This document shows positions 1 to 52,615 of a stretch of 52,615 nucleotides of DNA, piece by piece. The stretch's first letter is position 1. Each line of letters starts with the position of its first letter. Under the pieces are notes generated by a model. It did no database searches and was not told the origin of the DNA. It saw nothing but the letters and a program-made list of their open reading frames with translations. The stretch lies in IMG/VR virus record IMGVR_UViG_3300032117_000039, positions 1 through 52,615 of that record. The stretch is one strand, 5' to 3'. The DNA is from a virus. The translations under genes and the position numbers were made by a program.

Positions 1-107
1 CAAACTCAAAATTGATTTAATCCGTTCTAGCGAAACAACACGACGCAAGGCCGCAGAAGAGGACCTCTGAGGCCGTCGTACAACTGAAACATACAGACAC
101 AAACACA

Positions 108-1574
108 ATGAGCAACAACCTAGACCCCAAAATCCTGGCCAAGCTGAACAAAGAATCAGCGTTCATCCAGAGCCAGCAGCGCGGTGCGCGCCAGATCAAG
201 ATCGAGAAAGGCCAAACTATCGTGGTGCGCTTCCTGCCCGCCCGCATGGGACCCTCCGGCGTGTGGTACGCCCGCGTGGCCAATCACTGGCTGGATCGCC
301 GTCCCCTCACCTGCCCCCGCCTGACGGATGAAGACTGGGGCGGCAACCAGGACACCGAGTGTCCGATCTGCACCCTGGCGGACCAGCTTAACGACGACCA
401 TGACGAAGTGGTCAGCAAGTGGGGCTGGAACCTCAAGGCCAATCCGCAGTACATGACCTATTGCGTGCTGCTGGAAAAGAACGGCAGGCAAATGAGCATG
501 GACGAGATCATGATCCCGTACGTGTTCAACCTGAACAAGTCGGTGTTTGAGGAGCTGCACGCCTTTTACGTGGCCGGTGGCCGCAAGTCGAAGGACAGTG
601 TGCTTGACTACCACAAAGGCAATGACTTCAGCGTCATGCGCACGCAGACCCGCACCCGGCTGGACAAGCTGGACAGCCTGCCTATTTTTGACGAGGACGC
701 CAGCTTCGACTCCCACATCAAAAAACTGGAAGCGTTGCTCAAGGAGCCGCGTATCAAGCTGCCCACGGACCAGGAGATGGAAGCGTTTCTGCTCAAGGCC
801 GAAGCCGCCAGCCGCAAGATCGGCCAGGGCGACTCCGACGCGGTGCGTCCGCGCCGCCGGGCGGCTGATGAAGACGAAGCTCCCCGTGGCCGCCGGGCCG
901 CTGATGACGATGACGATGCTCCCCGTGGCCGCCGGGCTGCTGATCCGGAAGAGGAAGCTCCCCGGGGTCGCCGCGCCCCCGACCCGGAAGGTGATCCGGA
1001 AAGTGAGGCTCCTCGTCGTCGCCGGGATGACGATGACGATGCTCCCCGTGGCCGCCGGGCCGACGCCGAGGAGGAAGCCCCGCGCCGCCGTCGCGAGGAC
1101 GATGACGAGGAAGCTCCTCGCCGCCGGTCAGCTGCCACAGAGACGTCCACGCGCAGCGCCAAGACCCGCCAGGATGACGATGACGATGACGGTGATCTAG
1201 GCCCGCAGCGCAAGCCTAAGAATCCGCCGCCGGAAGCTGAAGACCCGGACCCGGAACCGGATGCTGGCCGGGACGCTGACCCGGAAGGGGCTGACGAGGG
1301 CAAACCGGAAAAAGACCCAGAGGACGATCCGCGTCCCGCTGGGCGCAAATTGACGTCTCCAGCCAACCGGGCACGCGCCGAGGGCGGCAAATCCCAGTCA
1401 GTTGAGGATGAAGATGAAAACCTGCCCGAGGAGGAACGGGATTCAGCTCCGCCAGCCAAGGAGCCGGTCGGCGGCAAGAGCGAGGGCGGTGAACCGCCGC
1501 CGCCGGTGAGCCGTACCGGTAAAAACGCTGAAGCGCTCCGCAGCCGCCTCACCAACCTGGGCAAAAATAAATGA
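108..1574 (+). CDS. T4 gp32-like single-stranded DNA-binding protein with long charged tail
   Basis: It probably coats single-stranded DNA during phage replication and recombination. The N-terminal part (about residues 25-230) resembles the T4 gp32 core: a possible zinc site is formed by H60, C69, C85 and C88, the same His-Cys-Cys-Cys order as gp32. From about residue 245 the protein becomes low-complexity, with alternating Asp/Glu-rich blocks and APRGRRA-type basic blocks, then an acidic Pro/Glu tail. At 488 aa it is much longer than gp32 (about 300 aa). It overlaps the recombinase start by 4 bp (ATGA), as expected for partners. An A-rich leader precedes the ATG and no Shine-Dalgarno is obvious. 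The SSB assignment is good; the tail's role is unknown. Confidence 0.8.
   Translation: MSNNLDPKILAKLNKESAFIQSQQRGARQIKIEKGQTIVVRFLPARMGPSGVWYARVANHWLDRRPLTCPRLTDEDWGGNQDTECPICTLADQLNDDHDEVVSKWGWNLKANPQYMTYCVLLEKNGRQMSMDEIMIPYVFNLNKSVFEELHAFYVAGGRKSKDSVLDYHKGNDFSVMRTQTRTRLDKLDSLPIFDEDASFDSHIKKLEALLKEPRIKLPTDQEMEAFLLKAEAASRKIGQGDSDAVRPRRRAADEDEAPRGRRAADDDDDAPRGRRAADPEEEAPRGRRAPDPEGDPESEAPRRRRDDDDDAPRGRRADAEEEAPRRRREDDDEEAPRRRSAATETSTRSAKTRQDDDDDDGDLGPQRKPKNPPPEAEDPDPEPDAGRDADPEGADEGKPEKDPEDDPRPAGRKLTSPANRARAEGGKSQSVEDEDENLPEEERDSAPPAKEPVGGKSEGGEPPPPVSRTGKNAEALRSRLTNLGKNK
871..1134 (+). repeat. In-frame imperfect repeats encoding acidic block plus APRGRRA units
   Basis: This stretch of the SSB gene carries about eight imperfect units, each a run of Asp or Glu followed by AP-R-G/R-RR-A. 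The DNA repeat core is GCTCCCCGTGGCCGCCGGGC and near variants. The units vary in length but all stay in frame, so expansion and contraction have probably been selected at the protein level. Confidence 0.8.
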
Positions 1575-2896
1575 GTAAGAAAGCACCCAGTCTTGATCCC
1601 CAGGACGAGCTGTTCAACTCGTTGTCCAGCACGAGCCACGGGGATCAAATGTGGGACGTGTGTTATACCGACGAGGAAACGCTGTCCCAGGTTGATTACT
1701 CATTGTCCACCGGCATCGACGCGTTCGACGAAATTGTCGGCGGCATGCCGTTTGGCCGCATCGTGGAAATCTACGGCCTGGAAAGCTCCGGTAAGACAGC
1801 CATGTCGATCCGGTGCGCCGCCCGCGCCCGGCAGAAGCACATTCGCAGGCTGATCCGGGACGACGACAACAAGCTGGTTGGCTTCGAGGAGGTTGACCCG
1901 GCCACCGTGGATACGATGGTTTTCTACATCGACAATGAAGGTTCCCTGGACATGGACGGCAAGGTCACCTTTGAGGGTGAGGCCATCAAGTTCGTGAACT
2001 TTCGGTGCGACACCACGGAGAACATGTTCAAGTCCCTCGACAAGTGCCTGGACAGCGCCGAGAAGTGGAAAGCCAAATACCCCAAGCGCACCCTGTTCAC
2101 GCTGATGATCGTGGATACGATTGCCAGCACGGTCACCAACAAGGAGCTGAACGCGGACTGGGACGCCCAGGACTTTCCGCGCGCCCCGCAGCAGATCAGT
2201 CGCGGCCTGGCCAGGTTGGTCCGCCGGATCAACACGCTCAACGCATGCTTGATCTGCACCAACCAGGTGCGTTCCACGTTCAAGCAGGGTCCGTCCAAGC
2301 GCCCCACGTTCGCGATTGACCCCAAGGACTACAAATCGAGCGGCGGCTTCGCGCTGCGGTTCTACGCCAGCCACCGGGTGTTCTTCTGGGCCATGGACGC
2401 CAAGTACAAGCTGCTGCCGACGGCCAAGTTCTCCGCCGGTTTTCAGCTGGGCTTCCACACGTCCAAAAACCGGATCAAGCCACCGCTGCGCGAGGGCCGC
2501 ATGGTGCTGCTGACCGACCCCAAGCAGGGCGGCCTTAACGACGCCTGGAGTCGCCTGGAGACGATGCTGTTCCTGGGCTTCATCGAGTGCCGGGCCAAGG
2601 AAAAAGGCGTCGGCTTCGTGCTGAAATTCAACAAAAACGGCATCACGCCGACGACGTTCGGAGCGGCGGCCACAACCACCACCCTGGACGAAGATGATGA
2701 CCTGCCGACACCCCGCCGGGGCGGCAGCCGCAAGGACCCGGAATTCAAGTACCGGAGCGAGTGGCCGCAGTTCATGGCGGAGCACCAGGCTGACGTAGAC
2801 TTATTGTGGAAGGCAGCGATTGCCTTCTGCGACAACACGCCGGGCCTGGACGGCAGCATCTGTTTGGAAGAGGAAGAAGAGGAACTTAACACTTAA
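1571..2896 (+). CDS. UvsX/RecA-like recombinase
   Basis: ATP-dependent strand-exchange recombinase, which would load on the SSB-coated DNA made by the upstream gene. The Walker A motif GLESSGKT lies at about residues 67-75. A Walker B-like strand LMIVDTIAS lies at about 178-186. A region near 205-225 (SRGLARLVRRINTLNACLICTNQVR) matches the RecA/UvsX core pattern that ends in TNQ. Its 441 aa is slightly longer than T4 UvsX (about 390), and the C-terminus ends in a run of Glu. The start overlaps the SSB stop, indicating translational coupling. No intein or frameshift is seen. Confidence 0.92.
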   Translation: MSKKAPSLDPQDELFNSLSSTSHGDQMWDVCYTDEETLSQVDYSLSTGIDAFDEIVGGMPFGRIVEIYGLESSGKTAMSIRCAARARQKHIRRLIRDDDNKLVGFEEVDPATVDTMVFYIDNEGSLDMDGKVTFEGEAIKFVNFRCDTTENMFKSLDKCLDSAEKWKAKYPKRTLFTLMIVDTIASTVTNKELNADWDAQDFPRAPQQISRGLARLVRRINTLNACLICTNQVRSTFKQGPSKRPTFAIDPKDYKSSGGFALRFYASHRVFFWAMDAKYKLLPTAKFSAGFQLGFHTSKNRIKPPLREGRMVLLTDPKQGGLNDAWSRLETMLFLGFIECRAKEKGVGFVLKFNKNGITPTTFGAAATTTTLDEDDDLPTPRRGGSRKDPEFKYRSEWPQFMAEHQADVDLLWKAAIAFCDNTPGLDGSICLEEEEEELNT

Positions 2897-2903
2897 AATT
2901 ACT

Positions 2904-3608
2904 ATGGCAACAACTACTGAGTACTCAACGGAGAAGGAATTGACGGACCTTTTAGAGTCCGTTTTGGCAAAACAAGAGCTGCTACTGAGCAGCCTTACCA
3001 ACGAGGAAGTGGAGATCAAGGCGGTCTTTTACATCAAGACCGACGAAGAGGGCGAGACCAAGCCCAGCGCGGGCGCGCCGGTCAAGCTGCGCAAAATCAG
3101 TCCCGAGTTCAAGCTGTTCATGAAGGACAAGCCGGACTTCATCCTGATTTTCGATTATCACGCCTGGAAGCACGTGTCGCCTGAAAAACGGGAACCCATG
3201 ATCCATGAAACGCTGCGGCGCATCAGCGTGGAGCGCAACCAGGCGGGCGCGCTCAAGCTGCGGACGCTGCCGCACGCCATTCAGACCGACATCGCCACGG
3301 CCCAATGTTATGGGGCCTGGAATCCAGCTCTAGTGCAGATGAAAGACGCGCTGCGGCAGCGCTTGATGCCCTACGGCACGAGCGAGAACGACGACCCGGA
3401 GGCGTACAACCACCTGGCCGGTAAGGTCAAAAAGCCGACCGAAGAACCGGCGGCGGAGACAAGCGAAACGGCGGAAGCCGAAGTCGCGGCGGCGGAAGCG
3501 GGCGAAGCGGCGGAAGCCGCCGAGGAAGCCGCGCCGGAAAAAGAGACGCTGCCCACCCGCACCAACCGCCGTCGGCGGCCTGCCGTGGGGCAGGAAGAGG
3601 CGGATTGA
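2904..3608 (+). CDS. Putative phage metallopeptidase-like protein, degenerate active site
   Basis: Unknown function. I chose the ATG at 2904 because it lies just after the recombinase stop; an upstream in-frame start would overlap that gene deeply. The segment at about residues 75-112 (PDFILIFDYHAWKHVSPEKR, then a helix with IHETLRR) resembles phage-encoded putative metallopeptidases that carry HExxH. Here H101-E102 is followed by TLR, so the second histidine is missing and catalysis is doubtful. The C-terminal third is Ala/Glu-rich low complexity. The family link is tentative. Confidence 0.5.
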   Translation: MATTTEYSTEKELTDLLESVLAKQELLLSSLTNEEVEIKAVFYIKTDEEGETKPSAGAPVKLRKISPEFKLFMKDKPDFILIFDYHAWKHVSPEKREPMIHETLRRISVERNQAGALKLRTLPHAIQTDIATAQCYGAWNPALVQMKDALRQRLMPYGTSENDDPEAYNHLAGKVKKPTEEPAAETSETAEAEVAAAEAGEAAEAAEEAAPEKETLPTRTNRRRRPAVGQEEAD

Positions 3609-3648
3609 GGCTCGATAAAAATTTTTGAGTACTTTTGTACGATTTTTG

Positions 3649-3677
3649 TTGAAACCTCTGATCCTAAGCTGTATACC
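3649..3677 (+). promoter_or_regulatory. Sigma70-like promoter before the 3763 gene
   Basis: TTGAAA at 3649-3654 is separated by exactly 17 bp from TATACC at 3672-3677. It sits in the 154-bp gap between two plus-strand genes, where AT content rises sharply. Predicted transcription would start near 3684, giving a leader of about 80 nt that includes the hairpin at 3706-3743. Confidence 0.5.
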
Positions 3678-3705
3678 TAAGACCAGTTAATAAACACTGT
3701 ACCTG

Positions 3706-3743
3706 GAACGGCAACCTGTCATTTCTTTGCTACGTTGCCGTTC
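3706..3743 (+). promoter_or_regulatory. Leader hairpin upstream of the 3763 gene
   Basis: A perfect 10-bp stem (GAACGGCAAC pairing with GTTGCCGTTC) encloses an 18-nt loop and is followed by GCTTTTA, 19 nt before the ATG. It could be a weak terminator, an attenuator or an mRNA-stability element. The large loop and short T-run make a simple terminator less likely. Confidence 0.45.
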
Positions 3744-3762
3744 GCTTTTAAGCCTTAACATT

Positions 3763-4587
3763 ATGCCCACTGATCTGACTGCGGGATGGTACCGTCGGGT
3801 AAACGACGTACTACGGGAAGAACCCCAACTGAGCACAAGCTTGTGCAAAGAAACCGAAACCGTGCAAGACGGCAGCCCGAACGGCACCGACTACTCCAAA
3901 ACGGTTTGTGACCTCACCCGGGCGATCTATCGCTCCGGCAAAGACGTGCCCAAGCTGACCAAGCAGCAAATCATTGGCAGCGCCACCAGTGTGTTGATAC
4001 TGGATACGCCGCTGCCGGTCGTCAGGGAACTGATGCAAAAGCCAGTTCCCGTGCGCAGCGCTGAACCCAAGAAAACAGCGCCCGCCAAACCCAAGCCGCC
4101 GGAAAAACCCGTCAGCCCTCGCCCAAAAGTAGAACCTTCTGAACCCAAGCCCGCCGCCAAAGTTGAACCCAAGCCGGTCGTCAAGGCGGAGGTCAAACCC
4201 GAACTCAAGCCGCTCAACCGCCCGGCGGAACCGGCTCCAGCCAAGCCCGCCCCGGCTAAACCGGTCCCGGCTAAGCCCGCACCGGCGGCAGCCGCCGTAG
4301 TCCGCGAAAGCGAGGACACGGACGTGGAGGCCAAACCTGCGCCCAAGACGGCGCTGTCCAAGCCCATCAAGTCAGGCACCAAGCCCAGCACTGACGAAAT
4401 CACCTACATCCGGGACAAGATACCTTACATTCCCGGGCTGACCATCATCAACAATCTGCACGCCATCATGCTCTTGATGGAACCGTACGTCCGGCGCGGG
4501 GACAAAGTGGCCGCCGATCTAAACGACGAATTTGCCACCTTGATCGACAAAGTTTACGTCCTCGTTACCCTACCTTCCGGTGGCTAA
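3763..4587 (+). CDS. Hypothetical protein with Pro/Lys/Ala-rich linker
   Basis: Not recognised. The ATG at 3763 was preferred to an in-frame one at 3727 because the latter falls inside the leader hairpin. The protein (274 aa) has an N-terminal globular part (about 1-95), a long linker of PAKP/KPxP repeats (about 105-200), and a conserved-looking C-terminal helical part ending PSGG. It lies between recombination genes and the sigma-like gene, which it overlaps by 8 bp. A role in transcription or replication is guessable from position only. Confidence 0.7.
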   Translation: MPTDLTAGWYRRVNDVLREEPQLSTSLCKETETVQDGSPNGTDYSKTVCDLTRAIYRSGKDVPKLTKQQIIGSATSVLILDTPLPVVRELMQKPVPVRSAEPKKTAPAKPKPPEKPVSPRPKVEPSEPKPAAKVEPKPVVKAEVKPELKPLNRPAEPAPAKPAPAKPVPAKPAPAAAAVVRESEDTDVEAKPAPKTALSKPIKSGTKPSTDEITYIRDKIPYIPGLTIINNLHAIMLLMEPYVRRGDKVAADLNDEFATLIDKVYVLVTLPSGG

Positions 4588-5584
4588 GAAAGCATCCAAT
4601 CCCGTCGACGGCGAGCACATCTTTCCGGCGAGCAAATTAACGCCTTTGGCGGTCCAGTGGAAGCAGTTGAATGCCACGGGCCGTCACAAAGAGGCCATGC
4701 TCGTCCTGGAAGAGATCGTCATCGGTTCCACGGCCATGTTTCAACGCCTGGCCCAATTTGAAGACTTCCACTACACGGTGGACCTCCCGATCCTGGTCAG
4801 CGCGGCCCAGGAGAAGGTGATCAAGTGGCTGGCCAAATGGCAGCCCAAGAAAGGCAAGCTTTTCTCCTGGTTCAGCAAGTGCGCCAAGAACGCGTTCAAA
4901 TCCGAGCTGGTCAAGGTCAACCAGTACCGCAAGCGCTATCATGTCACCAGCGAGCACCTGGAGAAGTTTTACGGCGTCGAAGACCACGAAGTCAACAAGC
5001 ACGACCTGTCCCTGGAAGTGCGCAAGCGGATCACCGACATCATCTGTCGCTGGTCCGACCCGCAGATCATCGGCGCGCTGCGCTTCTCCCTGGAGTGCAT
5101 CGTCGAGGACGAGCACGACCGCCAGGCGGTGGTGCGCTCGGCGGCTTACGCCTACTGTCTCAGCCTGGAATTCAGCAAGTACCTGTACGAGTGGTGTACG
5201 GTGGCCTTGCGCACGGCGTTTTACGACAAAGCCTATATTCCGTACACGGAGTACGAGCTGCTGATGGCGGCGGAGAGCTTCACCTTTCTTCCCGACCTGT
5301 TCAACATCATCGGCATCGAAAAGGGCAAGGAAGTGCTGGCCATTTTTGGCGGCCACCGGATCAAATTTCCAACCTTGCAGGCCGTGGCCCTGCTGGTTGA
5401 GAAACAAAAAATAGCCCGCGACATCGAGCGCAGCGATCAGGACCCCGATGCCGTCGTGGAGGTGGCGCGCAAATATAAACGGACCCAGCGCGCCGCCGAA
5501 CAGATATTCAACGAAATGTTAGAAATAAGAGACCCCCGACGTTATGGCGAATATGGCGTTTTCGACGAAGATTCCGGACAGTGA
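4580..5584 (+). CDS. Sigma-70-like (gp55-type) transcription factor, first copy
   Basis: Likely phage sigma factor directing host RNA polymerase to phage promoters. The start is a GTG overlapping the upstream stop by 8 bp. At about residues 73-118 a region-2-like pattern is visible: a QEKVIKWLAKWQPKKGKLFS stretch, then WFSKCAKNAFKSEL and basic YRKRYH. This resembles the segment of gp55-type late sigma factors where a KFDP..G..F.Y.F pattern precedes a basic helix. The rest is mostly helical. The next gene overlaps by 41 bp and carries a similar signature. The assignment rests on pattern, not on a search. Confidence 0.6.
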   Translation: MAKKASNPVDGEHIFPASKLTPLAVQWKQLNATGRHKEAMLVLEEIVIGSTAMFQRLAQFEDFHYTVDLPILVSAAQEKVIKWLAKWQPKKGKLFSWFSKCAKNAFKSELVKVNQYRKRYHVTSEHLEKFYGVEDHEVNKHDLSLEVRKRITDIICRWSDPQIIGALRFSLECIVEDEHDRQAVVRSAAYAYCLSLEFSKYLYEWCTVALRTAFYDKAYIPYTEYELLMAAESFTFLPDLFNIIGIEKGKEVLAIFGGHRIKFPTLQAVALLVEKQKIARDIERSDQDPDAVVEVARKYKRTQRAAEQIFNEMLEIRDPRRYGEYGVFDEDSGQ

Positions 5585-7061
5585 TTGCTGGCAGGTAAAA
5601 CTGACCCGGCACCACGTCTGTCGCGGCCCGCTCTGGGCCGACCCCAAGCTGCGACCACCCATCTTGGAAGAGATGATGGAAGACCTGGAGCGCGTGATCG
5701 CCTCCGTGGCCTGGCAGTACCGGGATGTGACCACCCCGTTCATGCACTACGACGAATTGATCGGCGAGGGCCGGTTGAAGCTCGCGGAGCTGATCAGCAA
5801 GGGCGAGCTGGACCGCCAGGTCAGCCGCTACGACTTCTTCCGCTTCTTCACGGCCTGCGTGAGCAACATGGCCCGCAGCCGTCTACAGAAGTACCGGTTC
5901 ACGGAAAAGCGCACCGGCCAGAAGCCGCCGCCCCGGGACCAGCGTTTCGCCCCGGCACCAGGGGCTAAGCCCTTGAGTGTAGACGACGACAACGAGCATG
6001 AAGAGGAGGCCCCCGCTTACCACAAAAACGTCGAGCTGAGCCTGGACGATCCGGAGCTGAACGTCCAGGTGGCCAACGGCAGCGACCATGACCAGCAGGA
6101 AGCCCGCGAGGTCGAGGCGGAGTATGAGTCGCTGTTGACGGAGACGGAAATCCTGGTGTTCCGGCAGCTCCACCGGCCCAACGCCAAAGCCTGCTGCCTG
6201 GCCCAGCTGGACGCCTGGCGTAAACGGGAGGACCAGGGCTTCAACATCAAGCTCAAGAACGAGCATCTGGCCGAGGGGTTGGGCATGGATGTCAAGGACT
6301 TCGCCAAATACGTTCTAACAGTCAGGCAGAAAATCACCGCCTACCGCAACATGAGCAACGAACAACTAGATGAACAAAGCCGCCGGAACGTCCTGATCGC
6401 CACCTTGAGCCAGCTGTTTGGCATCCAGATTCCCGCCAATCTGCACGACGACATGGTGGTCCGGCGATTGTTTACGATGGCGGCGCGCAATCAATTTGAC
6501 GAGAAGGTCAAGGGCAAGCCCGAGGTGGAGGAGATGCTGATCGAGATCGGGGCCAAGCCGCCCCGGATGATCGGCAACATCATGTCCTGCTACGGCATCC
6601 TGTACTCCCGCAACTGCCGCAAATGCAACATGTGCGACATGCGGGACAGCTGCCGGATCGAAGCGGCCAACCTGGGCCTGACCACTATGGCCATCAGCCC
6701 GCGCCTGCTGGGCCGCAACCAGGAGCGCATCCCGGCCTGCCTGCCGCACCCGGCGGACAAGGAGTTCCGGGTTTCCAGCAGCGACGAGCAGGAAATCATC
6801 GCCTACCTGGATGACAGCTTTTCCCGCCGTGTGGAAGACGAAACCATTGTCTACTACGGCGAGGACTCGTCCAACAACCGGCACCGGGTCCTGTTCACGG
6901 TAGACAACACCAGCCCCATGCGCCTGCGGTTCAGCGCGCCCAGCGACAAGCTCAAGACCCGGCTGGTCAGCAAGCAGAAGGCGTGGCAGCCCCGGGATTG
7001 CGCCTCGCTCGCGGAAATCTTCGCCCTGATCGAACAACACGCCAAAGAGGCGCTCAGCTAA
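5544..7061 (+). CDS. Sigma-70-like transcription factor with Cys cluster, second copy
   Basis: Second sigma-like protein (505 aa). About residues 70-125 read DELIGEGRLKLAELISKG, then RYDFFRFFTACVSNMARSRL and a basic segment, a good match to sigma region 2 with its aromatic and basic helices. A loop with four closely spaced cysteines (about residues 357-369, CRKCNMCDMRDSC) could bind zinc or an iron-sulfur cluster, which is unusual for a sigma factor. The start at 5544 overlaps the previous gene; 5553 is an alternative. Two consecutive sigma-like genes suggest staged transcription or a sigma plus co-activator pair. Confidence 0.55.
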   Translation: MANMAFSTKIPDSDCWQVKLTRHHVCRGPLWADPKLRPPILEEMMEDLERVIASVAWQYRDVTTPFMHYDELIGEGRLKLAELISKGELDRQVSRYDFFRFFTACVSNMARSRLQKYRFTEKRTGQKPPPRDQRFAPAPGAKPLSVDDDNEHEEEAPAYHKNVELSLDDPELNVQVANGSDHDQQEAREVEAEYESLLTETEILVFRQLHRPNAKACCLAQLDAWRKREDQGFNIKLKNEHLAEGLGMDVKDFAKYVLTVRQKITAYRNMSNEQLDEQSRRNVLIATLSQLFGIQIPANLHDDMVVRRLFTMAARNQFDEKVKGKPEVEEMLIEIGAKPPRMIGNIMSCYGILYSRNCRKCNMCDMRDSCRIEAANLGLTTMAISPRLLGRNQERIPACLPHPADKEFRVSSSDEQEIIAYLDDSFSRRVEDETIVYYGEDSSNNRHRVLFTVDNTSPMRLRFSAPSDKLKTRLVSKQKAWQPRDCASLAEIFALIEQHAKEALS

Positions 7062-7062
7062 C

Positions 7063-7389
7063 ATGCCTGCCATTCCCGCTCCCGAAAAGCCGATGTCGCG
7101 CTTCGAGGCCCAGCGCAAGCTGGGTCTGTTTGCGCCCTTGGACTTCACCATGGCCGCCCTCATTCTGTTCAGCTGGATGACGCTGGGCTTCTGGAAGCTG
7201 TTCGGCGCGCCGACGGCCAACGAGCTGATCGCCTTTGCCATCGTGAACGTGGTGGTGACCCAGCTGTGGATCGTGGTGCTGTGCTACCGGGTGCTCGTGT
7301 TCGTGCTGGACCTGGGCGCGGACGTCAATCTGATGCCAGAGTCCGCCGCGCGCATCGTGGTGGGCTACTGGGAGGGCCGGAACAAGTGA
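7063..7389 (+). CDS. Small membrane protein, two transmembrane segments
   Basis: Unrecognised 108-aa protein. Two hydrophobic segments (about residues 25-45, FTMAALILFSWMTLGFW, and 52-80, ELIAFAIVNVVVTQLWIVVL) suggest a small inner-membrane protein with short polar ends. Starts 2 bp after the sigma-like gene and overlaps the HU-like start by 4 bp, so it is part of the same transcription unit. Confidence 0.7.
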   Translation: MPAIPAPEKPMSRFEAQRKLGLFAPLDFTMAALILFSWMTLGFWKLFGAPTANELIAFAIVNVVVTQLWIVVLCYRVLVFVLDLGADVNLMPESAARIVVGYWEGRNK

Positions 7390-7673
7390 ATTACAACCGC
7401 AACCAGCTGGCCGTAGACTTGAACAAGCGCCTGGACCTGCCGGTCTCCCGCGCCCTGGGAATTGTAGACACCATCCTGGACTGCGTCACCGAGGCGCTGG
7501 GCAAGGGCCGCCGGGTGGAGTTCCGCAACTTCGGCGTGCTGGAGGTGGTCACCCGCAAGCCCAAGGTGGGCCGCAACCCCAAGCGCCCACACGCCGCCCA
7601 ATACCACATCCCGGCCCGCCAGGCGGTCCGCTTTCGCATGGGCAAGGTGCTGACCTCCCGGCTTAACAACTGA
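7386..7673 (+). CDS. HU/IHF-family DNA-binding protein
   Basis: Histone-like DNA-bending protein of 95 aa, the family's usual length. The GTG at 7386 is the start; a longer in-frame extension would run back through the membrane-protein gene. Typical elements are the helical N-terminus (NRNQLAVDLNKRLDL), the core EFRNFGVLEV, and the beta-arm region RKPKVGRNPKRP followed by IPARQAVRFRMGKVL. It would bend or package phage DNA, or help recombination or promoter complexes. Confidence 0.88.
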   Translation: MNYNRNQLAVDLNKRLDLPVSRALGIVDTILDCVTEALGKGRRVEFRNFGVLEVVTRKPKVGRNPKRPHAAQYHIPARQAVRFRMGKVLTSRLNN

Positions 7674-7678
7674 AGCGT

Positions 7679-7915
7679 ATGGAAACCAAAGTCATGCCCC
7701 TGCCCCGGGTCAAAGCCACCGCCCGCATCCAGCTGACCGTGGAGATCAAAGCCACGTCGCCCTGGGGCCACGACTGCCTGATCGGCCAGCTGTACGACCA
7801 GGCGGCCAAAGAGGCGGTGGAAACGCTGACGTGCCTGTTCCGGGCCAACGCTGCCGCCGCTAAAATCGTCGGCGAGCCAAAAGTCATCGGCGTGCTCACG
7901 GAATCTGAATCATGA
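7679..7915 (+). CDS. Hypothetical protein (78 aa)
   Basis: Not recognised. A short protein with an N-terminal beta-rich half (KATARIQLTVEIKATSPWG) and a C-terminal helix. It fits tightly between the HU-like gene (5-bp gap) and the glycosyltransferase gene (4-bp ATGA overlap), which supports real coding. Confidence 0.65.
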   Translation: METKVMPLPRVKATARIQLTVEIKATSPWGHDCLIGQLYDQAAKEAVETLTCLFRANAAAAKIVGEPKVIGVLTESES

Positions 7916-8841
7916 AATCTTTCATCGGCATCCTCACCTTCCGGCGGCTGGCGGCGCTCCAGGCCATGATGGCCGGAATTGAAGAGCACTGCTCCCAGTA
8001 CCAGTGCGCCATCGCTGAAGACTGCGGCCAGCGGGACAGCACGTCGAGCTTCCTGAAAGCGGGCCGCACGACAGAGTACGCCTACCGGCGCGATCTCATG
8101 GCCACGGAATACGTAGACAGCGGCGACCCGGCGGCGGTCTATCCCAACGCCCGGGTGCTCCTGGGCGAACGCAACCTGGGGGTGGCAGGCAACAGCAACC
8201 GGCTGATCAAAATGTTCATGGACTCGGGCTGCGACCACCTGTGCCTGTGTAACGACGACCTGCTGGTCACCGGTGATTTCGTCCGCGCGTACGCCCAGGC
8301 GCACGATGACCTGGGCGTGGGCCTGTTCTGTTTCTGCGACTTCGACAAGGCCAGCCCGGCCATCTCCGGCAACCCGGAGAGCTACAAGTGGGTCACGTAC
8401 CCCTGGCGCGGGTACAAGGTCAAGATGCTGCCGCGCATGACCGGAATCATGATGTCCATGACCCGGGCGGTGATTGAAAAGATCGGTTACTTCGACACTG
8501 AGTTTGGGAAATTCGGCGAGGAGCACTGCGACTTCAACATCCGGGCGCGCCTGGCTGGTTTCATCCAGATGGAAAAGCAGGACATGAACTGCCTGGACAT
8601 CGAACATGGTCTGCTCCAGCACCAGGATGTCCCCACCAGCTTTGCCGGGGTTCCGCGCAAGCAGGCCGACCTGGTTGCCTCCCAGGCCATGAACCGGGCC
8701 ACGCGTGAGTATAGCTACCGTCACTACTACCGTCCGTTCAAGCTGATCTATCCCCCGTGGTCGGGCGGCTACATGAACGCAGGCAGCTCCACCCGTCAAC
8801 TTGAGCAGGTCGGTTATCGGATTCTCACTGACCTGGTGTAG
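7912..8841 (+). CDS. GT-A fold (GT2-like) glycosyltransferase
   Basis: Probable sugar-nucleotide-dependent glycosyltransferase (309 aa). It starts with the beta-strand pattern of GT2 enzymes (SFIGILTFRRLAALQAM). A segment ERNLGVAGNSNRLIK lies at about 86-100, and the metal-binding DxD-like motif is NDD at 114-116 within CLCNDDLLV. A later acidic segment (EFGKFGEEHCDFNIRARLAG) resembles the GT2 catalytic ED region. The acceptor is unknown: a virion protein, cell-surface sugar or modified base are all possible. It sits between regulatory and head genes, far from the glycosyltransferase cluster at 47.6-52.6 kb. Confidence 0.75.
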   Translation: MKSFIGILTFRRLAALQAMMAGIEEHCSQYQCAIAEDCGQRDSTSSFLKAGRTTEYAYRRDLMATEYVDSGDPAAVYPNARVLLGERNLGVAGNSNRLIKMFMDSGCDHLCLCNDDLLVTGDFVRAYAQAHDDLGVGLFCFCDFDKASPAISGNPESYKWVTYPWRGYKVKMLPRMTGIMMSMTRAVIEKIGYFDTEFGKFGEEHCDFNIRARLAGFIQMEKQDMNCLDIEHGLLQHQDVPTSFAGVPRKQADLVASQAMNRATREYSYRHYYRPFKLIYPPWSGGYMNAGSSTRQLEQVGYRILTDLV

Positions 8842-8844
8842 TTA
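8839..8844 (+). promoter_or_regulatory. TAGTTA start-site motif (8853 gene)
   Basis: TAGTTA ends 8 nt before the ATG at 8853, and its TAG is the stop of the glycosyltransferase gene. It is one of eleven exact copies 3-23 nt before start codons in this window. Confidence 0.5.
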
Positions 8845-8852
8845 GCCCAGGT

Positions 8853-9290
8853 ATGAGCTACAACCCATTTTTGCGCCGCCTGCTGGGCGAGTCGGACGAT
8901 GAAATCGCGCCGCCCGAGGTAGACGACGCGGCTCAGAGCCAGGCGCAAGCAGGTCCGGAGCCAGCCCAGATTGATCCGGAGCCAACCGAGATGGATGCGC
9001 CGCCAGCTCAATCCAGCACCGTGCCGGTTCAGGAGCTGGCCCGCATGTGGCAATCCGGCCAGAAGATGGACGTGGCCACCCAGCTGATGTTTACACCCGC
9101 CAGCTACGTTGATTTTGTCAACCTGTGCTTTGTGATCGGCCAGGGCGCAGGGCGCGAGCTTGGCCAGCTGCTGGACGAGCTGGCGGATTCGGAGAACATT
9201 CCCGTGCCGGAGCCGTCGTCCGATTATTCCCAGATTTTGCAGCGGGTGGTCGCCAACCGTGACAAAGGCACAATGGAGCCGGTTTCGTGA
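8853..9290 (+). CDS. Probable internal head protein, LGE leader
   Basis: Function unknown. The first 13 residues (MSYNPFLRRLLGE) match the leader shared with the genes at 9287, 9499, 10510 and 41283, ending in a T4 prohead-protease-type LxE site. After the leader comes an acidic Pro/Gln-rich stretch, then a helical domain (about residues 55-145). By analogy with T4 capsid-targeting peptides, the protein may be packaged in the prohead core and cleaved after E13. A TAGTTA motif precedes the start. Confidence 0.7.
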   Translation: MSYNPFLRRLLGESDDEIAPPEVDDAAQSQAQAGPEPAQIDPEPTEMDAPPAQSSTVPVQELARMWQSGQKMDVATQLMFTPASYVDFVNLCFVIGQGAGRELGQLLDELADSENIPVPEPSSDYSQILQRVVANRDKGTMEPVS

Positions 9291-9502
9291 ATGCACTGAT
9301 TGCACAGGTACTGGGCGAAGACAGCGAAACCTCCGGCAGCCCGGAAGAGCGCCGGGAGGTGGAGCTGGCCAACGCCATTGTGGCCGCCGCCAAGCGCGGC
9401 GACCGCGACCAGATCATCGCCCTGGCCAGCGAACTGATCCGGATGCACGATCCGGCCACGGCGGCCTCCTACGACCGGGAAATGTCAAAATTACGCGTAT
9501 GA
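9287..9502 (+). CDS. Probable internal head protein, LGE leader (71 aa)
   Basis: Small unrecognised protein starting at a GTG that overlaps the upstream stop by 4 bp. Its first 11 residues (MNALIAQVLGE) carry the LGE leader. The remainder is one or two charged helices (ERREVELANAIVAAAKRGDR, then IIALASELIRMH). The size and position before the protease and capsid genes recall small T4 head-core proteins such as gp67 and gp68, but no homology can be claimed. Confidence 0.7.
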   Translation: MNALIAQVLGEDSETSGSPEERREVELANAIVAAAKRGDRDQIIALASELIRMHDPATAASYDREMSKLRV

Positions 9503-10104
9503 ATCCAATGTTGAAACGTGTGCTTGGCGAAGAGCGCGGCACCAAAGGGGTAATTCCTGACGACGCCGAAGAGCACGACATGACCCAGGAAGTGGTAGGC
9601 AAACCGCTGGCTCCGCTGACCCGGGTGGTCCAGGAACCCAGCAAGCCGACCGGCGAAAAGGAGAAGTACCTGACGCCGTACTCGGCGCTGACCGCCCCGG
9701 ACTGCACGCCCGACTCACAGCAGCCCATCGACCCCTCCAAAGTGCCAGGCAGCGGCAGCCCGCAGAAGTTTACCGTGGCTGACCTGGAGAACGCCCCGGA
9801 GCTGCCCCAGAACGGCATGGGCCAGAGCGATCCAGCCATGCGCGCCATGGATGTGCTTTTGGGCCACCGGCGCACTGGAGCGCCTGCGCGCAACGGCCAG
9901 GAGATGGCCGCCGCCGGAGCCGTGTCCACCGAGGAGGCTGAGGCCATGGTGCAGAATATGACGGTCTTGACTGAAGACGCGCCCCAGGCGCAGGGCCACG
10001 CCGCCATGGCGTTGCTATCGGCCAAGGACGGCGGCACGATGCCGGAGCCGACCAGCAATTTTAATCCCACCAACGCCTACGAGGCCCTGCGGAGGTTCAT
10101 GTGA
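9499..10104 (+). CDS. Probable internal head protein, LGE leader (201 aa)
   Basis: Unrecognised. The ATG at 9499 overlaps the previous stop by 4 bp, and the product begins MNPMLKRVLGE, the clearest form of the shared leader. The body is polar, rich in Pro, Gly and Ala, with a helical part near 105-180 (DPAMRAMDVLLGHRR, then STEEAEAMVQNMTVLTED). It would be cleaved after E11 if the leader is a prohead protease site. It overlaps the next gene by 4 bp. Confidence 0.7.
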   Translation: MNPMLKRVLGEERGTKGVIPDDAEEHDMTQEVVGKPLAPLTRVVQEPSKPTGEKEKYLTPYSALTAPDCTPDSQQPIDPSKVPGSGSPQKFTVADLENAPELPQNGMGQSDPAMRAMDVLLGHRRTGAPARNGQEMAAAGAVSTEEAEAMVQNMTVLTEDAPQAQGHAAMALLSAKDGGTMPEPTSNFNPTNAYEALRRFM

Positions 10105-10583
10105 GCCAGGACGCCGACACGTTCTGGGGCCGGTGCTCGGTGATGACCGAAGCTGAGATCGCGGCCAGTCCTTTGGTTTACCACTCCCACAGCCAGCCGC
10201 ACTGGCGTGACGACAACACCTGCTCCCACTGCGGCGGCATGAAGCCATCCATCGCCCTGGAGGCCATCAAAAACGGTGCGACGGTGGTGCCGACCGACAA
10301 GAATTACAAAATCTACCTGGAGCCGGTGGCGGGCCAGCACCTGCCCAGCAGCCCGGCCAACAAGTGCTACCTGAACCATTTCAGCGAAGCCCAGGCCGTC
10401 GAATTCGTGCTCCTGAATGAGCAGGGCAAGATGAAGCTCGCGACGCCAGGCCGATTTTACAGCGGGCTGTGCTTCGGTATCTACAAAGACGCCATAACCA
10501 AGGCACTGCATGAACACAACGCTACGAAGAGTCCTGGGGGAGAGCCAGCAAAGCCAGCCGACCCAGTCCCTGGAAGTAATTGA
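10101..10583 (+). CDS. Hypothetical protein with single CxxC
   Basis: Unrecognised 160-aa protein starting at a GTG that overlaps the upstream stop (ATGTGA). A CSHCG motif near residues 41-45 with nearby histidines (HSHSQPHW) suggests a metal site. Alternative start ATG at 10143. No LGE leader. Its end overlaps the next gene by 74 bp in another frame, a large overlap supported by the next gene's strong leader. Confidence 0.6.
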   Translation: MSQDADTFWGRCSVMTEAEIAASPLVYHSHSQPHWRDDNTCSHCGGMKPSIALEAIKNGATVVPTDKNYKIYLEPVAGQHLPSSPANKCYLNHFSEAQAVEFVLLNEQGKMKLATPGRFYSGLCFGIYKDAITKALHEHNATKSPGGEPAKPADPVPGSN

Positions 10584-10806
10584 GGCCACGCGCGCAGAGA
10601 CGTATCACGTCTGTCCGCACTGCCAGCAGGAAATTCACGAGAAGCACGTCTTTTTCCAGGGCGAGAGCATGGATCAGGCGTACCATTCCGACTGCAAAGG
10701 CCCGATCATCTGGCCGCCCAAGACCATCCGGGCCGCGCACGAAAAGTTCCGGCAGGCGGCCCGGGACCCGAACCACCCCTGGCACGACATTTTCGGCAAA
10801 GGATGA
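10510..10806 (+). CDS. Zinc-binding small protein with LGE leader
   Basis: 98 aa. The leader MNTTLRRVLGE is followed by a zinc-ribbon-like unit: CPHC at about 35-38, then histidines (EIHEKHVFF) and a later HSDCKG. The ligand set C-x2-C ... H-x2-C would suit one zinc ion. It overlaps the upstream gene by 74 bp and the downstream gene by 4 bp. If the leader acts as a capsid-targeting sequence, this would be a packaged zinc protein delivered with the DNA; that is inference. Confidence 0.7.
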   Translation: MNTTLRRVLGESQQSQPTQSLEVIEATRAETYHVCPHCQQEIHEKHVFFQGESMDQAYHSDCKGPIIWPPKTIRAAHEKFRQAARDPNHPWHDIFGKG

Positions 10807-11543
10807 ACGCCGCCCAGTTAGCCTTCAGCCTGTTGGAAACCGACGGCGAGTGGACGCCCGAGGGCTACACCCTGGTGGCCGCCGCCGACGTCGGGGACTA
10901 CAACATGAAGCTCTGGCAGGGCAAAAAGCACATCAAGGGCGAGGAGGTCAAGTTCAACGAAATTTCGCTCAACCGGCGCGGCCTGTCGTTCGACCCGGAC
11001 AGCCAGCAGAAGCGCCAGGTGGGCGGACATCACGCGTTGGGCCACCGGCACGAGTTTCTGGACCTGGTGCGCAGCTGGATTTCCAAGTACGGCACTCTCC
11101 TGGTCGGCAGCTACAACCAGGACAAGCTGAGCTTTTATCACCGGCTGCTGCGGCGCTACCTGCCCCGCGTACACGTGAGCGATCCATTTCCGCCGTTCGA
11201 CGAATCAGAGGGTGTGGCCGACTACTTCACCATCGGCGACGCCAGGAACATCCGGCCCATGGGCGAGTCCGCTGAAAACGTAGACCCGCAGCGGTACATT
11301 GACGAATTGCCGTCTACTTTGGACCGGATGAAAGAGGCGGCTCTGGAGCGCTACAAGGAGTGCCTGCCGGGCATAAATCGGGATAATTTTTGCGACTGGG
11401 CGGATGAAATTGCGCTCGCTATTGTATACGAGTTCATGCAACCAGATCAGCTTGAGCTGGTTGACAGTCGTGAATCGTTCAACTTAGCCTTCCAAGACCT
11501 GTCCGCCTACCTGGTAAAATATGCAGATTCCACCCTCCCCTGA
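10803..11543 (+). CDS. Hypothetical head-region protein (246 aa)
   Basis: Not recognised. The N-terminus MNAAQLAFSLLE is similar in length and ends in LLE, a possible weaker form of the prohead protease leader. The body is a mixed alpha/beta protein with an internal HHALGHRHEF histidine cluster (about residues 76-85). It is compact and lacks low-complexity linkers, unlike its neighbours. It overlaps genes on both sides. Confidence 0.65.
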   Translation: MNAAQLAFSLLETDGEWTPEGYTLVAAADVGDYNMKLWQGKKHIKGEEVKFNEISLNRRGLSFDPDSQQKRQVGGHHALGHRHEFLDLVRSWISKYGTLLVGSYNQDKLSFYHRLLRRYLPRVHVSDPFPPFDESEGVADYFTIGDARNIRPMGESAENVDPQRYIDELPSTLDRMKEAALERYKECLPGINRDNFCDWADEIALAIVYEFMQPDQLELVDSRESFNLAFQDLSAYLVKYADSTLP

Positions 11544-11790
11544 ACCCCTGCACGTGATCATCACCCGGGAGATGTTCAGCACCTTTTGCACGCTGACCAC
11601 TCCGGTGGACGGTTTCAGCGAAGAGCTTGAAATTGAGGAGGTTCGTGAGTGGTTCAAGCAGCGCGGCGCGAACATGGACGCCATCGAGGAAGCCTTGACC
11701 ATGGCCTGGAATTTTCTGAAGGCAGAGGTGCTAATTGAGAGGCCGCGACTGCCCAAAGCGCCGGTGCTGCCTTATTCTCCCAACATTTGA
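11521..11790 (+). CDS. Hypothetical protein (89 aa)
   Basis: Unrecognised small acidic protein with a helical core (EELEIEEVREWFKQRG, then DAIEEALTMAWNFLKAE) and a Pro-rich C-terminus. It overlaps the upstream gene by 23 bp and is followed by a 104-bp gap before the protease gene. Last gene of the small-head-protein cluster. Confidence 0.6.
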   Translation: MQIPPSPEPLHVIITREMFSTFCTLTTPVDGFSEELEIEEVREWFKQRGANMDAIEEALTMAWNFLKAEVLIERPRLPKAPVLPYSPNI

Positions 11791-11860
11791 TGTAGTTTCA
11801 ATCGTCTTAGCGGCGTTTTCGCGTTTCGTTTACTTTCGGCGGCGGTTCCTCGTGGTTATA

Positions 11861-11888
11861 GGCGGACCCTTTAATCAGCGCGTCCGCC
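11861..11888 (+). promoter_or_regulatory. Hairpin directly upstream of the protease/scaffold start
   Basis: GGCGGAC at 11861-11867 pairs with GTCCGCC at 11882-11888 around a 14-nt loop; the stem ends 6 nt before the ATG at 11895. It could limit ribosome access to the protease start and favour an internal scaffold start. No T-run follows, so it is not a terminator. The rest of the 104-bp gap shows no clear promoter. Confidence 0.4.
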
Positions 11889-11894
11889 GCATAC

Positions 11895-13571
11895 ATGAGA
11901 CAATACTTAGCCGAAGGCATTGCCGGAGCCTATACGTTCATCGTAGACCGGTCCAAACCTCCCGTTATCGAGAGCCGTCCCAACGGCGGAAGTGTTGCTC
12001 GCATACCGGGTCGCTTCAGCGTCTGTGACTGCGTCAACGGCAACAACCGGCGCTACAGCAAGCGCGTCTGGGAAAAGAATCTCACGCCCGGATCGCCGCT
12101 CCAGGAAGCCATCAAGCGCAACGCCGCCTTCGGCCTGCTGGAACATCCCAAGGACGGCCTGGTGACGCTGCAATCCCCGATTTCCCACCAGGTGGTCAGC
12201 GCGCAGATGGTGGAGTCCAAGGACGCGGACGGGAAAGTCATTCACGAGGTCATGGGCGAGATTGCGCTGTATAATCCCACGCTCATACCTGAGTCCGGCA
12301 AGCTGATGGGATTGATTGAAGGCGGCTACAATCCACTGGTGTCCAGCCGAGGCTACGGCTCCCTGAAGCGCGGAGCGGACGGCGTGGACAACGTGGAGGA
12401 GGACTACGTGTGTGAAAGCTGGGACGTGGTCATCAAGCCGAGTTTTGAATCCGCCGAACTGACCCCGCAGCGCCCCGCCCTCAGCACCTCGACCCCGCAG
12501 TTCGCCGCCCCTGTTTCCCCCAACCCCACCGCAGAATCTCTCCAACCGGCCAAAACGGCCCCAGTCCTCGAAGCCGAGACTGCCAAAAATTTGAAGGAAT
12601 CGTCGCCTTCATCTGGTTCAAGCAGTAGCCCTGCAACAGCCAGCAACAAACACACCACAAAAAATATGGAAATCAACGAAATCAAGACGCGGGTGACCGC
12701 GCTCCGAGGTTTGGAACCCACCAAGCTGAGCAGATTCGCCGAGTCCATGGGCCAAATCGAGGACTTGCACCAGCAGGTCTGCGAATGGGCTGCTGCCGAT
12801 CCGAAACGCTCCTGGGAAGCCCAGAAGCTGCACAAGGAACTCGACAGTCTGTCCGAGACCTGGACCCAATCGGCCCGCCTTCCCATCAAGGAGGCCAAAC
12901 GCCTGACCGAACAGAACGGCAAGCTGATGCGCGTCATCAACGCCACCGCTCAAACGGCGGTCACGTACAAGAAAAAGCTGGGCGAAGCCATCAAAGGCAA
13001 GCGCAGCGGCCAGAAGATGGTCGAAGAATTGACCCGGCGCGGTCAGGGCTGGCAACGCCTGGCGGAAAGCCGCAAGGCCAAGTTCCTGGCGCTGGAGCAC
13101 GACTTCGACACCTCCTGCGAGGCCCTGGACCTGATGGCCCAGCGCTATCACGAAGACGTCACGGAACTCGGTCGCCGGGTGATCGTCCTGGAATTCAAGG
13201 ACAAGGCGCAGACGCCGGAAATCCAGAAGGCGCTCAAAGAGGCCACTCGTCTCCGTCACATCGCGGTCATCCGGGAAAAACTGGAAGGCCCCAAGAAAGA
13301 TTCGGTCCAAGAAGCTGACGCGCTGAAACAGCCCAAAGAGGGCGAAGTGCCGTCCAAAGAAGGCATCAAGGACGAAAAGGTGAAGGGCGCTGGCAGCCCT
13401 GAATCCGGGAAAGTGGCCGCCGAACCGGGCAAGGTGAAAACCGAGTCCAACGACGCCAAGCCCGCTGCTCCGGCGATTACCGAAGCCCGTGTGCTTACCC
13501 AGAGTCGCGACATTCGCGACCTGAGCGAGTCCATCGGCCTGGTGCAACGCTTGAGCGGTTCAGTCAAGTAA
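11895..13571 (+). CDS. Prohead maturation protease (gp21-like) fused to scaffold (gp22-like)
   Basis: Residues about 1-200 look like the T4 gp21 / prohead serine protease family: NGNNRRYSKRVWEKNL, then the presumed catalytic His in GLLEHP (H84), and the presumed Ser in LVSSRGYGS (S150 or S151). A Ser/Pro/Thr-rich linker (about 190-257) contains two LxE sites (VLE and LKE), suited to self-cleavage. Residues about 258-558 are helical and highly charged, as in a scaffold core. T4 encodes the two as separate genes (gp21, gp22). The product itself begins MRQYLAE, an LxE site. The capsid gene follows. Confidence 0.85.
   Translation: MRQYLAEGIAGAYTFIVDRSKPPVIESRPNGGSVARIPGRFSVCDCVNGNNRRYSKRVWEKNLTPGSPLQEAIKRNAAFGLLEHPKDGLVTLQSPISHQVVSAQMVESKDADGKVIHEVMGEIALYNPTLIPESGKLMGLIEGGYNPLVSSRGYGSLKRGADGVDNVEEDYVCESWDVVIKPSFESAELTPQRPALSTSTPQFAAPVSPNPTAESLQPAKTAPVLEAETAKNLKESSPSSGSSSSPATASNKHTTKNMEINEIKTRVTALRGLEPTKLSRFAESMGQIEDLHQQVCEWAAADPKRSWEAQKLHKELDSLSETWTQSARLPIKEAKRLTEQNGKLMRVINATAQTAVTYKKKLGEAIKGKRSGQKMVEELTRRGQGWQRLAESRKAKFLALEHDFDTSCEALDLMAQRYHEDVTELGRRVIVLEFKDKAQTPEIQKALKEATRLRHIAVIREKLEGPKKDSVQEADALKQPKEGEVPSKEGIKDEKVKGAGSPESGKVAAEPGKVKTESNDAKPAAPAITEARVLTQSRDIRDLSESIGLVQRLSGSVK
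12666..13571 (+). CDS. Possible nested in-frame scaffold protein
   Basis: An in-frame ATG at 12666 sits exactly at the linker/scaffold boundary. It is preceded by an A-rich, G-poor stretch like the leaders before the capsid gene (13612) and the SSB gene (108). Translation from here would give a 301-aa helical scaffold alone, in excess over protease, as lambda Nu3 is made inside gene C. This is inference; cleavage of the full-length fusion at the linker could give the same products. Confidence 0.45.
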   Translation: MEINEIKTRVTALRGLEPTKLSRFAESMGQIEDLHQQVCEWAAADPKRSWEAQKLHKELDSLSETWTQSARLPIKEAKRLTEQNGKLMRVINATAQTAVTYKKKLGEAIKGKRSGQKMVEELTRRGQGWQRLAESRKAKFLALEHDFDTSCEALDLMAQRYHEDVTELGRRVIVLEFKDKAQTPEIQKALKEATRLRHIAVIREKLEGPKKDSVQEADALKQPKEGEVPSKEGIKDEKVKGAGSPESGKVAAEPGKVKTESNDAKPAAPAITEARVLTQSRDIRDLSESIGLVQRLSGSVK

Positions 13572-13611
13572 ACGCCATCAACCAACACAACAAACTAAGA
13601 AATAAATACTT

Positions 13612-15081
13612 ATGGTTATTCTAACTGAAAGTGGAAGACCGGTATTGGCATCTGATGGCGGGCACATTTCCCGCTTCATGGATGTCCTTGAGTGGGGCTA
13701 CCGCCTGGCGGAAACGCCGGTCGGGGTCAGCCGCGACAAAAATCCCCGAGGTCTTTGGGAAGCCAAAGGCTGGAAGGAATTCGTCGACCACATGCCGGAG
13801 CACAAGAAACCGCTGGCGGCGATCATGCTCGAAAACTGCCGCAGCCGTTTTGGCCGTCTGGACGAAGTCACTCGTACGACCTCCCTCGGGACGTTCGACA
13901 AGTGGATTTTCCCCATCATCGCCAACATGTCGGAAAACGACGTGATTGATCAACTGGTGGCCCTCCAGCCCATGGCTGGCCCGGTCAGCCAGATCGTGTA
14001 CATGGACATCGTCACCGGTCGGCGCAAAGGCCGCACCCCGGCAGGCGCACCCGTCTGGCGCGCGCTGCAAGGCGCGGTGGACCGCGACGATGACGCTGAT
14101 GAAGTCGTCCAGGACGAAACCGGCACCACGAATGGTTCCGGCGTGTTCGTGCTGGAATGGACTCCGATCCGCACCGGGACGATTTCCGGTTCCTTCGGTG
14201 ACGGCACCCAGTTCGCGGACGACGGCAACGGCCAGATCGTCAACGTGGCCACGGGCGCGTATATCGGCGTGGTGACCTATCAAGGTTCCGGCGCGGGTAC
14301 GATCACCGTCAGCGCGGAAACGGCTGCCAGCTACACTGTGAGCTACGCGTTCAACTCGGAAGGCAACCTGGCGATCCAGGACTACGAGATGAAGCTCTCC
14401 AGCACCCCCGTCACCGCCAAGGTGATGAAGCTGAAGACGCTCTGGTCCGAGGAAGCCGACCAGAACCTCCAGGCCATGTACAACATCAAGGCGGAGAGCG
14501 TCCTGCTCAACGCGTTGACCAACGCCCTGCAATACCAGAAGCACCGCCAGGTCATCTTTGACTTGCGGGCCAAGGCGGATGCCGGGTTCGTGGTCTGGGA
14601 CGCTATCGCTCCGGCGAACGTCAATTACCAGACGCACAAGTTCTCCATCATCGACGCGTTCGAGACTGCCTCGAACTTCATCTTCGGTTCCACGAACATG
14701 GTCGCCGGTAACTGGATGCTCTTGGGCCTCCAAGCCGCTACCGTGGTGGCCACGCTGCCGCAGTTCGTGCCGAAGAACAACCGGGTCCAGATGCAGGGCA
14801 TCACGTACCTGGGCGACATCGGCAACAAGAAAGTGTTCGCCGATCCCCACTATCCGGTGAACGAGTTCCTGGTCGGCCACAAGGGCGATCAGTTCCTCAC
14901 GACCGGCTACGTGTTGGCCGAGTACCAGAAGCTGTACACCACCCCTGACGTGGTGCTGCCTGACTTCATCCATCAACGGGGTTTTGCCACGAGCTTCGCG
15001 CGCAAAATGATCAACTCGAAGATGTTTGCACGCGGCCTCGTGCAGAATAGTCCAAGCGCTTTTGGCCAGACTATCGGTTAA
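13612..15081 (+). CDS. Major capsid protein (T4 gp23-like, HK97 fold)
   Basis: 489 aa. The diagnostic segment FDKWIFPIIANMSENDVIDQ, continuing through LVALQPMAGPVSQIVYMD (about residues 102-138), matches gp23-type capsid proteins, where LIANEIVGVQPM-like text precedes an A-domain strand. An inserted Gly/Thr-rich beta domain lies at about 185-250. The C-terminal part (DPHYPVNEFLVGHKGDQFLTTGYVLAEYQ) is also typical. Candidate LxE processing sites near the N-terminus are LTE, VLE and LAE. An A-rich leader precedes the start and a strong terminator follows, as expected for a highly expressed gene. Confidence 0.93.
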   Translation: MVILTESGRPVLASDGGHISRFMDVLEWGYRLAETPVGVSRDKNPRGLWEAKGWKEFVDHMPEHKKPLAAIMLENCRSRFGRLDEVTRTTSLGTFDKWIFPIIANMSENDVIDQLVALQPMAGPVSQIVYMDIVTGRRKGRTPAGAPVWRALQGAVDRDDDADEVVQDETGTTNGSGVFVLEWTPIRTGTISGSFGDGTQFADDGNGQIVNVATGAYIGVVTYQGSGAGTITVSAETAASYTVSYAFNSEGNLAIQDYEMKLSSTPVTAKVMKLKTLWSEEADQNLQAMYNIKAESVLLNALTNALQYQKHRQVIFDLRAKADAGFVVWDAIAPANVNYQTHKFSIIDAFETASNFIFGSTNMVAGNWMLLGLQAATVVATLPQFVPKNNRVQMQGITYLGDIGNKKVFADPHYPVNEFLVGHKGDQFLTTGYVLAEYQKLYTTPDVVLPDFIHQRGFATSFARKMINSKMFARGLVQNSPSAFGQTIG

Positions 15082-15103
15082 GCCTAGCCGCTTAAGTCTT
15101 CAC

Positions 15104-15130
15104 AAACCCACGGGAAACCGTGGGTTTTTT
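15104..15130 (+). terminator. Rho-independent terminator after the capsid gene
   Basis: A perfect 10-bp stem (AAACCCACGG with CCGTGGGTTT) and a GAAA tetraloop end in a run of six Ts, 22 bp after the capsid stop. It closes the head operon. Confidence 0.92.
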
Positions 15131-15132
15131 AT

Positions 15133-15159
15133 TTGTTGCGTTTGACTGCATGATACATT
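15133..15159 (+). promoter_or_regulatory. Possible promoter of the GIY-YIG gene
   Basis: TACATT at 15154-15159 ends 5 nt before the ATG, with a weak TTGTTG at 15133-15138. The same -10 hexamer occurs in the promoters near 22190, 24435 and 25283. The -35 match here is poor, so this one is tentative. Confidence 0.3.
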
Positions 15160-15164
15160 AGTGT

Positions 15165-15944
15165 ATGTACATGAGCTACACATCTAAGAATAATCCAAAG
15201 CATGCGTACAAAGTACGTTGGAAGTACACAGACGAAGAGCTGATGGCATCTGCTGCGCAGTATCCGCATCGTTCGCACTGGAAGCGCTACGCCAACAACC
15301 ACTACCAGGCGGCTAGTTCAAGGGGCCTGCTTGACCGGTGTTGCGCCCACATGACGCCTATGGCCAGCCCGTTCGCGGCTGACTACGAAATCTACGTGTA
15401 CGAATTTGCCGACAAGCACGCGTACGTCGGGTTGACTTTCTTGCCACGAGCCAGGCAGTACGCGCACAAGGTCAGTGGCCCGGTAGCGGAGCACGCTGAT
15501 GTCTGTGGCACCTACACGCGCAAGGTTCTGGCCACGAGCTTGACCCGGGAGCAAGCTCCGGAGGCGGAGAAGCTGGCCATCGCGCAGTACAAGAACGAAG
15601 GCTGGACCATGTTGAATCGGAATAGCGGAGGCTCTGTTGGCACTGTGCGTGGTCGCAAGTGGACCAAAGAGCTGATCGTGGCAGAAGCTCGGAAGTTCAC
15701 TACCAGACAAGCCTGGATCGACGGCTCTCAGGGGTCTTACCGTGTTGCCAAGCGGGAGGGTTGGTTCGAGGAGGCCAGCGCCCACATGCCCAAGCGTGAC
15801 GGCACTAGCCAGATCGGTCACAAGGTCTCAGCCGCCACACGGCGAAAGCAGTCAGCCGTAAAACTAGGCCGCCCGCAGACGCCCGAGCACCGCGCCGCCC
15901 GCAGCGCCGCCGTCAAGCTCTGGTGGGCTTCTCGGCGCGCGTAA
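15165..15944 (+). CDS. GIY-YIG homing endonuclease with NUMOD-type repeats
   Basis: Free-standing homing endonuclease (259 aa). The GIY-YIG motif appears as IYVYEF (76-81) and YVGL (87-90), followed by conserved Arg and His (LPRARQYAHK) and a later Glu in the AEKLAIAQYKNEGW segment. An N-terminal part (about 20-62) and a part near 168-200 look like repeated DNA-binding modules that share a WK..A..Y/W pattern. A C-terminal NUMOD3-like stretch follows (GHKVSAATRRKQS, then TPEHRAARSAAVK). It lies just beyond the capsid terminator, a common place for such mobile genes. Confidence 0.85.
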   Translation: MYMSYTSKNNPKHAYKVRWKYTDEELMASAAQYPHRSHWKRYANNHYQAASSRGLLDRCCAHMTPMASPFAADYEIYVYEFADKHAYVGLTFLPRARQYAHKVSGPVAEHADVCGTYTRKVLATSLTREQAPEAEKLAIAQYKNEGWTMLNRNSGGSVGTVRGRKWTKELIVAEARKFTTRQAWIDGSQGSYRVAKREGWFEEASAHMPKRDGTSQIGHKVSAATRRKQSAVKLGRPQTPEHRAARSAAVKLWWASRRA

Positions 15945-15960
15945 TTTGTTCTTCCAGGCT

Positions 15961-16575
15961 GTGAGCAATTTGCTGCCAGCCAAGATCGAACGGGTGTTCG
16001 CCGTCAGCCCGACCGGCGAAACCTCCGTCGTCAAGCCAGGGCCGCCCAAGAAGCTTTCCCTGGGCCAGCGGCACGCCGCCTGGCGCATCGGCCTGATGGC
16101 CGTGAACCAGTTCATGAAGGAGCAGGGCTTTGAGAGCGTCATCGGGGCCTCGACCACGCACTTCGGCTGGCTGAAGGGAGATTTCTCCGTCAACGTCTCC
16201 CTGCGTCAGCCGTCAAACATCGCTTACGTCACCTCCTACGAAGGCTACGACCCGCACGCCAAGAAAAAGTCCCTGGGCAAGGACATCACCGGCCACGAGA
16301 TGTTTGGGGTCACGGCCCAGGTCACCACGCTCAAGGAGGCCCTGGGCGGCGGCAAGTACGTGCTGATGGTGGACGCGTCCACACTGAGCGGCACGGCCAA
16401 TCCTGTCTACATTCCGCTGGAAGCGGAAGACGACGGTGGCAAGCCCGCGCAGTACGTCTACAGGAACGTGTTGGGCGTCATCGCCATGATGGCCCAGGCG
16501 GACCAGGGGCTGAAGGACGCTTTCGCCGCCGACCAGGTCAGGCTGGCCCAGGAGCGCCAGGTCCAGCTTGACTGA
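15961..16575 (+). CDS. Hypothetical protein (204 aa)
   Basis: Not recognised. The GTG at 15961 is preferred; a TTG at 15946 is the alternative. The product is mixed alpha/beta with a helix near 36-52 (AAWRIGLMAVNQFMKEQG) and a C-terminal helix ending in AQERQVQLD. The following 151 bp (16576-16726) hold no gene and no convincing promoter. Confidence 0.65.
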   Translation: MSNLLPAKIERVFAVSPTGETSVVKPGPPKKLSLGQRHAAWRIGLMAVNQFMKEQGFESVIGASTTHFGWLKGDFSVNVSLRQPSNIAYVTSYEGYDPHAKKKSLGKDITGHEMFGVTAQVTTLKEALGGGKYVLMVDASTLSGTANPVYIPLEAEDDGGKPAQYVYRNVLGVIAMMAQADQGLKDAFAADQVRLAQERQVQLD

Positions 16576-16726
16576 GCACAAATCGGTCCACTTCTCAGTT
16601 TCTGCCGGTAGGTAAACACCTGATAGGCACTTAGCTAAAAACAGGCTAGGGTCAGGTTCGTGAATTCTGTCTTTTGTTTTCGACCTGGTGCGCATTGTAG
16701 CGACACCGCCCAACTCCTTTTAATTT

Positions 16727-17080
16727 ATGAACGATCAACAATTTGACGTGCTGTCAAAGCAGATTTCCGATTTCCGCAAGTCCATCGGAACGCCTGCAAC
16801 CGTACAGGACCTGCAAAGAACGAAAGAACTAATAATGAGTGCAATCACAGACTGGGCGGCCACCGAAGATGCCGACCTGACGGGAATTCAAACGGCGCTG
16901 GCTGCCGTGGTCACGGGCATTTCAGCCTTGGATGCTGAAATTACCGCCTTCAACAACTCACCCGGGACCCTGAGCGCCGCCGACCAGGCCGCGCTGACTA
17001 CCCTGAAAGCGCACAGTGCGGCGCTGGTGACCCAGGCGCAAGCCATCTCGACGGTCGCGCCCGTGGCTCCTGCGTCCTAA
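16727..17080 (+). CDS. Hypothetical coiled-coil protein (117 aa)
   Basis: Unrecognised. N-terminal amphipathic helix, then a long Ala-rich heptad-like region (TGIQTALAAVVTGISALDAE, later AADQAALTTLKAHSAALVTQ) and a Pro/Ala tail. An internal ATG at 16834 would give a shorter form beginning MSAITDW. No Shine-Dalgarno is visible. Such small Ala-rich helical proteins are common near phage structural genes, but no role is clear. Confidence 0.6.
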   Translation: MNDQQFDVLSKQISDFRKSIGTPATVQDLQRTKELIMSAITDWAATEDADLTGIQTALAAVVTGISALDAEITAFNNSPGTLSAADQAALTTLKAHSAALVTQAQAISTVAPVAPAS

Positions 17081-17085
17081 GCAAT

Positions 17086-17129
17086 CTGGCAGCGGGCTAC
17101 TTGTAGGAGGAAGGGTAGCCCGCCGCCAG
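17086..17129 (+). promoter_or_regulatory. Strong hairpin with Shine-Dalgarno-like loop
   Basis: CTGGC-A-GCGGGCTAC (17086-17100) pairs with GTAGCCCGC-C-GCCAG (17115-17129), giving 14 pairs and one mismatch. The 14-nt loop TTGTAGGAGGAAGG contains AGGAGG. No T-run follows directly. The element sits in the 92-bp gap before the HTH gene. It may be an RNA regulatory structure or processing signal; a weak terminator is the alternative. Confidence 0.55.
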
Positions 17130-17172
17130 CCTTAAACTTTTCGTTGTCAGAGGCTGGTGGTGTAACTATACC

Positions 17173-17394
17173 GTGGGACATAAACTCAATTTTCGAGACA
17201 TCTGCTCAAAAGCTGCCGCCATCCGCTGCCGCCAGGGCGGCCAGTCGAACGCGCAGATCGCCAAGTCCGCCAAGGTGGCTCCCGGCACCGTGGGGAAGTG
17301 GGTCAACAAATCCGGGTTTAAGCTGCGGGGTGGCAAGCTGCGCCACCAGGCGGAGAGCGCCAGCGACATTGTAGACAAACTGTTAGACTACTAA
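17173..17394 (+). CDS. Small helix-turn-helix DNA-binding protein
   Basis: 73 aa from a GTG. A clear HTH spans about residues 23-48 (GQSNAQIAKSAKVAPGTVGK, then WVNKSGF), similar to HTH_23-type or small-terminase N-terminal domains. It lies directly before the parS-like palindrome at 17410 and the methylase gene, so it could be a local regulator acting on that palindrome. It lacks the ParB CTP-binding region, so it is not a ParB. Confidence 0.7.
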   Translation: MGHKLNFRDICSKAAAIRCRQGGQSNAQIAKSAKVAPGTVGKWVNKSGFKLRGGKLRHQAESASDIVDKLLDY

Positions 17395-17409
17395 GATAAA
17401 CTTATTACG

Positions 17410-17425
17410 TGTTCCACGTGGAACA
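17410..17425. promoter_or_regulatory. Perfect parS-type palindrome
   Basis: TGTTCCACGTGGAACA is a perfect 16-bp palindrome and an exact match to the bacterial centromere consensus TGTTNCACGTGNAACA bound by chromosomal ParB. It lies in the 95-bp gap between the HTH and methylase genes. No parB gene is in the window. It may recruit host or phage ParB, or be an operator for the adjacent HTH protein. I saw no second copy. Confidence 0.75.
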
Positions 17426-17489
17426 ATGCTGACGTTTAGTCATTTTTCAGCTGGCCACGGCTCGTCTGTGTGTGTTCTATACTGGCGAC

Positions 17490-18353
17490 ATGAAATGCCT
17501 ATTACGGTACCCTGGCGGAAAAAGTCGAATGCTCGGCGATCTACAGCCGTACCTGGTCGGAATGCTTAAAAATGAAACTGAGTACGGCGAACCTTTCGTC
17601 GGTGGTGGTTCGGTGGCGTTGCACGTGGCGCGCCATTTTCCAAAAATCAAGTTAAGGCTGAACGACAAAGACCCGCTCATAGCCGGGTTATGGCGCGTAA
17701 TCTGCGGACCCTCTGCCGGTGTCAATCAGCTAATTAAACTGATTGATGTGGTGCCAACATTAAGCCTGTGGCGGTCCACCCGCAGCAGTGAACCCAAAAC
17801 AGACTTGAATCGGGCTTTTAAGGCGATATTCATGAACCGAACCTCGTGGAACGGCATCGTACACGACTCACGTCCGATAGGCGGCCTGGAGCAGAAAAGT
17901 AAGTGGCCAATCGGTTGTCGCTATAACGTAGGCGCTTTAAGCGCCCTTTTAGTAGCCTACCATGAACTTCTGTCCGGACGCACTGTTGTGACGGAACTGG
18001 ACGCTGTTGAATTTGTACGTCGATTCAGTTGTCCCTGCTTTATTGATCCGCCGTACCTTATGGACGGCAAAAATAAACTTTACGGCGTTAGCATGACTGA
18101 AAGCGAGCACAGGAATTTTGCAAAAGCCTTGCGCACGCTGAGAAAGTGGGTACTGACCTACGATAATAAAGATAGGGTTGCCTGCGACTTGTACTGGCGC
18201 GTAGACAAAAAGCTCATAGATACGAGATACTCGATGGACACAGCCCATCGCGCCCACCGCGAAGTAGTGGGAGTGGCTGAGTGGAAAAAAGCGAGCGAAA
18301 TTTGCGCACACAAAGGTTTTTCTCTTGTTCTTAACGGCAGCGCTGAACTATAG
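17490..18353 (+). CDS. D12-class (Dam-type) adenine-N6 DNA methyltransferase
   Basis: Probable GATC-type adenine methylase. RYPGGK (6-11) and FVGGGS (about 36-41) form the SAM-binding motif pair, and the catalytic motif IV DPPY is at 186-189. The 287-aa length is typical. The start at 17490 puts RYPGGK at the usual distance from the N-terminus; an in-frame ATG at 17472 adds six residues. The base composition is clearly AT-richer than the flanking head and tail genes and continues into the next gene, suggesting joint acquisition. Confidence 0.9.
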   Translation: MKCLLRYPGGKSRMLGDLQPYLVGMLKNETEYGEPFVGGGSVALHVARHFPKIKLRLNDKDPLIAGLWRVICGPSAGVNQLIKLIDVVPTLSLWRSTRSSEPKTDLNRAFKAIFMNRTSWNGIVHDSRPIGGLEQKSKWPIGCRYNVGALSALLVAYHELLSGRTVVTELDAVEFVRRFSCPCFIDPPYLMDGKNKLYGVSMTESEHRNFAKALRTLRKWVLTYDNKDRVACDLYWRVDKKLIDTRYSMDTAHRAHREVVGVAEWKKASEICAHKGFSLVLNGSAEL

Positions 18354-18407
18354 TCGGCGTGTAACCGGACTTGCTGGAATTAACCGGTGGGACTGGGAAA
18401 GGAAAAC

Positions 18408-20441
18408 ATGAAATATATGCAAATGGTGGGCGTCTACGCTCACATTAACCGAGCCTACGAATCTTCAGAGGCTTATCAATGGTCAAGAGAAGCCGCCGTA
18501 AACGCCCTCCAAGCTGGTGCGACTGATGTGCGGTTCGACGTGGAGTGGCAAGCAGTACGCAGCCAACAAGTGTACCGACGGCTTGTGGCCGACAACGGAT
18601 CAGGCATGAGTGCGCAGCAAATGCCAGCTTTTTTGAATAAATTTGGCGGTTCAGGCCGCACTATCGGAGCCATTACAGGAAACTACGGTGTAGGCTTTAA
18701 GAGCAGCGTACTGCCGTGGAACGGTTACGGTGTTGTGGTCATTTCCGTGGTTACGCTGAACGGGCGGATAGAAACCAATATGATGTGGCTTCAGAGGGAA
18801 GAGAAAGACGACGGTACCTTGGACTACGGCGCGCGGGAGCTGTTGTCTGATTATTTCGATGGGCGAGAAACTCAAGAAAGCGACGATTTTATCGGCGACT
18901 GGGTCTCCGGTTTTGGAAGAAACGAGGATGCTACAACAGTGATGCCATTGACACTGTTAAACGATTGCGGATACGTGCCTGAATTAGACGGTATTAACTG
19001 GCTTAAAGTAGTCCCTAAGTTTGTGAAAGAGGCTGGGCACGGCACGGTTATCGTGCTACTCGGGCAGCGTGGAAAAGAACACACCATACTTGGTGACTTT
19101 AAGAGGAACGAACACGACACCAAGTACGGTCTTTGCCGCTACCTGAACACCCGTTTTTATTCTATTCCCGACAACTTCAAAATTACGGTTGCTTCCGTGG
19201 GAACAGAAGAGGCAAGAAAAAACTGGAATCAACCGAGCAGCTGGCCAACGGCACCTGGCACTGGAGGCATAAGCAGCAGGACAGTCATCGGCATGAAAAA
19301 GTGTCTGGAGTCTTACGTTGTCGCCGCTACTAAAGAGGGCAAGGAGGCTAAGCGCGGTCAGACGCTGCTTAAAGCTGGCGCAGAAGTTCCTGTTAGTGTA
19401 GACACCTTGCTGCTGCCTGAGCTGGAAAAAAGCAGCGGCACCGTTGGTGGTGACAATCACTATGCCGCCGGTAATTATCCTTCACTTCCGCTCATCGCTA
19501 GCATCTGGAAATGCCATCCCGACTTAGACTTAGTCGAAACTTTTAACGTGCGCATGCTGTCAGAGGGAAAAACTGCGCTTTTTGACTGGATAAACTTAAT
19601 GGATGTACGGCGACGTTTGGCTTTAATCCTAGAGCCGAAGGACGACGGTGACATCTGTGTTTTTGCGGATCAGTCCAGGCGCACTCTACTATACCAAAGT
19701 AAGACTAAAGGTGGCGCGCCGCTGCCGGAGCTTGAGTGGGCGGCAGCCTACAGGGTAAACCGGCCTGACTTCATATCAAAAGCGGTGGACGCCTACTTTG
19801 AAGGTTTAAGCGTAGATCGACCTGAAACGGATGCGAGCATCGTGGAGCACCTTAAGCAGTATTTTCCGTTCATGGCGCATACTGTCGTAGAAACTCGACG
19901 CGCGGAAAAGAAACAGCCTGCTTACGAAAGATCGGATGAATCGGACGGCGACACCGACAGTGGTAATCGCGGCGGTTACCGCTTGCCGGGACATTTGGGC
20001 GGTCGCGGCAGGGATTTTCAAAATAGTCGAGGCTTGATAACCGTTAATAAGGGTACAGTAGAAGGAGGATTTCCGGTAGAATGGAATACAGATCAAAAAG
20101 AGCCTAGAGGCATTGTAGACATGACACATCCTCTAGTCAAAGATGCGTGGGACATGTGCGAACTCAAGCTAAGAGCCGACGGTGTGGATGACGGCGCTGA
20201 AATGACTAGCTACCGACGAGCTTTTGAGAGCCAGGTAATCGGGCACGTGAGCTTGGCTATGACGCACATTTACGCCTACCTTAAGGCCAACAAAATGAAA
20301 AACTCGGATGAATTGACAAAGCCCAGCGCGCTACTGTCTATCGTAGCTGGCATAAGGCATTTGCACCAAGCCTCGCAAGGGCCGTTCGGCACGATTAAAG
20401 GTGGAAGAGCGAAAGTCAAAACCGCTTGCCCGGTCAACTAG
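18408..20441 (+). CDS. GHKL-family (Hsp90/MutL-type) ATPase of unknown role
   Basis: 677 aa. The Bergerat ATP-binding fold is shown by E28 and N32 (REAAVNAL), DNGSG (62-66) and GNYGVGFKS (91-99). It lacks the conserved Hsp90 middle and C-terminal domains and the MutL linker; the remaining about 560 residues are not recognised. The start at 18408 has a good Shine-Dalgarno-like AAAGGAAAA, unlike most genes here; a GTG at 18387 is the alternative. AT-rich like the methylase gene 54 bp upstream, with which it probably forms one unit. A role in defence, superinfection control or DNA maintenance is conceivable but unproven. Confidence 0.75.
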   Translation: MKYMQMVGVYAHINRAYESSEAYQWSREAAVNALQAGATDVRFDVEWQAVRSQQVYRRLVADNGSGMSAQQMPAFLNKFGGSGRTIGAITGNYGVGFKSSVLPWNGYGVVVISVVTLNGRIETNMMWLQREEKDDGTLDYGARELLSDYFDGRETQESDDFIGDWVSGFGRNEDATTVMPLTLLNDCGYVPELDGINWLKVVPKFVKEAGHGTVIVLLGQRGKEHTILGDFKRNEHDTKYGLCRYLNTRFYSIPDNFKITVASVGTEEARKNWNQPSSWPTAPGTGGISSRTVIGMKKCLESYVVAATKEGKEAKRGQTLLKAGAEVPVSVDTLLLPELEKSSGTVGGDNHYAAGNYPSLPLIASIWKCHPDLDLVETFNVRMLSEGKTALFDWINLMDVRRRLALILEPKDDGDICVFADQSRRTLLYQSKTKGGAPLPELEWAAAYRVNRPDFISKAVDAYFEGLSVDRPETDASIVEHLKQYFPFMAHTVVETRRAEKKQPAYERSDESDGDTDSGNRGGYRLPGHLGGRGRDFQNSRGLITVNKGTVEGGFPVEWNTDQKEPRGIVDMTHPLVKDAWDMCELKLRADGVDDGAEMTSYRRAFESQVIGHVSLAMTHIYAYLKANKMKNSDELTKPSALLSIVAGIRHLHQASQGPFGTIKGGRAKVKTACPVN

Positions 20442-20448
20442 CAGAGCT

Positions 20449-21378
20449 ATGAAGCTATTGATTTGCGGCGGTCTCTACGGCTCCGAGGGCAAGGGCTGCG
20501 TGGCCGATTACTTCGCCCGGCAGACCCAAGCCCTGGTCGCCTTCGCCGAGTCCGGCCCCAACTCCGGCCACACCAACTCAGCCTGGTGTACCCACTGCCT
20601 GCCCTCCTGCGCCATGCGGGCCAACGCCACGCTGATCGGGCCGGACGCGGTGATCGACCTGGACCAGCTGGCCCGCGAGCTGGCGCAGCTGCCAAAGAAT
20701 GCTCGCGTCTACGTCCACGAGAACGCGGCCATCACCCTGCCTGACGACCGCGTCGCGGAGCAAGAGCTGGGCTTGGGGCGGAGCATCTCCAGCACCTGTA
20801 CCGGCAGCGGGTACGCCCGGTACAAAAAGTATACGCTAAGGCAGCCCAATGCCGTGGCGGGCTACTACCCAATCCCAGGCGTAACCGTCGTGAAGTCGGC
20901 GGAGTGGCTGGACCTGGTGGAGGAGCTGTCCAGTTTCGACTGGATCGTCGAGGGCAGCCAGGGAGCGCTGCTGGACACCAACTTTGGCGTGTACCCGTAC
21001 GTGACCAGCCGGTCAACGCTGCCGCTGTCCATTATCGGGCGCAACGGCTTGTCCTGCTTCAACTGGACCATCTGCTCGGTGTACCGGACGCTGCCAATCC
21101 GCACGGGCGGCCCCAGCGGCCCCTGTGGCGGCAAGGAGCTGACCTGGGTTGAGCTGAAGCTGGAGCCGGAGATCGCCTCCACGACCAAGCGCGTGCGCCG
21201 GGTATTTGAGTGGTCGGAGAGCGACTTCAAGCTCAGCCTGCGGCTGACGCGTCCGGATGTCGTGGCCATCACGCACCTGGACTACGCGACTGACGCGTTC
21301 GTGGCCGACAACATCAGGTCCCATTTCCACGGCACCGTGATCGGCAGCCGCCAGCCTGCAAAGTTCACGTACCTTTGA
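20449..21378 (+). CDS. purZ: PurZ-type adenylosuccinate synthetase homologue
   Basis: 309 aa, of the adenylosuccinate synthetase fold. The P-loop reads GGLYGSEGKG (7-16): S12 replaces the catalytic Asp of PurA (E. coli D13, in GDEGKG), a change known from phage PurZ, which joins aspartate to dGMP for 2-aminoadenine synthesis. H41 is kept (NSGHT). VEGSQGALLDTNFGVYPYVT (about 164-183) matches the PurA VEGAQG...YPYVTSS block, and the RTGGPSGPCGG and TTKRVRR segments match the aspartate and base loops. PurZ is shorter than PurA (about 430 aa), as here. The alternative is a PurA-like enzyme with another substrate. The gene returns to GC-rich composition. Confidence 0.75.
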   Translation: MKLLICGGLYGSEGKGCVADYFARQTQALVAFAESGPNSGHTNSAWCTHCLPSCAMRANATLIGPDAVIDLDQLARELAQLPKNARVYVHENAAITLPDDRVAEQELGLGRSISSTCTGSGYARYKKYTLRQPNAVAGYYPIPGVTVVKSAEWLDLVEELSSFDWIVEGSQGALLDTNFGVYPYVTSRSTLPLSIIGRNGLSCFNWTICSVYRTLPIRTGGPSGPCGGKELTWVELKLEPEIASTTKRVRRVFEWSESDFKLSLRLTRPDVVAITHLDYATDAFVADNIRSHFHGTVIGSRQPAKFTYL

Positions 21379-21607
21379 CCGGCTGCTTGGCCAGGAATTC
21401 CTTCGCCGATTCGGTAAACGATTTGCCGCACCAGGGGCAGTAGTGCATCGGCCACATGGTGATGTGCGTGCCGTTGGCGGCGGCCAGTTCGCACGCCAGG
21501 TTGAGGGTGTGGACGCCCTCCACCATTTTGTCGCAGCACTCCGCGTCTTTGGTCGTGACGTCGGGCGCGCCCGGGATGTCAATGGAAACGAGTCGATTCG
21601 TGATCAT
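21365..21607 (-). CDS. Small protein with CPWCG motif (80 aa)
   Basis: Unrecognised small protein, convergent with and overlapping the 3' end of the purZ-like gene by 14 bp. A helix (DAECCDKMVEGVHTLNLACE) is followed by HYCPWCGKSF, a compact zinc-ribbon half. It would need partner residues or dimerisation to bind zinc. The strand choice is supported by the coherent cysteine motif. Confidence 0.6.
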   Translation of the reverse strand: MITNRLVSIDIPGAPDVTTKDAECCDKMVEGVHTLNLACELAAANGTHITMWPMHYCPWCGKSFTESAKEFLAKQPVKGT

Positions 21608-21631
21608 GCCCGCTAGAACTGAATTTGTCCG

Positions 21632-21637
21632 TAGTTA
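21632..21637 (+). promoter_or_regulatory. TAGTTA start-site motif (21643 gene)
   Basis: TAGTTA ends 5 nt before the GTG at 21643. Here it lies between divergent genes, so it is not simply the stop codon of a preceding gene. Confidence 0.5.
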
Positions 21638-21642
21638 GGGGC

Positions 21643-22149
21643 GTGAGACAGAGACGACTTGCCGTGGTTAAAGCGCGTATCGCGCAGTTGGACGCTGAGT
21701 ATGACCGCCTGGACGGCCTGGCGCAGCCCACTGCGCACGTATCCGCCGAGCTGAAGGCGCTCAACAACGAGCTGGACCTCCTGCTGCACCGGCCATTTAC
21801 GAACGCCAAGCTGGAAGAAGCGCTCAAACGCGGCAAGCCGGTGGCCCTGGTTGATGCGCTCCTGGAGGCCGGGCCGTTGCGCACGCTCCGCGATCTGCAA
21901 GCCATGCCCGACGACCAGCTCTACCGCTGCCACGATGCCAGCGTGGCGGAACGGCACAAGATTCAGGTGCCGTTCCAGTGCGGCTGCCGCCAGTGGATGG
22001 GAGCAGGGGTCGTGCGCGTTGAGTTTTACTCCAACCGGGAAAATGTGTTCGGCAGCCAAAGGTACCAGGACAGCGACCACGCCAGCATCAGGACCCTGGA
22101 GCCGGTGCCGGGCGAGACGTGGCAGTTCGACATCCTGCCCAGTTTTTGA
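21643..22149 (+). CDS. Hypothetical protein (168 aa)
   Basis: Not recognised. The GTG at 21643 was chosen because it follows the TAGTTA motif. The N-terminal half is a coiled coil (VVKARIAQLDAEYDRL, then AELKALNNELDLLL). The C-terminal half is compact with a CGCRQW element and a beta-rich end. Divergent from the CPWCG gene. Confidence 0.65.
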   Translation: MRQRRLAVVKARIAQLDAEYDRLDGLAQPTAHVSAELKALNNELDLLLHRPFTNAKLEEALKRGKPVALVDALLEAGPLRTLRDLQAMPDDQLYRCHDASVAERHKIQVPFQCGCRQWMGAGVVRVEFYSNRENVFGSQRYQDSDHASIRTLEPVPGETWQFDILPSF

Positions 22150-22165
22150 CGGGTTAAAGCTTAAA

Positions 22166-22194
22166 TTGACATCGACCTGTCGATTGTATACATT
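22166..22194 (+). promoter_or_regulatory. Sigma70-like promoter with internal operator palindrome
   Basis: TTGACA at 22166-22171 and TACATT at 22189-22194 are 17 bp apart; TATACA at 22187 would give 15 bp. Between them lies ATCGACCTGTCGAT (22171-22184), an inverted repeat with 6-bp arms, in a position to block polymerase. The -10 ends 6 nt before the ATG at 22201, so the mRNA would begin at or near the start codon. Confidence 0.6.
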
Positions 22195-22200
22195 TTTAGT

Positions 22201-22800
22201 ATGCGTGCCGATCAGCTAGTGACGAAGCTCCTGGACCTGCCCACCCTGGGCCAGCTCCGGGAGTCGCCCCAGTATTACCCAGGTCCCTTCGCCTACCAGC
22301 GAGATTCCGGCTTCCGGCCCCTGTCGATGGACAACTACTGGGCCTGCCAGCTGATGACCCAGGATGCCGACTACGCCTACGCCCTTTCCCCGGCGGGCAA
22401 CTTCGGCTACGTGTTTTCCGTGCCTGACACCGAGAACCCGCCAAGGACCGGCATCGTTCCGGTCATGACGGTTCAGCTGCGCCCGTCCAACATCAAGGGC
22501 TACATGCAGGCGCACCGGCTGAGCATCCGGGAGAGCTTCGCCCGGGGCGGCGTGGCGACGCGCTGGTATTTCAGCTACGTCCAGTATGCGGGCGGGGTGG
22601 TCTCCGATTTTGAGCACCTGGAAGGCGGCAAGCGCCTCTGGAAGTCGTTCGTGCGCACGGCGACGGATCACGGGCTGAAGATTTCCCTGGTGGACAGCCG
22701 CACCGGCGAATGGCTTCCGGTAAGCCCGCAGTCGCCGGACGAGGCCATCTGGTCCCTGGACAAGACACTGTACCCGGTCGTGCTGGTGCTGGAGCGCTAG
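22201..22800 (+). CDS. Hypothetical protein (199 aa)
   Basis: Not recognised. Mixed alpha/beta, with a conserved-looking central region (SIRESFARGGVATRWYFSYV) followed by DFEHLEGGKRLWKSF. No membrane or signal segment. It has its own sigma70-like promoter, suggesting early or host-polymerase-dependent expression unlike its TAGTTA-preceded neighbours. Confidence 0.65.
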   Translation: MRADQLVTKLLDLPTLGQLRESPQYYPGPFAYQRDSGFRPLSMDNYWACQLMTQDADYAYALSPAGNFGYVFSVPDTENPPRTGIVPVMTVQLRPSNIKGYMQAHRLSIRESFARGGVATRWYFSYVQYAGGVVSDFEHLEGGKRLWKSFVRTATDHGLKISLVDSRTGEWLPVSPQSPDEAIWSLDKTLYPVVLVLER

Positions 22801-22803
22801 TTA
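22798..22803 (+). promoter_or_regulatory. TAGTTA start-site motif (22807 gene)
   Basis: TAGTTA ends 3 nt before the ATG at 22807 and includes the upstream gene's TAG stop. Confidence 0.45.
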
Positions 22804-22806
22804 GGC

Positions 22807-23064
22807 ATGGCCGAATTCACACCCTGGGCGCTGGCGCAGCCGCGAAACCCGCCGCCCATCAGCAAGGTCACGGTATACGCCCGCGACCCTTACAACTTCA
22901 GCTGGCGCACGCCGGACGGCACCATCATTCCCGCCGTAGGGCCAAACGCTGCCGGGGCGACGAATCCCACGTCGGTGCCGACGATTCAGTCGGTGGAGAT
23001 CATTCCGGCCCCTGGGGTGCCTGACTACGGGGTCAACGGGCCAGGCCAGGAGCAGGCGATGTAG
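22807..23064 (+). CDS. Hypothetical Pro-rich protein (85 aa)
   Basis: Unrecognised. A short beta-like core (ISKVTVYARDPYNFSWRTPD) is surrounded by Pro/Gly-rich segments. It is followed 10 bp later by another small gene with the same TAGTTA arrangement. Possibly a minor virion or accessory protein. Confidence 0.55.
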   Translation: MAEFTPWALAQPRNPPPISKVTVYARDPYNFSWRTPDGTIIPAVGPNAAGATNPTSVPTIQSVEIIPAPGVPDYGVNGPGQEQAM

Positions 23065-23067
23065 TTA
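23062..23067 (+). promoter_or_regulatory. TAGTTA start-site motif (23075 gene)
   Basis: TAGTTA ends 7 nt before the ATG at 23075 and includes the upstream TAG stop. Confidence 0.45.
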
Positions 23068-23074
23068 ATACGCT

Positions 23075-23299
23075 ATGGCCAATAAAAATTTTGATCCAAA
23101 CGCTCGCTACGACAACGGACCCAGCGCCGCTGGCTCGGGCCGCATCTCGACTCCCGCGCCCACGACCAACAGCGGTCTGGCCACGGACAACACCGTGACC
23201 AACTCGAACATCGAGTGCGGTTTCAACTGCGCGGGCAACCAGAAAAAGAACAACGGCCCCAATGTGGCCGGTAATCCGCGCAGCTACAACAACACCTAG
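23075..23299 (+). CDS. Asn/Gly-rich small protein (74 aa)
   Basis: Unrecognised, unusually rich in Asn, Gly, Ser and Thr, with two cysteines in ECGFNC. Low complexity suggests a disordered or surface-associated protein. It ends 1 bp before the stop of a convergent minus-strand gene. Confidence 0.5.
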   Translation: MANKNFDPNARYDNGPSAAGSGRISTPAPTTNSGLATDNTVTNSNIECGFNCAGNQKKNNGPNVAGNPRSYNNT

Positions 23300-23524
23300 T
23301 CAGCTGTTGGTGATGCCGTGCTCGGCCTGGATGTGTTCCTTCAGGCGGGCCGACTTGCGTTGGAGCGAGTCTAGGACATCGCGCCAGTCTTCGTCCGGCG
23401 TCACCTGGGCCGTCAGGTCGAACTTGACGGATTCGTAGTTGCCGATGTTCACGGACATGCCGTAGCTGACCTGGATGATCTTGGTCGGCTTGCGGGGCGG
23501 TTCGGGTGCTTTAGCTTCAGCCAT
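23300..23524 (-). CDS. Conserved-looking small phage protein (74 aa)
   Basis: Function unknown. After a Pro/Lys-rich N-terminus comes a beta strand (VSYGMSVNIGNYESVKFDLT) and a helix (WRDVLDSLQRKSARLKEHI), a layout I associate with small phage proteins of unknown function that contain NIGNYES-like text. It lies downstream of the minus-strand terminator at 23538-23565, so it probably has its own start of transcription; GTCTACACT lies 5 nt upstream of its ATG. Confidence 0.65.
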   Translation of the reverse strand: MAEAKAPEPPRKPTKIIQVSYGMSVNIGNYESVKFDLTAQVTPDEDWRDVLDSLQRKSARLKEHIQAEHGITNS

Positions 23525-23537
23525 ATAAGTGTAGACG

Positions 23538-23565
23538 AAAAAGGGCTGGCCTCGCAGGCCAGCCC
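23538..23565 (-). terminator. Rho-independent terminator of the DUF932 gene
   Basis: On the minus strand a perfect 9-bp stem (GGGCTGGCC with GGCCAGCCC, 5-nt loop) is followed by TTTTT, 8 bp past the stop of the 23574-24377 gene. On the plus strand the trailing T-run is interrupted (TGTTTGTTTT), so termination there would be weaker. Confidence 0.88.
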
Positions 23566-23573
23566 TGTTTGTT

Positions 23574-24377
23574 TTAGTTCGTGGCCACGACCGCTGCGTC
23601 GACTTCCACCGTGCCCGCCGTAACCTTCTCCGCTGCGGTCGTGGTGGCGAAGCCCACCTGGGCGTCCATTAAACCGCTTAGACGGATGGACCGTTGCGGC
23701 AGAAGGGTCAGGCTGGTCTCTTTGTAAACTTCCGTGAACGCGTTGTGCAGACGCCAGGCGGACTTGTCCTTGGCAAATTCCGGGTGCCGGGGCGTGCGCC
23801 ATTCCTTGAGGATGGACGGAATCTGCTGGAGCGTGCAGGCGTTAATGTCCGTGGCGCGGATGATGAAGTCGTGGGCGGTGGAGTCGGTCAGCATCGTCTG
23901 CTTGTACTGGGCGATGCGGTCGTTCATGACGGACCACTTCTGGGCGAGCAGCCCGACGGCGTTGCCGGTGAGCTTCGGGAGGTCCTGCTCGATGAACCGG
24001 GTGTGCTTGCGGGCGATGGTAATCTCGCCGCTGAAGCTGAGGTTGTCGCACACGAACACGCTGGCCCCGACGGCGAGGGAGGCGGTGAAGGCTTTGTCGT
24101 GGGCGTTGCGCAGGCCCAGGACGTAGGCGTAGTCGTCCGCCGTCTTCTGGCAGTTGGCCACGCGCAGGAGGCCGAAGTAGCGGTCGCCGTTCTTGGTGAG
24201 CGCGTGCGCCTGCTCCATGACGCGCATGTTCAGGCTGCCCAGCGCCTGCTCGACCCGGGAGATCAGGGTCTCGTGGGCGATGGGATACCAGGTATCGGTG
24301 GGCGAGGGGGTTTTGACTTCCATGACCTGTTCGCGCGTCACGTTGTGGGCACCGCAATGTAGCATCAGACCGTTCAT
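23574..24377 (-). CDS. DUF932-family phage/plasmid protein
   Basis: 267 aa. The segment YAYVLGLRNAHDKAFTASLA and VGASVFVCDNLSFSGEITIA (about residues 84-123) is the hallmark of DUF932 proteins found on phages and plasmids; their function is unknown. It has a promoter at 24432-24460, a leader with AGGAAA before the ATG, and a terminator, so it is a stand-alone unit, probably read by host polymerase early in infection. Confidence 0.82.
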   Translation of the reverse strand: MNGLMLHCGAHNVTREQVMEVKTPSPTDTWYPIAHETLISRVEQALGSLNMRVMEQAHALTKNGDRYFGLLRVANCQKTADDYAYVLGLRNAHDKAFTASLAVGASVFVCDNLSFSGEITIARKHTRFIEQDLPKLTGNAVGLLAQKWSVMNDRIAQYKQTMLTDSTAHDFIIRATDINACTLQQIPSILKEWRTPRHPEFAKDKSAWRLHNAFTEVYKETSLTLLPQRSIRLSGLMDAQVGFATTTAAEKVTAGTVEVDAAVVATN

Positions 24378-24431
24378 ATTTTTCCTGTGTTTGATTGTTT
24401 AAGTTTAGACGTTGTTGACTGTCACGTGTCC

Positions 24432-24460
24432 AATGTAGACGAAAAATCCAAACTCGTCAA
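24432..24460 (-). promoter_or_regulatory. Sigma70-like promoter of the DUF932 gene
   Basis: On the minus strand TTGACG (24460-24455) and TACATT (24437-24432) are 17 bp apart, with the same GTMTACATT form as near 22190 and 25283. The leader to the ATG is about 50 nt. Confidence 0.6.
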
Positions 24461-24513
24461 CATAAAATTTTAACAAAGTTTTACCAGGGCCAAAAGCGGC
24501 CTGTTTGCGCCGG

Positions 24514-24519
24514 TAGTTA
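24514..24519 (+). promoter_or_regulatory. TAGTTA start-site motif (24534 gene)
   Basis: TAGTTA ends 14 nt before the ATG at 24534, in a divergent intergenic region with no preceding plus-strand stop. Confidence 0.5.
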
Positions 24520-24533
24520 GGGCAACGAAATAT

Positions 24534-25016
24534 ATGCCAGCAAAAAGTAGCGCACAGTGGCGGGCCATGCAGGCCGCCAAGCACAGTCCGGCCAGCAAGC
24601 TCTACGGAGCGGCCAAGGACATCAAACGGTCCATGAAGCCGGGCGACTTGGAGGATTTCACGCACCGGAAGCCCAAGGGTCTGCCAGACCATGTCCAGCA
24701 CGAGGCCCTGCCGCTGACCGCCCGGGAGCTGTTCCAGCGCCAGTGGGCGCTGGAGGGCCGCGACGATCTGGCGGACCACAGCAAGGTCAACGTGGAGCCG
24801 GAGACGCGCAGCTACGCCCGGATGACGTCCAAGGACGTGATGGACCAGCCCGGTGGAACGGCGAGGAAGTGGACCAAATCCCTGAACCTGCGCAAGGCGA
24901 TCACCAACCAGCGCGGCTTGAAGGGTTTCACGAACCAGGACAAGGGCCAGACCACAAGCGGCGGTAAGCTGAAGGAAAGCACGCCGGAGTCGGTGGTTAA
25001 CCGGTTGTTGGCTTAG
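24534..25016 (+). CDS. DUF3008-like small basic phage protein
   Basis: 160 aa, basic. The N-terminus MPAKSSAQWRAMQAAKHS resembles DUF3008 proteins (MPAKSKAQQR-type starts), whose role is unknown. A possible nucleic-acid-binding or virion-associated function is suggested only by charge. The C-terminus overlaps the stop of the convergent gene at 25013 by 4 bp. Confidence 0.65.
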   Translation: MPAKSSAQWRAMQAAKHSPASKLYGAAKDIKRSMKPGDLEDFTHRKPKGLPDHVQHEALPLTARELFQRQWALEGRDDLADHSKVNVEPETRSYARMTSKDVMDQPGGTARKWTKSLNLRKAITNQRGLKGFTNQDKGQTTSGGKLKESTPESVVNRLLA

Positions 25017-25273
25017 CCTCCGTTTACGACGATGCTGCCGATGACTAATCCGACGACAATGAGGACCACCAAGAGCGCGAAGGCCCTGTCCTCCGCGTCT
25101 AGTTGCGCGGAACGCACACGGCGGGCAGCTTCCAGTTTTGTTAATCGCCGCCGGTCGGCGCGCGTGAGCGGAGTGTATACCTGGATTGGTGGAGGTGGTT
25201 GTGGCTTTTCCAGCCTACGCGAGCTAAGCGCATGACCGATCACAAAGCCAGCGGTGAATGGATTAACGATCAT
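25013..25273 (-). CDS. Small protein with C-terminal transmembrane segment
   Basis: 86 aa. A Pro-rich N-terminus and a basic helix (RADRRRLTKLEAARRVRS) are followed by a hydrophobic stretch at about residues 65-83 (AFALLVVLIVVGLVIGSIVV). This is a tail-anchored layout with the basic part likely cytoplasmic. It has a strong promoter whose -10 is 6 nt from the start codon. Confidence 0.65.
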   Translation of the reverse strand: MIVNPFTAGFVIGHALSSRRLEKPQPPPPIQVYTPLTRADRRRLTKLEAARRVRSAQLDAEDRAFALLVVLIVVGLVIGSIVVNGG

Positions 25274-25279
25274 AGCGTA

Positions 25280-25307
25280 AATGTATACGTTTAATTGAAT
25301 CTGTCAA
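25280..25307 (-). promoter_or_regulatory. Sigma70-like promoter of the tail-anchored protein gene
   Basis: On the minus strand TTGACA (25307-25302) and TACATT (25285-25280) are 16 bp apart; TATACA would give 14 bp. The -10 ends 6 nt before the ATG (25273), implying a leaderless or nearly leaderless mRNA. Confidence 0.6.
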
Positions 25308-25319
25308 CATTAAATAACC

Positions 25320-27560
25320 ATGCCCGGTGAATTTTCAGAGCTAACAGAGCACGCCCACAAACTGGCGGAGCATCTGGAGCGCGGTCAAAAGGCGGCGCAC
25401 GGCATCTCCTTTTCCGTTACCCAGCTCGCGGCTTTGACGGTTGGAATGGATGCCCTCAAGCACGCCGTTACTCACGTCGTGCAAGAGACACGGATGTACC
25501 AAGCACTCTCTAAAGTTCTTACGTCTGAAGCTTCTCAACTGACTGAACTGAAAAAGTCCGAAGCTGTTTTTGACGGTTTAGTCCATACGGCTCAAATCGG
25601 CTACAACCGAGCACGGAAGGCCAGTCGGAAAGAGGAACAGGCTCAGATACTGGAAACGTACAAGGCAGGCCGTGAACACGTACGCGCTCAAATACAGGCG
25701 GCGGAAATTTGGCAGAAATACGACAAGCTTAAACTGTTGGCGCTGGCGGCCCTCACAGGTATGGCGGCTGACCTTGTGCTCAAGGAAAGCCAGTTAAACC
25801 AGAATCTTATCGAGGCTAATGCCAGCTGGGAGACCCGGGGCGGTCTGATGCGGCGGACTTTGGCTACGCAGACGGAGCTGGGCACGAGTTTTGAATTGGC
25901 GACCAGCGCCGCACGGGCGCTGGTTCACTACAGCATGGATACGGAGCGCACTTTCGCCGATAACCTGCGCATCGTCAATCAAATGGAGCAGGGCCTGGGC
26001 GTGGAAGTGGACACGGCGGCCCGCCTGGCTTCCATCGTGGAGCGGCAGCTTAAGGGTTCGTTCAGCGGCGTGGCCGACGTGGTGGCTCAGCTGGTGGACG
26101 ACACGGCACTGGCGGGCAATGAGGCGGCCAAACTGGCCGAGTCGCTGGCCAATGTCATGGGTCGTCTACGGCCTGGCCTTGGTGCCGCCGGGTTGCCGGA
26201 AGTGCTCAAGCTGGTCGGGCGCTACGAGGGCGCGTTGAAAGAAGTCGGCGGTGTTCCCGGCACCGTGGAGGAGCTGGTCAGCAAGCTGACCACGCCGGAA
26301 GGTTTGACGGGCGCGGGCATCCTGGGCGTTCAGCCGGAGTTTGTGGCCACGTCACAGGGCGTCCAGACGGTCATGGATCGTTTTGCCGCGTACGGCAAAA
26401 GCCTGGTCGGACAGTCGCAGGGTTGGGATCGGCAGTTCCGGCTCAACATCCTGGGTGAGATGTTCAACATGTCGGCTCAGCAGGCGAACCAGCTGATCAT
26501 GGCGATTGACCGGGCCAACAAGCAGCAGGTCGGCACCATCTCGCTTCAGGATCGCTGGCGGGAGCAGATGCACGCCACCAACGCCGGGATTACGCGCATC
26601 GTCGAGTCGCTAAAGGGCTTGTTCCAGCAGGCACTGTACTACGTGACGCCTGGGATCAGCTACGTCGTAAACAAGTTGGCGGATTTAACGGGCTGGCTGG
26701 CTAAAAGCAAAGTCGCAGTGGCTGTTGCTGGGGCCGCGTTGGCGGTTGGCGTTGGATGGGCTGTGATCGGCTTGGGATCGTTGGTCAAGAGCCTGTACGC
26801 AGTCGCGGTTTCAGCGGGCATAGCCGCCCGAAGCGCGGCTGCCCTGGCCGTGGCCCAGGCGGCGGGCAACACCGGAAGTGTCGGCGGCATTCTAGGAAAA
26901 ATTCCCGGGTACACCGCAGCCGCGCCGACTTTTAGCGGCATGCTGGGGTCGTTGCGGCTGATCTGGGCGATGCTCCGTTTTACCGCCCTGGGTCCGCTGG
27001 CTGTCATCGCCGCAGGCGTTGCCATAATTAGCGGCATGGTGTACCACATCTACCAGATCAACAAGGCGACCGCTGAGGCGCAGGCCAATTCCCGCAAGGT
27101 GGAGTTCGACAAGGCGACGCTGCTGGCCGACCGCACCAAATCCAATCTGTATCGGGAGGCCCGCTTCGGCACCGCCAGCGGGGTGGAGTACCAGCTGAAC
27201 AAACTGTACAGCCAGGCCATCCCGATGTTTCAAAGCATCGAAGACCCGCGCGAGCGCAGCGCCAAAATGAAGCAGTGGATGGACGAGCAGCAGGTGGTGG
27301 CGGCGGAAGCGATTGCGCGCGGCGTCTACACCCGTGGCATGTTTCAGACGGTGCAACAGCGTGGCCTGCCGCAAGTGCTCAAGGACAAAGAGCTGCTTGA
27401 TGTCACTAAAAAGCAGGGACTCATTGCGGAGAAGCACCTGACCTGGGCGGAGAAGCGCTTCAAACAGGCGGAGGACAGCAGCCGCGATGTCGAAGTCGAG
27501 CGGGCCAAGCAGAATTCAACCTGGCGACAATGGCAAAAATCCGGAGAACTGTCAGACTAG
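25320..27560 (+). CDS. Tail tape measure protein
   Basis: 746 aa, mostly helical. The N-terminal part is coiled coil, and a central region with segments such as TRGGLMRRTLATQTELGTSF and SVMERQ-type helices resembles phage tape measure proteins. Two hydrophobic regions (about 462-515 and 555-578, with AVAVAGAALAVGVGWAVIGL and LGPLAVIAAGVAIISGMVYH) are typical of tape measures. At about 1.5 angstrom per residue it would suit a tail near 110 nm. It starts after ATTAAATAACC with no Shine-Dalgarno. The next gene follows by 3 bp. Confidence 0.75.
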   Translation: MPGEFSELTEHAHKLAEHLERGQKAAHGISFSVTQLAALTVGMDALKHAVTHVVQETRMYQALSKVLTSEASQLTELKKSEAVFDGLVHTAQIGYNRARKASRKEEQAQILETYKAGREHVRAQIQAAEIWQKYDKLKLLALAALTGMAADLVLKESQLNQNLIEANASWETRGGLMRRTLATQTELGTSFELATSAARALVHYSMDTERTFADNLRIVNQMEQGLGVEVDTAARLASIVERQLKGSFSGVADVVAQLVDDTALAGNEAAKLAESLANVMGRLRPGLGAAGLPEVLKLVGRYEGALKEVGGVPGTVEELVSKLTTPEGLTGAGILGVQPEFVATSQGVQTVMDRFAAYGKSLVGQSQGWDRQFRLNILGEMFNMSAQQANQLIMAIDRANKQQVGTISLQDRWREQMHATNAGITRIVESLKGLFQQALYYVTPGISYVVNKLADLTGWLAKSKVAVAVAGAALAVGVGWAVIGLGSLVKSLYAVAVSAGIAARSAAALAVAQAAGNTGSVGGILGKIPGYTAAAPTFSGMLGSLRLIWAMLRFTALGPLAVIAAGVAIISGMVYHIYQINKATAEAQANSRKVEFDKATLLADRTKSNLYREARFGTASGVEYQLNKLYSQAIPMFQSIEDPRERSAKMKQWMDEQQVVAAEAIARGVYTRGMFQTVQQRGLPQVLKDKELLDVTKKQGLIAEKHLTWAEKRFKQAEDSSRDVEVERAKQNSTWRQWQKSGELSD

Positions 27561-27563
27561 CCT

Positions 27564-28430
27564 ATGGACATTAACATTCGACGCGACGACCAGCTGCTGT
27601 TTGGCAGGCTGGTGGCCATGCCCAGCACCAACTCGCTGTACGCGCTCAAAAACGCGCAGGGTGGTCAGGGGTACGCCAACACGATCTCCGTAGACTTTCC
27701 CGCCATGCCGGATGTGCTGGAGCTGGCCCGGTCGGCGGATTACGTGGTCAACTACGCGCCCAACATGCCCGACGGCATCCACCAGTACAAGGGCACCAAG
27801 CCCATGGAGCTGCCGCTGAGCTTTAAGCTCCACTTCATGGACAGCCAGTACTGCAAGGAGGGCGGACTGACACTGCTTAAGTTGGCGGCCAGGCTGCATT
27901 CGTTCATTCTGCCTGTCAGCACTTTCAATCGGGGTGTTACAGTTGCCCCGGTCGCCGGGACGAGCAGTGACCTGACCGGCAAGGCCACCGATCCTTCTAG
28001 TCAGTCAGCGGCCTCCCAGGAGCAGGTGTACAGCGTCCAGCGCACCAGCAGCGACACCAACGGCATGATCACCAGCCCGGTGACCTGCTGGTTGAACCTG
28101 ATCTGGATCGCCCAGGGCAGTGTCGGCATTTCCTGCATCGGCTACGTCAAGGATGTGAAGGTGGTTTTTGGCGGACCCTGGAACCGGGGTCCCAGCAGCA
28201 GCTTCAACGTGCCGACCTCGGCGGAATACAGCTTTACCTTTGTCCACAACCCGGGCTACGGCAACTCGCAGAACATCAGCACGTCGAACTTTCCGACGAC
28301 GGTGTCGGAAACGCCTCAGACGTACGCTGACGACGTCAAGGGCCTGCTGTACAACACACGCAGCCTGGTGTACGCGGCCAACTATCAAGGCTTTGGCCAG
28401 GGCAACGACACCCAGTCCCCGTACGAGTGA
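27564..28430 (+). CDS. Probable tail/baseplate structural protein
   Basis: 288 aa. The block with ANTISVDFPAMPDVLELARS, then DGIHQYKGTKPMELPLSFKL, is rich in beta strands. It resembles structural proteins encoded next to tape measures in contractile-tailed phages. The C-terminal part is Ser/Asn/Gly-rich. Its place directly after the tape measure gene suggests a distal tail, tube-cap or baseplate hub component. No precise family is claimed. Confidence 0.6.
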   Translation: MDINIRRDDQLLFGRLVAMPSTNSLYALKNAQGGQGYANTISVDFPAMPDVLELARSADYVVNYAPNMPDGIHQYKGTKPMELPLSFKLHFMDSQYCKEGGLTLLKLAARLHSFILPVSTFNRGVTVAPVAGTSSDLTGKATDPSSQSAASQEQVYSVQRTSSDTNGMITSPVTCWLNLIWIAQGSVGISCIGYVKDVKVVFGGPWNRGPSSSFNVPTSAEYSFTFVHNPGYGNSQNISTSNFPTTVSETPQTYADDVKGLLYNTRSLVYAANYQGFGQGNDTQSPYE

Positions 28431-30377
28431 TCAGCGCCAGCGGATGGTGCTGGCCACCTGGTCGCGCTTGTGCTTCTCCACGATCAGCACGTGGTCGGCG
28501 TAGTTGGCGGCCACCGGGTTGTGGTCCACCAGGAACACCAGGATGCCCAGGCGCTGGGCCACGTCTTTCATGTAGCTGTAGATGCTCTGGCATACCTTCG
28601 GGTCCTGATGGGGCAGGATTTCGTCATACCACCGGAATCCCAGCCGCCGCGAAACCTGGCCGACTTCGGACAGCGTTTCGGCGATGATGAAGTTGGTCAG
28701 GCCGCCCTCGCCTTTGGAACTGCCTGCCAGTTCCTTGTCGCCCAGTTTGTTGTCTACTTCCACGTGGAGCTGCGCCTTCTCCTGGCCGCTGGCCAGCTCC
28801 CGGACCGTGCTGAAGCGGATGTCGATGGTGCCGCCGGTCATGGCCGCTGACACGCGCCGGGCCTCGTGGTTGAGCGGTCCGATGGCTTCCCGCAGCACCA
28901 GGTTGGGAATGCCGTAGGAGGAGAAAGCGGTGTACCAGTATTTGATCACCTTCGCGGTGAAGTCATTCTGGGTCACGCTCACCGCCGCCGCGTCCAGCTT
29001 GTCCTGGCACTTTTGCAGGTACGCCTTGGAGGCTTTCAAGGTGGTGGCCGCTCTGACCACGTTGCTGTCCGAGGGCGGCGCTTTCAAGCCCGCCAGTTCC
29101 ACGTCCAGGTCTTGGACGCGGTCTTCGTTGGCGTTTTGCTTTTCGACGAGGTCCTCGTAGTCGTCCGACAGCTGCTTGACCTCGTCGCTGGCCGACGCTT
29201 CGCTGAACTCCTTGCGCAGGTCGCGCAGCGACTGCTGCTTGGCCTTGATCTTCTCGTTAAGCTGGCTGAGCTGTTCGTTGATCTCGTTGAAGGCGTTACA
29301 ACCCTTCTGGTAGGCAGCTTCCAGCTCCTGCTGGCGCTCCGGGTCCAGTTTTCCACGGGGCCGGTTGCAGGTCGGACAGTTGGCCGCCGAGGACAGGTAA
29401 TTCTGCCTGGCGGTGCGCGTGGTGGACATGGTCTCCTGGCGCGTGTCACGTGTTTTAAGGAGTTTTTCCTTTTCGTCGTCCAGGGCGGTCAGGACGTCTT
29501 CTACCTTGTGGATGTTGATTTCAATGTCGTGGGACTTTTTGGCGCGCTCGTCCTCCATGAGTTTCAGCTGGGTCTTGATCTCCTGCATTTTGGCGCTGAT
29601 CTCCTTCAGGCGATTCTCCAGATTGACTTTGCGCTGGCGTACTTCGTTGATTTTGGCCTCGTGGTTGTCCAGGTTGCGCTGGTGCTCTTCTTTGGCGGCC
29701 AGATACGCGTCCTTGGCCGCGTCCAGGTCGCGCTGGGCGTCGGTTAGGTTTTCGATGGCGGTGGCGTGGGCCTGGCTGTCCTTGGCGGCGGTAACCTGGA
29801 ACTCGCCCGACTTTTTCTTCAGGATTTCAAAGTAGCTGGACCATTCTGGCTGGCGGAGCGCCGCCATGACGAGGCTGACGCTGTCCGCCTGGGACAGCCG
29901 ATTGAACTTGAGCCGCTCGCCGTCGATGAAGGCCGTCCAGTCCGCCAGCTGCGGAGACACGCCCAACAGCTTGGCCAGCTGGGCGCGTGTCTCCTGCATG
30001 CGCCCGCGCTCGACCCGGGTGCCGCCGTGGGTGTAGCTCAGGGCCTCGCCGGAGCTTTGAAATTCGTCGCAGGCGTACCCGGCTTCCACCAGCAGCGGCT
30101 TGCCCAGCAGTTCGGCCTCCAGACGGACGTACAGGTCGCCCTGCTTGTCCAGGCTATACTGCTTGGCGCTGGTGAACCGGCCTGTGATGCCCAGCAGGGT
30201 GCGGCACAAAGCTTCGCCCACGGCGGTCTTACCCGATCCCACCGAGGCCAGGGCACCGCCGGAGGCGGTGTTGAGGCCCTGGACCAGGATCAGGCCCTGG
30301 TCGGGGAACTCCAAATCCACATCACGGAACTTCATCCAGTTGCGCATTTTCAGGCGCTTGAGTTTTAAGTCAGCCAT
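28431..30377 (-). CDS. gp46/SbcC/Rad50-like recombination ATPase
   Basis: 648 aa SMC-like ATPase that with a gp47-type nuclease would process DNA ends for recombination. The Walker A is ASVGSGKT (about 44-51). Long coiled coils flank a zinc hook CPTC near residues 333-336. The C-terminal half has the signature-like SSKGEGGLTNF and a Walker B region (FRWYDEILPHQDP). The partner gp47/SbcD gene is not in this window. The gene runs against the surrounding tail genes and is convergent with the 27564 gene (stops adjacent). Confidence 0.9.
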   Translation of the reverse strand: MADLKLKRLKMRNWMKFRDVDLEFPDQGLILVQGLNTASGGALASVGSGKTAVGEALCRTLLGITGRFTSAKQYSLDKQGDLYVRLEAELLGKPLLVEAGYACDEFQSSGEALSYTHGGTRVERGRMQETRAQLAKLLGVSPQLADWTAFIDGERLKFNRLSQADSVSLVMAALRQPEWSSYFEILKKKSGEFQVTAAKDSQAHATAIENLTDAQRDLDAAKDAYLAAKEEHQRNLDNHEAKINEVRQRKVNLENRLKEISAKMQEIKTQLKLMEDERAKKSHDIEINIHKVEDVLTALDDEKEKLLKTRDTRQETMSTTRTARQNYLSSAANCPTCNRPRGKLDPERQQELEAAYQKGCNAFNEINEQLSQLNEKIKAKQQSLRDLRKEFSEASASDEVKQLSDDYEDLVEKQNANEDRVQDLDVELAGLKAPPSDSNVVRAATTLKASKAYLQKCQDKLDAAAVSVTQNDFTAKVIKYWYTAFSSYGIPNLVLREAIGPLNHEARRVSAAMTGGTIDIRFSTVRELASGQEKAQLHVEVDNKLGDKELAGSSKGEGGLTNFIIAETLSEVGQVSRRLGFRWYDEILPHQDPKVCQSIYSYMKDVAQRLGILVFLVDHNPVAANYADHVLIVEKHKRDQVASTIRWR

Positions 30378-30409
30378 GCCTGCTTAGAACGGGTTCTCGT
30401 ACTTAGGTC

Positions 30410-31204
30410 GTGGTAACCGCCGCACAAATTGTGGAACTGTTTCTGGAGGCCGAAGGGCCGGGTCCCGCCGTATACATGTACGGCCCGCACCTGCCTGAGC
30501 GCGGCAGTACGTTCGACAGCCTCATGCTGGCCGCTTCCTGGCTGCAAGGCCGCTACCCCAAGCCGGTGAGCCGGGAGGAGGTACAGCAGGCGCTGGACGA
30601 GATCGGCCTGCCGCACGGCTATACCCTGGTCCACGTGAAAGCGCCCAACGACATAATTGTATACGCCAGTAAGCTGCCCGCCCGGCTGCCCGCCGAGGCG
30701 GCCCAGGAGCTGGAGCAGCGCCTGAACCTGCCGCCGGACGCCCGGCTGATCTGGCGCTCCAACAGCCGCGACAATCGCGGCCAGCTCGTGAGCATGGGTT
30801 CCGCCTTCGTCGGAGTCGAACCGGAGGAGAAGCAACCGGCGGCCCCGGCGCAAACGCCCAACCCGGCTCCGCAGGCGCAGGCGGTCGAAGCGCCGCCCGC
30901 CGAGCCGGACAACCGCCCCAAGGCGTCCCTGGGCCTGGCGTACGACCGGCGTTTCCGAGACGGCGTCTATGTGCTTTCGCCCACGGACAACGGGCCGGTG
31001 GCCTTGTCCGGCATCCAGGCCGGAGACATGATCGTGGCCATCCAGTACGACACGGCTTCCGGCCAGCGCAACGACCGGGTGACCACGCCCGAGGAGCTGG
31101 CCGACGCGCTGGCCCTGGTCCAGCCGGACACCCGGGTGGTGCTGACCGTGCGCCGAGGGCCGGACTACTTGAATTTCCCGGTAAAGCCCGTGTGGCCTGA
31201 ATGA
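30410..31204 (+). CDS. PDZ-domain protein
   Basis: 264 aa from a GTG. The N-terminal domain (about 1-120) is unrecognised, with a helix-rich start MVTAAQIVELFLEAEG. A Pro/Ala linker (about 140-170) leads to a C-terminal PDZ domain (about 172-260). Within it GVYVLSPTDNGPVALSGIQA and GDMIVAIQYD match the PDZ core where a carboxylate-binding loop and helix handle peptide C-termini; RVVLTVRRG is the last strand. No trypsin-like protease domain is attached, so it is probably a binding or adaptor protein, perhaps for prohead processing or host protease recruitment. Confidence 0.7.
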   Translation: MVTAAQIVELFLEAEGPGPAVYMYGPHLPERGSTFDSLMLAASWLQGRYPKPVSREEVQQALDEIGLPHGYTLVHVKAPNDIIVYASKLPARLPAEAAQELEQRLNLPPDARLIWRSNSRDNRGQLVSMGSAFVGVEPEEKQPAAPAQTPNPAPQAQAVEAPPAEPDNRPKASLGLAYDRRFRDGVYVLSPTDNGPVALSGIQAGDMIVAIQYDTASGQRNDRVTTPEELADALALVQPDTRVVLTVRRGPDYLNFPVKPVWPE

Positions 31205-32802
31205 CCATGCCCAGCGTGACCATCAGCCTGCCGCTCAGCCTGTGCGAGCGCCTGTCCTTCGACAAGCTCTTCCGGATTTCCGATCCGAAGCGGGTGTACC
31301 GCAGCTTCACCGTGCGCGGGCCGCCGCTGGAGATCGACAGCTACCAGGACACGGTTTACTACAGCTTCAATTTCAAGTCCAACCCCAGCACCACGGGTCT
31401 GCGGCATCGCGGCTACATCAAGTTTTTCAAGCCGACGCGCAAGAACCCCAAGGACGTGCCCTTGCAGCACCTGGAGTGCGTGGTGGACTGCATGTGCCCG
31501 GACTTCCGCTACCGGTGGGCCTGGGCCAACAAGCAGCGCGGGTCCAGCGTGGTGGGTCCCAATTCGCTCAACCAGGCGTGGAACAAAGCACCCCGGATCA
31601 CCAACCCTTCCGGTCGCCCGGGCCTGTGCAAGCACCTGCTGGCCGCCCGCCAGTACATCTACGGCCTGTTGTCGTCTTTTCCCGGGGATGAACCGGATAC
31701 GGCGGAAAAGCTGAACCGCTTGACCAAGATCGCCACCAAGCGCTGGACCGATTTTGAGGGGGCCATGGCGGCGGCGCGCGAACGGGAGAAAGTCTACAAG
31801 GACCGCAAGCAGGCGCGCAACCTGGGCCTGATCCTGCCGCAGCCCGTCACCCCGGTGCGCCCGCCGGAGCCAACGTCTACAAAGGCCCCGCCCAAGCCCG
31901 GAGCGCCCAAGCCCGGCGAACCCAAGCCCAAGCCAGGCGCACCCCAACCGGCCAAGCCCGGGGCCGCCCAGCCGCCCACGGCTCCGCCGCCGGGAGCGCC
32001 GAAGAAACCGGCGCAGGGCGCGCGTCAAATGATCCAGCCCGAGCCGTTGCCGAAGCCGCTTCCAGCCAAGCCCGCTGTGAAAAAGCCCGCAACGGCTGCG
32101 CCGAAAACGTCTACAAACAAGGCCAAGCCGCGCCGGGTGCTGGGCAACCGGATCGTCAAGGGTATGATTCCCTCGCAGCAGTTTCCAGGCACCTGGGAGT
32201 CTGACGGGAGTAGCGTAGTTAGAGCAACAGGTCAACATGACAATATGAGCGCACTGAACGAAGCAAAATCACTGGTACAGGAATTGTACGATGAAGAATT
32301 GGCGGCCACCCAAGGTGCGCCATCAGGCGATGAATTTTCCCAACCCGACGGCGGGATGGACGAACTCGGCGCGCCGGATGAACCCATGGAACCGGCAGTA
32401 AGCGACGCCGCCGTGGGTGCGGACACCGAGGGCGAAACCGCCCTGGGCCTGTTGCGCCAGATGCGCGACTTGCTCGCCGACCTCACCGCCAACGTCACGG
32501 GCCAGGAGATTCCTGGTGCCGAGGGCGGCATGGACGGCATGGACGGCGGCATGGGCGCTGAAGGCGGCATGGGCGCTGAAGGTGAGTTGGGGGCTGAAGG
32601 TGAGCTGGGCGCTGAAGGCGGGATGGAAATGCCCGGCGAGCCGCCCGGTGATCTGCCGCCCGAGGGCGAGGCCGGAGGCGAAGGTGAAGCCAACGAATTT
32701 GAACCGGAAGAGGAAGCGCCCGAGGAACCCAAAGGCGAGGAAGAGCCTGGTGAAAGCCGTCCGGAACCCAAGAAAAAGAAGGACAAGAAGGAAGAGGAGT
32801 AA
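31201..32802 (+). CDS. SWIM zinc-finger protein with Pro-rich middle and acidic tail
   Basis: 533 aa in one frame. A SWIM-type zinc finger is formed by C97 and C99 (CMCPDF) with C143 and H145 (GLCKHLLAA), on a beta-rich N-terminal domain. Residues about 220-320 are PxPGxPKPG-like low complexity. From about 349 the sequence changes to a strongly acidic Gly/Glu-rich region and ends in a Lys/Glu tail. The change coincides with an internal TAGTTA motif and ATG. SWIM domains bind DNA or protein; this one could be a virion or DNA-handling protein. It overlaps the PDZ gene by 4 bp. Confidence 0.7.
   Translation: MTMPSVTISLPLSLCERLSFDKLFRISDPKRVYRSFTVRGPPLEIDSYQDTVYYSFNFKSNPSTTGLRHRGYIKFFKPTRKNPKDVPLQHLECVVDCMCPDFRYRWAWANKQRGSSVVGPNSLNQAWNKAPRITNPSGRPGLCKHLLAARQYIYGLLSSFPGDEPDTAEKLNRLTKIATKRWTDFEGAMAAAREREKVYKDRKQARNLGLILPQPVTPVRPPEPTSTKAPPKPGAPKPGEPKPKPGAPQPAKPGAAQPPTAPPPGAPKKPAQGARQMIQPEPLPKPLPAKPAVKKPATAAPKTSTNKAKPRRVLGNRIVKGMIPSQQFPGTWESDGSSVVRATGQHDNMSALNEAKSLVQELYDEELAATQGAPSGDEFSQPDGGMDELGAPDEPMEPAVSDAAVGADTEGETALGLLRQMRDLLADLTANVTGQEIPGAEGGMDGMDGGMGAEGGMGAEGELGAEGELGAEGGMEMPGEPPGDLPPEGEAGGEGEANEFEPEEEAPEEPKGEEEPGESRPEPKKKKDKKEEE
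32216..32221 (+). promoter_or_regulatory. Internal TAGTTA motif within the SWIM gene
   Basis: TAGTTA lies inside the coding frame (as part of VVR) and ends 23 nt before an in-frame ATG at 32245. Its position at the domain boundary suggests an internal start for the acidic C-terminal part. Confidence 0.4.
32245..32802 (+). CDS. Possible nested acidic protein (185 aa) from an internal start
   Basis: In frame with the SWIM gene. Translation from 32245 would begin MSALNEAKSLVQELYDEE, with an LNE site at residues 4-6 that fits the prohead protease LxE pattern. The body is extremely acidic and Gly/Glu/Met repetitive, like a scaffold or core protein. Only the TAGTTA motif and the abrupt change in composition support separate expression. 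Confidence 0.4.
   Translation: MSALNEAKSLVQELYDEELAATQGAPSGDEFSQPDGGMDELGAPDEPMEPAVSDAAVGADTEGETALGLLRQMRDLLADLTANVTGQEIPGAEGGMDGMDGGMGAEGGMGAEGELGAEGELGAEGGMEMPGEPPGDLPPEGEAGGEGEANEFEPEEEAPEEPKGEEEPGESRPEPKKKKDKKEEE
32524..32630 (+). repeat. In-frame GGMDGM / GAEGxx tandem repeats
   Basis: About eight short imperfect units (GCGGCATGGAC, then GGCGCTGAAGG-type units) encode alternating GGMDGM and GAEGEL or GAEGGM. This is a simple-sequence expansion within the acidic tail of the SWIM gene. Confidence 0.75.
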
Positions 32803-32844
32803 GCTCCTGGTCCGCTCTGTTCACCCTTTTTGCAGTTTTAATCT

Positions 32845-33318
32845 ATGAATCCAGGCGAATACTTAGCCCCAATGCCGCGTAAGACACTGGTGCAGTGTCC
32901 GGTTGTTTCAGGTTACGTCGCCGCCCGGTTGCAGGACCGGGACTGGTTCCCGGCTGCGACCTCCGGCATGCCGACCAGCATGCTGGTCACCTTCGAGAAC
33001 GTGGGTAATACCAACTTCTCGGTCGTGCTCAACGAAGCGTCGGACCGGAGCACCGCAGGCACGCGGTACCCCCTGTACGGTTTTAGCGGCACGGCGGCTT
33101 ACCTGGTTGCAGGCGGCCAGCAGACCTTGCTGTTGAACGGCCACCTGCCTTATCTTGAAGTGTACTGCACAGGCACAACCACCGGCCAGCTGCGCATGCA
33201 GATCGAGTCGCAGCGCCAGTGGAATCAACTGGGCTTTGACCGGCTGGATAACAGCAGCCTCACCGGCCAGTCGCCGACGCTGTGGGAAGCGGCAGAAATC
33301 CCCGGCCCGCTCACTTAA
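32845..33318 (+). CDS. Probable virion beta-sandwich protein
   Basis: 157 aa, mostly beta. A central core (TSMLVTFENVGNTNFSVVLN ... GGQQTLLLNGHLPYLEVYCT ... GQLRMQIE) has the strand order of a small Ig-like or jelly-roll domain and resembles the product of 41617 in layout. The start lacks a Shine-Dalgarno. It ends overlapping the stop of the convergent hub gene by 4 bp. Decoration, fibre-attached or baseplate protein are possible. Confidence 0.55.
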   Translation: MNPGEYLAPMPRKTLVQCPVVSGYVAARLQDRDWFPAATSGMPTSMLVTFENVGNTNFSVVLNEASDRSTAGTRYPLYGFSGTAAYLVAGGQQTLLLNGHLPYLEVYCTGTTTGQLRMQIESQRQWNQLGFDRLDNSSLTGQSPTLWEAAEIPGPLT

Positions 33319-34634
33319 TCTGTTGCCCCTGTTTGTGCGTCCGCCACGGCGAGCAGCGTTGTGGCGGACGTTGTGTTTCCAGACCCCTTGGTCAAGGCCG
33401 AGCTTTGCAGCGAGATGATGTTGGGCGTCACGCCCGGGGCGTTGTTTTGCGACACCAGCTGGTCCTGGCTGTTCTGCGTGGCCAGCCCGGTTTGCTTCAA
33501 TTCCGTCTCACCCCGGTTCAGCGTATACACGGAAGTCACCAGCGACTTTTTAACCGTGTGGGCGGCGCTGGTCACGTAATAGTAGCCGGAATACTCGCTG
33601 GTGCGGTTGCCCTCCTGGGTCACCGCCAGGCCCAGCAGGTCGCCGTGCCGGATGTTGATCGTCTTTTGCAGGACCATCACGGAACGGAAAGTTTGCAGCC
33701 GGGCGTGCTGGTACCGGAACTGGGCCAGGGCGTTCAGCTCCGACACCGGGTTCTGCCCCAGATGGTACGCCTGGTTGCGCTGGCCGTTGTCTACATTGTC
33801 GAACTGGTAAATGCTGTGGGCCAGCTTGACGGCCTTGGCCGGGTCGGACAGGAACTCCTTGGAGTCGCCGGTGTAGGGGTCGGCGGCCACCACCCGCGCC
33901 CCGGCGATGCCCGCGTCCCAGAGGGCGCTGTCCTCGCTGTAATCGTTAGCTTCCAGGCTGGAGCCGTAGGAGCCGTAAAAATCCATCTTCTTCACGGACG
34001 CCTGGTAGTCCGGCGTGTGGAAATGGAGGACGTTGTCCAGGATGAAGCAGAAGTAGCCGCCACGTCCCTGCTGGTTGATCGCTCGGGGCAGCAGCCGCTT
34101 CAGCAGGAAGGTGGTGTCGTCGGTGAAAGCCTGCATCAGCAAGTATTTTCCGTCGGTCGGTTCCACCACGGCTTTCAGGCCGTTGGCCTGGGCGATGGCG
34201 CTGACCATGTCGCTGATCAGGCCCTTGCGCGACAGCACGCGCTGGGTCCGGCGGATGCGCACCAGGCTGTTGCTGCTGTGGACCACCAGGAGGTGGCCTG
34301 CGGTGTCGCCAATGCCCTGAAACTTGGCATAGTGGCGGGTGACGATGTGCTGCTGCCAGGGCAGCCAGTACATGCCGGTGGCCGGGCCGAAGCCGAGGCG
34401 GAACATGAGCAGCGGGTTGCCGTTGCTCATGGCGTTCTGGAGCATGGTCAGGTAGGCGACGTTGTTGCTCTGAAACACGTGGATGCAGCTGCCGTCGCCG
34501 AAGACGTCATCGCGCAGGTTGGCTTCGACCAGGGACACCTGCTCCGGGTCAAAGGTCTGGAACTGTTGCTGGGGCAGCGCCATCTGGTACTGGACCTGGG
34601 CGAAGCCTTCACCGGGTTGGAGGGGCGCGGCCAT
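33315..34634 (-). CDS. Baseplate hub protein (gpD / late-control-D-like)
   Basis: 439 aa. The segment RKGLISDMVSAIAQANGLKA and the following YLLMQAFTDDTTFLLKRLLP (about residues 135-182) matches the hub-fold pattern of gpD/gp27/VgrG-N proteins, in which a helix precedes S/D-x-x-FL-x-R-L. Later beta strands (INIRHGDLLGLAV, then YSGYYYVTSAAHTVKKS) are the OB/hub barrel end. It would form the central hub to which the gp5-like spike binds. It is cotranscribed with the 105-aa gene upstream (6-bp gap). Confidence 0.75.
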   Translation of the reverse strand: MAAPLQPGEGFAQVQYQMALPQQQFQTFDPEQVSLVEANLRDDVFGDGSCIHVFQSNNVAYLTMLQNAMSNGNPLLMFRLGFGPATGMYWLPWQQHIVTRHYAKFQGIGDTAGHLLVVHSSNSLVRIRRTQRVLSRKGLISDMVSAIAQANGLKAVVEPTDGKYLLMQAFTDDTTFLLKRLLPRAINQQGRGGYFCFILDNVLHFHTPDYQASVKKMDFYGSYGSSLEANDYSEDSALWDAGIAGARVVAADPYTGDSKEFLSDPAKAVKLAHSIYQFDNVDNGQRNQAYHLGQNPVSELNALAQFRYQHARLQTFRSVMVLQKTINIRHGDLLGLAVTQEGNRTSEYSGYYYVTSAAHTVKKSLVTSVYTLNRGETELKQTGLATQNSQDQLVSQNNAPGVTPNIISLQSSALTKGSGNTTSATTLLAVADAQTGATD

Positions 34635-34640
34635 ACGGGT

Positions 34641-34958
34641 TTAGATTTCGTCTACAGTGAATTGGTTGGCTTCCAGGTATCCGATCAGGCGCGGGCTGAG
34701 GACCAGGTCCAGCACGTGGATACTGGCGTTCTTCGGGTGGTTCAAGGCTTCGGCCAGCCGCTCGACGGTGTCCTCGTTGGCCAGGATCAGGGCGCACTCC
34801 TCGGAGTTAAGCTGAATCGCCTCGGTTTCATCAGACTCCTCGATGCCGTCCAGGTAGATGTTGGCCATCGTCACCGGGCTGACGTGCGGGTTGCGCCGGA
34901 TCGTGCCGTCGTCGCGGAGTTCTTGGAGCAGATCGTCCAGTGCCGTTGGTTTCTTCAT
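34641..34958 (-). CDS. Hypothetical protein before the hub gene (105 aa)
   Basis: Not recognised. Acidic, helical (LDDLLQELRDDGTIRR, then EDTVERLAEALNHPKN). It precedes the hub gene by 6 bp on the minus strand, so it may be a hub or tail assembly factor. The ATG is preceded by CTATCACTAGAAC and no Shine-Dalgarno. Confidence 0.65.
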   Translation of the reverse strand: MKKPTALDDLLQELRDDGTIRRNPHVSPVTMANIYLDGIEESDETEAIQLNSEECALILANEDTVERLAEALNHPKNASIHVLDLVLSPRLIGYLEANQFTVDEI

Positions 34959-35000
34959 GTTCTAGTGATAGGTACGTCGCAAGAACGGAAAACCCGGGCG

Positions 35001-35006
35001 TATTTA
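35001..35006 (+). promoter_or_regulatory. TATTTA variant of the start-site motif (35014 gene)
   Basis: TATTTA followed by G ends 7 nt before the ATG at 35014, in a divergent gap. It differs from TAGTTA at one position. Confidence 0.35.
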
Positions 35007-35013
35007 GCTCATA

Positions 35014-35568
35014 ATGAAATACACGGAGCGAAAAGAGTGGCTCTACGATGGCGAGATTTTCAGGCTCAGGCCGGACGTCACCACGGCGCTGAAAATCCAC
35101 GCGGAGTACATCGCCAAGCACGCGCCCATCCCCGGGCCGCTGTTCCTGGAAGTGGATCGCCGGTCGACCAAGTATGACGACCTGTGGCACATGCCGCTGG
35201 ACGAGCGCACCGTGTTCTCCCGGGAGCTGAAGGTGCCTGCGCTGGTGACCAAGGAGCGCCCCGACTGGCGGCTCACCAAGGTGGGCCTGACGCCCATGCA
35301 GAAGCACAAAATCTGGCTGGCCAATCTGCACCTACAGGAGTTTGACTGGTTTCCGGCCCAGGGCGACATGATGTTTTTCGACGGCTACCGGCACATGATC
35401 CAGAAGGTGGTACTGGAGCCGCAGGCATTCTGGCAGCAGACCAACGTCTGGCTGGGCCTGATCTGCGAAACGGTCATCCCGGCGGAAGGCGATGCCAAGC
35501 CGCTGCTCGATCCCTCGGTGCCCGTGCCACAGGAACGTATACAAACGAGGCCGCTGCCGGAACTATGA
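35014..35568 (+). CDS. Probable virion structural (neck or baseplate) protein
   Basis: 184 aa. The part around residues 110-155 (EFDWFPAQGDMMFFDGYRHM, then QTNVWLGLICETVIPAEGDA) resembles small T4-type neck or tail-completion proteins, which have F-P-x-x-G-D...F.G text, but the match is loose. It lies between the hub gene (divergent) and the sheath/tube genes. Confidence 0.5.
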   Translation: MKYTERKEWLYDGEIFRLRPDVTTALKIHAEYIAKHAPIPGPLFLEVDRRSTKYDDLWHMPLDERTVFSRELKVPALVTKERPDWRLTKVGLTPMQKHKIWLANLHLQEFDWFPAQGDMMFFDGYRHMIQKVVLEPQAFWQQTNVWLGLICETVIPAEGDAKPLLDPSVPVPQERIQTRPLPEL

Positions 35569-35918
35569 GCATCGGCAGCCTCATGGAACAGGCGCTCCAG
35601 CAGCACATGGCCGAGCGCACGCGGGACCCGGAAATCCGGCAGCGCATCGTGCTGGCCGTGATGACCGCGTTTGCCGGACTGCGCAAAAAGCCGGTGCCTG
35701 ACCTGGCGCTGCGCGTCCAGAAGATGCAGGAACAGGTGCAACGCCTGGCGGAGGAGGTATCCGTCGAGTTTCAGCACGGGAACCTCGTAGTTAAGCCAGC
35801 AGGTTCCGCTGAGTCGCTGATCCGCCAGTTTCGACTTGGGTCGGACTGGTTTGACCCGGAGCCTGACATTGACCATATAATCGTGGCCGCCGCGCTGGCA
35901 GGCCCAAAGCGTAGTTAA
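35565..35918 (+). CDS. Hypothetical protein (117 aa)
   Basis: Unrecognised. N-terminal helices (MEQALQQHMAERTRDPEIRQ), a coiled-coil segment (VQKMQEQVQRLAEEV), then a short beta part. Overlaps the preceding stop by 4 bp. Position suggests a small tail or neck component. A TAGTTA at 35788-35793 inside this gene has no nearby start codon and is the one exact copy away from a start. Confidence 0.6.
   Translation: MSIGSLMEQALQQHMAERTRDPEIRQRIVLAVMTAFAGLRKKPVPDLALRVQKMQEQVQRLAEEVSVEFQHGNLVVKPAGSAESLIRQFRLGSDWFDPEPDIDHIIVAAALAGPKRS
35912..35917 (+). promoter_or_regulatory. TAGTTA start-site motif (35922 gene)
   Basis: TAGTTA ends 4 nt before the ATG at 35922 and overlaps the upstream gene's TAA stop. 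Confidence 0.5.
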
Positions 35919-35921
35919 AGT

Positions 35922-36179
35922 ATGAACATCAAAAACGTAATCACCGAGGCTGTGAGTAGCGGCAGCCGGAACTATGTCCAGGAAGCCGTAAACCAACTCC
36001 TGGGCGAGGACGTGAAGTCTGGCCAGACCGTCGCGGTCGTGGACGATCCGATCTCAGGCATGACCGGCCTGAAGGGCAAGGTCCGCAAGATTTCTGACTC
36101 GAACCCGGGCTTTGCCGAGATTGAGTCGGAGAACGGGACGATCTACAACATGCAGACGTCCCTGTTGGTCCCCATCTGA
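35922..36179 (+). CDS. KOW/SH3-like small protein with LLGE site
   Basis: 85 aa. Residues 1-29 form a helical leader ending NQLLGE, a longer version of the prohead-protease-type leader. Residues about 34-85 form a small beta barrel (GQTVAVVDDPISGMTGLKGK, then IYNMQTSLLVPI) resembling KOW or SH3-like folds. If cleaved after E29, a compact about 56-aa domain would remain, suitable for a packaged nucleic-acid-binding protein. Two hairpins follow. Confidence 0.65.
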   Translation: MNIKNVITEAVSSGSRNYVQEAVNQLLGEDVKSGQTVAVVDDPISGMTGLKGKVRKISDSNPGFAEIESENGTIYNMQTSLLVPI

Positions 36180-36196
36180 TCTAGTTCTAGTGAACT

Positions 36197-36217
36197 CTGC
36201 CGCGCTGTTCGCGGCAG
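36197..36217 (+). promoter_or_regulatory. Small hairpin after the KOW-like gene
   Basis: CTGCCGCG pairs with CGCGGCAG around CTGTT; 8 bp stem, no T-run. It may protect the mRNA 3' end together with the next hairpin. Confidence 0.5.
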
Positions 36218-36226
36218 TGCCCCTGG

Positions 36227-36264
36227 CGGGGGTCGCTGTTGCATTGTGCAGCGACCCCCGTTTT
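36227..36264 (+). terminator. Rho-independent terminator before the 36276 gene
   Basis: A perfect 12-bp stem (CGGGGGTCGCTG with CAGCGACCCCCG, 10-nt loop) is followed by TTTTG. It lies 12 nt before the next GTG start, leaving room only for a very short leader for the downstream gene if that has its own promoter. Confidence 0.82.
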
Positions 36265-36265
36265 G

Positions 36266-36271
36266 TATTTA
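36266..36271 (+). promoter_or_regulatory. TATTTA variant of the start-site motif (36276 gene)
   Basis: TATTTA followed by GGGC ends 4 nt before the GTG at 36276, immediately behind a terminator. Because transcription from upstream should stop at the terminator, this element is the best candidate for the start of the next transcript. Confidence 0.45.
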
Positions 36272-36275
36272 GGGC

Positions 36276-37289
36276 GTGAGCAATGTGCTAGATTTTGATT
36301 CCGGCGCGCTGGCCAGCACCGGCATGCGCTACCACGAGCTGGCGCTGCAAGCGTGGCTCAACCGGATTTTGACGCTGCGCTGGGGTGTGCCCATGCCGGT
36401 GGTCATGTCCAGCCCCATGGACGCCTTCTCGGAGTTCACCCGGTTGTGGGCCATGGACAAGAATCCGTACAAGTACCTGCTGGATGCCAAGGACGAAAAC
36501 GGCAATCCCCTGTACCAGCCGTATCCCGCGCCCATCCGATACCCGGTGATCTCGGTCTTCCGCAAAAATTACAAGCTGCGCCAGAGCCACAATTTTTCCA
36601 TCCACAACATGCGGCACATCGCCTGGCCGACCGTCTCGGATGACACGGTTCCGGTGCCGGGCAAGCCGCAGCAGGGCACCGGCCTGACCCGGGGCGATCT
36701 GGGCAATGTCATTGTGGCCCGGTACCCCATGGCCCTGGACTACCGGTTCCAGATTGACTTTTTCTGCAACCGGCCCGACACCCAGTCGTTTTTCCTGAAC
36801 CAGCTGTTTCGGGAATTCTGGCGGACCGGCGGCACGCAGTTGCAGACCTGGACAATGGTCGCCTACCCGCTCATCGGCCCCAAGCTGGTGCGCGTCTACA
36901 TTGACGGGGACGTGGAGAACATGACGCCCGAGACGCCCGAGGAGGGAAAAAACGTGGAGTTCCGCGTCAGCTTGACGGTGGTCATGGAGGGCTACGAAGT
37001 GGACCTGCGCTACAAGGTGCATCCCACGCTCTGGAGCCTGGTCTTCAACAGCGGGGCCGCCGTGCCCGCGACCGTGGTCCAGGCGTTCACGCTCACGTCC
37101 GACATGGATTTCGTTACGCCCGTGGATTTGCGCGGCGACTGCGACACCAACCCGACCGTGGCTTACCGGGCGGCCACCTCGGACATGCCGCCCTGCGGAA
37201 CGTACCAGCCGGACACGAACAACACGCTGCCGACGGCCAGCCCGGCCCCGGCGATCATACCTGGTGAAAGCCAGGAGGTGTTTGATTAA
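36276..37289 (+). CDS. Probable virion structural protein upstream of the sheath gene
   Basis: 337 aa from a GTG. The core (PIRYPVISVFRKNYKLRQSH, then NVIVARYPMALDYRFQIDFF and RVYIDGDVENMTPE) has the strand-rich look of neck/tail-terminator proteins. The C-terminus is Pro/Thr-rich. Position before sheath and tube favours a tail terminator or neck role. No specific family is claimed. Confidence 0.55.
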   Translation: MSNVLDFDSGALASTGMRYHELALQAWLNRILTLRWGVPMPVVMSSPMDAFSEFTRLWAMDKNPYKYLLDAKDENGNPLYQPYPAPIRYPVISVFRKNYKLRQSHNFSIHNMRHIAWPTVSDDTVPVPGKPQQGTGLTRGDLGNVIVARYPMALDYRFQIDFFCNRPDTQSFFLNQLFREFWRTGGTQLQTWTMVAYPLIGPKLVRVYIDGDVENMTPETPEEGKNVEFRVSLTVVMEGYEVDLRYKVHPTLWSLVFNSGAAVPATVVQAFTLTSDMDFVTPVDLRGDCDTNPTVAYRAATSDMPPCGTYQPDTNNTLPTASPAPAIIPGESQEVFD

Positions 37290-37336
37290 ACTAGGCGTCT
37301 ACAGCTGACGGACAACGGCAGACGGGCGGCAATCGG

Positions 37337-37342
37337 TAGTTA
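37337..37342 (+). promoter_or_regulatory. TAGTTA start-site motif (37348 micro-ORF)
   Basis: TAGTTA ends 5 nt before an ATG at 37348 in the 132-bp gap upstream of the sheath gene. Confidence 0.4.
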
Positions 37343-37347
37343 AGGCA

Positions 37348-37407
37348 ATGAACAACGGAACAGCCAAAGAAACCCAGGGAGGTGCCCAGAGGCACCCCCG
37401 TAGTTAA
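37348..37407 (+). CDS. Possible 19-aa leader peptide upstream of the sheath gene
   Basis: MNNGTAKETQGGAQRHPRS is flanked by two TAGTTA motifs and contains a hairpin (GGTGCC with GGCACC). It may be a leader peptide or chance; the repeated TAGTTA context is the only reason to list it. Confidence 0.25.
   Translation: MNNGTAKETQGGAQRHPRS
37401..37406 (+). promoter_or_regulatory. TAGTTA start-site motif (sheath gene)
   Basis: TAGTTA ends 15 nt before the sheath ATG at 37422 and follows the GGTGCC hairpin. Confidence 0.5.
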
Positions 37408-37421
37408 GACAGCGAAAGCTT

Positions 37422-39716
37422 ATGACGACACCGTCTTTTACACCAAAAACCTTTCCCGGGGTTTACACGCAGATTGTTGACAAGTCCTTTTTTACGCCGA
37501 CGAGCAGCCGGTTCAAACCGGGGTTCATCGGAGTGGCCACCAAGGGACCGTTCAACACGCCCGTTCAGATTCAGTCGCTGAATGACTTCGTGGCAAATTT
37601 CGGCAACCCGATTCCGACCGTTGAAACGCCGGACCCGGACACGGGCCTAATCGGGCCGTCCGACGGGACGGGCTATTTCATGGCCGATGCCGTGGACGCG
37701 TGTTCGGACTACACCAACCAGATGACGGTGATCCGCATCGGCAAGACCTTCACCGAACTGCCCGCCGCCGACGGCGTGGGCACGGTCAACAACCTGGTGC
37801 TCAACTGCCCGGACAGCTACGCGGCGGTGAACGACATTCTTAACGCTTCAACCACATCCGCCCTGTACATCAGCGTCACGGAACCTGGAAAGAAGTCCAC
37901 GGTCAACGCCGTGGTGACCAGCGCCTCCAACGGCACCCTTTCCATCCTATCGGGCCTGCCGTTGCAGGACAGTTATGATGCGGGTCAGATTTCCTACAGC
38001 GTGAACAACCCCGCCGCGTTCACGGCGGAAAGCGTCGTGTCCTGCTACACCTACGGCAGCGGAACCAACACGGCGGATCACGCGCTTTCGCTGGGCACCA
38101 TTTCCAACGCGGTCAAGAACACGTTTCAGTTCACGGTTTCCTCAAACATCACCAGCGTCACGCCGGGCATGGTCCTCAAAATCCAGCAGAGCAGCCCGCA
38201 ACGCGTTCCCACCCTGGAAGTGCGTGTGGCCAGCCGCCTGGTCAATCCGGATGGCAGCGGCACGGTCTTCCTGGAAACAGCCAGCATTCAGCAGATCGGT
38301 TACCAGGCGCTGCCTTTGCAGGACAACTATTCGGCAGGCGCGCAGGTGTTTGCCGCCACCGGGTCCCAGCCGTTCATGTGGCTGTCCGCTGCCAGTCCCG
38401 GCAGCTGGGCCAACGGCACCAATTCGGCGACCGGCCTGTACGTCAAAGTCCGGCCCGGGTCCGGCCCGGGCACCAAGAAGCTGGAAGTTTACTGGAACTC
38501 GGCCCTGGAAGAGACGCACGACAACATCACCAACATTCCGGGCGACGCCAATTACTGGGATGTTCGGCTGGCACAAGGCATCAGCAAATACGTCTACGTC
38601 AGCAACATCATCGGCAGCAACAATTACGGCTGGACGCCCGCCAACACGGTGGCTCCGTGGGATGCTCGTTTTTACACCAGCACGCCCACGGTCGGCTTGC
38701 CGGTTCCGATGCCCGCCGGTGCCATTAACGCAGGCACCCTGGTCATCAACGGTGTCGTCACCGCCAAGGGCGGTCAGTTTGTCAACGGAGCCGACGGCGA
38801 AACTTTGGACCCGGTGGCAGACTCTGCGGTCTGGACCGGCACCCTGGACCCGGTGACGGACAAATACTCCGGCATCCGGGCTTTCGAGAACAAGCGCAAG
38901 GTGGACGTCAACGTCATCATCCTGCCGATGGACAATGTCTCGCTGGCGATCTTGAGCCAGCTGGCCAGCACGTGCTTTGCGATCAACGCCATCGCCGTCA
39001 CGGACGTGCCCTCCCGGCTTAACGCCCGGCAGGCCATCGACTGGCACAACGGCCAGGGCCAGAACAACCAAACGGGCAAGCTGGACAGCCACAACGTGGC
39101 CGTGTTCTGGAACTGGGGTCAGCGCACCAACAGCTTTGGCGTCACCCAGCTCGTGCCGCCGTCGGTGTTCTGGGCGCGCGCCGCTGGTTTCACCTTCAAC
39201 AGCTTTGCACCCTGGTACGCCATCGCGGGCGAGACCCGGGGCTACCTGCCGGACTGTGAAGCTGTGCAGTTCGACGACGTGTCGGAGGACACGCTTCAGG
39301 CCATGTACGGCAACGGCAACAGCGTCAATCCGATCCTCAACATGCAGGGGAACTTTTTCCTGTACGGCGAGCGCACGATGCAGCGGCTGGAAAGCAAGCT
39401 GACGGCCATCCACTCGGTCATCTGTGTGAACTGGACCGTCAACGGCCTGGCGCAGGTGTTCCGCCGGTTTGTCTTCGATCCGAACGACGCCGAGCTGCTC
39501 ACCAACATGGACCTGGCGGGTAACGAGTTCCTGGCGCGGATCAAGAACGACCGGGGCCTGGAAGATTACAACCTGTCCATCACGGCGTCCGCCGACGACC
39601 GGAACAACCGGCAGGTGATCTGCAACCTGGCGCTCATTCCCGCCGACGTGGCGGAGAAAATCTACATCAACGCCACGGTCTACGAGAGCGGGGCGGTGAT
39701 CAACAGCATTTCTTAA
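37422..39716 (+). CDS. Contractile tail sheath protein (gp18-like)
   Basis: 764 aa. The N-terminus FPGVYTQIVDKSFF, then SRFKPGFIGVATKGPFNTPV, is the standard sheath handshake domain, in which FPGVYVxExD precedes a GxxGxAxKGP strand. A large variable Ser/Thr/Asn-rich insert (about 120-420) is followed by a conserved C-terminal domain (about 500-764) with NGLAQVFRRFVFDPNDAELL and ADVAEKIYINATVYESGAVI. The tube gene follows by 6 bp. High expression is expected. Confidence 0.92.
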   Translation: MTTPSFTPKTFPGVYTQIVDKSFFTPTSSRFKPGFIGVATKGPFNTPVQIQSLNDFVANFGNPIPTVETPDPDTGLIGPSDGTGYFMADAVDACSDYTNQMTVIRIGKTFTELPAADGVGTVNNLVLNCPDSYAAVNDILNASTTSALYISVTEPGKKSTVNAVVTSASNGTLSILSGLPLQDSYDAGQISYSVNNPAAFTAESVVSCYTYGSGTNTADHALSLGTISNAVKNTFQFTVSSNITSVTPGMVLKIQQSSPQRVPTLEVRVASRLVNPDGSGTVFLETASIQQIGYQALPLQDNYSAGAQVFAATGSQPFMWLSAASPGSWANGTNSATGLYVKVRPGSGPGTKKLEVYWNSALEETHDNITNIPGDANYWDVRLAQGISKYVYVSNIIGSNNYGWTPANTVAPWDARFYTSTPTVGLPVPMPAGAINAGTLVINGVVTAKGGQFVNGADGETLDPVADSAVWTGTLDPVTDKYSGIRAFENKRKVDVNVIILPMDNVSLAILSQLASTCFAINAIAVTDVPSRLNARQAIDWHNGQGQNNQTGKLDSHNVAVFWNWGQRTNSFGVTQLVPPSVFWARAAGFTFNSFAPWYAIAGETRGYLPDCEAVQFDDVSEDTLQAMYGNGNSVNPILNMQGNFFLYGERTMQRLESKLTAIHSVICVNWTVNGLAQVFRRFVFDPNDAELLTNMDLAGNEFLARIKNDRGLEDYNLSITASADDRNNRQVICNLALIPADVAEKIYINATVYESGAVINSIS

Positions 39717-39722
39717 TCGACT

Positions 39723-40343
39723 ATGAAAATTGGATTCAACAACACCTTTGGCGCGCAGACCAGCGCGACCAGCTTGGACTTGCAGCGCTCCGATCTGTGG
39801 AAGGTAAACATCAGCCTTCCCCAGGTGCTGGGTTACCAGTGGGTGGATGACGTTCAATTCCTGCTGGAGAAGTTTCCGTTCCCGAACCGGGAGCGTGAGA
39901 TGATCGAAGTGAAATACATGCAGCAGACCAACCTGCTGATCGGCAAGGACACGCCGACGCCTGCCATCGAAATTCCGGTGCGCTACGCCTTCTCCACCCG
40001 GGCGGCGGAAGCCCTGGAAAAGTGGTTCTGGCTGAGTTCCAATCCGCGCACCGGCGGGGTCGGCCTGACCTCCCAGGTGAAGGCCATGGGTCGCATGACT
40101 TGGTACACGCCCAACATGCAGAACATGGTCAACGACATCAACAACCAGGCCCAGCCGGGGGCGTCCACCATGGACCCGGGCTTGACCTACGTTCTGGAAG
40201 GCTGCCAGCCCAAGGGCCTGAAGTTCAGCGACGGCGACATGACCGCCAGCGGCTTCGTGAACATGATGTTTTCCCTCCAGATTGACCGGTACTATCCGGT
40301 GGACGTCAACAGCATGGTGACGACGCCGGTGCTCGCCACGTAA
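39723..40343 (+). CDS. Tail tube protein (gp19-like)
   Basis: 206 aa. LQRSDLWKVNISLPQVLG (about 21-38) opens the tube fold, followed by KFPFPNREREMIEVKYMQQTN and a C-terminal GCQPKGLKFSDGDMTASGFV segment, all typical of gp19-type tubes. It forms the inner tail tube under the sheath. The last base of its stop overlaps the next start (TAATG). The gene at 45567 looks like a divergent paralogue. Confidence 0.88.
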   Translation: MKIGFNNTFGAQTSATSLDLQRSDLWKVNISLPQVLGYQWVDDVQFLLEKFPFPNREREMIEVKYMQQTNLLIGKDTPTPAIEIPVRYAFSTRAAEALEKWFWLSSNPRTGGVGLTSQVKAMGRMTWYTPNMQNMVNDINNQAQPGASTMDPGLTYVLEGCQPKGLKFSDGDMTASGFVNMMFSLQIDRYYPVDVNSMVTTPVLAT

Positions 40344-40738
40344 TGTACGACCGCTACAAAGAAGCCATCTTGCGGGTCTGTACTCCGGTTGAGCGTCCAC
40401 TGCTCGAAGTGGCCCCTCTGCCGGAGTTTGACTTGGGGACCGCCCACGTCTGCCCGAGCTGTGGCCAGCTGAACGCCTTGGTGTCCGAGTCCGAGGCGGG
40501 TGAGCAAGCGTCGTGTCCGGACTGCCAGGCGATCTTTACGCCCAAGCTGGAGTCCCTGGCCCGTCAGGTGATCCGCAAGCTGTCCGAGCGCCGGGCCAGC
40601 CGCCTGCGTGAGATTAAACGGTACGAGGCCCTGTCCCCGACGCCGCCCAAAGGGGTGGACCCGGACGATTACGCCGCTTTCCGGCTGGCTGTGGATACCG
40701 CAGGCGTGGCTGAGCCGGAAGAGGATTTGCCGCTATGA
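40343..40738 (+). CDS. Zinc-ribbon protein after the tail tube gene
   Basis: 131 aa. A zinc ribbon is formed by CPSC and CPDC (about residues 37-40 and 58-61; VCPSCGQLNAL and SCPDCQAIF). The rest is helical and charged. Overlaps the tube gene by 1 bp and the next gene by 4 bp. In some phages a small protein here helps tail or tape-measure assembly; that is inference from position. Confidence 0.65.
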   Translation: MYDRYKEAILRVCTPVERPLLEVAPLPEFDLGTAHVCPSCGQLNALVSESEAGEQASCPDCQAIFTPKLESLARQVIRKLSERRASRLREIKRYEALSPTPPKGVDPDDYAAFRLAVDTAGVAEPEEDLPL

Positions 40739-41280
40739 TGTTACCGCGTCCAGTTGGGTTTGTGTCCATCTCCAAGATAACCTTGGCGGACGGCCAGGAG
40801 CTGTCCACGCAGCAGGCCGTCGACTACGGCTGGATCAAGGCACCCGCCGGGCGGCAGCCCGCTGGCTGGGGCCTGGAGCGCCACGAGGTGCCTGTGGGCA
40901 AGAATCTATTCCTCGACCAAGGCCGCCAGGCCATGGCTTTTGCTTTCGGGGGCCGCAGCCCGACGGTCAACTACGCCATCAGTTTGTTTGCCATCGGCAC
41001 CGGCACGACGGCGGCCCAGGTGACGGACGTGGCGCTGGCCGCGCCCATCCTGTTCCCCAGCTCGCTGTACCACAAGGCCGTGGACTCGATTGACTACATG
41101 TCGCCTTTCGTGGTGCGCGTAGCTTTCACCATCGGCACCACCGAGGCCAACGGCACGCTGATTAGCGAGATGGGCTTGCTGACGGGCGGCCAGGCGCTGG
41201 TGACCCGCAAGGTCCGCGCCACCAGCATCAACAAGACTTCAGATTACGCGCCCACGCTGACCTGGAGAATTCGATTTTAG
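40735..41280 (+). CDS. Probable tail-fibre-associated structural protein
   Basis: 181 aa. The C-terminal part (TLISEMGLLTGGQALVTRKV, then SDYAPTLTWRIRF) has the pattern I.E.GL....L..R.....I......L...W.I.F found in T4-type and cyanophage tail-fibre or baseplate-associated proteins. The N-terminal region is mixed. ATGATG provides two start choices (40735, 40738). The next gene follows by 2 bp. Confidence 0.6.
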   Translation: MMLPRPVGFVSISKITLADGQELSTQQAVDYGWIKAPAGRQPAGWGLERHEVPVGKNLFLDQGRQAMAFAFGGRSPTVNYAISLFAIGTGTTAAQVTDVALAAPILFPSSLYHKAVDSIDYMSPFVVRVAFTIGTTEANGTLISEMGLLTGGQALVTRKVRATSINKTSDYAPTLTWRIRF

Positions 41281-41282
41281 CT

Positions 41283-41609
41283 ATGAACAAACTTATCCAG
41301 AAAATTATCGGCGAGGCCGACATCGAGGCCACCACGCAACACAGCGCAGTACCCGGAGAACTGGATGGCGCTATGACCCAAATTCGTGAGCGCTTTGTTG
41401 AGGAACGAGTTCATGGCTTCAAGGACCCGACAACAGGCCAAGCTGTTGGTCCCGTGAGCCGTGAACAGGCGGAAGCGGCCTGGCAACGCATTGAGCCTCA
41501 GCTCAGGCGGTTATTTAGGCAGGCGGAACCCGGCAGTGAAACGAGCCGGATGTTGGGCTTGCACCAGAGCCGGGACGTGTACAACTACCGGAATCCCAAC
41601 GCACAGTAG
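41283..41609 (+). CDS. Probable internal head protein, IIGE leader (108 aa)
   Basis: The first 11 residues MNKLIQKIIGE match the leader family of the head cluster, with Ile for Leu (IGE also fits T4 protease specificity). The remaining 97 residues are helical and charged (TQIRERFVEERVHGF, then EAAWQRIEPQLRRLFRQ). It is the only LGE-type short-leader gene inside the tail region, about 30 kb from the cluster. Confidence 0.65.
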   Translation: MNKLIQKIIGEADIEATTQHSAVPGELDGAMTQIRERFVEERVHGFKDPTTGQAVGPVSREQAEAAWQRIEPQLRRLFRQAEPGSETSRMLGLHQSRDVYNYRNPNAQ

Positions 41610-41612
41610 TTA
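41607..41612 (+). promoter_or_regulatory. TAGTTA start-site motif (41617 gene)
   Basis: TAGTTA ends 4 nt before the ATG at 41617 and includes the upstream TAG stop. Confidence 0.5.
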
Positions 41613-41616
41613 GCGT

Positions 41617-41970
41617 ATGATTGCAACCGTCACAGACAGCCAATTCGTCGGCGAGACTTTGTCTACGCTGTTCAGCGTCATCCAGCAGGGTCCGGCCAGC
41701 TTGATGGTGACGATGAAGAATAGCGGCGTCAACACGCTGAATTATGATTTTCAGGAATTCAACGGCACCTCCTGGGCGGACCTGGGCGCGCCGGGCAGCC
41801 TGCTCAACAACACGCTGATGGCCAACCAGGTGATCCAGCTGATCGTGACCTCCACGTATCCGCAGGTTCAGCTGGTAGGCAACGCCTCCGGCGGCGCGCT
41901 GTTGGAGTTCACGGTGGTCCGGTACTACAACCGGGCCAGCGGCGGAGCGCTGCCGCTCATCGCCGTCTAG
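41617..41970 (+). CDS. Probable virion beta-sandwich protein (117 aa)
   Basis: All-beta appearance: LMVTMKNSGVNTLNYDFQEF, then NQVIQLIVTSTYPQVQLVGN and LLEFTVVRYYN. It has the same strand order as the 32845 gene product, so the two are likely paralogous decoration or attachment domains. It overlaps the end of the convergent exonuclease gene by 14 bp. Confidence 0.55.
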   Translation: MIATVTDSQFVGETLSTLFSVIQQGPASLMVTMKNSGVNTLNYDFQEFNGTSWADLGAPGSLLNNTLMANQVIQLIVTSTYPQVQLVGNASGGALLEFTVVRYYNRASGGALPLIAV

Positions 41971-42790
41971 TCTGGTACTCCTCGTAGACGCGGCTGTACA
42001 ACAGGCCGATGTTGGGGATACCGAGCGATTTGGCTTCCGCCACGGAAGCCAGCTGCAAACGTCCCGGATCAGGTACGTCCGGGACGTTGGTTTTTAAGCG
42101 GGTCAGCTCCAGGCACGCCAGGAACTGCTCCTGGCACTCCGGCGGCATTTGGCTCAGCAGCGCCGCCTTGGCCTCCTCGAACGTCATGTCTGGATTTACC
42201 TTACGGAACAGCTCGCGGCACTTTTTAGGACCCCAGCCATGAACGCCCTTGATGTTGTCCACCGGGTCGCCGGTGATGGCCTGAACCAGCGCCACCTGGC
42301 TGGCCCGGGGCACGCCCCATTTTCGCCGGATGTAGTCGGGCGAGAGGATGGTCTTGGTGTTCAGGCAATAGTAATGGATGTTCCCTCGCTGAAGCTGTTG
42401 CAGGTCCTTGTCACCCGAGACCACGTAAACTTCGTCCGTTTTGGCGGCGCGTACTGCGGCGGTTGCCACGACACTGTCTGCCTCGTACTGGTCGTGTTCA
42501 AAGTTGACAGTGCCAAAGAGGAACGCCAGAACATCTTTAACGGCTTCCTTGGTGTCATGATATACCTTTGGTTTGGTTTCTCGGCCCTTGTTGCTGGAAA
42601 TGTTTTTGGGGTCCCAGCCGAACAGGGTCCGGTCTACGTACACCCCAAGTTTGTCGATGTCGGGATTCAGCAGGATCAGCAGTGAGCGCACCATCAGACT
42701 GACCGCGTCCAGCGGTTCCCCGCCGCTGCGCTCGGCGGCGTACCAGGACCGGGCAAAAATACTATTTGCGTCAAAGCAGGCTGTTATCAT
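41957..42790 (-). CDS. 5'-3' exonuclease / flap endonuclease (PolI-N / T4 RNase H-like)
   Basis: 277 aa. Metal-binding acidic residues are seen in the N-terminal FDANS, in YEADSVVATA, and in VSGDKDLQQL. The helix-hairpin-helix region reads ITGDPVDNIKGVHGWGPKK. This set defines the 5' nuclease family, which removes RNA primers and flaps during phage replication. It is convergent with the structural gene at 41617 and divergent from the HNH endonuclease 14 bp away. Confidence 0.9.
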   Translation of the reverse strand: MITACFDANSIFARSWYAAERSGGEPLDAVSLMVRSLLILLNPDIDKLGVYVDRTLFGWDPKNISSNKGRETKPKVYHDTKEAVKDVLAFLFGTVNFEHDQYEADSVVATAAVRAAKTDEVYVVSGDKDLQQLQRGNIHYYCLNTKTILSPDYIRRKWGVPRASQVALVQAITGDPVDNIKGVHGWGPKKCRELFRKVNPDMTFEEAKAALLSQMPPECQEQFLACLELTRLKTNVPDVPDPGRLQLASVAEAKSLGIPNIGLLYSRVYEEYQTRRR

Positions 42791-42804
42791 GTGTAGGTAC
42801 TGGT

Positions 42805-43608
42805 ATGAAAAAGCTAACGGTGCTTAAAAATAAATTTCCACCAGGCACTAGAACAGGAAAGCTAGTCGTCAAAGGCTACGAAAAATACGGCAAACCTCCG
42901 TATTTTTGGATGCTCGTTTGTCGCTGTGACTGCGGCAATATAATTAGGGAAAGGCCGCACAGACTCATGGCTCGAACAGTTAAAAGCTGCGGCTGTAGTT
43001 TTGCTGGGTGCGCAACTGACAGGTTCAAGTCTACGTATCCAACAGGCTTAAAGTTCGGACAGCTTACGGTGATTGGCTATGATATTAAACCTTTTGAAAC
43101 TGCGCAGCGCAATGGAAGTACAGTTGAACGACGCGTCATCTGTGTCTGCGCGTGCGGCAAGAAAAAGTCAATAGCGGTAAAATCGTTAAAATGCGGAGGA
43201 ACCATCAGCTGCGGCTGTGTGGGGATCAAGAACAGGGTAGCGGCGGCAAAACGAGCATGGTCGTTACCTCCTGGTACCGCCTCGTTTAACGCAGTCTACG
43301 GTCAAGTCAAAAGACAGGCGGTGAACCGGGGTATAGCGTGGGTTTTGACCCCGGATGAATTTAAGCGCGTCGTAGCTGAAAAATGTTTTTACTGCGGAGC
43401 GCCGCCGTCAAAGTCGTACCGTACTCGTACATCAATCGTAGATTTTGTATACAACGGTATTGATCGTCTGGATTCTGGCTCTGGCTACACTGTCAGCAAC
43501 TGCGTGCCCGCGTGCAAAGTGTGCAATTATGCCAAAAACACAATGAGTGTAGACGAATTCAAAACATGGATTCGCAACATATCAGCTCATTTTCTCGGGC
43601 TGCGCTGA
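42805..43608 (+). CDS. HNH homing endonuclease with Cys-rich DNA-binding repeats
   Basis: 267 aa; ATG at 42805 chosen because an in-frame one at 42766 would lie inside the exonuclease gene. Two related N-terminal modules (RTGKLVVKGYEKYG...CRCDCGN and FGQLTVIGYDIKPF...CVCACGK), each followed by a SCGC element, resemble DNA-binding repeats of phage homing endonucleases. The C-terminal HNH-type domain has CFYCGAPP, IDRLDSGSGYTVSNCVPAC and KVCNYAKN. Clearly AT-richer than its neighbours, consistent with recent insertion between the exonuclease and gp26-like genes. Confidence 0.85.
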   Translation: MKKLTVLKNKFPPGTRTGKLVVKGYEKYGKPPYFWMLVCRCDCGNIIRERPHRLMARTVKSCGCSFAGCATDRFKSTYPTGLKFGQLTVIGYDIKPFETAQRNGSTVERRVICVCACGKKKSIAVKSLKCGGTISCGCVGIKNRVAAAKRAWSLPPGTASFNAVYGQVKRQAVNRGIAWVLTPDEFKRVVAEKCFYCGAPPSKSYRTRTSIVDFVYNGIDRLDSGSGYTVSNCVPACKVCNYAKNTMSVDEFKTWIRNISAHFLGLR

Positions 43609-43788
43609 TCATCGCAATTTCGAGTTTCTCTCGTTTTCCTGCTCTACTTTTTCGTTGCGCCAGTGGACCATCTGGCGCAGGATGTCGTCGGGCACGCGGC
43701 TTAGCTCCAGCGTCAGGCCCTTGCCATCCCAGGCCAGTTCAAACAGGGTTCTCCAGCGGTCTTGGCGGCTAATATAAGCCGCCTCAAC
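43609..43788 (-). CDS. Frameshift extension ORF behind the gp26-like gene (59 codons, no start codon)
   Basis: Reading VEAAYISRQDRWRTLFELAW, then GKGLTLELSRVPDDILRQMV and a charged end SKLR, this frame has no plausible start codon upstream of residue 41. It is compact, helical and protein-like. It lies in +1 frame to the end of the 43784-44548 gene. It can be reached by +1 slippage at TTT TTT CGT TGA, giving a 312-aa fusion. Small proteins of similar look follow gp26-like genes in other contractile-tailed phages as I recall them, which supports a real function in tail assembly. Confidence 0.65.
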   Translation of the reverse strand, partial: VEAAYISRQDRWRTLFELAWDGKGLTLELSRVPDDILRQMVHWRNEKVEQENERNSKLR

Positions 43789-43795
43789 GAAAAAA
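43784..43795 (-). promoter_or_regulatory. Putative +1 programmed frameshift site TTT TTT CGT TGA
   Basis: On the minus strand the zero frame reads TTT TTT CGT TGA. A tRNA-Phe on the second TTT can re-pair on TTC after moving +1, so that GTT GAG follows and the stop is bypassed. UUU CGU is the same core as the +1 site of influenza PA-X. The stop in the next codon but one and the slow CGT context would favour slippage. Confidence 0.55.
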
Positions 43796-44548
43796 CTCCT
43801 GACCCAGGTCCAGCACGTGGTCGAAGGTCTTCAGGCACTCGTCGCACTTGTGTGGCACGGCGGTGTTCAGATGCGGCGTGATGCGGCGGCCCTCCTTTTC
43901 GAGAAATTTGGAATCCGCTGGCGACAGCGCCCGAAACCATTGGATCAGCTCTTCCAGCGCGTCGGGTCGGGTGTCGTTGATGGTGACGACCCGCATCAGG
44001 GTGCGCAGCAGTGTGTCAGGCACCCGGGCGCGCTCCACGGTGGGTCGGCCCACGATGGCGCGCTCGTCCTTGACCAACAGCGGGCGCACCTTGACGACGT
44101 CCTGGACGTCCGGCAGGGTGATGACATCGAAACCGGGATAATCCGGCTCCTTGACCCCCACCGGCTCCAGCTCGTCAGGAATGGCGATGGTTTCGTCCTT
44201 CTTGGCCCCGCAGTGCGGACACACGGAGGTGTAGCGAATATGGTCGTTGGCCAGGCGCGCCCGGGACACCAGCAGGATCAGGTTGATCTCGTCGGCGACA
44301 AAATCGTCCAGCCTGCCGCCGTTGAGGTTGCAGCAGCGCTCGAACAGGCTAAAGATCAGCTCCTCCTTGGTCAGCTTGCGGGCGTTCTCCACGAACCAGT
44401 CGTCAACTTCATTGTCCCAGGGGTAGACGGTCAATTTGCCGCCGGGCCAGGCCGTGGGGCTGGTGTAGCCGCGCGAGAGCAGGGTGATTTCCCGCTTGTA
44501 CGCGTCTCGGCGCGGGACCAGTGATTTCAGGTTGGTGCGAATAGCCAT
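43784..44548 (-). CDS. gp26-like baseplate hub / tail assembly protein
   Basis: 254 aa. It combines an N-terminal domain (AYKREITLLSRGYTSPTAWP), a zinc site (SVCPHCGAK near 111-117 plus HKCDEC near 233-238) and VKVRPLLVKDERAIVGR (about 151-167), which resembles the FRPFLVKEEKALL block of the T4 gp26 / baseplate protein family. The C-terminal LDLGQEFF resembles the FF ending of related phage proteins. Its stop overlaps a +1-frame ORF and is preceded by a slippery TTT TTT C. It lies 21 bp after the spike gene on the same strand. Confidence 0.72.
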   Translation of the reverse strand: MAIRTNLKSLVPRRDAYKREITLLSRGYTSPTAWPGGKLTVYPWDNEVDDWFVENARKLTKEELIFSLFERCCNLNGGRLDDFVADEINLILLVSRARLANDHIRYTSVCPHCGAKKDETIAIPDELEPVGVKEPDYPGFDVITLPDVQDVVKVRPLLVKDERAIVGRPTVERARVPDTLLRTLMRVVTINDTRPDALEELIQWFRALSPADSKFLEKEGRRITPHLNTAVPHKCDECLKTFDHVLDLGQEFFR

Positions 44549-44569
44549 AGGCCACTAAGAACGCAAAAC

Positions 44570-45553
44570 TCAGTCTGCCACGGTGACGGTCTGCGAAAGC
44601 AGCTGCGTGGCCTCCGGGGTGATCGAGGACGTGGGCTGCGTGGGCGGCGACGTCGGGTTCCCTGGATTGCTGCTGGTGTGCGTGTGAACGGCCAGCCAGA
44701 CGAACAGGGAATTGATCCATTCCACCAGGTAATTGCCCAAAACGGCCTGCTGGGTAGCCCCAATGCCCAGCGTCAGGTTGGTGAAGCCCAGCACCATTTC
44801 CCCGACGGTGGTCAGGTTCAGGTCGCTCAGGCTGTCGATGGTGATGTCGCCGACGGTGGAAATGTCAATGTTGTCGAAAGCGGTCAGGGCGATGCCGCCG
44901 CCGCTGTCTACACTGAAGTCATCGGCCAGGGTCTGCCAGGAAAAGCTGTTGGAGATGCCGGTCACGCCTTCGTAGACATTGAAGTACAGGTCCTGGAGCA
45001 CGTTGAACTTGACCGTGTCGTCCAGATCGTCGAACTGGCAGTAGTTGCCGTTGGGCGTCGTGACCATGATGTTGCCGTCCGAAGAGCCGACCTCGGTGTC
45101 GTCGGTCAGAACAATGCGGTACCCGGCGCTGGTGGTGGCGATCAGCGAACCCTCGTTCATCTCGATGGCGTGGCTGTAGCGGGTCCAGACGGTGCGGTTG
45201 GGCTTGCCCACGGGCGTGCCGATGTCATAGGTGTGCAGCTTCAGTTTCTGCGCCCCGTTCATGGTTTGCATGCCCCACTCCCAGATGGGCTTTTCCGGCT
45301 CCCCATCCAGGAAGCGAACCCAGACGGGATCGCCCGGCTCCGGTATCTGGGAGAAGCCCCCGCTCAGGGCACTGCCACCGGCAGGCATGCCTGCTGGCAT
45401 GGCCCATGGCAGGTCGCCGGTGCCGATGTAGCCCGAGCCGGTGGCGCTGGTGCCATAGACGTGCGGGACGCGAACCTTCAACCGGCCAAGTTTCAGCGGG
45501 TCCTGGTTTAGCTCCACCGTTCCGGCATACGTAAAGTTAAGGTTCATGCTCAA
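44570..45553 (-). CDS. Baseplate spike protein (gp5/gpV-like)
   Basis: 327 aa. The N-terminal OB-fold domain (about 1-100) is typical: YAGTVELNQDPLKLGRLKVR, then DLPWAMP, and GGFSQIPEPGDPVWVRFLDG and EPEKPIWEWG. The C-terminal part has repeated Asp/Thr/Ile-rich segments (NIDISTVGDITIDSLSDLNL) like a beta-helix spike, and a HTHTS element near the end (VHTHTSSNPG) that often binds metal at the spike base or tip. No lysozyme domain is inserted. ATG at 45547 is an alternative start. Confidence 0.88.
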   Translation of the reverse strand: MSMNLNFTYAGTVELNQDPLKLGRLKVRVPHVYGTSATGSGYIGTGDLPWAMPAGMPAGGSALSGGFSQIPEPGDPVWVRFLDGEPEKPIWEWGMQTMNGAQKLKLHTYDIGTPVGKPNRTVWTRYSHAIEMNEGSLIATTSAGYRIVLTDDTEVGSSDGNIMVTTPNGNYCQFDDLDDTVKFNVLQDLYFNVYEGVTGISNSFSWQTLADDFSVDSGGGIALTAFDNIDISTVGDITIDSLSDLNLTTVGEMVLGFTNLTLGIGATQQAVLGNYLVEWINSLFVWLAVHTHTSSNPGNPTSPPTQPTSSITPEATQLLSQTVTVAD

Positions 45554-45555
45554 GG

Positions 45556-45561
45556 TAGTTA
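45556..45561 (+). promoter_or_regulatory. TAGTTA start-site motif (45567 gene)
   Basis: TAGTTA ends 5 nt before the ATG at 45567, in the short gap to the divergent spike gene. It supports 45567 over the in-frame ATG at 45546. Confidence 0.5.
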
Positions 45562-45566
45562 CTCAA

Positions 45567-46436
45567 ATGTCGCGTGACGCTGATAATAAGAACCTGGTTA
45601 ACCTTTGGGGACGGCAGACGGACGCCAACACGTCCAGCGTGCTGGAACCGCAGCGCTCGGACTTGTTCCTGGTGGACCTGACCCTGGCGGCGGGCGGCAT
45701 CCAGAGCGCCGCCAACGTCAAGCTCAACGCGCAGCTGCGCCAGTTTGTGCGCAGCGTCAGCCTGCCTGAAGTCAGGCTCAAGGCGGAAGTGTTCCGCCGG
45801 GACTCGGTGCCGTACAACATGCCCAACTGGGACGACCCGGTGGAAGCCGCTAAAATCACCTTTGTGGTGGACACCTGGGAGGGCACCGACCGCAGTGACA
45901 CGGCGGACCTGCTGGACGCCTGGGTGGCGCTGACGCGGGCGGGGCGCGGGGCACGCTACGGCGGGTTTGCGGGCCTCAGTCCCCAGGGATATTTCACCCT
46001 GGACAGCAATTTTAGCACGACTTGCCGGTTCGACATCAACGTCAGCTTGCTGCGCGGCAACATGCAGAATATCGTCCAGGGGCTGAGCGGCACGACGACC
46101 ACCGGCCAGGTAAACGGTGCCCAGCTCGCTGCGGTGGCCAAGTACAACAGCCTGCTGAAGCAGCAGGCGGCCAGGCAGTCGAACCAGGGCGCGGCCACCA
46201 GCACGCCCGCTGGTCCGCAGGGCGCACCGTCCGCCACGGCGGCAGCCACCCTGCCTCAGATGGAGGAACACACCAAGTGGGTGCTGCGGCAGTGCTGGTG
46301 CGCCGGGTACAAGCTGTCGGACCTGAATTACACCGAATCCCAGCTGCTGACCCTGGAAGCCACGTTTTACCCGGAAGCGGTGGAACGGTACACGTCCACC
46401 CTCAACTTTAACGGCGCACCGACGATACCCTCATGA
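45567..46436 (+). CDS. Tail-tube-initiator-like baseplate protein (tube paralogue)
   Basis: 289 aa. LEPQRSDLFLVDLTLAAG and the later QFVRSVSLPEVRLKAEVFRR, then DPVEAAKITFVVD, follow the same fold order as the tail tube protein at 39723. It therefore resembles gp48/gp54-type baseplate tube initiators. A Gln/Ala/Pro-rich linker precedes a C-terminal domain with WCAGYKLSDLNYTESQLLTL. It overlaps the next gene by 4 bp. Confidence 0.65.
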   Translation: MSRDADNKNLVNLWGRQTDANTSSVLEPQRSDLFLVDLTLAAGGIQSAANVKLNAQLRQFVRSVSLPEVRLKAEVFRRDSVPYNMPNWDDPVEAAKITFVVDTWEGTDRSDTADLLDAWVALTRAGRGARYGGFAGLSPQGYFTLDSNFSTTCRFDINVSLLRGNMQNIVQGLSGTTTTGQVNGAQLAAVAKYNSLLKQQAARQSNQGAATSTPAGPQGAPSATAAATLPQMEEHTKWVLRQCWCAGYKLSDLNYTESQLLTLEATFYPEAVERYTSTLNFNGAPTIPS

Positions 46437-47572
46437 GCAACCTTTCGCAGTCGGTCATCAACCTGGTCACCCAGTTTCGACCGCCGTTTTCCCGGTCAGC
46501 CACCCTGCTGTACGCGTACACCGCCGAGGGCAGCGTCAACCTGGGCATCACCGTGCAGCTGGCGGCGGGAGAGAGCGCCATCGCTCCGGCCACGGGGACG
46601 GTCAGCCGGATATGGACGTCGCTCCCGGAGTTTTACACGGAAGACCCGGTGCTGCTGGCCACGTACGCCACCAACGTCACCATTGACTGCGGCCTGGGCG
46701 TGCTGGTGACGCTTAGTGGCCTGGCTTCCACCGGGCTGGTCACGGGGCAGCCCGTTACGCGCGGGGCGCTGGTTGGACCGCCGAAAACCAGCCAAATCTG
46801 GATGGGAGTGCTCGTCGGCACCGTCCCGTTGGACCCTCTGCGGCTAAATCCAACCTTTTTGGTGCAAGATGGGGCCGAGGTCCTGGGCCAGTACGACATG
46901 ATCCGGTTCGCTCCTGACGTCCTGCCGCGCGATCTGAGTGGTGGCACGGCAGCCACCCTGGTCGGCGGGAAGCGCTATTTTACGCCGGACGCGACGCAGC
47001 TGCTGGTCAATGTCGATTTTAACGGCACGGGTCTCAAGCAGGGTCCGGCTCAGGTCGGCAAAACCGCCAGCGACTACTGGAATGTCTACACTCCCGCCAG
47101 TTATACGGCAACGGTGGACCATACCTGCGGCTACGGATACGGGTATGGTTGGGTGTTTTCCAGTGCTCCGCTGATTCCGCTGCTGAATTACGACCGCAGC
47201 CTGAGCGTCGTTTATTTGGAACGGGTTGCGCCGCTGACATCGGCGGCAGGCACCCAGAGCACTTTTGATCCCATGTTGAACACGTACGCAGGCGGTCCGT
47301 CCGTGCCCAACACGTTCAACCTGCGCAACATCCCGCCCGGCAGCTACACCCTGTACGTCTATTCGGCAGCCGCCTCGGGCACCAGCAGCGTCTACATTGG
47401 AGTTAATGGCGGTGCTCCTGTCTTGCACACGGTCAACAACACGGCAGCTACGTCTTTTGTAGCCGGTCAGAACTACGTGGCCGTTTCGGCGGCGGTCAAC
47501 AGCACGGGAAAAATGAGCTTTGCGGTCTATGGGTACCTGTCGGGACTGCAACTACTCCGAACCGGCAGCTGA
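46433..47572 (+). CDS. Baseplate/virion protein with M23-like barrel lacking catalytic His
   Basis: 379 aa. Residues about 28-125 (GSVNLGITVQLAAGESAIAP, then ATGTVSRIW and VTIDCGLGVLVTLSGLASTG ... GQPVTRGALVG) follow the beta-barrel order of M23 metallopeptidases, but the HxH and other ligands are absent. The C-terminal part (about 190-379) is beta-rich with NYDRSLSVVYLERVAP and a carbohydrate-binding-like end. It may be a structural or receptor-binding protein. Overlaps the tube-initiator gene by 4 bp. Confidence 0.55.
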   Translation: MSNLSQSVINLVTQFRPPFSRSATLLYAYTAEGSVNLGITVQLAAGESAIAPATGTVSRIWTSLPEFYTEDPVLLATYATNVTIDCGLGVLVTLSGLASTGLVTGQPVTRGALVGPPKTSQIWMGVLVGTVPLDPLRLNPTFLVQDGAEVLGQYDMIRFAPDVLPRDLSGGTAATLVGGKRYFTPDATQLLVNVDFNGTGLKQGPAQVGKTASDYWNVYTPASYTATVDHTCGYGYGYGWVFSSAPLIPLLNYDRSLSVVYLERVAPLTSAAGTQSTFDPMLNTYAGGPSVPNTFNLRNIPPGSYTLYVYSAAASGTSSVYIGVNGGAPVLHTVNNTAATSFVAGQNYVAVSAAVNSTGKMSFAVYGYLSGLQLLRTGS

Positions 47573-47589
47573 TTCAGTTCTAAAGCTGC

Positions 47590-49695
47590 ATGGCATGGCC
47601 TGAACATCGTTTTGTCTCGGCGGTAATGGTGGTGCGCCCCTGTGATTTACGGGACGCGGCGCTAAACTCGATTTACTGCTTTATTCGCCAGACCTGGCCG
47701 GTAAAAGAGTTGATCGTGGTTAACAGCACCGGTGTCGCCCTGGCTCCGCCGAACGCCGATATTCAGGAAGTGGTCGGTCTCCCTCTGCCCTACGGCGAAT
47801 TGCGCAACCAGGCGCTGGCGCTGGCCACTGGCGAGTGGATTTTTAACTGGCTGCCGGACGCCTGGTATGCGCCTGAATACCTCGACACCCTGCTGGGCAA
47901 AGCCAACGGCGCAAACGTGCTGCTGTATGGCCAGGACCGGCGCTTCTGCGGCTACGCCAAGGCAGCTCTGGGCAAGATTCGTTATGACGACCACGGCTAC
48001 GAGCACCTGTTTCTGGGTCAGTTGGGAACCCCGGTAGCGGTGCATTCCGACCGCGTCCTGGCCCACCACGTTAAGTCGGAGACCAAGGTCCGAGACGCGG
48101 AAGCGCCCAAGCTGACGGTCGCGTCGCCCAAGCCGGACGGCTCAGTAATCGTAAATTTGGGGCGCATCGGTGACATCATTAACGTGCTGCCGGTTTGCCG
48201 GGCGCTCTTTCTGCGCAGCGGCATCGCGCCCAAAATGATGGTCTGCCCGGAGTTTGCCGCCATACTGGAACGGGTAAGCTACGTGGAGCCAGTGTTGTTT
48301 CAAGGCAGCCTTCACGACGCCGAATCGGCGGTAAAGGAAGTCGAGGGCACCGGGCTTAAGGCGACCAACTGCATGTTTTTTGGAACGTCTAAAAATCGCA
48401 AGACCGGCGCTAACTTTCTGAAAGCCCAGTGGGAGAAGCTTGGCTACCTGGAGCAGTGGGGCAAGCTGCCGCTGGTGTTTGACCGTCGAAACGCGACCGC
48501 CGAGACGGCGGTGTTCGACCGGTTCAACCCCGACTCGCCGTACGTGGTCACCTGCTTAAAAAGCCATTCCTCGCCGCCGACCGATGCTGAGGCTGCCTGG
48601 GTGCAAAAGTTGCTGGCCGAACTCTGCCGGGAATGGGGCTGGTCGGTTGTAGACATTTCTGAGGTACGGTTGGACAACTTTGCGGATTTTCTGCTGCTGC
48701 TGGAAAATGCGAAACTGCTAGTCTGTGCCGACACGGCCATTTTGCACCTGAACCGGGCGACCAACACGCCGTCCATACACTTCGGAAGGCCCAAGTGGGA
48801 ATGCTCGGGCCGGGTGGAGAACGTGGTCTTTCATTGTCCCTGGATCGAGCTTACGCTGTGGGAGAATAGCATCCGCGAAGCCTTCCTTTCCGTGGCCCGG
48901 CCCGATCTGCCCTCCGTTCCGCTCCTGATCCACGGTAAACCGCGCCTGGTCAGTATCTGCTATCTGCCGCCGCCGGAAGTCGGGCACAATGACGTGTTTT
49001 TCCGCAATTTAAGCGCCAATCCCCCGACGTTCCCGGTGCATTACGTCAGCGAGACCCCGGATTATCAGCCGCAGCACCTGCTGGCCGAGCCGATCAGGTG
49101 CGGAGCCAACACCCACGTTACCGGCATTGGTATTTTCAACGAGGTGATCAAAGTGGCGGAACAGTTGGACGCCGAGTTTTTCATGCCCATTGAACCCGAC
49201 TGCCGGGTCAAAGGCGGGGCCTGGGACGAGCGCCTGCTGCGCGAGGCGCTGGCCCACAACCCGGACTTTTTGCTGGCAGGCACCCCGGTGCCCTTTCACA
49301 CTCAATTTGCCGGTCCCGGGGTGCGCACGATATGCCGCTTGATTGTGCGCGAGTATAACCGGGTGACCGGTGCCCACATTTACTCCCTGCGCGACGAGTG
49401 GCTGCCGCGCGAGCAGTGGACGCTGTTTCCCAACGGATGCTTCGCCATTTACCGGACCAAGGAAGTGGTTGCCGCCTGGAAAAGCGGAATCTACACCGAC
49501 AAGCCCTGGGACATGCGCGTCGGCCTGGAGCTGGCGCGGACCTACGGCCTGGAGTACCTGGAGCGCTTCTCGCCCGTCACCCAGGCGCTGTCCTTTAACG
49601 GCGAGTGCTTTATCCAGCGCGACTACCAAAAGCGAAGGCTCGTAGCCGGAGCGGTCGCCGGAATACACAACATTAAAGACACATGGACACCCTAA
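47590..49695 (+). CDS. Multidomain glycosyltransferase (GT2-like, GT9-like and third domain)
   Basis: 701 aa. Domain 1 (about 1-140) is GT2-like (SAVMVVRPCDLRDAALNSIY and ELRNQALALATGEWIFNWLP). Domain 2 (about 178-430) is like heptosyltransferase family 9: VNLGRIGDIINVLPVCRALF, later KLLVCADTAILHLNRATNTP. Domain 3 (about 450-700) is another unrecognised GT-A-like part with MPIEPDCRVKGGAWDERLLR. The fusion suggests a processive or bifunctional enzyme. The partial gene at 51081 is a paralogue of domains 1-2, both beginning MAWPE. Confidence 0.75.
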   Translation: MAWPEHRFVSAVMVVRPCDLRDAALNSIYCFIRQTWPVKELIVVNSTGVALAPPNADIQEVVGLPLPYGELRNQALALATGEWIFNWLPDAWYAPEYLDTLLGKANGANVLLYGQDRRFCGYAKAALGKIRYDDHGYEHLFLGQLGTPVAVHSDRVLAHHVKSETKVRDAEAPKLTVASPKPDGSVIVNLGRIGDIINVLPVCRALFLRSGIAPKMMVCPEFAAILERVSYVEPVLFQGSLHDAESAVKEVEGTGLKATNCMFFGTSKNRKTGANFLKAQWEKLGYLEQWGKLPLVFDRRNATAETAVFDRFNPDSPYVVTCLKSHSSPPTDAEAAWVQKLLAELCREWGWSVVDISEVRLDNFADFLLLLENAKLLVCADTAILHLNRATNTPSIHFGRPKWECSGRVENVVFHCPWIELTLWENSIREAFLSVARPDLPSVPLLIHGKPRLVSICYLPPPEVGHNDVFFRNLSANPPTFPVHYVSETPDYQPQHLLAEPIRCGANTHVTGIGIFNEVIKVAEQLDAEFFMPIEPDCRVKGGAWDERLLREALAHNPDFLLAGTPVPFHTQFAGPGVRTICRLIVREYNRVTGAHIYSLRDEWLPREQWTLFPNGCFAIYRTKEVVAAWKSGIYTDKPWDMRVGLELARTYGLEYLERFSPVTQALSFNGECFIQRDYQKRRLVAGAVAGIHNIKDTWTP

Positions 49696-50468
49696 ACGAA
49701 GAAGCCCTGCGGGTCAGAGTGAACAAGGTTAAGTGGTACCACACCATGGAAGTGCCGGGCACCAGCATCGTCACCCACGGCCACAGTCTCGGACTGGAGA
49801 AATCCTGGAACTGGATCAAGGAGCAGCTGAACGATTTGCACGCGCGCAAGCTGCTTAAAGGTCCGGCCCTCGACATAGGCTGTCGCGACGGCATGTTCAG
49901 TTTTTGGCTGGAGGACAACGGCATCGAGCCAGTCACCGGCATTGATAACAACATCAGCGAAGGCATTGGCCTGATGCGCGAACTACGCGGGTCCAAGCTG
50001 ACGATCCGGGAAAAGTCCGTGTATAGCTTGGATCGGGACAACCAGTTCCGCACCGTGCTGTTCATGGGCGTCCTGTACCACCTGCGGTATCCAATCAATG
50101 GCATATCTGCCGTCGTGGGCGCGACCCAGACCGGCGGCATCATTGTCGTGGAATCTGGATTCTACGGGCCAAATGACGAGCCGCTGATCCACTGCCCGGT
50201 CACGACGTCGCCGTGGGACGCGACCAGTTGCACTTTCTTTAATCTGAGGGGGCTGGACGAAACTTTCGCGTCCTTTGGCTGTAAACGGGTTGGTGAAGCT
50301 GTTTTCATGGACCACGGCAAGGATGACCATACCCTGCGCGGCATGGCGGTCTACACCAAGTGCCGGGAGATGCGCTTTGATTACTGGGAAGGCATTCACC
50401 GCGACTACACCAACCTGGACGAAAGCGCCAGCAGCCGACTTATTCGGTCGGAAGTTGCCGAGCTATGA
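49683..50468 (+). CDS. CmoB/DUF1698-like class I SAM methyltransferase
   Basis: 261 aa. WYHTMEVPG near the N-terminus, the SAM motif DIGCRDG (64-70), GID (about 82-84) and FMGVLYHLRYPI match the CmoB/methyltransf_9 group; CmoB makes carboxymethoxyuridine in tRNA, but relatives act on other acceptors, including glycans. It overlaps both neighbouring glycosyltransferase genes (13 bp and 4 bp), so a glycan or nucleotide-sugar substrate is the likeliest role here. Confidence 0.8.
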   Translation: MDTLNEEALRVRVNKVKWYHTMEVPGTSIVTHGHSLGLEKSWNWIKEQLNDLHARKLLKGPALDIGCRDGMFSFWLEDNGIEPVTGIDNNISEGIGLMRELRGSKLTIREKSVYSLDRDNQFRTVLFMGVLYHLRYPINGISAVVGATQTGGIIVVESGFYGPNDEPLIHCPVTTSPWDATSCTFFNLRGLDETFASFGCKRVGEAVFMDHGKDDHTLRGMAVYTKCREMRFDYWEGIHRDYTNLDESASSRLIRSEVAEL

Positions 50469-51094
50469 ACGTGAAGCTGCTTACGCTATACGACGCGGGC
50501 TACGCTCAGGTGGGCGATCAGTGTGCCAAGTCGCTGCGGACGCACGCGGCGGCCATGGGTGTTGGCTTGGACGTATACACGGAGTTATTGGACCCAGGGG
50601 TGCATCCGTCCTGGAACAAAATAGCCGCCCTCCAAACGACGCTGTCGGATTTACAGGATGGGGACTGGGCGGTGTGGATTGACGCCGACTGCCTGCTGCT
50701 TCGTCCGTTTGCGCTGGTGGACGACTTGGGCGACAAACTTCAGTTTGACCTGCTGGGAGCCTCCGACTGGAACGGCCTGTGCGCCTGCGTGCTGGCGGTT
50801 AAGAAGTGTGCCTGGACCGACTGGTTTTTACCTACGCTTAGCCGGTGCGGAGACGTCAAGGACGACGACCGCTACGGGGCGGCTTTAGGGCCTAAGTGGG
50901 AGCAGAACACCATTAAGGGGCTGCTCAACGAGTTTCCTGCGGTGGCCCGCCGGATTTCCTTTTTGGACTCGAACTGGATAGCAGACATGCCGTGGTACGA
51001 TCCAGAGCGGCTAAAGCCGCTGCACCACTTCGGAGCCTTAACCCAGAATCAGCGTTTAAGCATGATGCGAGAATACCCTTATGGCGTGGCCTGA
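50465..51094 (+). CDS. GT-A fold glycosyltransferase with DxD
   Basis: 209 aa. WAVWIDADCLLLRPF carries the metal-binding DAD at 73-75. The N-terminal strand (VKLLTLYDAGYAQVGDQCAK) and the LHHFG end resemble small galactosyltransferase-like (GT34-type) enzymes. It sits between the methyltransferase gene (4-bp overlap) and the next large glycosyltransferase gene (14-bp overlap). Confidence 0.75.
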   Translation: MNVKLLTLYDAGYAQVGDQCAKSLRTHAAAMGVGLDVYTELLDPGVHPSWNKIAALQTTLSDLQDGDWAVWIDADCLLLRPFALVDDLGDKLQFDLLGASDWNGLCACVLAVKKCAWTDWFLPTLSRCGDVKDDDRYGAALGPKWEQNTIKGLLNEFPAVARRISFLDSNWIADMPWYDPERLKPLHHFGALTQNQRLSMMREYPYGVA

Positions 51095-52615
51095 ACAACC
51101 CTCGGTAAACGGACTCATGGTCATCGGACCGGATGACCTGAAGGAAAACGCAATGAACGCGGCCTTCTGCTTTATCCGGCAAACCTGGCCGCTCAAAAGC
51201 TTGATCGTCATCAACGGCAGCGGACGCGCCATAAGCCTGCCGCCGGAGGTAAAGGTGGTGGAGTCCGGCGGCAGCATCCAGGAGCTTAAGAACGCCGCCC
51301 TGGAGCTGGCCCAGGCCGAGTGGTGCTTCCCCTGGCTGCCAAACTACTGGTACGACCCCGACTACATCGACTTTCACATGCGGGCAGTCACCAACAGTCT
51401 CCACCTGGTCAGCAGCGCTTCCGGCGTCGAGCAGCCGGACGACAATGCCGCCTGCTTCGCCTTTTTCCGCTCTGCGCTGGGTCTGATCCGCTACAACGCT
51501 GAGGGAAATGAGCGTACCTTCGCGGAACAGTTTGTGCCTTCGATTACGCTGATTCAGACGAAGCGTTTAAGCTACCGGATAGGACTTATTACTCACCCGT
51601 TCAAGGTCGGGCCTTTCCCGCCAGAGATAAAGTACAGCATCCGCTGCTACCTGGTTTTAGGCCGGTACGGTGACTTGCTGAACGTGCTGCCGATCTTCAA
51701 GCATTTGTTCGACGCTACCGGCGAAAAGCCCAACGTGGTGATCAGCCAGGACTTTGCGGATGCGGCGGCCTGGGTCAGCTACTGGAATCCGGTCATTTAT
51801 CCCGGTAAGTTCGACTTGACGCAACCGGCGCTGGAATGGGCGTCGACACGGTATACCGAAGTGGTGGTCATGCAGCCCTGTACCCGTGATTTCACGATGG
51901 ACTACAGGTGCCGGAGCTACTGTGAAGAACCCTGGGCCGCGCTGGGCCTGCTGCCTTTGCGCGGAAAGCTGCCGCTGGTGCTGGATGGCCGTGACCTGGC
52001 GGGCGAACTGGAGCTGGCCAAGCTTCACCTGCGCAACCGCACGCCCACGATCCTGGTGGCCCTGCAAGGCAAGTCCAGCCCGTTTCCGCACGCCGTCCGG
52101 CTGCGGGAATGGATCGCCACCAAGTACGGATCGGCGGTAGTCTGGCTGGATGACGTCAAAGCGTCCACGCTGACTGATTTCCTGACCCTGATGGACGCGG
52201 CTGACCTGTTGATAACCGTGGACACCGCCTTCCTCCACCTGGCGCAGGCAGTTAAGATTCCAGTGATTGCCTACTTGAACACCCTGGCAGGCTCCTGGAG
52301 CGCCACCGTGCCCTGCTGTAACCTGGCCAAGACTTTTCGCTACACGGACGCCTTGGACACGGACGCCTTGGACACTGCCGTTAATCGCGTGATGTTCCGC
52401 CTGTTCTGGCACGTGCATCCGGAAGTGGTAAACGAGCAGGCGTCCAATACCTGGCCGCCCTGGCAGCTGTCAGGCAGCAACACACTGGCGGACATCGCCA
52501 AACTGACGTCAGCAGAACCGATTGATGTTATTGTCTACACGCCCGGTGACACGTATTTCGTGCCGGATGTTGAGCGCATTCTGCGGGCCAAGCTGTGCGA
52601 AGCAGACTGTTTCTA
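51081..52615 (+). CDS. Paralogous GT2/GT9-type glycosyltransferase (runs off window end)
   Basis: Partial, at least 511 codons with no stop before the window end. It begins MAWPEQPSVNGLMVIGPDDL and is similar to the gene at 47590 throughout: INGSGRAI versus VNSTGVAL, LGRYGDLLNVLPIFKHLF versus LGRIGDIINVLPVCRALF, VDTAFLHLAQA versus ADTAILHLNRA. A GT2-like half is followed by a GT9-like half. A 15-bp direct repeat (GGACGCCTTGGACAC at 52346 and 52361) duplicates DALDT. Tandem paralogues imply a repeated or two-step sugar transfer. Confidence 0.75.
   Translation, partial: MAWPEQPSVNGLMVIGPDDLKENAMNAAFCFIRQTWPLKSLIVINGSGRAISLPPEVKVVESGGSIQELKNAALELAQAEWCFPWLPNYWYDPDYIDFHMRAVTNSLHLVSSASGVEQPDDNAACFAFFRSALGLIRYNAEGNERTFAEQFVPSITLIQTKRLSYRIGLITHPFKVGPFPPEIKYSIRCYLVLGRYGDLLNVLPIFKHLFDATGEKPNVVISQDFADAAAWVSYWNPVIYPGKFDLTQPALEWASTRYTEVVVMQPCTRDFTMDYRCRSYCEEPWAALGLLPLRGKLPLVLDGRDLAGELELAKLHLRNRTPTILVALQGKSSPFPHAVRLREWIATKYGSAVVWLDDVKASTLTDFLTLMDAADLLITVDTAFLHLAQAVKIPVIAYLNTLAGSWSATVPCCNLAKTFRYTDALDTDALDTAVNRVMFRLFWHVHPEVVNEQASNTWPPWQLSGSNTLADIAKLTSAEPIDVIVYTPGDTYFVPDVERILRAKLCEADCF

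What the first reader, a model, noticed from the sequence alone, without database searches (positions are those of the whole stretch)
20449..21378. PurZ-type synthetase: possible 2-aminoadenine (Z) metabolism
The PurA-fold protein has GSEGKG instead of GDEGKG. The catalytic Asp of PurA is replaced by Ser, the change known from phage PurZ, while H41 and the VEGxQG...YPYVT block are kept and the length is short as in PurZ. PurZ makes the precursor of 2-aminoadenine that replaces A in some phage genomes. DatZ, MazZ and the Z-type polymerase were not seen here, so full replacement is not shown. An adenine methylase 3 kb away makes the base chemistry more intriguing.
Basis: partly seen in the sequence, partly recalled or inferred. 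Interest (0 to 1): 0.85.

Follow-up and report, generated by a model that had tools for sequence, protein, structure and literature searches.

The report
Phage PurZ without its usual partners
A large virus of bacteria carries a divergent version of the enzyme that other phages use to replace the DNA letter A with a stronger-pairing letter Z, but none of the helper enzymes that normally make the replacement complete could be found, so it may make DNA that mixes A and Z.

Summary
The 309-aa ORF at 20449-21378 (+) is real and PurZ-like. Its P-loop reads GSEGKG (Ser12 for PurA's catalytic Asp). NCBIfam ranks PurZ first (154.6 bits, below the 300 cut-off); the AF2 model fits phiVC8/S-2L PurZ best (Z 37.5/36.8; archaeal PurA 34.1). 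With short archaeal PurA included, the tree puts it among phage PurZ (100/99) and rejects archaeal PurA (p 0.005); without them the tests were undecided. Ser alone is not diagnostic: cellular Ser-type paralogues exist.

The window lies in a 129-kb contig of a T4-like-capsid phage. The only close homologue found (45%) is in a 230-kb sister contig. In neither was DatZ, MazZ, DutZ, DUF5664 or DUF550 detected; both may be incomplete. Their UDG-PolA groups with SPO1-like phages, not DpoZ (quick tree). Thr219 (Val in 109 of 110 compared rows) and a PurA-like TxLD donor motif mark a distinct subtype, probably GTP-driven.

Most likely it makes succino-2-amino-dAMP from dGMP, feeding dZTP into DNA without dATP removal, so an A/Z mixture is expected. 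Enzyme class is well supported; substrate, donor and Z in DNA are inferred. New variant of a known kind.

The parts
20449..21378 (+). purZ-like gene, 309 aa, PurZ-family succino-2-amino-deoxyadenylate synthetase (predicted)
20479..20496 (+). P-loop G11-S-E-G-K-G16; Ser12 replaces the Asp of PurA
20569..20571 (+). codon of His41 (aligned with S-2L H52; its catalytic role in PurA is recalled)
20947..20964 (+). VEGSQG, with pocket Gln171 (S-2L Q190)
20992..21012 (+). YPYVTSR, pocket residues (S-2L Y203, C204, T205 = Tyr184, Val185, Thr186)
21094..21111 (+). PIRTGG; Thr219 replaces the residue next to the sugar C2' (S-2L V241), Val in 109 and Ile in 1 of 110 other rows
   Evidence: PMC8342488 section 8
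21175..21201 (+). ASTTKRVRR, region of the aspartate-binding loop (S-2L T273-T276 read TTVT; here ASTT)
21271..21285 (+). THLDY; Asp278 where S-2L has Gln308 and phiVC8 Asn297, as in PurA (TKLD) and PurZ0 (TMLD): suggests a guanine nucleotide donor
   Evidence: PMC8342488 passages
18387..20441 (+). 684-aa GHKL-type ATPase gene (PF13589, E 9.7e-5, below its cut-off), 7 nt upstream of purZ, probably one transcription unit
17472..18353 (+). DNA methyltransferase gene, phrog_56 (adenine type by eye)
21365..21607 (-). 80-aa ORF overlapping the 3' end of purZ, no PHROGs family
13612..15081 (+). gp23-type major capsid protein (context: T4-like large phage)

Best explanation
The gene encodes a divergent PurZ (succino-2-amino-2'-deoxyadenylate synthetase). 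It most likely activates the 6-oxygen of dGMP with GTP (or dGTP) and joins aspartate to give succino-2-amino-dAMP. Host enzymes would finish dZTP, as reported for phiVC8 in vitro (which ones, such as adenylosuccinate lyase and guanylate kinase, is recalled). The phage's UDG-PolA polymerase, which is not in a known Z-selective clade, would incorporate Z opposite T in competition with dATP. With no dATP-removing enzyme found, the expected result is DNA holding both A and Z, perhaps enough to blunt some restriction enzymes. Shown here: family membership, conserved pocket residues, predicted fold, genome context, and no match to known partners in the held sequence. Inferred: substrate, donor, downstream steps, polymerase behaviour and mixed base content.
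For: Profiles: PurZ NF038379 154.6 bits against 110.8 (NF003295) and 80.1 (TIGR00184) for PurA models; phrog_1211; best solved-structure sequence hits are phiVC8 and S-2L PurZ. Tree with archaeal PurA: clade of 22 phage PurZ plus the 2 targets, 100/99; grouping with archaeal PurA rejected, AU p 0.005. Model pLDDT 87.1, pTM 0.86; VIA Z 37.5 and 36.8 to ligand-bound phiVC8 and S-2L PurZ, 34.4 to PurZ0, 34.1 to P. horikoshii PurA. Pocket residues kept: Tyr10, Gly11, Ser12, Asn38, Ser115, Thr116, Gln171, Tyr184, Thr186, Arg218, and His41. Asp278 in a TxLD motif. PurZ is present in two related phages at 45% identity, other shared proteins being about 25-68% identical. DatZ models gave only chance-level scores in G002 and G003 and the genome search none, while the same search rang in G007. 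PolA groups with SPO1-like phages.
Against: The NCBIfam PurZ score is about half the curated cut-off. The branch is long. Without short archaeal PurA, support for phage PurZ is 86/95, and neither the split target+PurA (p 0.43) nor target+cellular Ser-type+PurZ0 (p 0.41) is rejected; the first split also fits a place basal to all Ser-type proteins. In the tree with archaeal PurA, grouping with kinase-fused cellular proteins is not rejected (p 0.12) and with PurZ0 only marginally (p 0.057). Ligand-free phiVC8 PurZ entries score below archaeal PurA 5K7X in VIA (30.1-31.3 against 34.1). Thr219, the ASTT aspartate loop and the C-terminus (pLDDT under 50 for 294-309; the column of S-2L G335-P336 is a gap) are unlike tested PurZ. 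MAFFT places Leu130 in the column of S-2L R146; Arg131 lies one residue on. Nothing measures Z in this DNA, and partners could lie outside the held sequence.
Confidence: 0.58

Rival explanations
1. Full Z genome: the phage replaces all A by Z, using a dATP-removing enzyme of an unrecognised family (functional convergence, as DutZ and DUF5664 do in PurZ0 phages) and an UDG-PolA polymerase that has independently become Z-selective.
For: Alternative dATP hydrolases are known in PurZ0 phages (PMC12884076, sections 24-26 read). Viral relatives L045, L094 and L068 also showed no DatZ in the DNA held; L094 and L068 carry a dUTPase-family domain and a kinase-like domain next to purZ, L045 a kinase-like gene. 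Their PolA fall near the target's.
Against: No dUTPase, DUF5664, DUF550 or DatZ match in G002 or G003 (the two DUF families rang in no control genome of the genome search). Related PolA occurs in SPO1-like phages.
Confidence: 0.2
2. A Ser-type synthetase with another product: it accepts a ribonucleotide (GMP) or serves a free-nucleotide role (antimetabolite, anti-defence, signalling) rather than genome substitution.
For: Thr219 replaces a Val that lies next to C2' of the sugar in S-2L PurZ (PMC8342488) and is Val in 55 of 55 phage and 20 of 20 PurA rows. Cellular Ser-type paralogues occur in recurrent gene neighbourhoods that look like conflict or nucleotide modules, and grouping with the kinase-fused ones is not rejected.
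Against: The best trees put the target with phage PurZ, not with the cellular groups, and most dGMP-pocket residues are kept.
Confidence: 0.13
3. A PurA-like enzyme that raises AMP supply from IMP during infection.
For: PurA fold; PurA-like TxLD donor motif; long branch; AU undecided without archaeal PurA.
Against: Asp replaced by Ser; PurA profiles score lower; archaeal PurA grouping rejected.
Confidence: 0.05
4. A decaying or repurposed remnant without catalytic activity.
For: Shorter than the 10 reference PurZ; weak C-terminus.
Against: Open frame with core motifs, and a 45% identical homologue with the same motifs in a second phage.
Confidence: 0.04

Closest known systems
PurZ of phages phiVC8 (6FM1) and S-2L (7ODX)
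   Same: Fold, Ser in the P-loop, most dGMP-pocket residues, His41; same clade in the tree with archaeal PurA.
   Different: 27-30% identical in the structure alignments; Thr219 for Val; TxLD instead of NFxN/Q, so a guanine donor is suggested; different aspartate loop and C-terminus; no DatZ or MazZ found; PolA outside the DpoZ clades.
PurZ0 of actinophages (7VF6; Pumancara and Goodman used here)
   Same: Ser P-loop with Glu (GSE), TxLD-type donor motif; no DatZ annotated near purZ in the two records viewed.
   Different: Separate clade, though grouping is only marginally disfavoured (p 0.057); PurZ0 phages carry dutZ (PMC12884076), not found here.
Archaeal short PurA (P. horikoshii 5K7X; NF003295)
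   Same: Fold and approximate length.
   Different: Asp in the P-loop in 21 of 21 sequences extracted from 30 loci; lower profile score; grouping rejected.
Cellular Ser-type PurA paralogues (kinase-fused and solo)
   Same: GSEGKG P-loop in 74 of 80 loci; Asp at the donor-base position in 32 of 35 rows.
   Different: Val (34) or Ile (1) at the 241 position in 35 rows; other clades in the best trees; recurrent chromosomal neighbourhoods.

Membership tests
PurZ (phage succino-2-amino-deoxyadenylate synthetase) | Ser in place of the PurA Asp in the P-loop | tested here: met
   GSEGKG, Ser12; not specific on its own
PurZ (phage succino-2-amino-deoxyadenylate synthetase) | Phylogenetic place within phage PurZ | tested here: met
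   100/99 with archaeal PurA included; 86/95 without them, AU then undecided; grouping with cellular fused type not rejected
PurZ (phage succino-2-amino-deoxyadenylate synthetase) | NCBIfam NF038379 curated cut-off (300 bits) | tested here: not met
   154.6 bits; still the best-scoring family
PurZ (phage succino-2-amino-deoxyadenylate synthetase) | dGMP pocket and PurZ fold | tested here: met
   VIA Z 37.5 to 6FM1; most pocket residues kept, Thr219 differs
PurZ (phage succino-2-amino-deoxyadenylate synthetase) | Makes succino-2-amino-dAMP from dGMP and Asp | not testable with these tools
   needs an enzyme assay
Z-cluster (purZ with mazZ and datZ; complete A-to-Z replacement) | datZ near purZ | tested here: not met
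   no match above chance in G002 or G003, against 49 of 78 viral PurZ loci with one; records may be incomplete
Z-cluster (purZ with mazZ and datZ; complete A-to-Z replacement) | MazZ / dGTP pyrophosphatase | tested here: inconclusive
   no MazZ match; a weak PRA-PH-like protein in G002 (PF01503 18 bits, cut-off 21.3), none in G003
Z-cluster (purZ with mazZ and datZ; complete A-to-Z replacement) | DpoZ-type DNA polymerase | tested here: not met
   PolA groups with SPO1-like phages, outside both DpoZ clades (quick tree with long branches)
PurZ0 system (purZ0 with dutZ, dmtZ, DUF5664) | PurZ0 clade and dutZ gene | tested here: not met
   different clade (AU p 0.057); no dUTPase-family match in G002 or G003
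PurA (adenylosuccinate synthetase) | Catalytic Asp and place among PurA | tested here: not met
   Ser12; archaeal PurA grouping rejected; undecided without archaeal PurA

The most novel reading that the evidence does not exclude
A third kind of phage PurZ system: a GTP-driven PurZ in large T4-like-capsid phages that works without any dATP-removing enzyme and with a polymerase that is not Z-selective, so the virion DNA is a deliberate A/Z mixture (possibly also methylated) rather than a fully substituted Z genome.
Probability: 0.35. Interest if true: 0.8.

Novelty: new variant of a known kind. Interest (0 to 1): 0.6.

Why it matters
The surveyed PurZ phages mostly carry DatZ, and all 98 PurZ0 genomes in that survey carry dutZ (PMC12884076). 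A PurZ kept in two large phages with none of the known dATP-removing enzymes would mean either that Z is made and used without removing A, or that another partner awaits discovery. Both are directly testable by LC-MS of phage DNA and one enzyme assay. The residue differences (Thr219, Asp278) offer a natural variant with which to separate sugar and donor selectivity in PurZ.

Tried and rejected
PurA membership: rejected on Ser12, profile ranking and the AU test with archaeal PurA. Two earlier AU tests without archaeal PurA rejected nothing (p 0.43 for target+PurA, p 0.41 for target+cellular Ser-type+PurZ0).

Ser as a diagnostic of Z metabolism: dropped, because Ser-type paralogues are common in cellular genomes, in 19 of 20 genomes checked beside a full-length Asp-type PurA.

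Absence of DatZ as a unique trait: dropped; 29 of 78 viral PurZ loci showed none in the DNA held, some with short flanks.

DatZ, MazZ, DutZ, DUF5664, DUF550 and NDT-like partners: searched with local models in G002 and in G002 plus G003, and with the genome search; only chance-level scores in these two. PF18909 and PF04447 rang in no control genome of the genome search, so those two nulls are weak alone, although the models do match reference phage proteins.

More members of this subtype: two degenerate DNA motif scans of viral-contig hit only the three contigs already known; a scan with the pair alignment added three distant PurZ (28-33%) only.

A tRNA with anticodon CTA in G002 suggested recoding; TAG is still the stop in 8 of 41 G002 genes with a G003 homologue, so it was not pursued.

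Rows dropped before trees: of 77 viral loci, 54 remained after clustering at 65% and the first 45 were used; of 80 cellular loci, 35 remained at 60%. Later trees used 58 and 53 rows that I chose, with 7 of 21 archaeal PurA. Pfam was run on 51 of 73 G002 ORFs of 110 aa or more ending before 76,100, plus eight single G002 ORFs, some of them the same, and on 70 of 172 chosen G003 ORFs of 110-420 aa; for G003, 25 of 45 matched families were shown.

Full report
What was checked. The ORF at 20449-21378 (+) is present and open, 309 aa, with Ser12 in GSEGKG. Pfam calls it Adenylsucc_synt (91.7 bits). NCBIfam ranks PurZ NF038379 first (154.6 bits, cut-off 300), then the adenylosuccinate synthetase models NF003295 (110.8; 'archaeal' is recalled, and fits its hits) and TIGR00184 (80.1). 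PHROGs gives phrog_1211, printed as '2-aminooxy adenylosuccinate synthetase'. The best solved structures by sequence are PurZ of phiVC8 and S-2L. tblastn finds 198 annotated phage records, all under 60% identical, the 60 listed at 28.7-33.0%.

Where the window comes from. It is an IMG/VR virus record. Two other contigs carry the identical protein. The whole window matches the 129,045-bp contig IMGVR_UViG_3300031759_000004 (G002) at 100%. The capsid protein matches gp23-type capsids, the 25 listed at 22.9-29.6% identity. G002 encodes an UDG-like/PolA fusion, two helicases, an NAD ligase and a weak PRA-PH-like protein (UDG is read by eye, PolA by Pfam). The nearest relative, 45% identical, is in a 230,253-bp contig (G003) that shares replication and structural proteins with G002. 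In G003 purZ lies elsewhere, divergent from a cpYpsA gene. G003 also has thymidylate synthase, thymidylate kinase, a D12 adenine methylase and a tubulin-like protein.

Family and tree. Ten reference PurZ, 45 viral loci, 35 cellular Ser-type proteins, 20 PurA and the two targets gave a quick tree. In it the targets form a 100-supported pair inside a 98-supported set of 50 rows: 40 viral, 7 reference PurZ, the pair, and one protein from a bacterial MAG. A careful 58-row tree gave 86/95, and AU tests on it rejected neither target+PurA (p 0.43) nor target+cellular Ser-type+PurZ0 (p 0.41). The first split is also the one expected if the pair is basal to all Ser-type proteins. After adding short archaeal PurA (Asp P-loop in all 21 extracted), the pair lies within phage PurZ at 100/99 and within its core at 97/85. 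Holding it with archaeal PurA is rejected (p 0.005); with kinase-fused cellular proteins it is not (p 0.12), and with PurZ0 it is marginal (p 0.057). The branch is long, so its exact place is open.

Active site. The AF2 model (27-row alignment) has pLDDT 87.1 and pTM 0.86, with residues 294-309 under 50. Foldseek and VIA rank ligand-bound phiVC8 and S-2L PurZ first, then PurZ0, then archaeal PurA; ligand-free phiVC8 entries come lower. I mapped the S-2L pocket (residues from PMC8342488, passages and section 8 seen). Tyr10, Gly11, Ser12, Asn38, Ser115, Thr116, Gln171, Tyr184, Thr186, Arg218 and His41 are kept. Ser39, Ser114 and Val185 differ from S-2L but occur in other reference PurZ. Leu130 falls in the R146 column, with Arg131 next to it. 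Val241, by the sugar C2', is Thr in the window and in G003, against Val in 55 of 55 phage rows, 34 of 35 cellular rows (Ile in 1) and 20 of 20 PurA rows. The aspartate loop reads ASTT for TTVT; G003 keeps TTVT. The donor-base residue (S-2L Gln308, phiVC8 Asn297) is Asp278 in a TxLD motif, as in PurA and PurZ0; 11 of 55 phage rows have Asp there. From this I infer a guanine nucleotide donor; it is not tested. PMC12884076 prints 'ATP and GTP, respectively' for PurZ0 and PurZ (section 24), the reverse of what these motifs and the S-2L data suggest, so the donor prediction rests on the motif alone.

Partners. A DatZ model from 7 phages, iterated on the loci, finds DatZ in 49 of 78 viral PurZ loci, 46 of them within 1 kb of purZ (open-frame edges). 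In G002 and G003 it finds only chance-level scores. The genome search finds none in G002, G003, G001, G004, G005 or G006, and does find one in G007. No dUTPase, DUF5664, DUF550 or MazZ match was found in G002 or G003; PF18909 and PF04447 rang in no control genome, though both models match reference phage proteins. By P-loop, DatZ is present in 39 of 50 GST loci, 8 of 8 GSC loci and 2 of 19 GSE loci (GSE as here), with one locus unclassified (GST against GSE, Fisher p 4e-7, near-copies not removed). In a quick PolA tree with several long branches, the target polymerases group with SPO1-like phages (92). They lie outside the phiVC8-type DpoZ clade (49 rows, 100) and the actinophage DpoZ group.

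How it probably works. The protein should make succino-2-amino-dAMP from dGMP and Asp with GTP. Host enzymes should finish dZTP (V. cholerae enzymes do so for phiVC8 in vitro, PMC8342488 passage). A polymerase without Z selectivity and an untouched dATP pool would then give DNA with both A and Z. Full substitution is reported to hinder some restriction enzymes (PMC12884076 passage); whether a mixture does is inferred. The enzyme class is well supported; substrate, donor, polymerase behaviour and base content are inferred.

Compared with what is known. The 2026 survey (PMC12884076; abstract, passages and sections 24-26 seen) describes PurZ phages, mostly with DatZ plus MazZ-2 or DUF550, and PurZ0 phages with DutZ, often DmtZ, and DUF5664. 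The case here fits neither set as far as the held sequence shows. A phage with a tail sheath that has PurZ and an annotated dATP triphosphohydrolase is already public (Burkholderia phage Bm1), so the novelty is the T4-like background, the missing partners and the residue changes, not the tail type. In paper searches I saw no listed title or abstract start reporting PurZ in T4-like phages, or the cellular Ser-type neighbourhoods noted below. Only open-licence PMC papers were searched, and I opened two.

Noticed in passing
L125-L204 (80 loci of genome contigs): Ser-type (mostly GSEGKG) PurA paralogues are common in bacterial and some archaeal genome records; 19 of 20 genomes checked also have a full-length Asp-type PurA.
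   Followed up: partly
L160:7428-9056, L204:8251-8919, L139:6002-7408; 49 loci classed by a motif: One cellular type is fused to an N-terminal nucleotide-kinase-like domain (long ORFs seen in 8 loci, Pfam run on one). Homologues of a DUF7002 protein lie nearby in 42 of 49 loci and of an IrrE-type peptidase (weak macro/DarG-like C-terminus in the example) in 28 of 49: it looks like a conflict or defence operon built on a PurZ-like enzyme.
   Followed up: partly
L201:6034-10812; 31 loci: The other cellular type neighbours homologues of a weakly dCTP-deaminase-like protein (23 of 31 loci; DCD 23.6 bits, below cut-off) and of an RNaseH/kinase-like protein (18 of 31). Kinase, PurZ-like and dUTPase-fold genes together could be a cellular Z-nucleotide pathway.
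   Followed up: partly
L094:9974-12210, L068:9977-12101, L045:10001-12007: These viral purZ genes without a detected datZ sit beside a nucleotide-kinase-like gene, in two of three cases with or fused to a dUTPase-family domain, and their polymerases fall near the target's UDG-PolA.
   Followed up: partly
G003 182191-183396 and 178350-178916 (L120): The sister phage encodes a tubulin/FtsZ-like protein and a cpYpsA (SLOG) protein divergent from purZ.
   Followed up: no
G002 11715-11791 (L007, - strand): A tRNA with anticodon CTA (called Pyl by ARAGORN), although TAG still serves as stop in 8 of 41 genes with a G003 homologue.
   Followed up: partly
window 41957-42790 (-) and 43784-44548 (-): Minus-strand genes inside a mostly plus-strand block (5'-exonuclease-like and baseplate-like by eye only; no family search run).
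   Followed up: no
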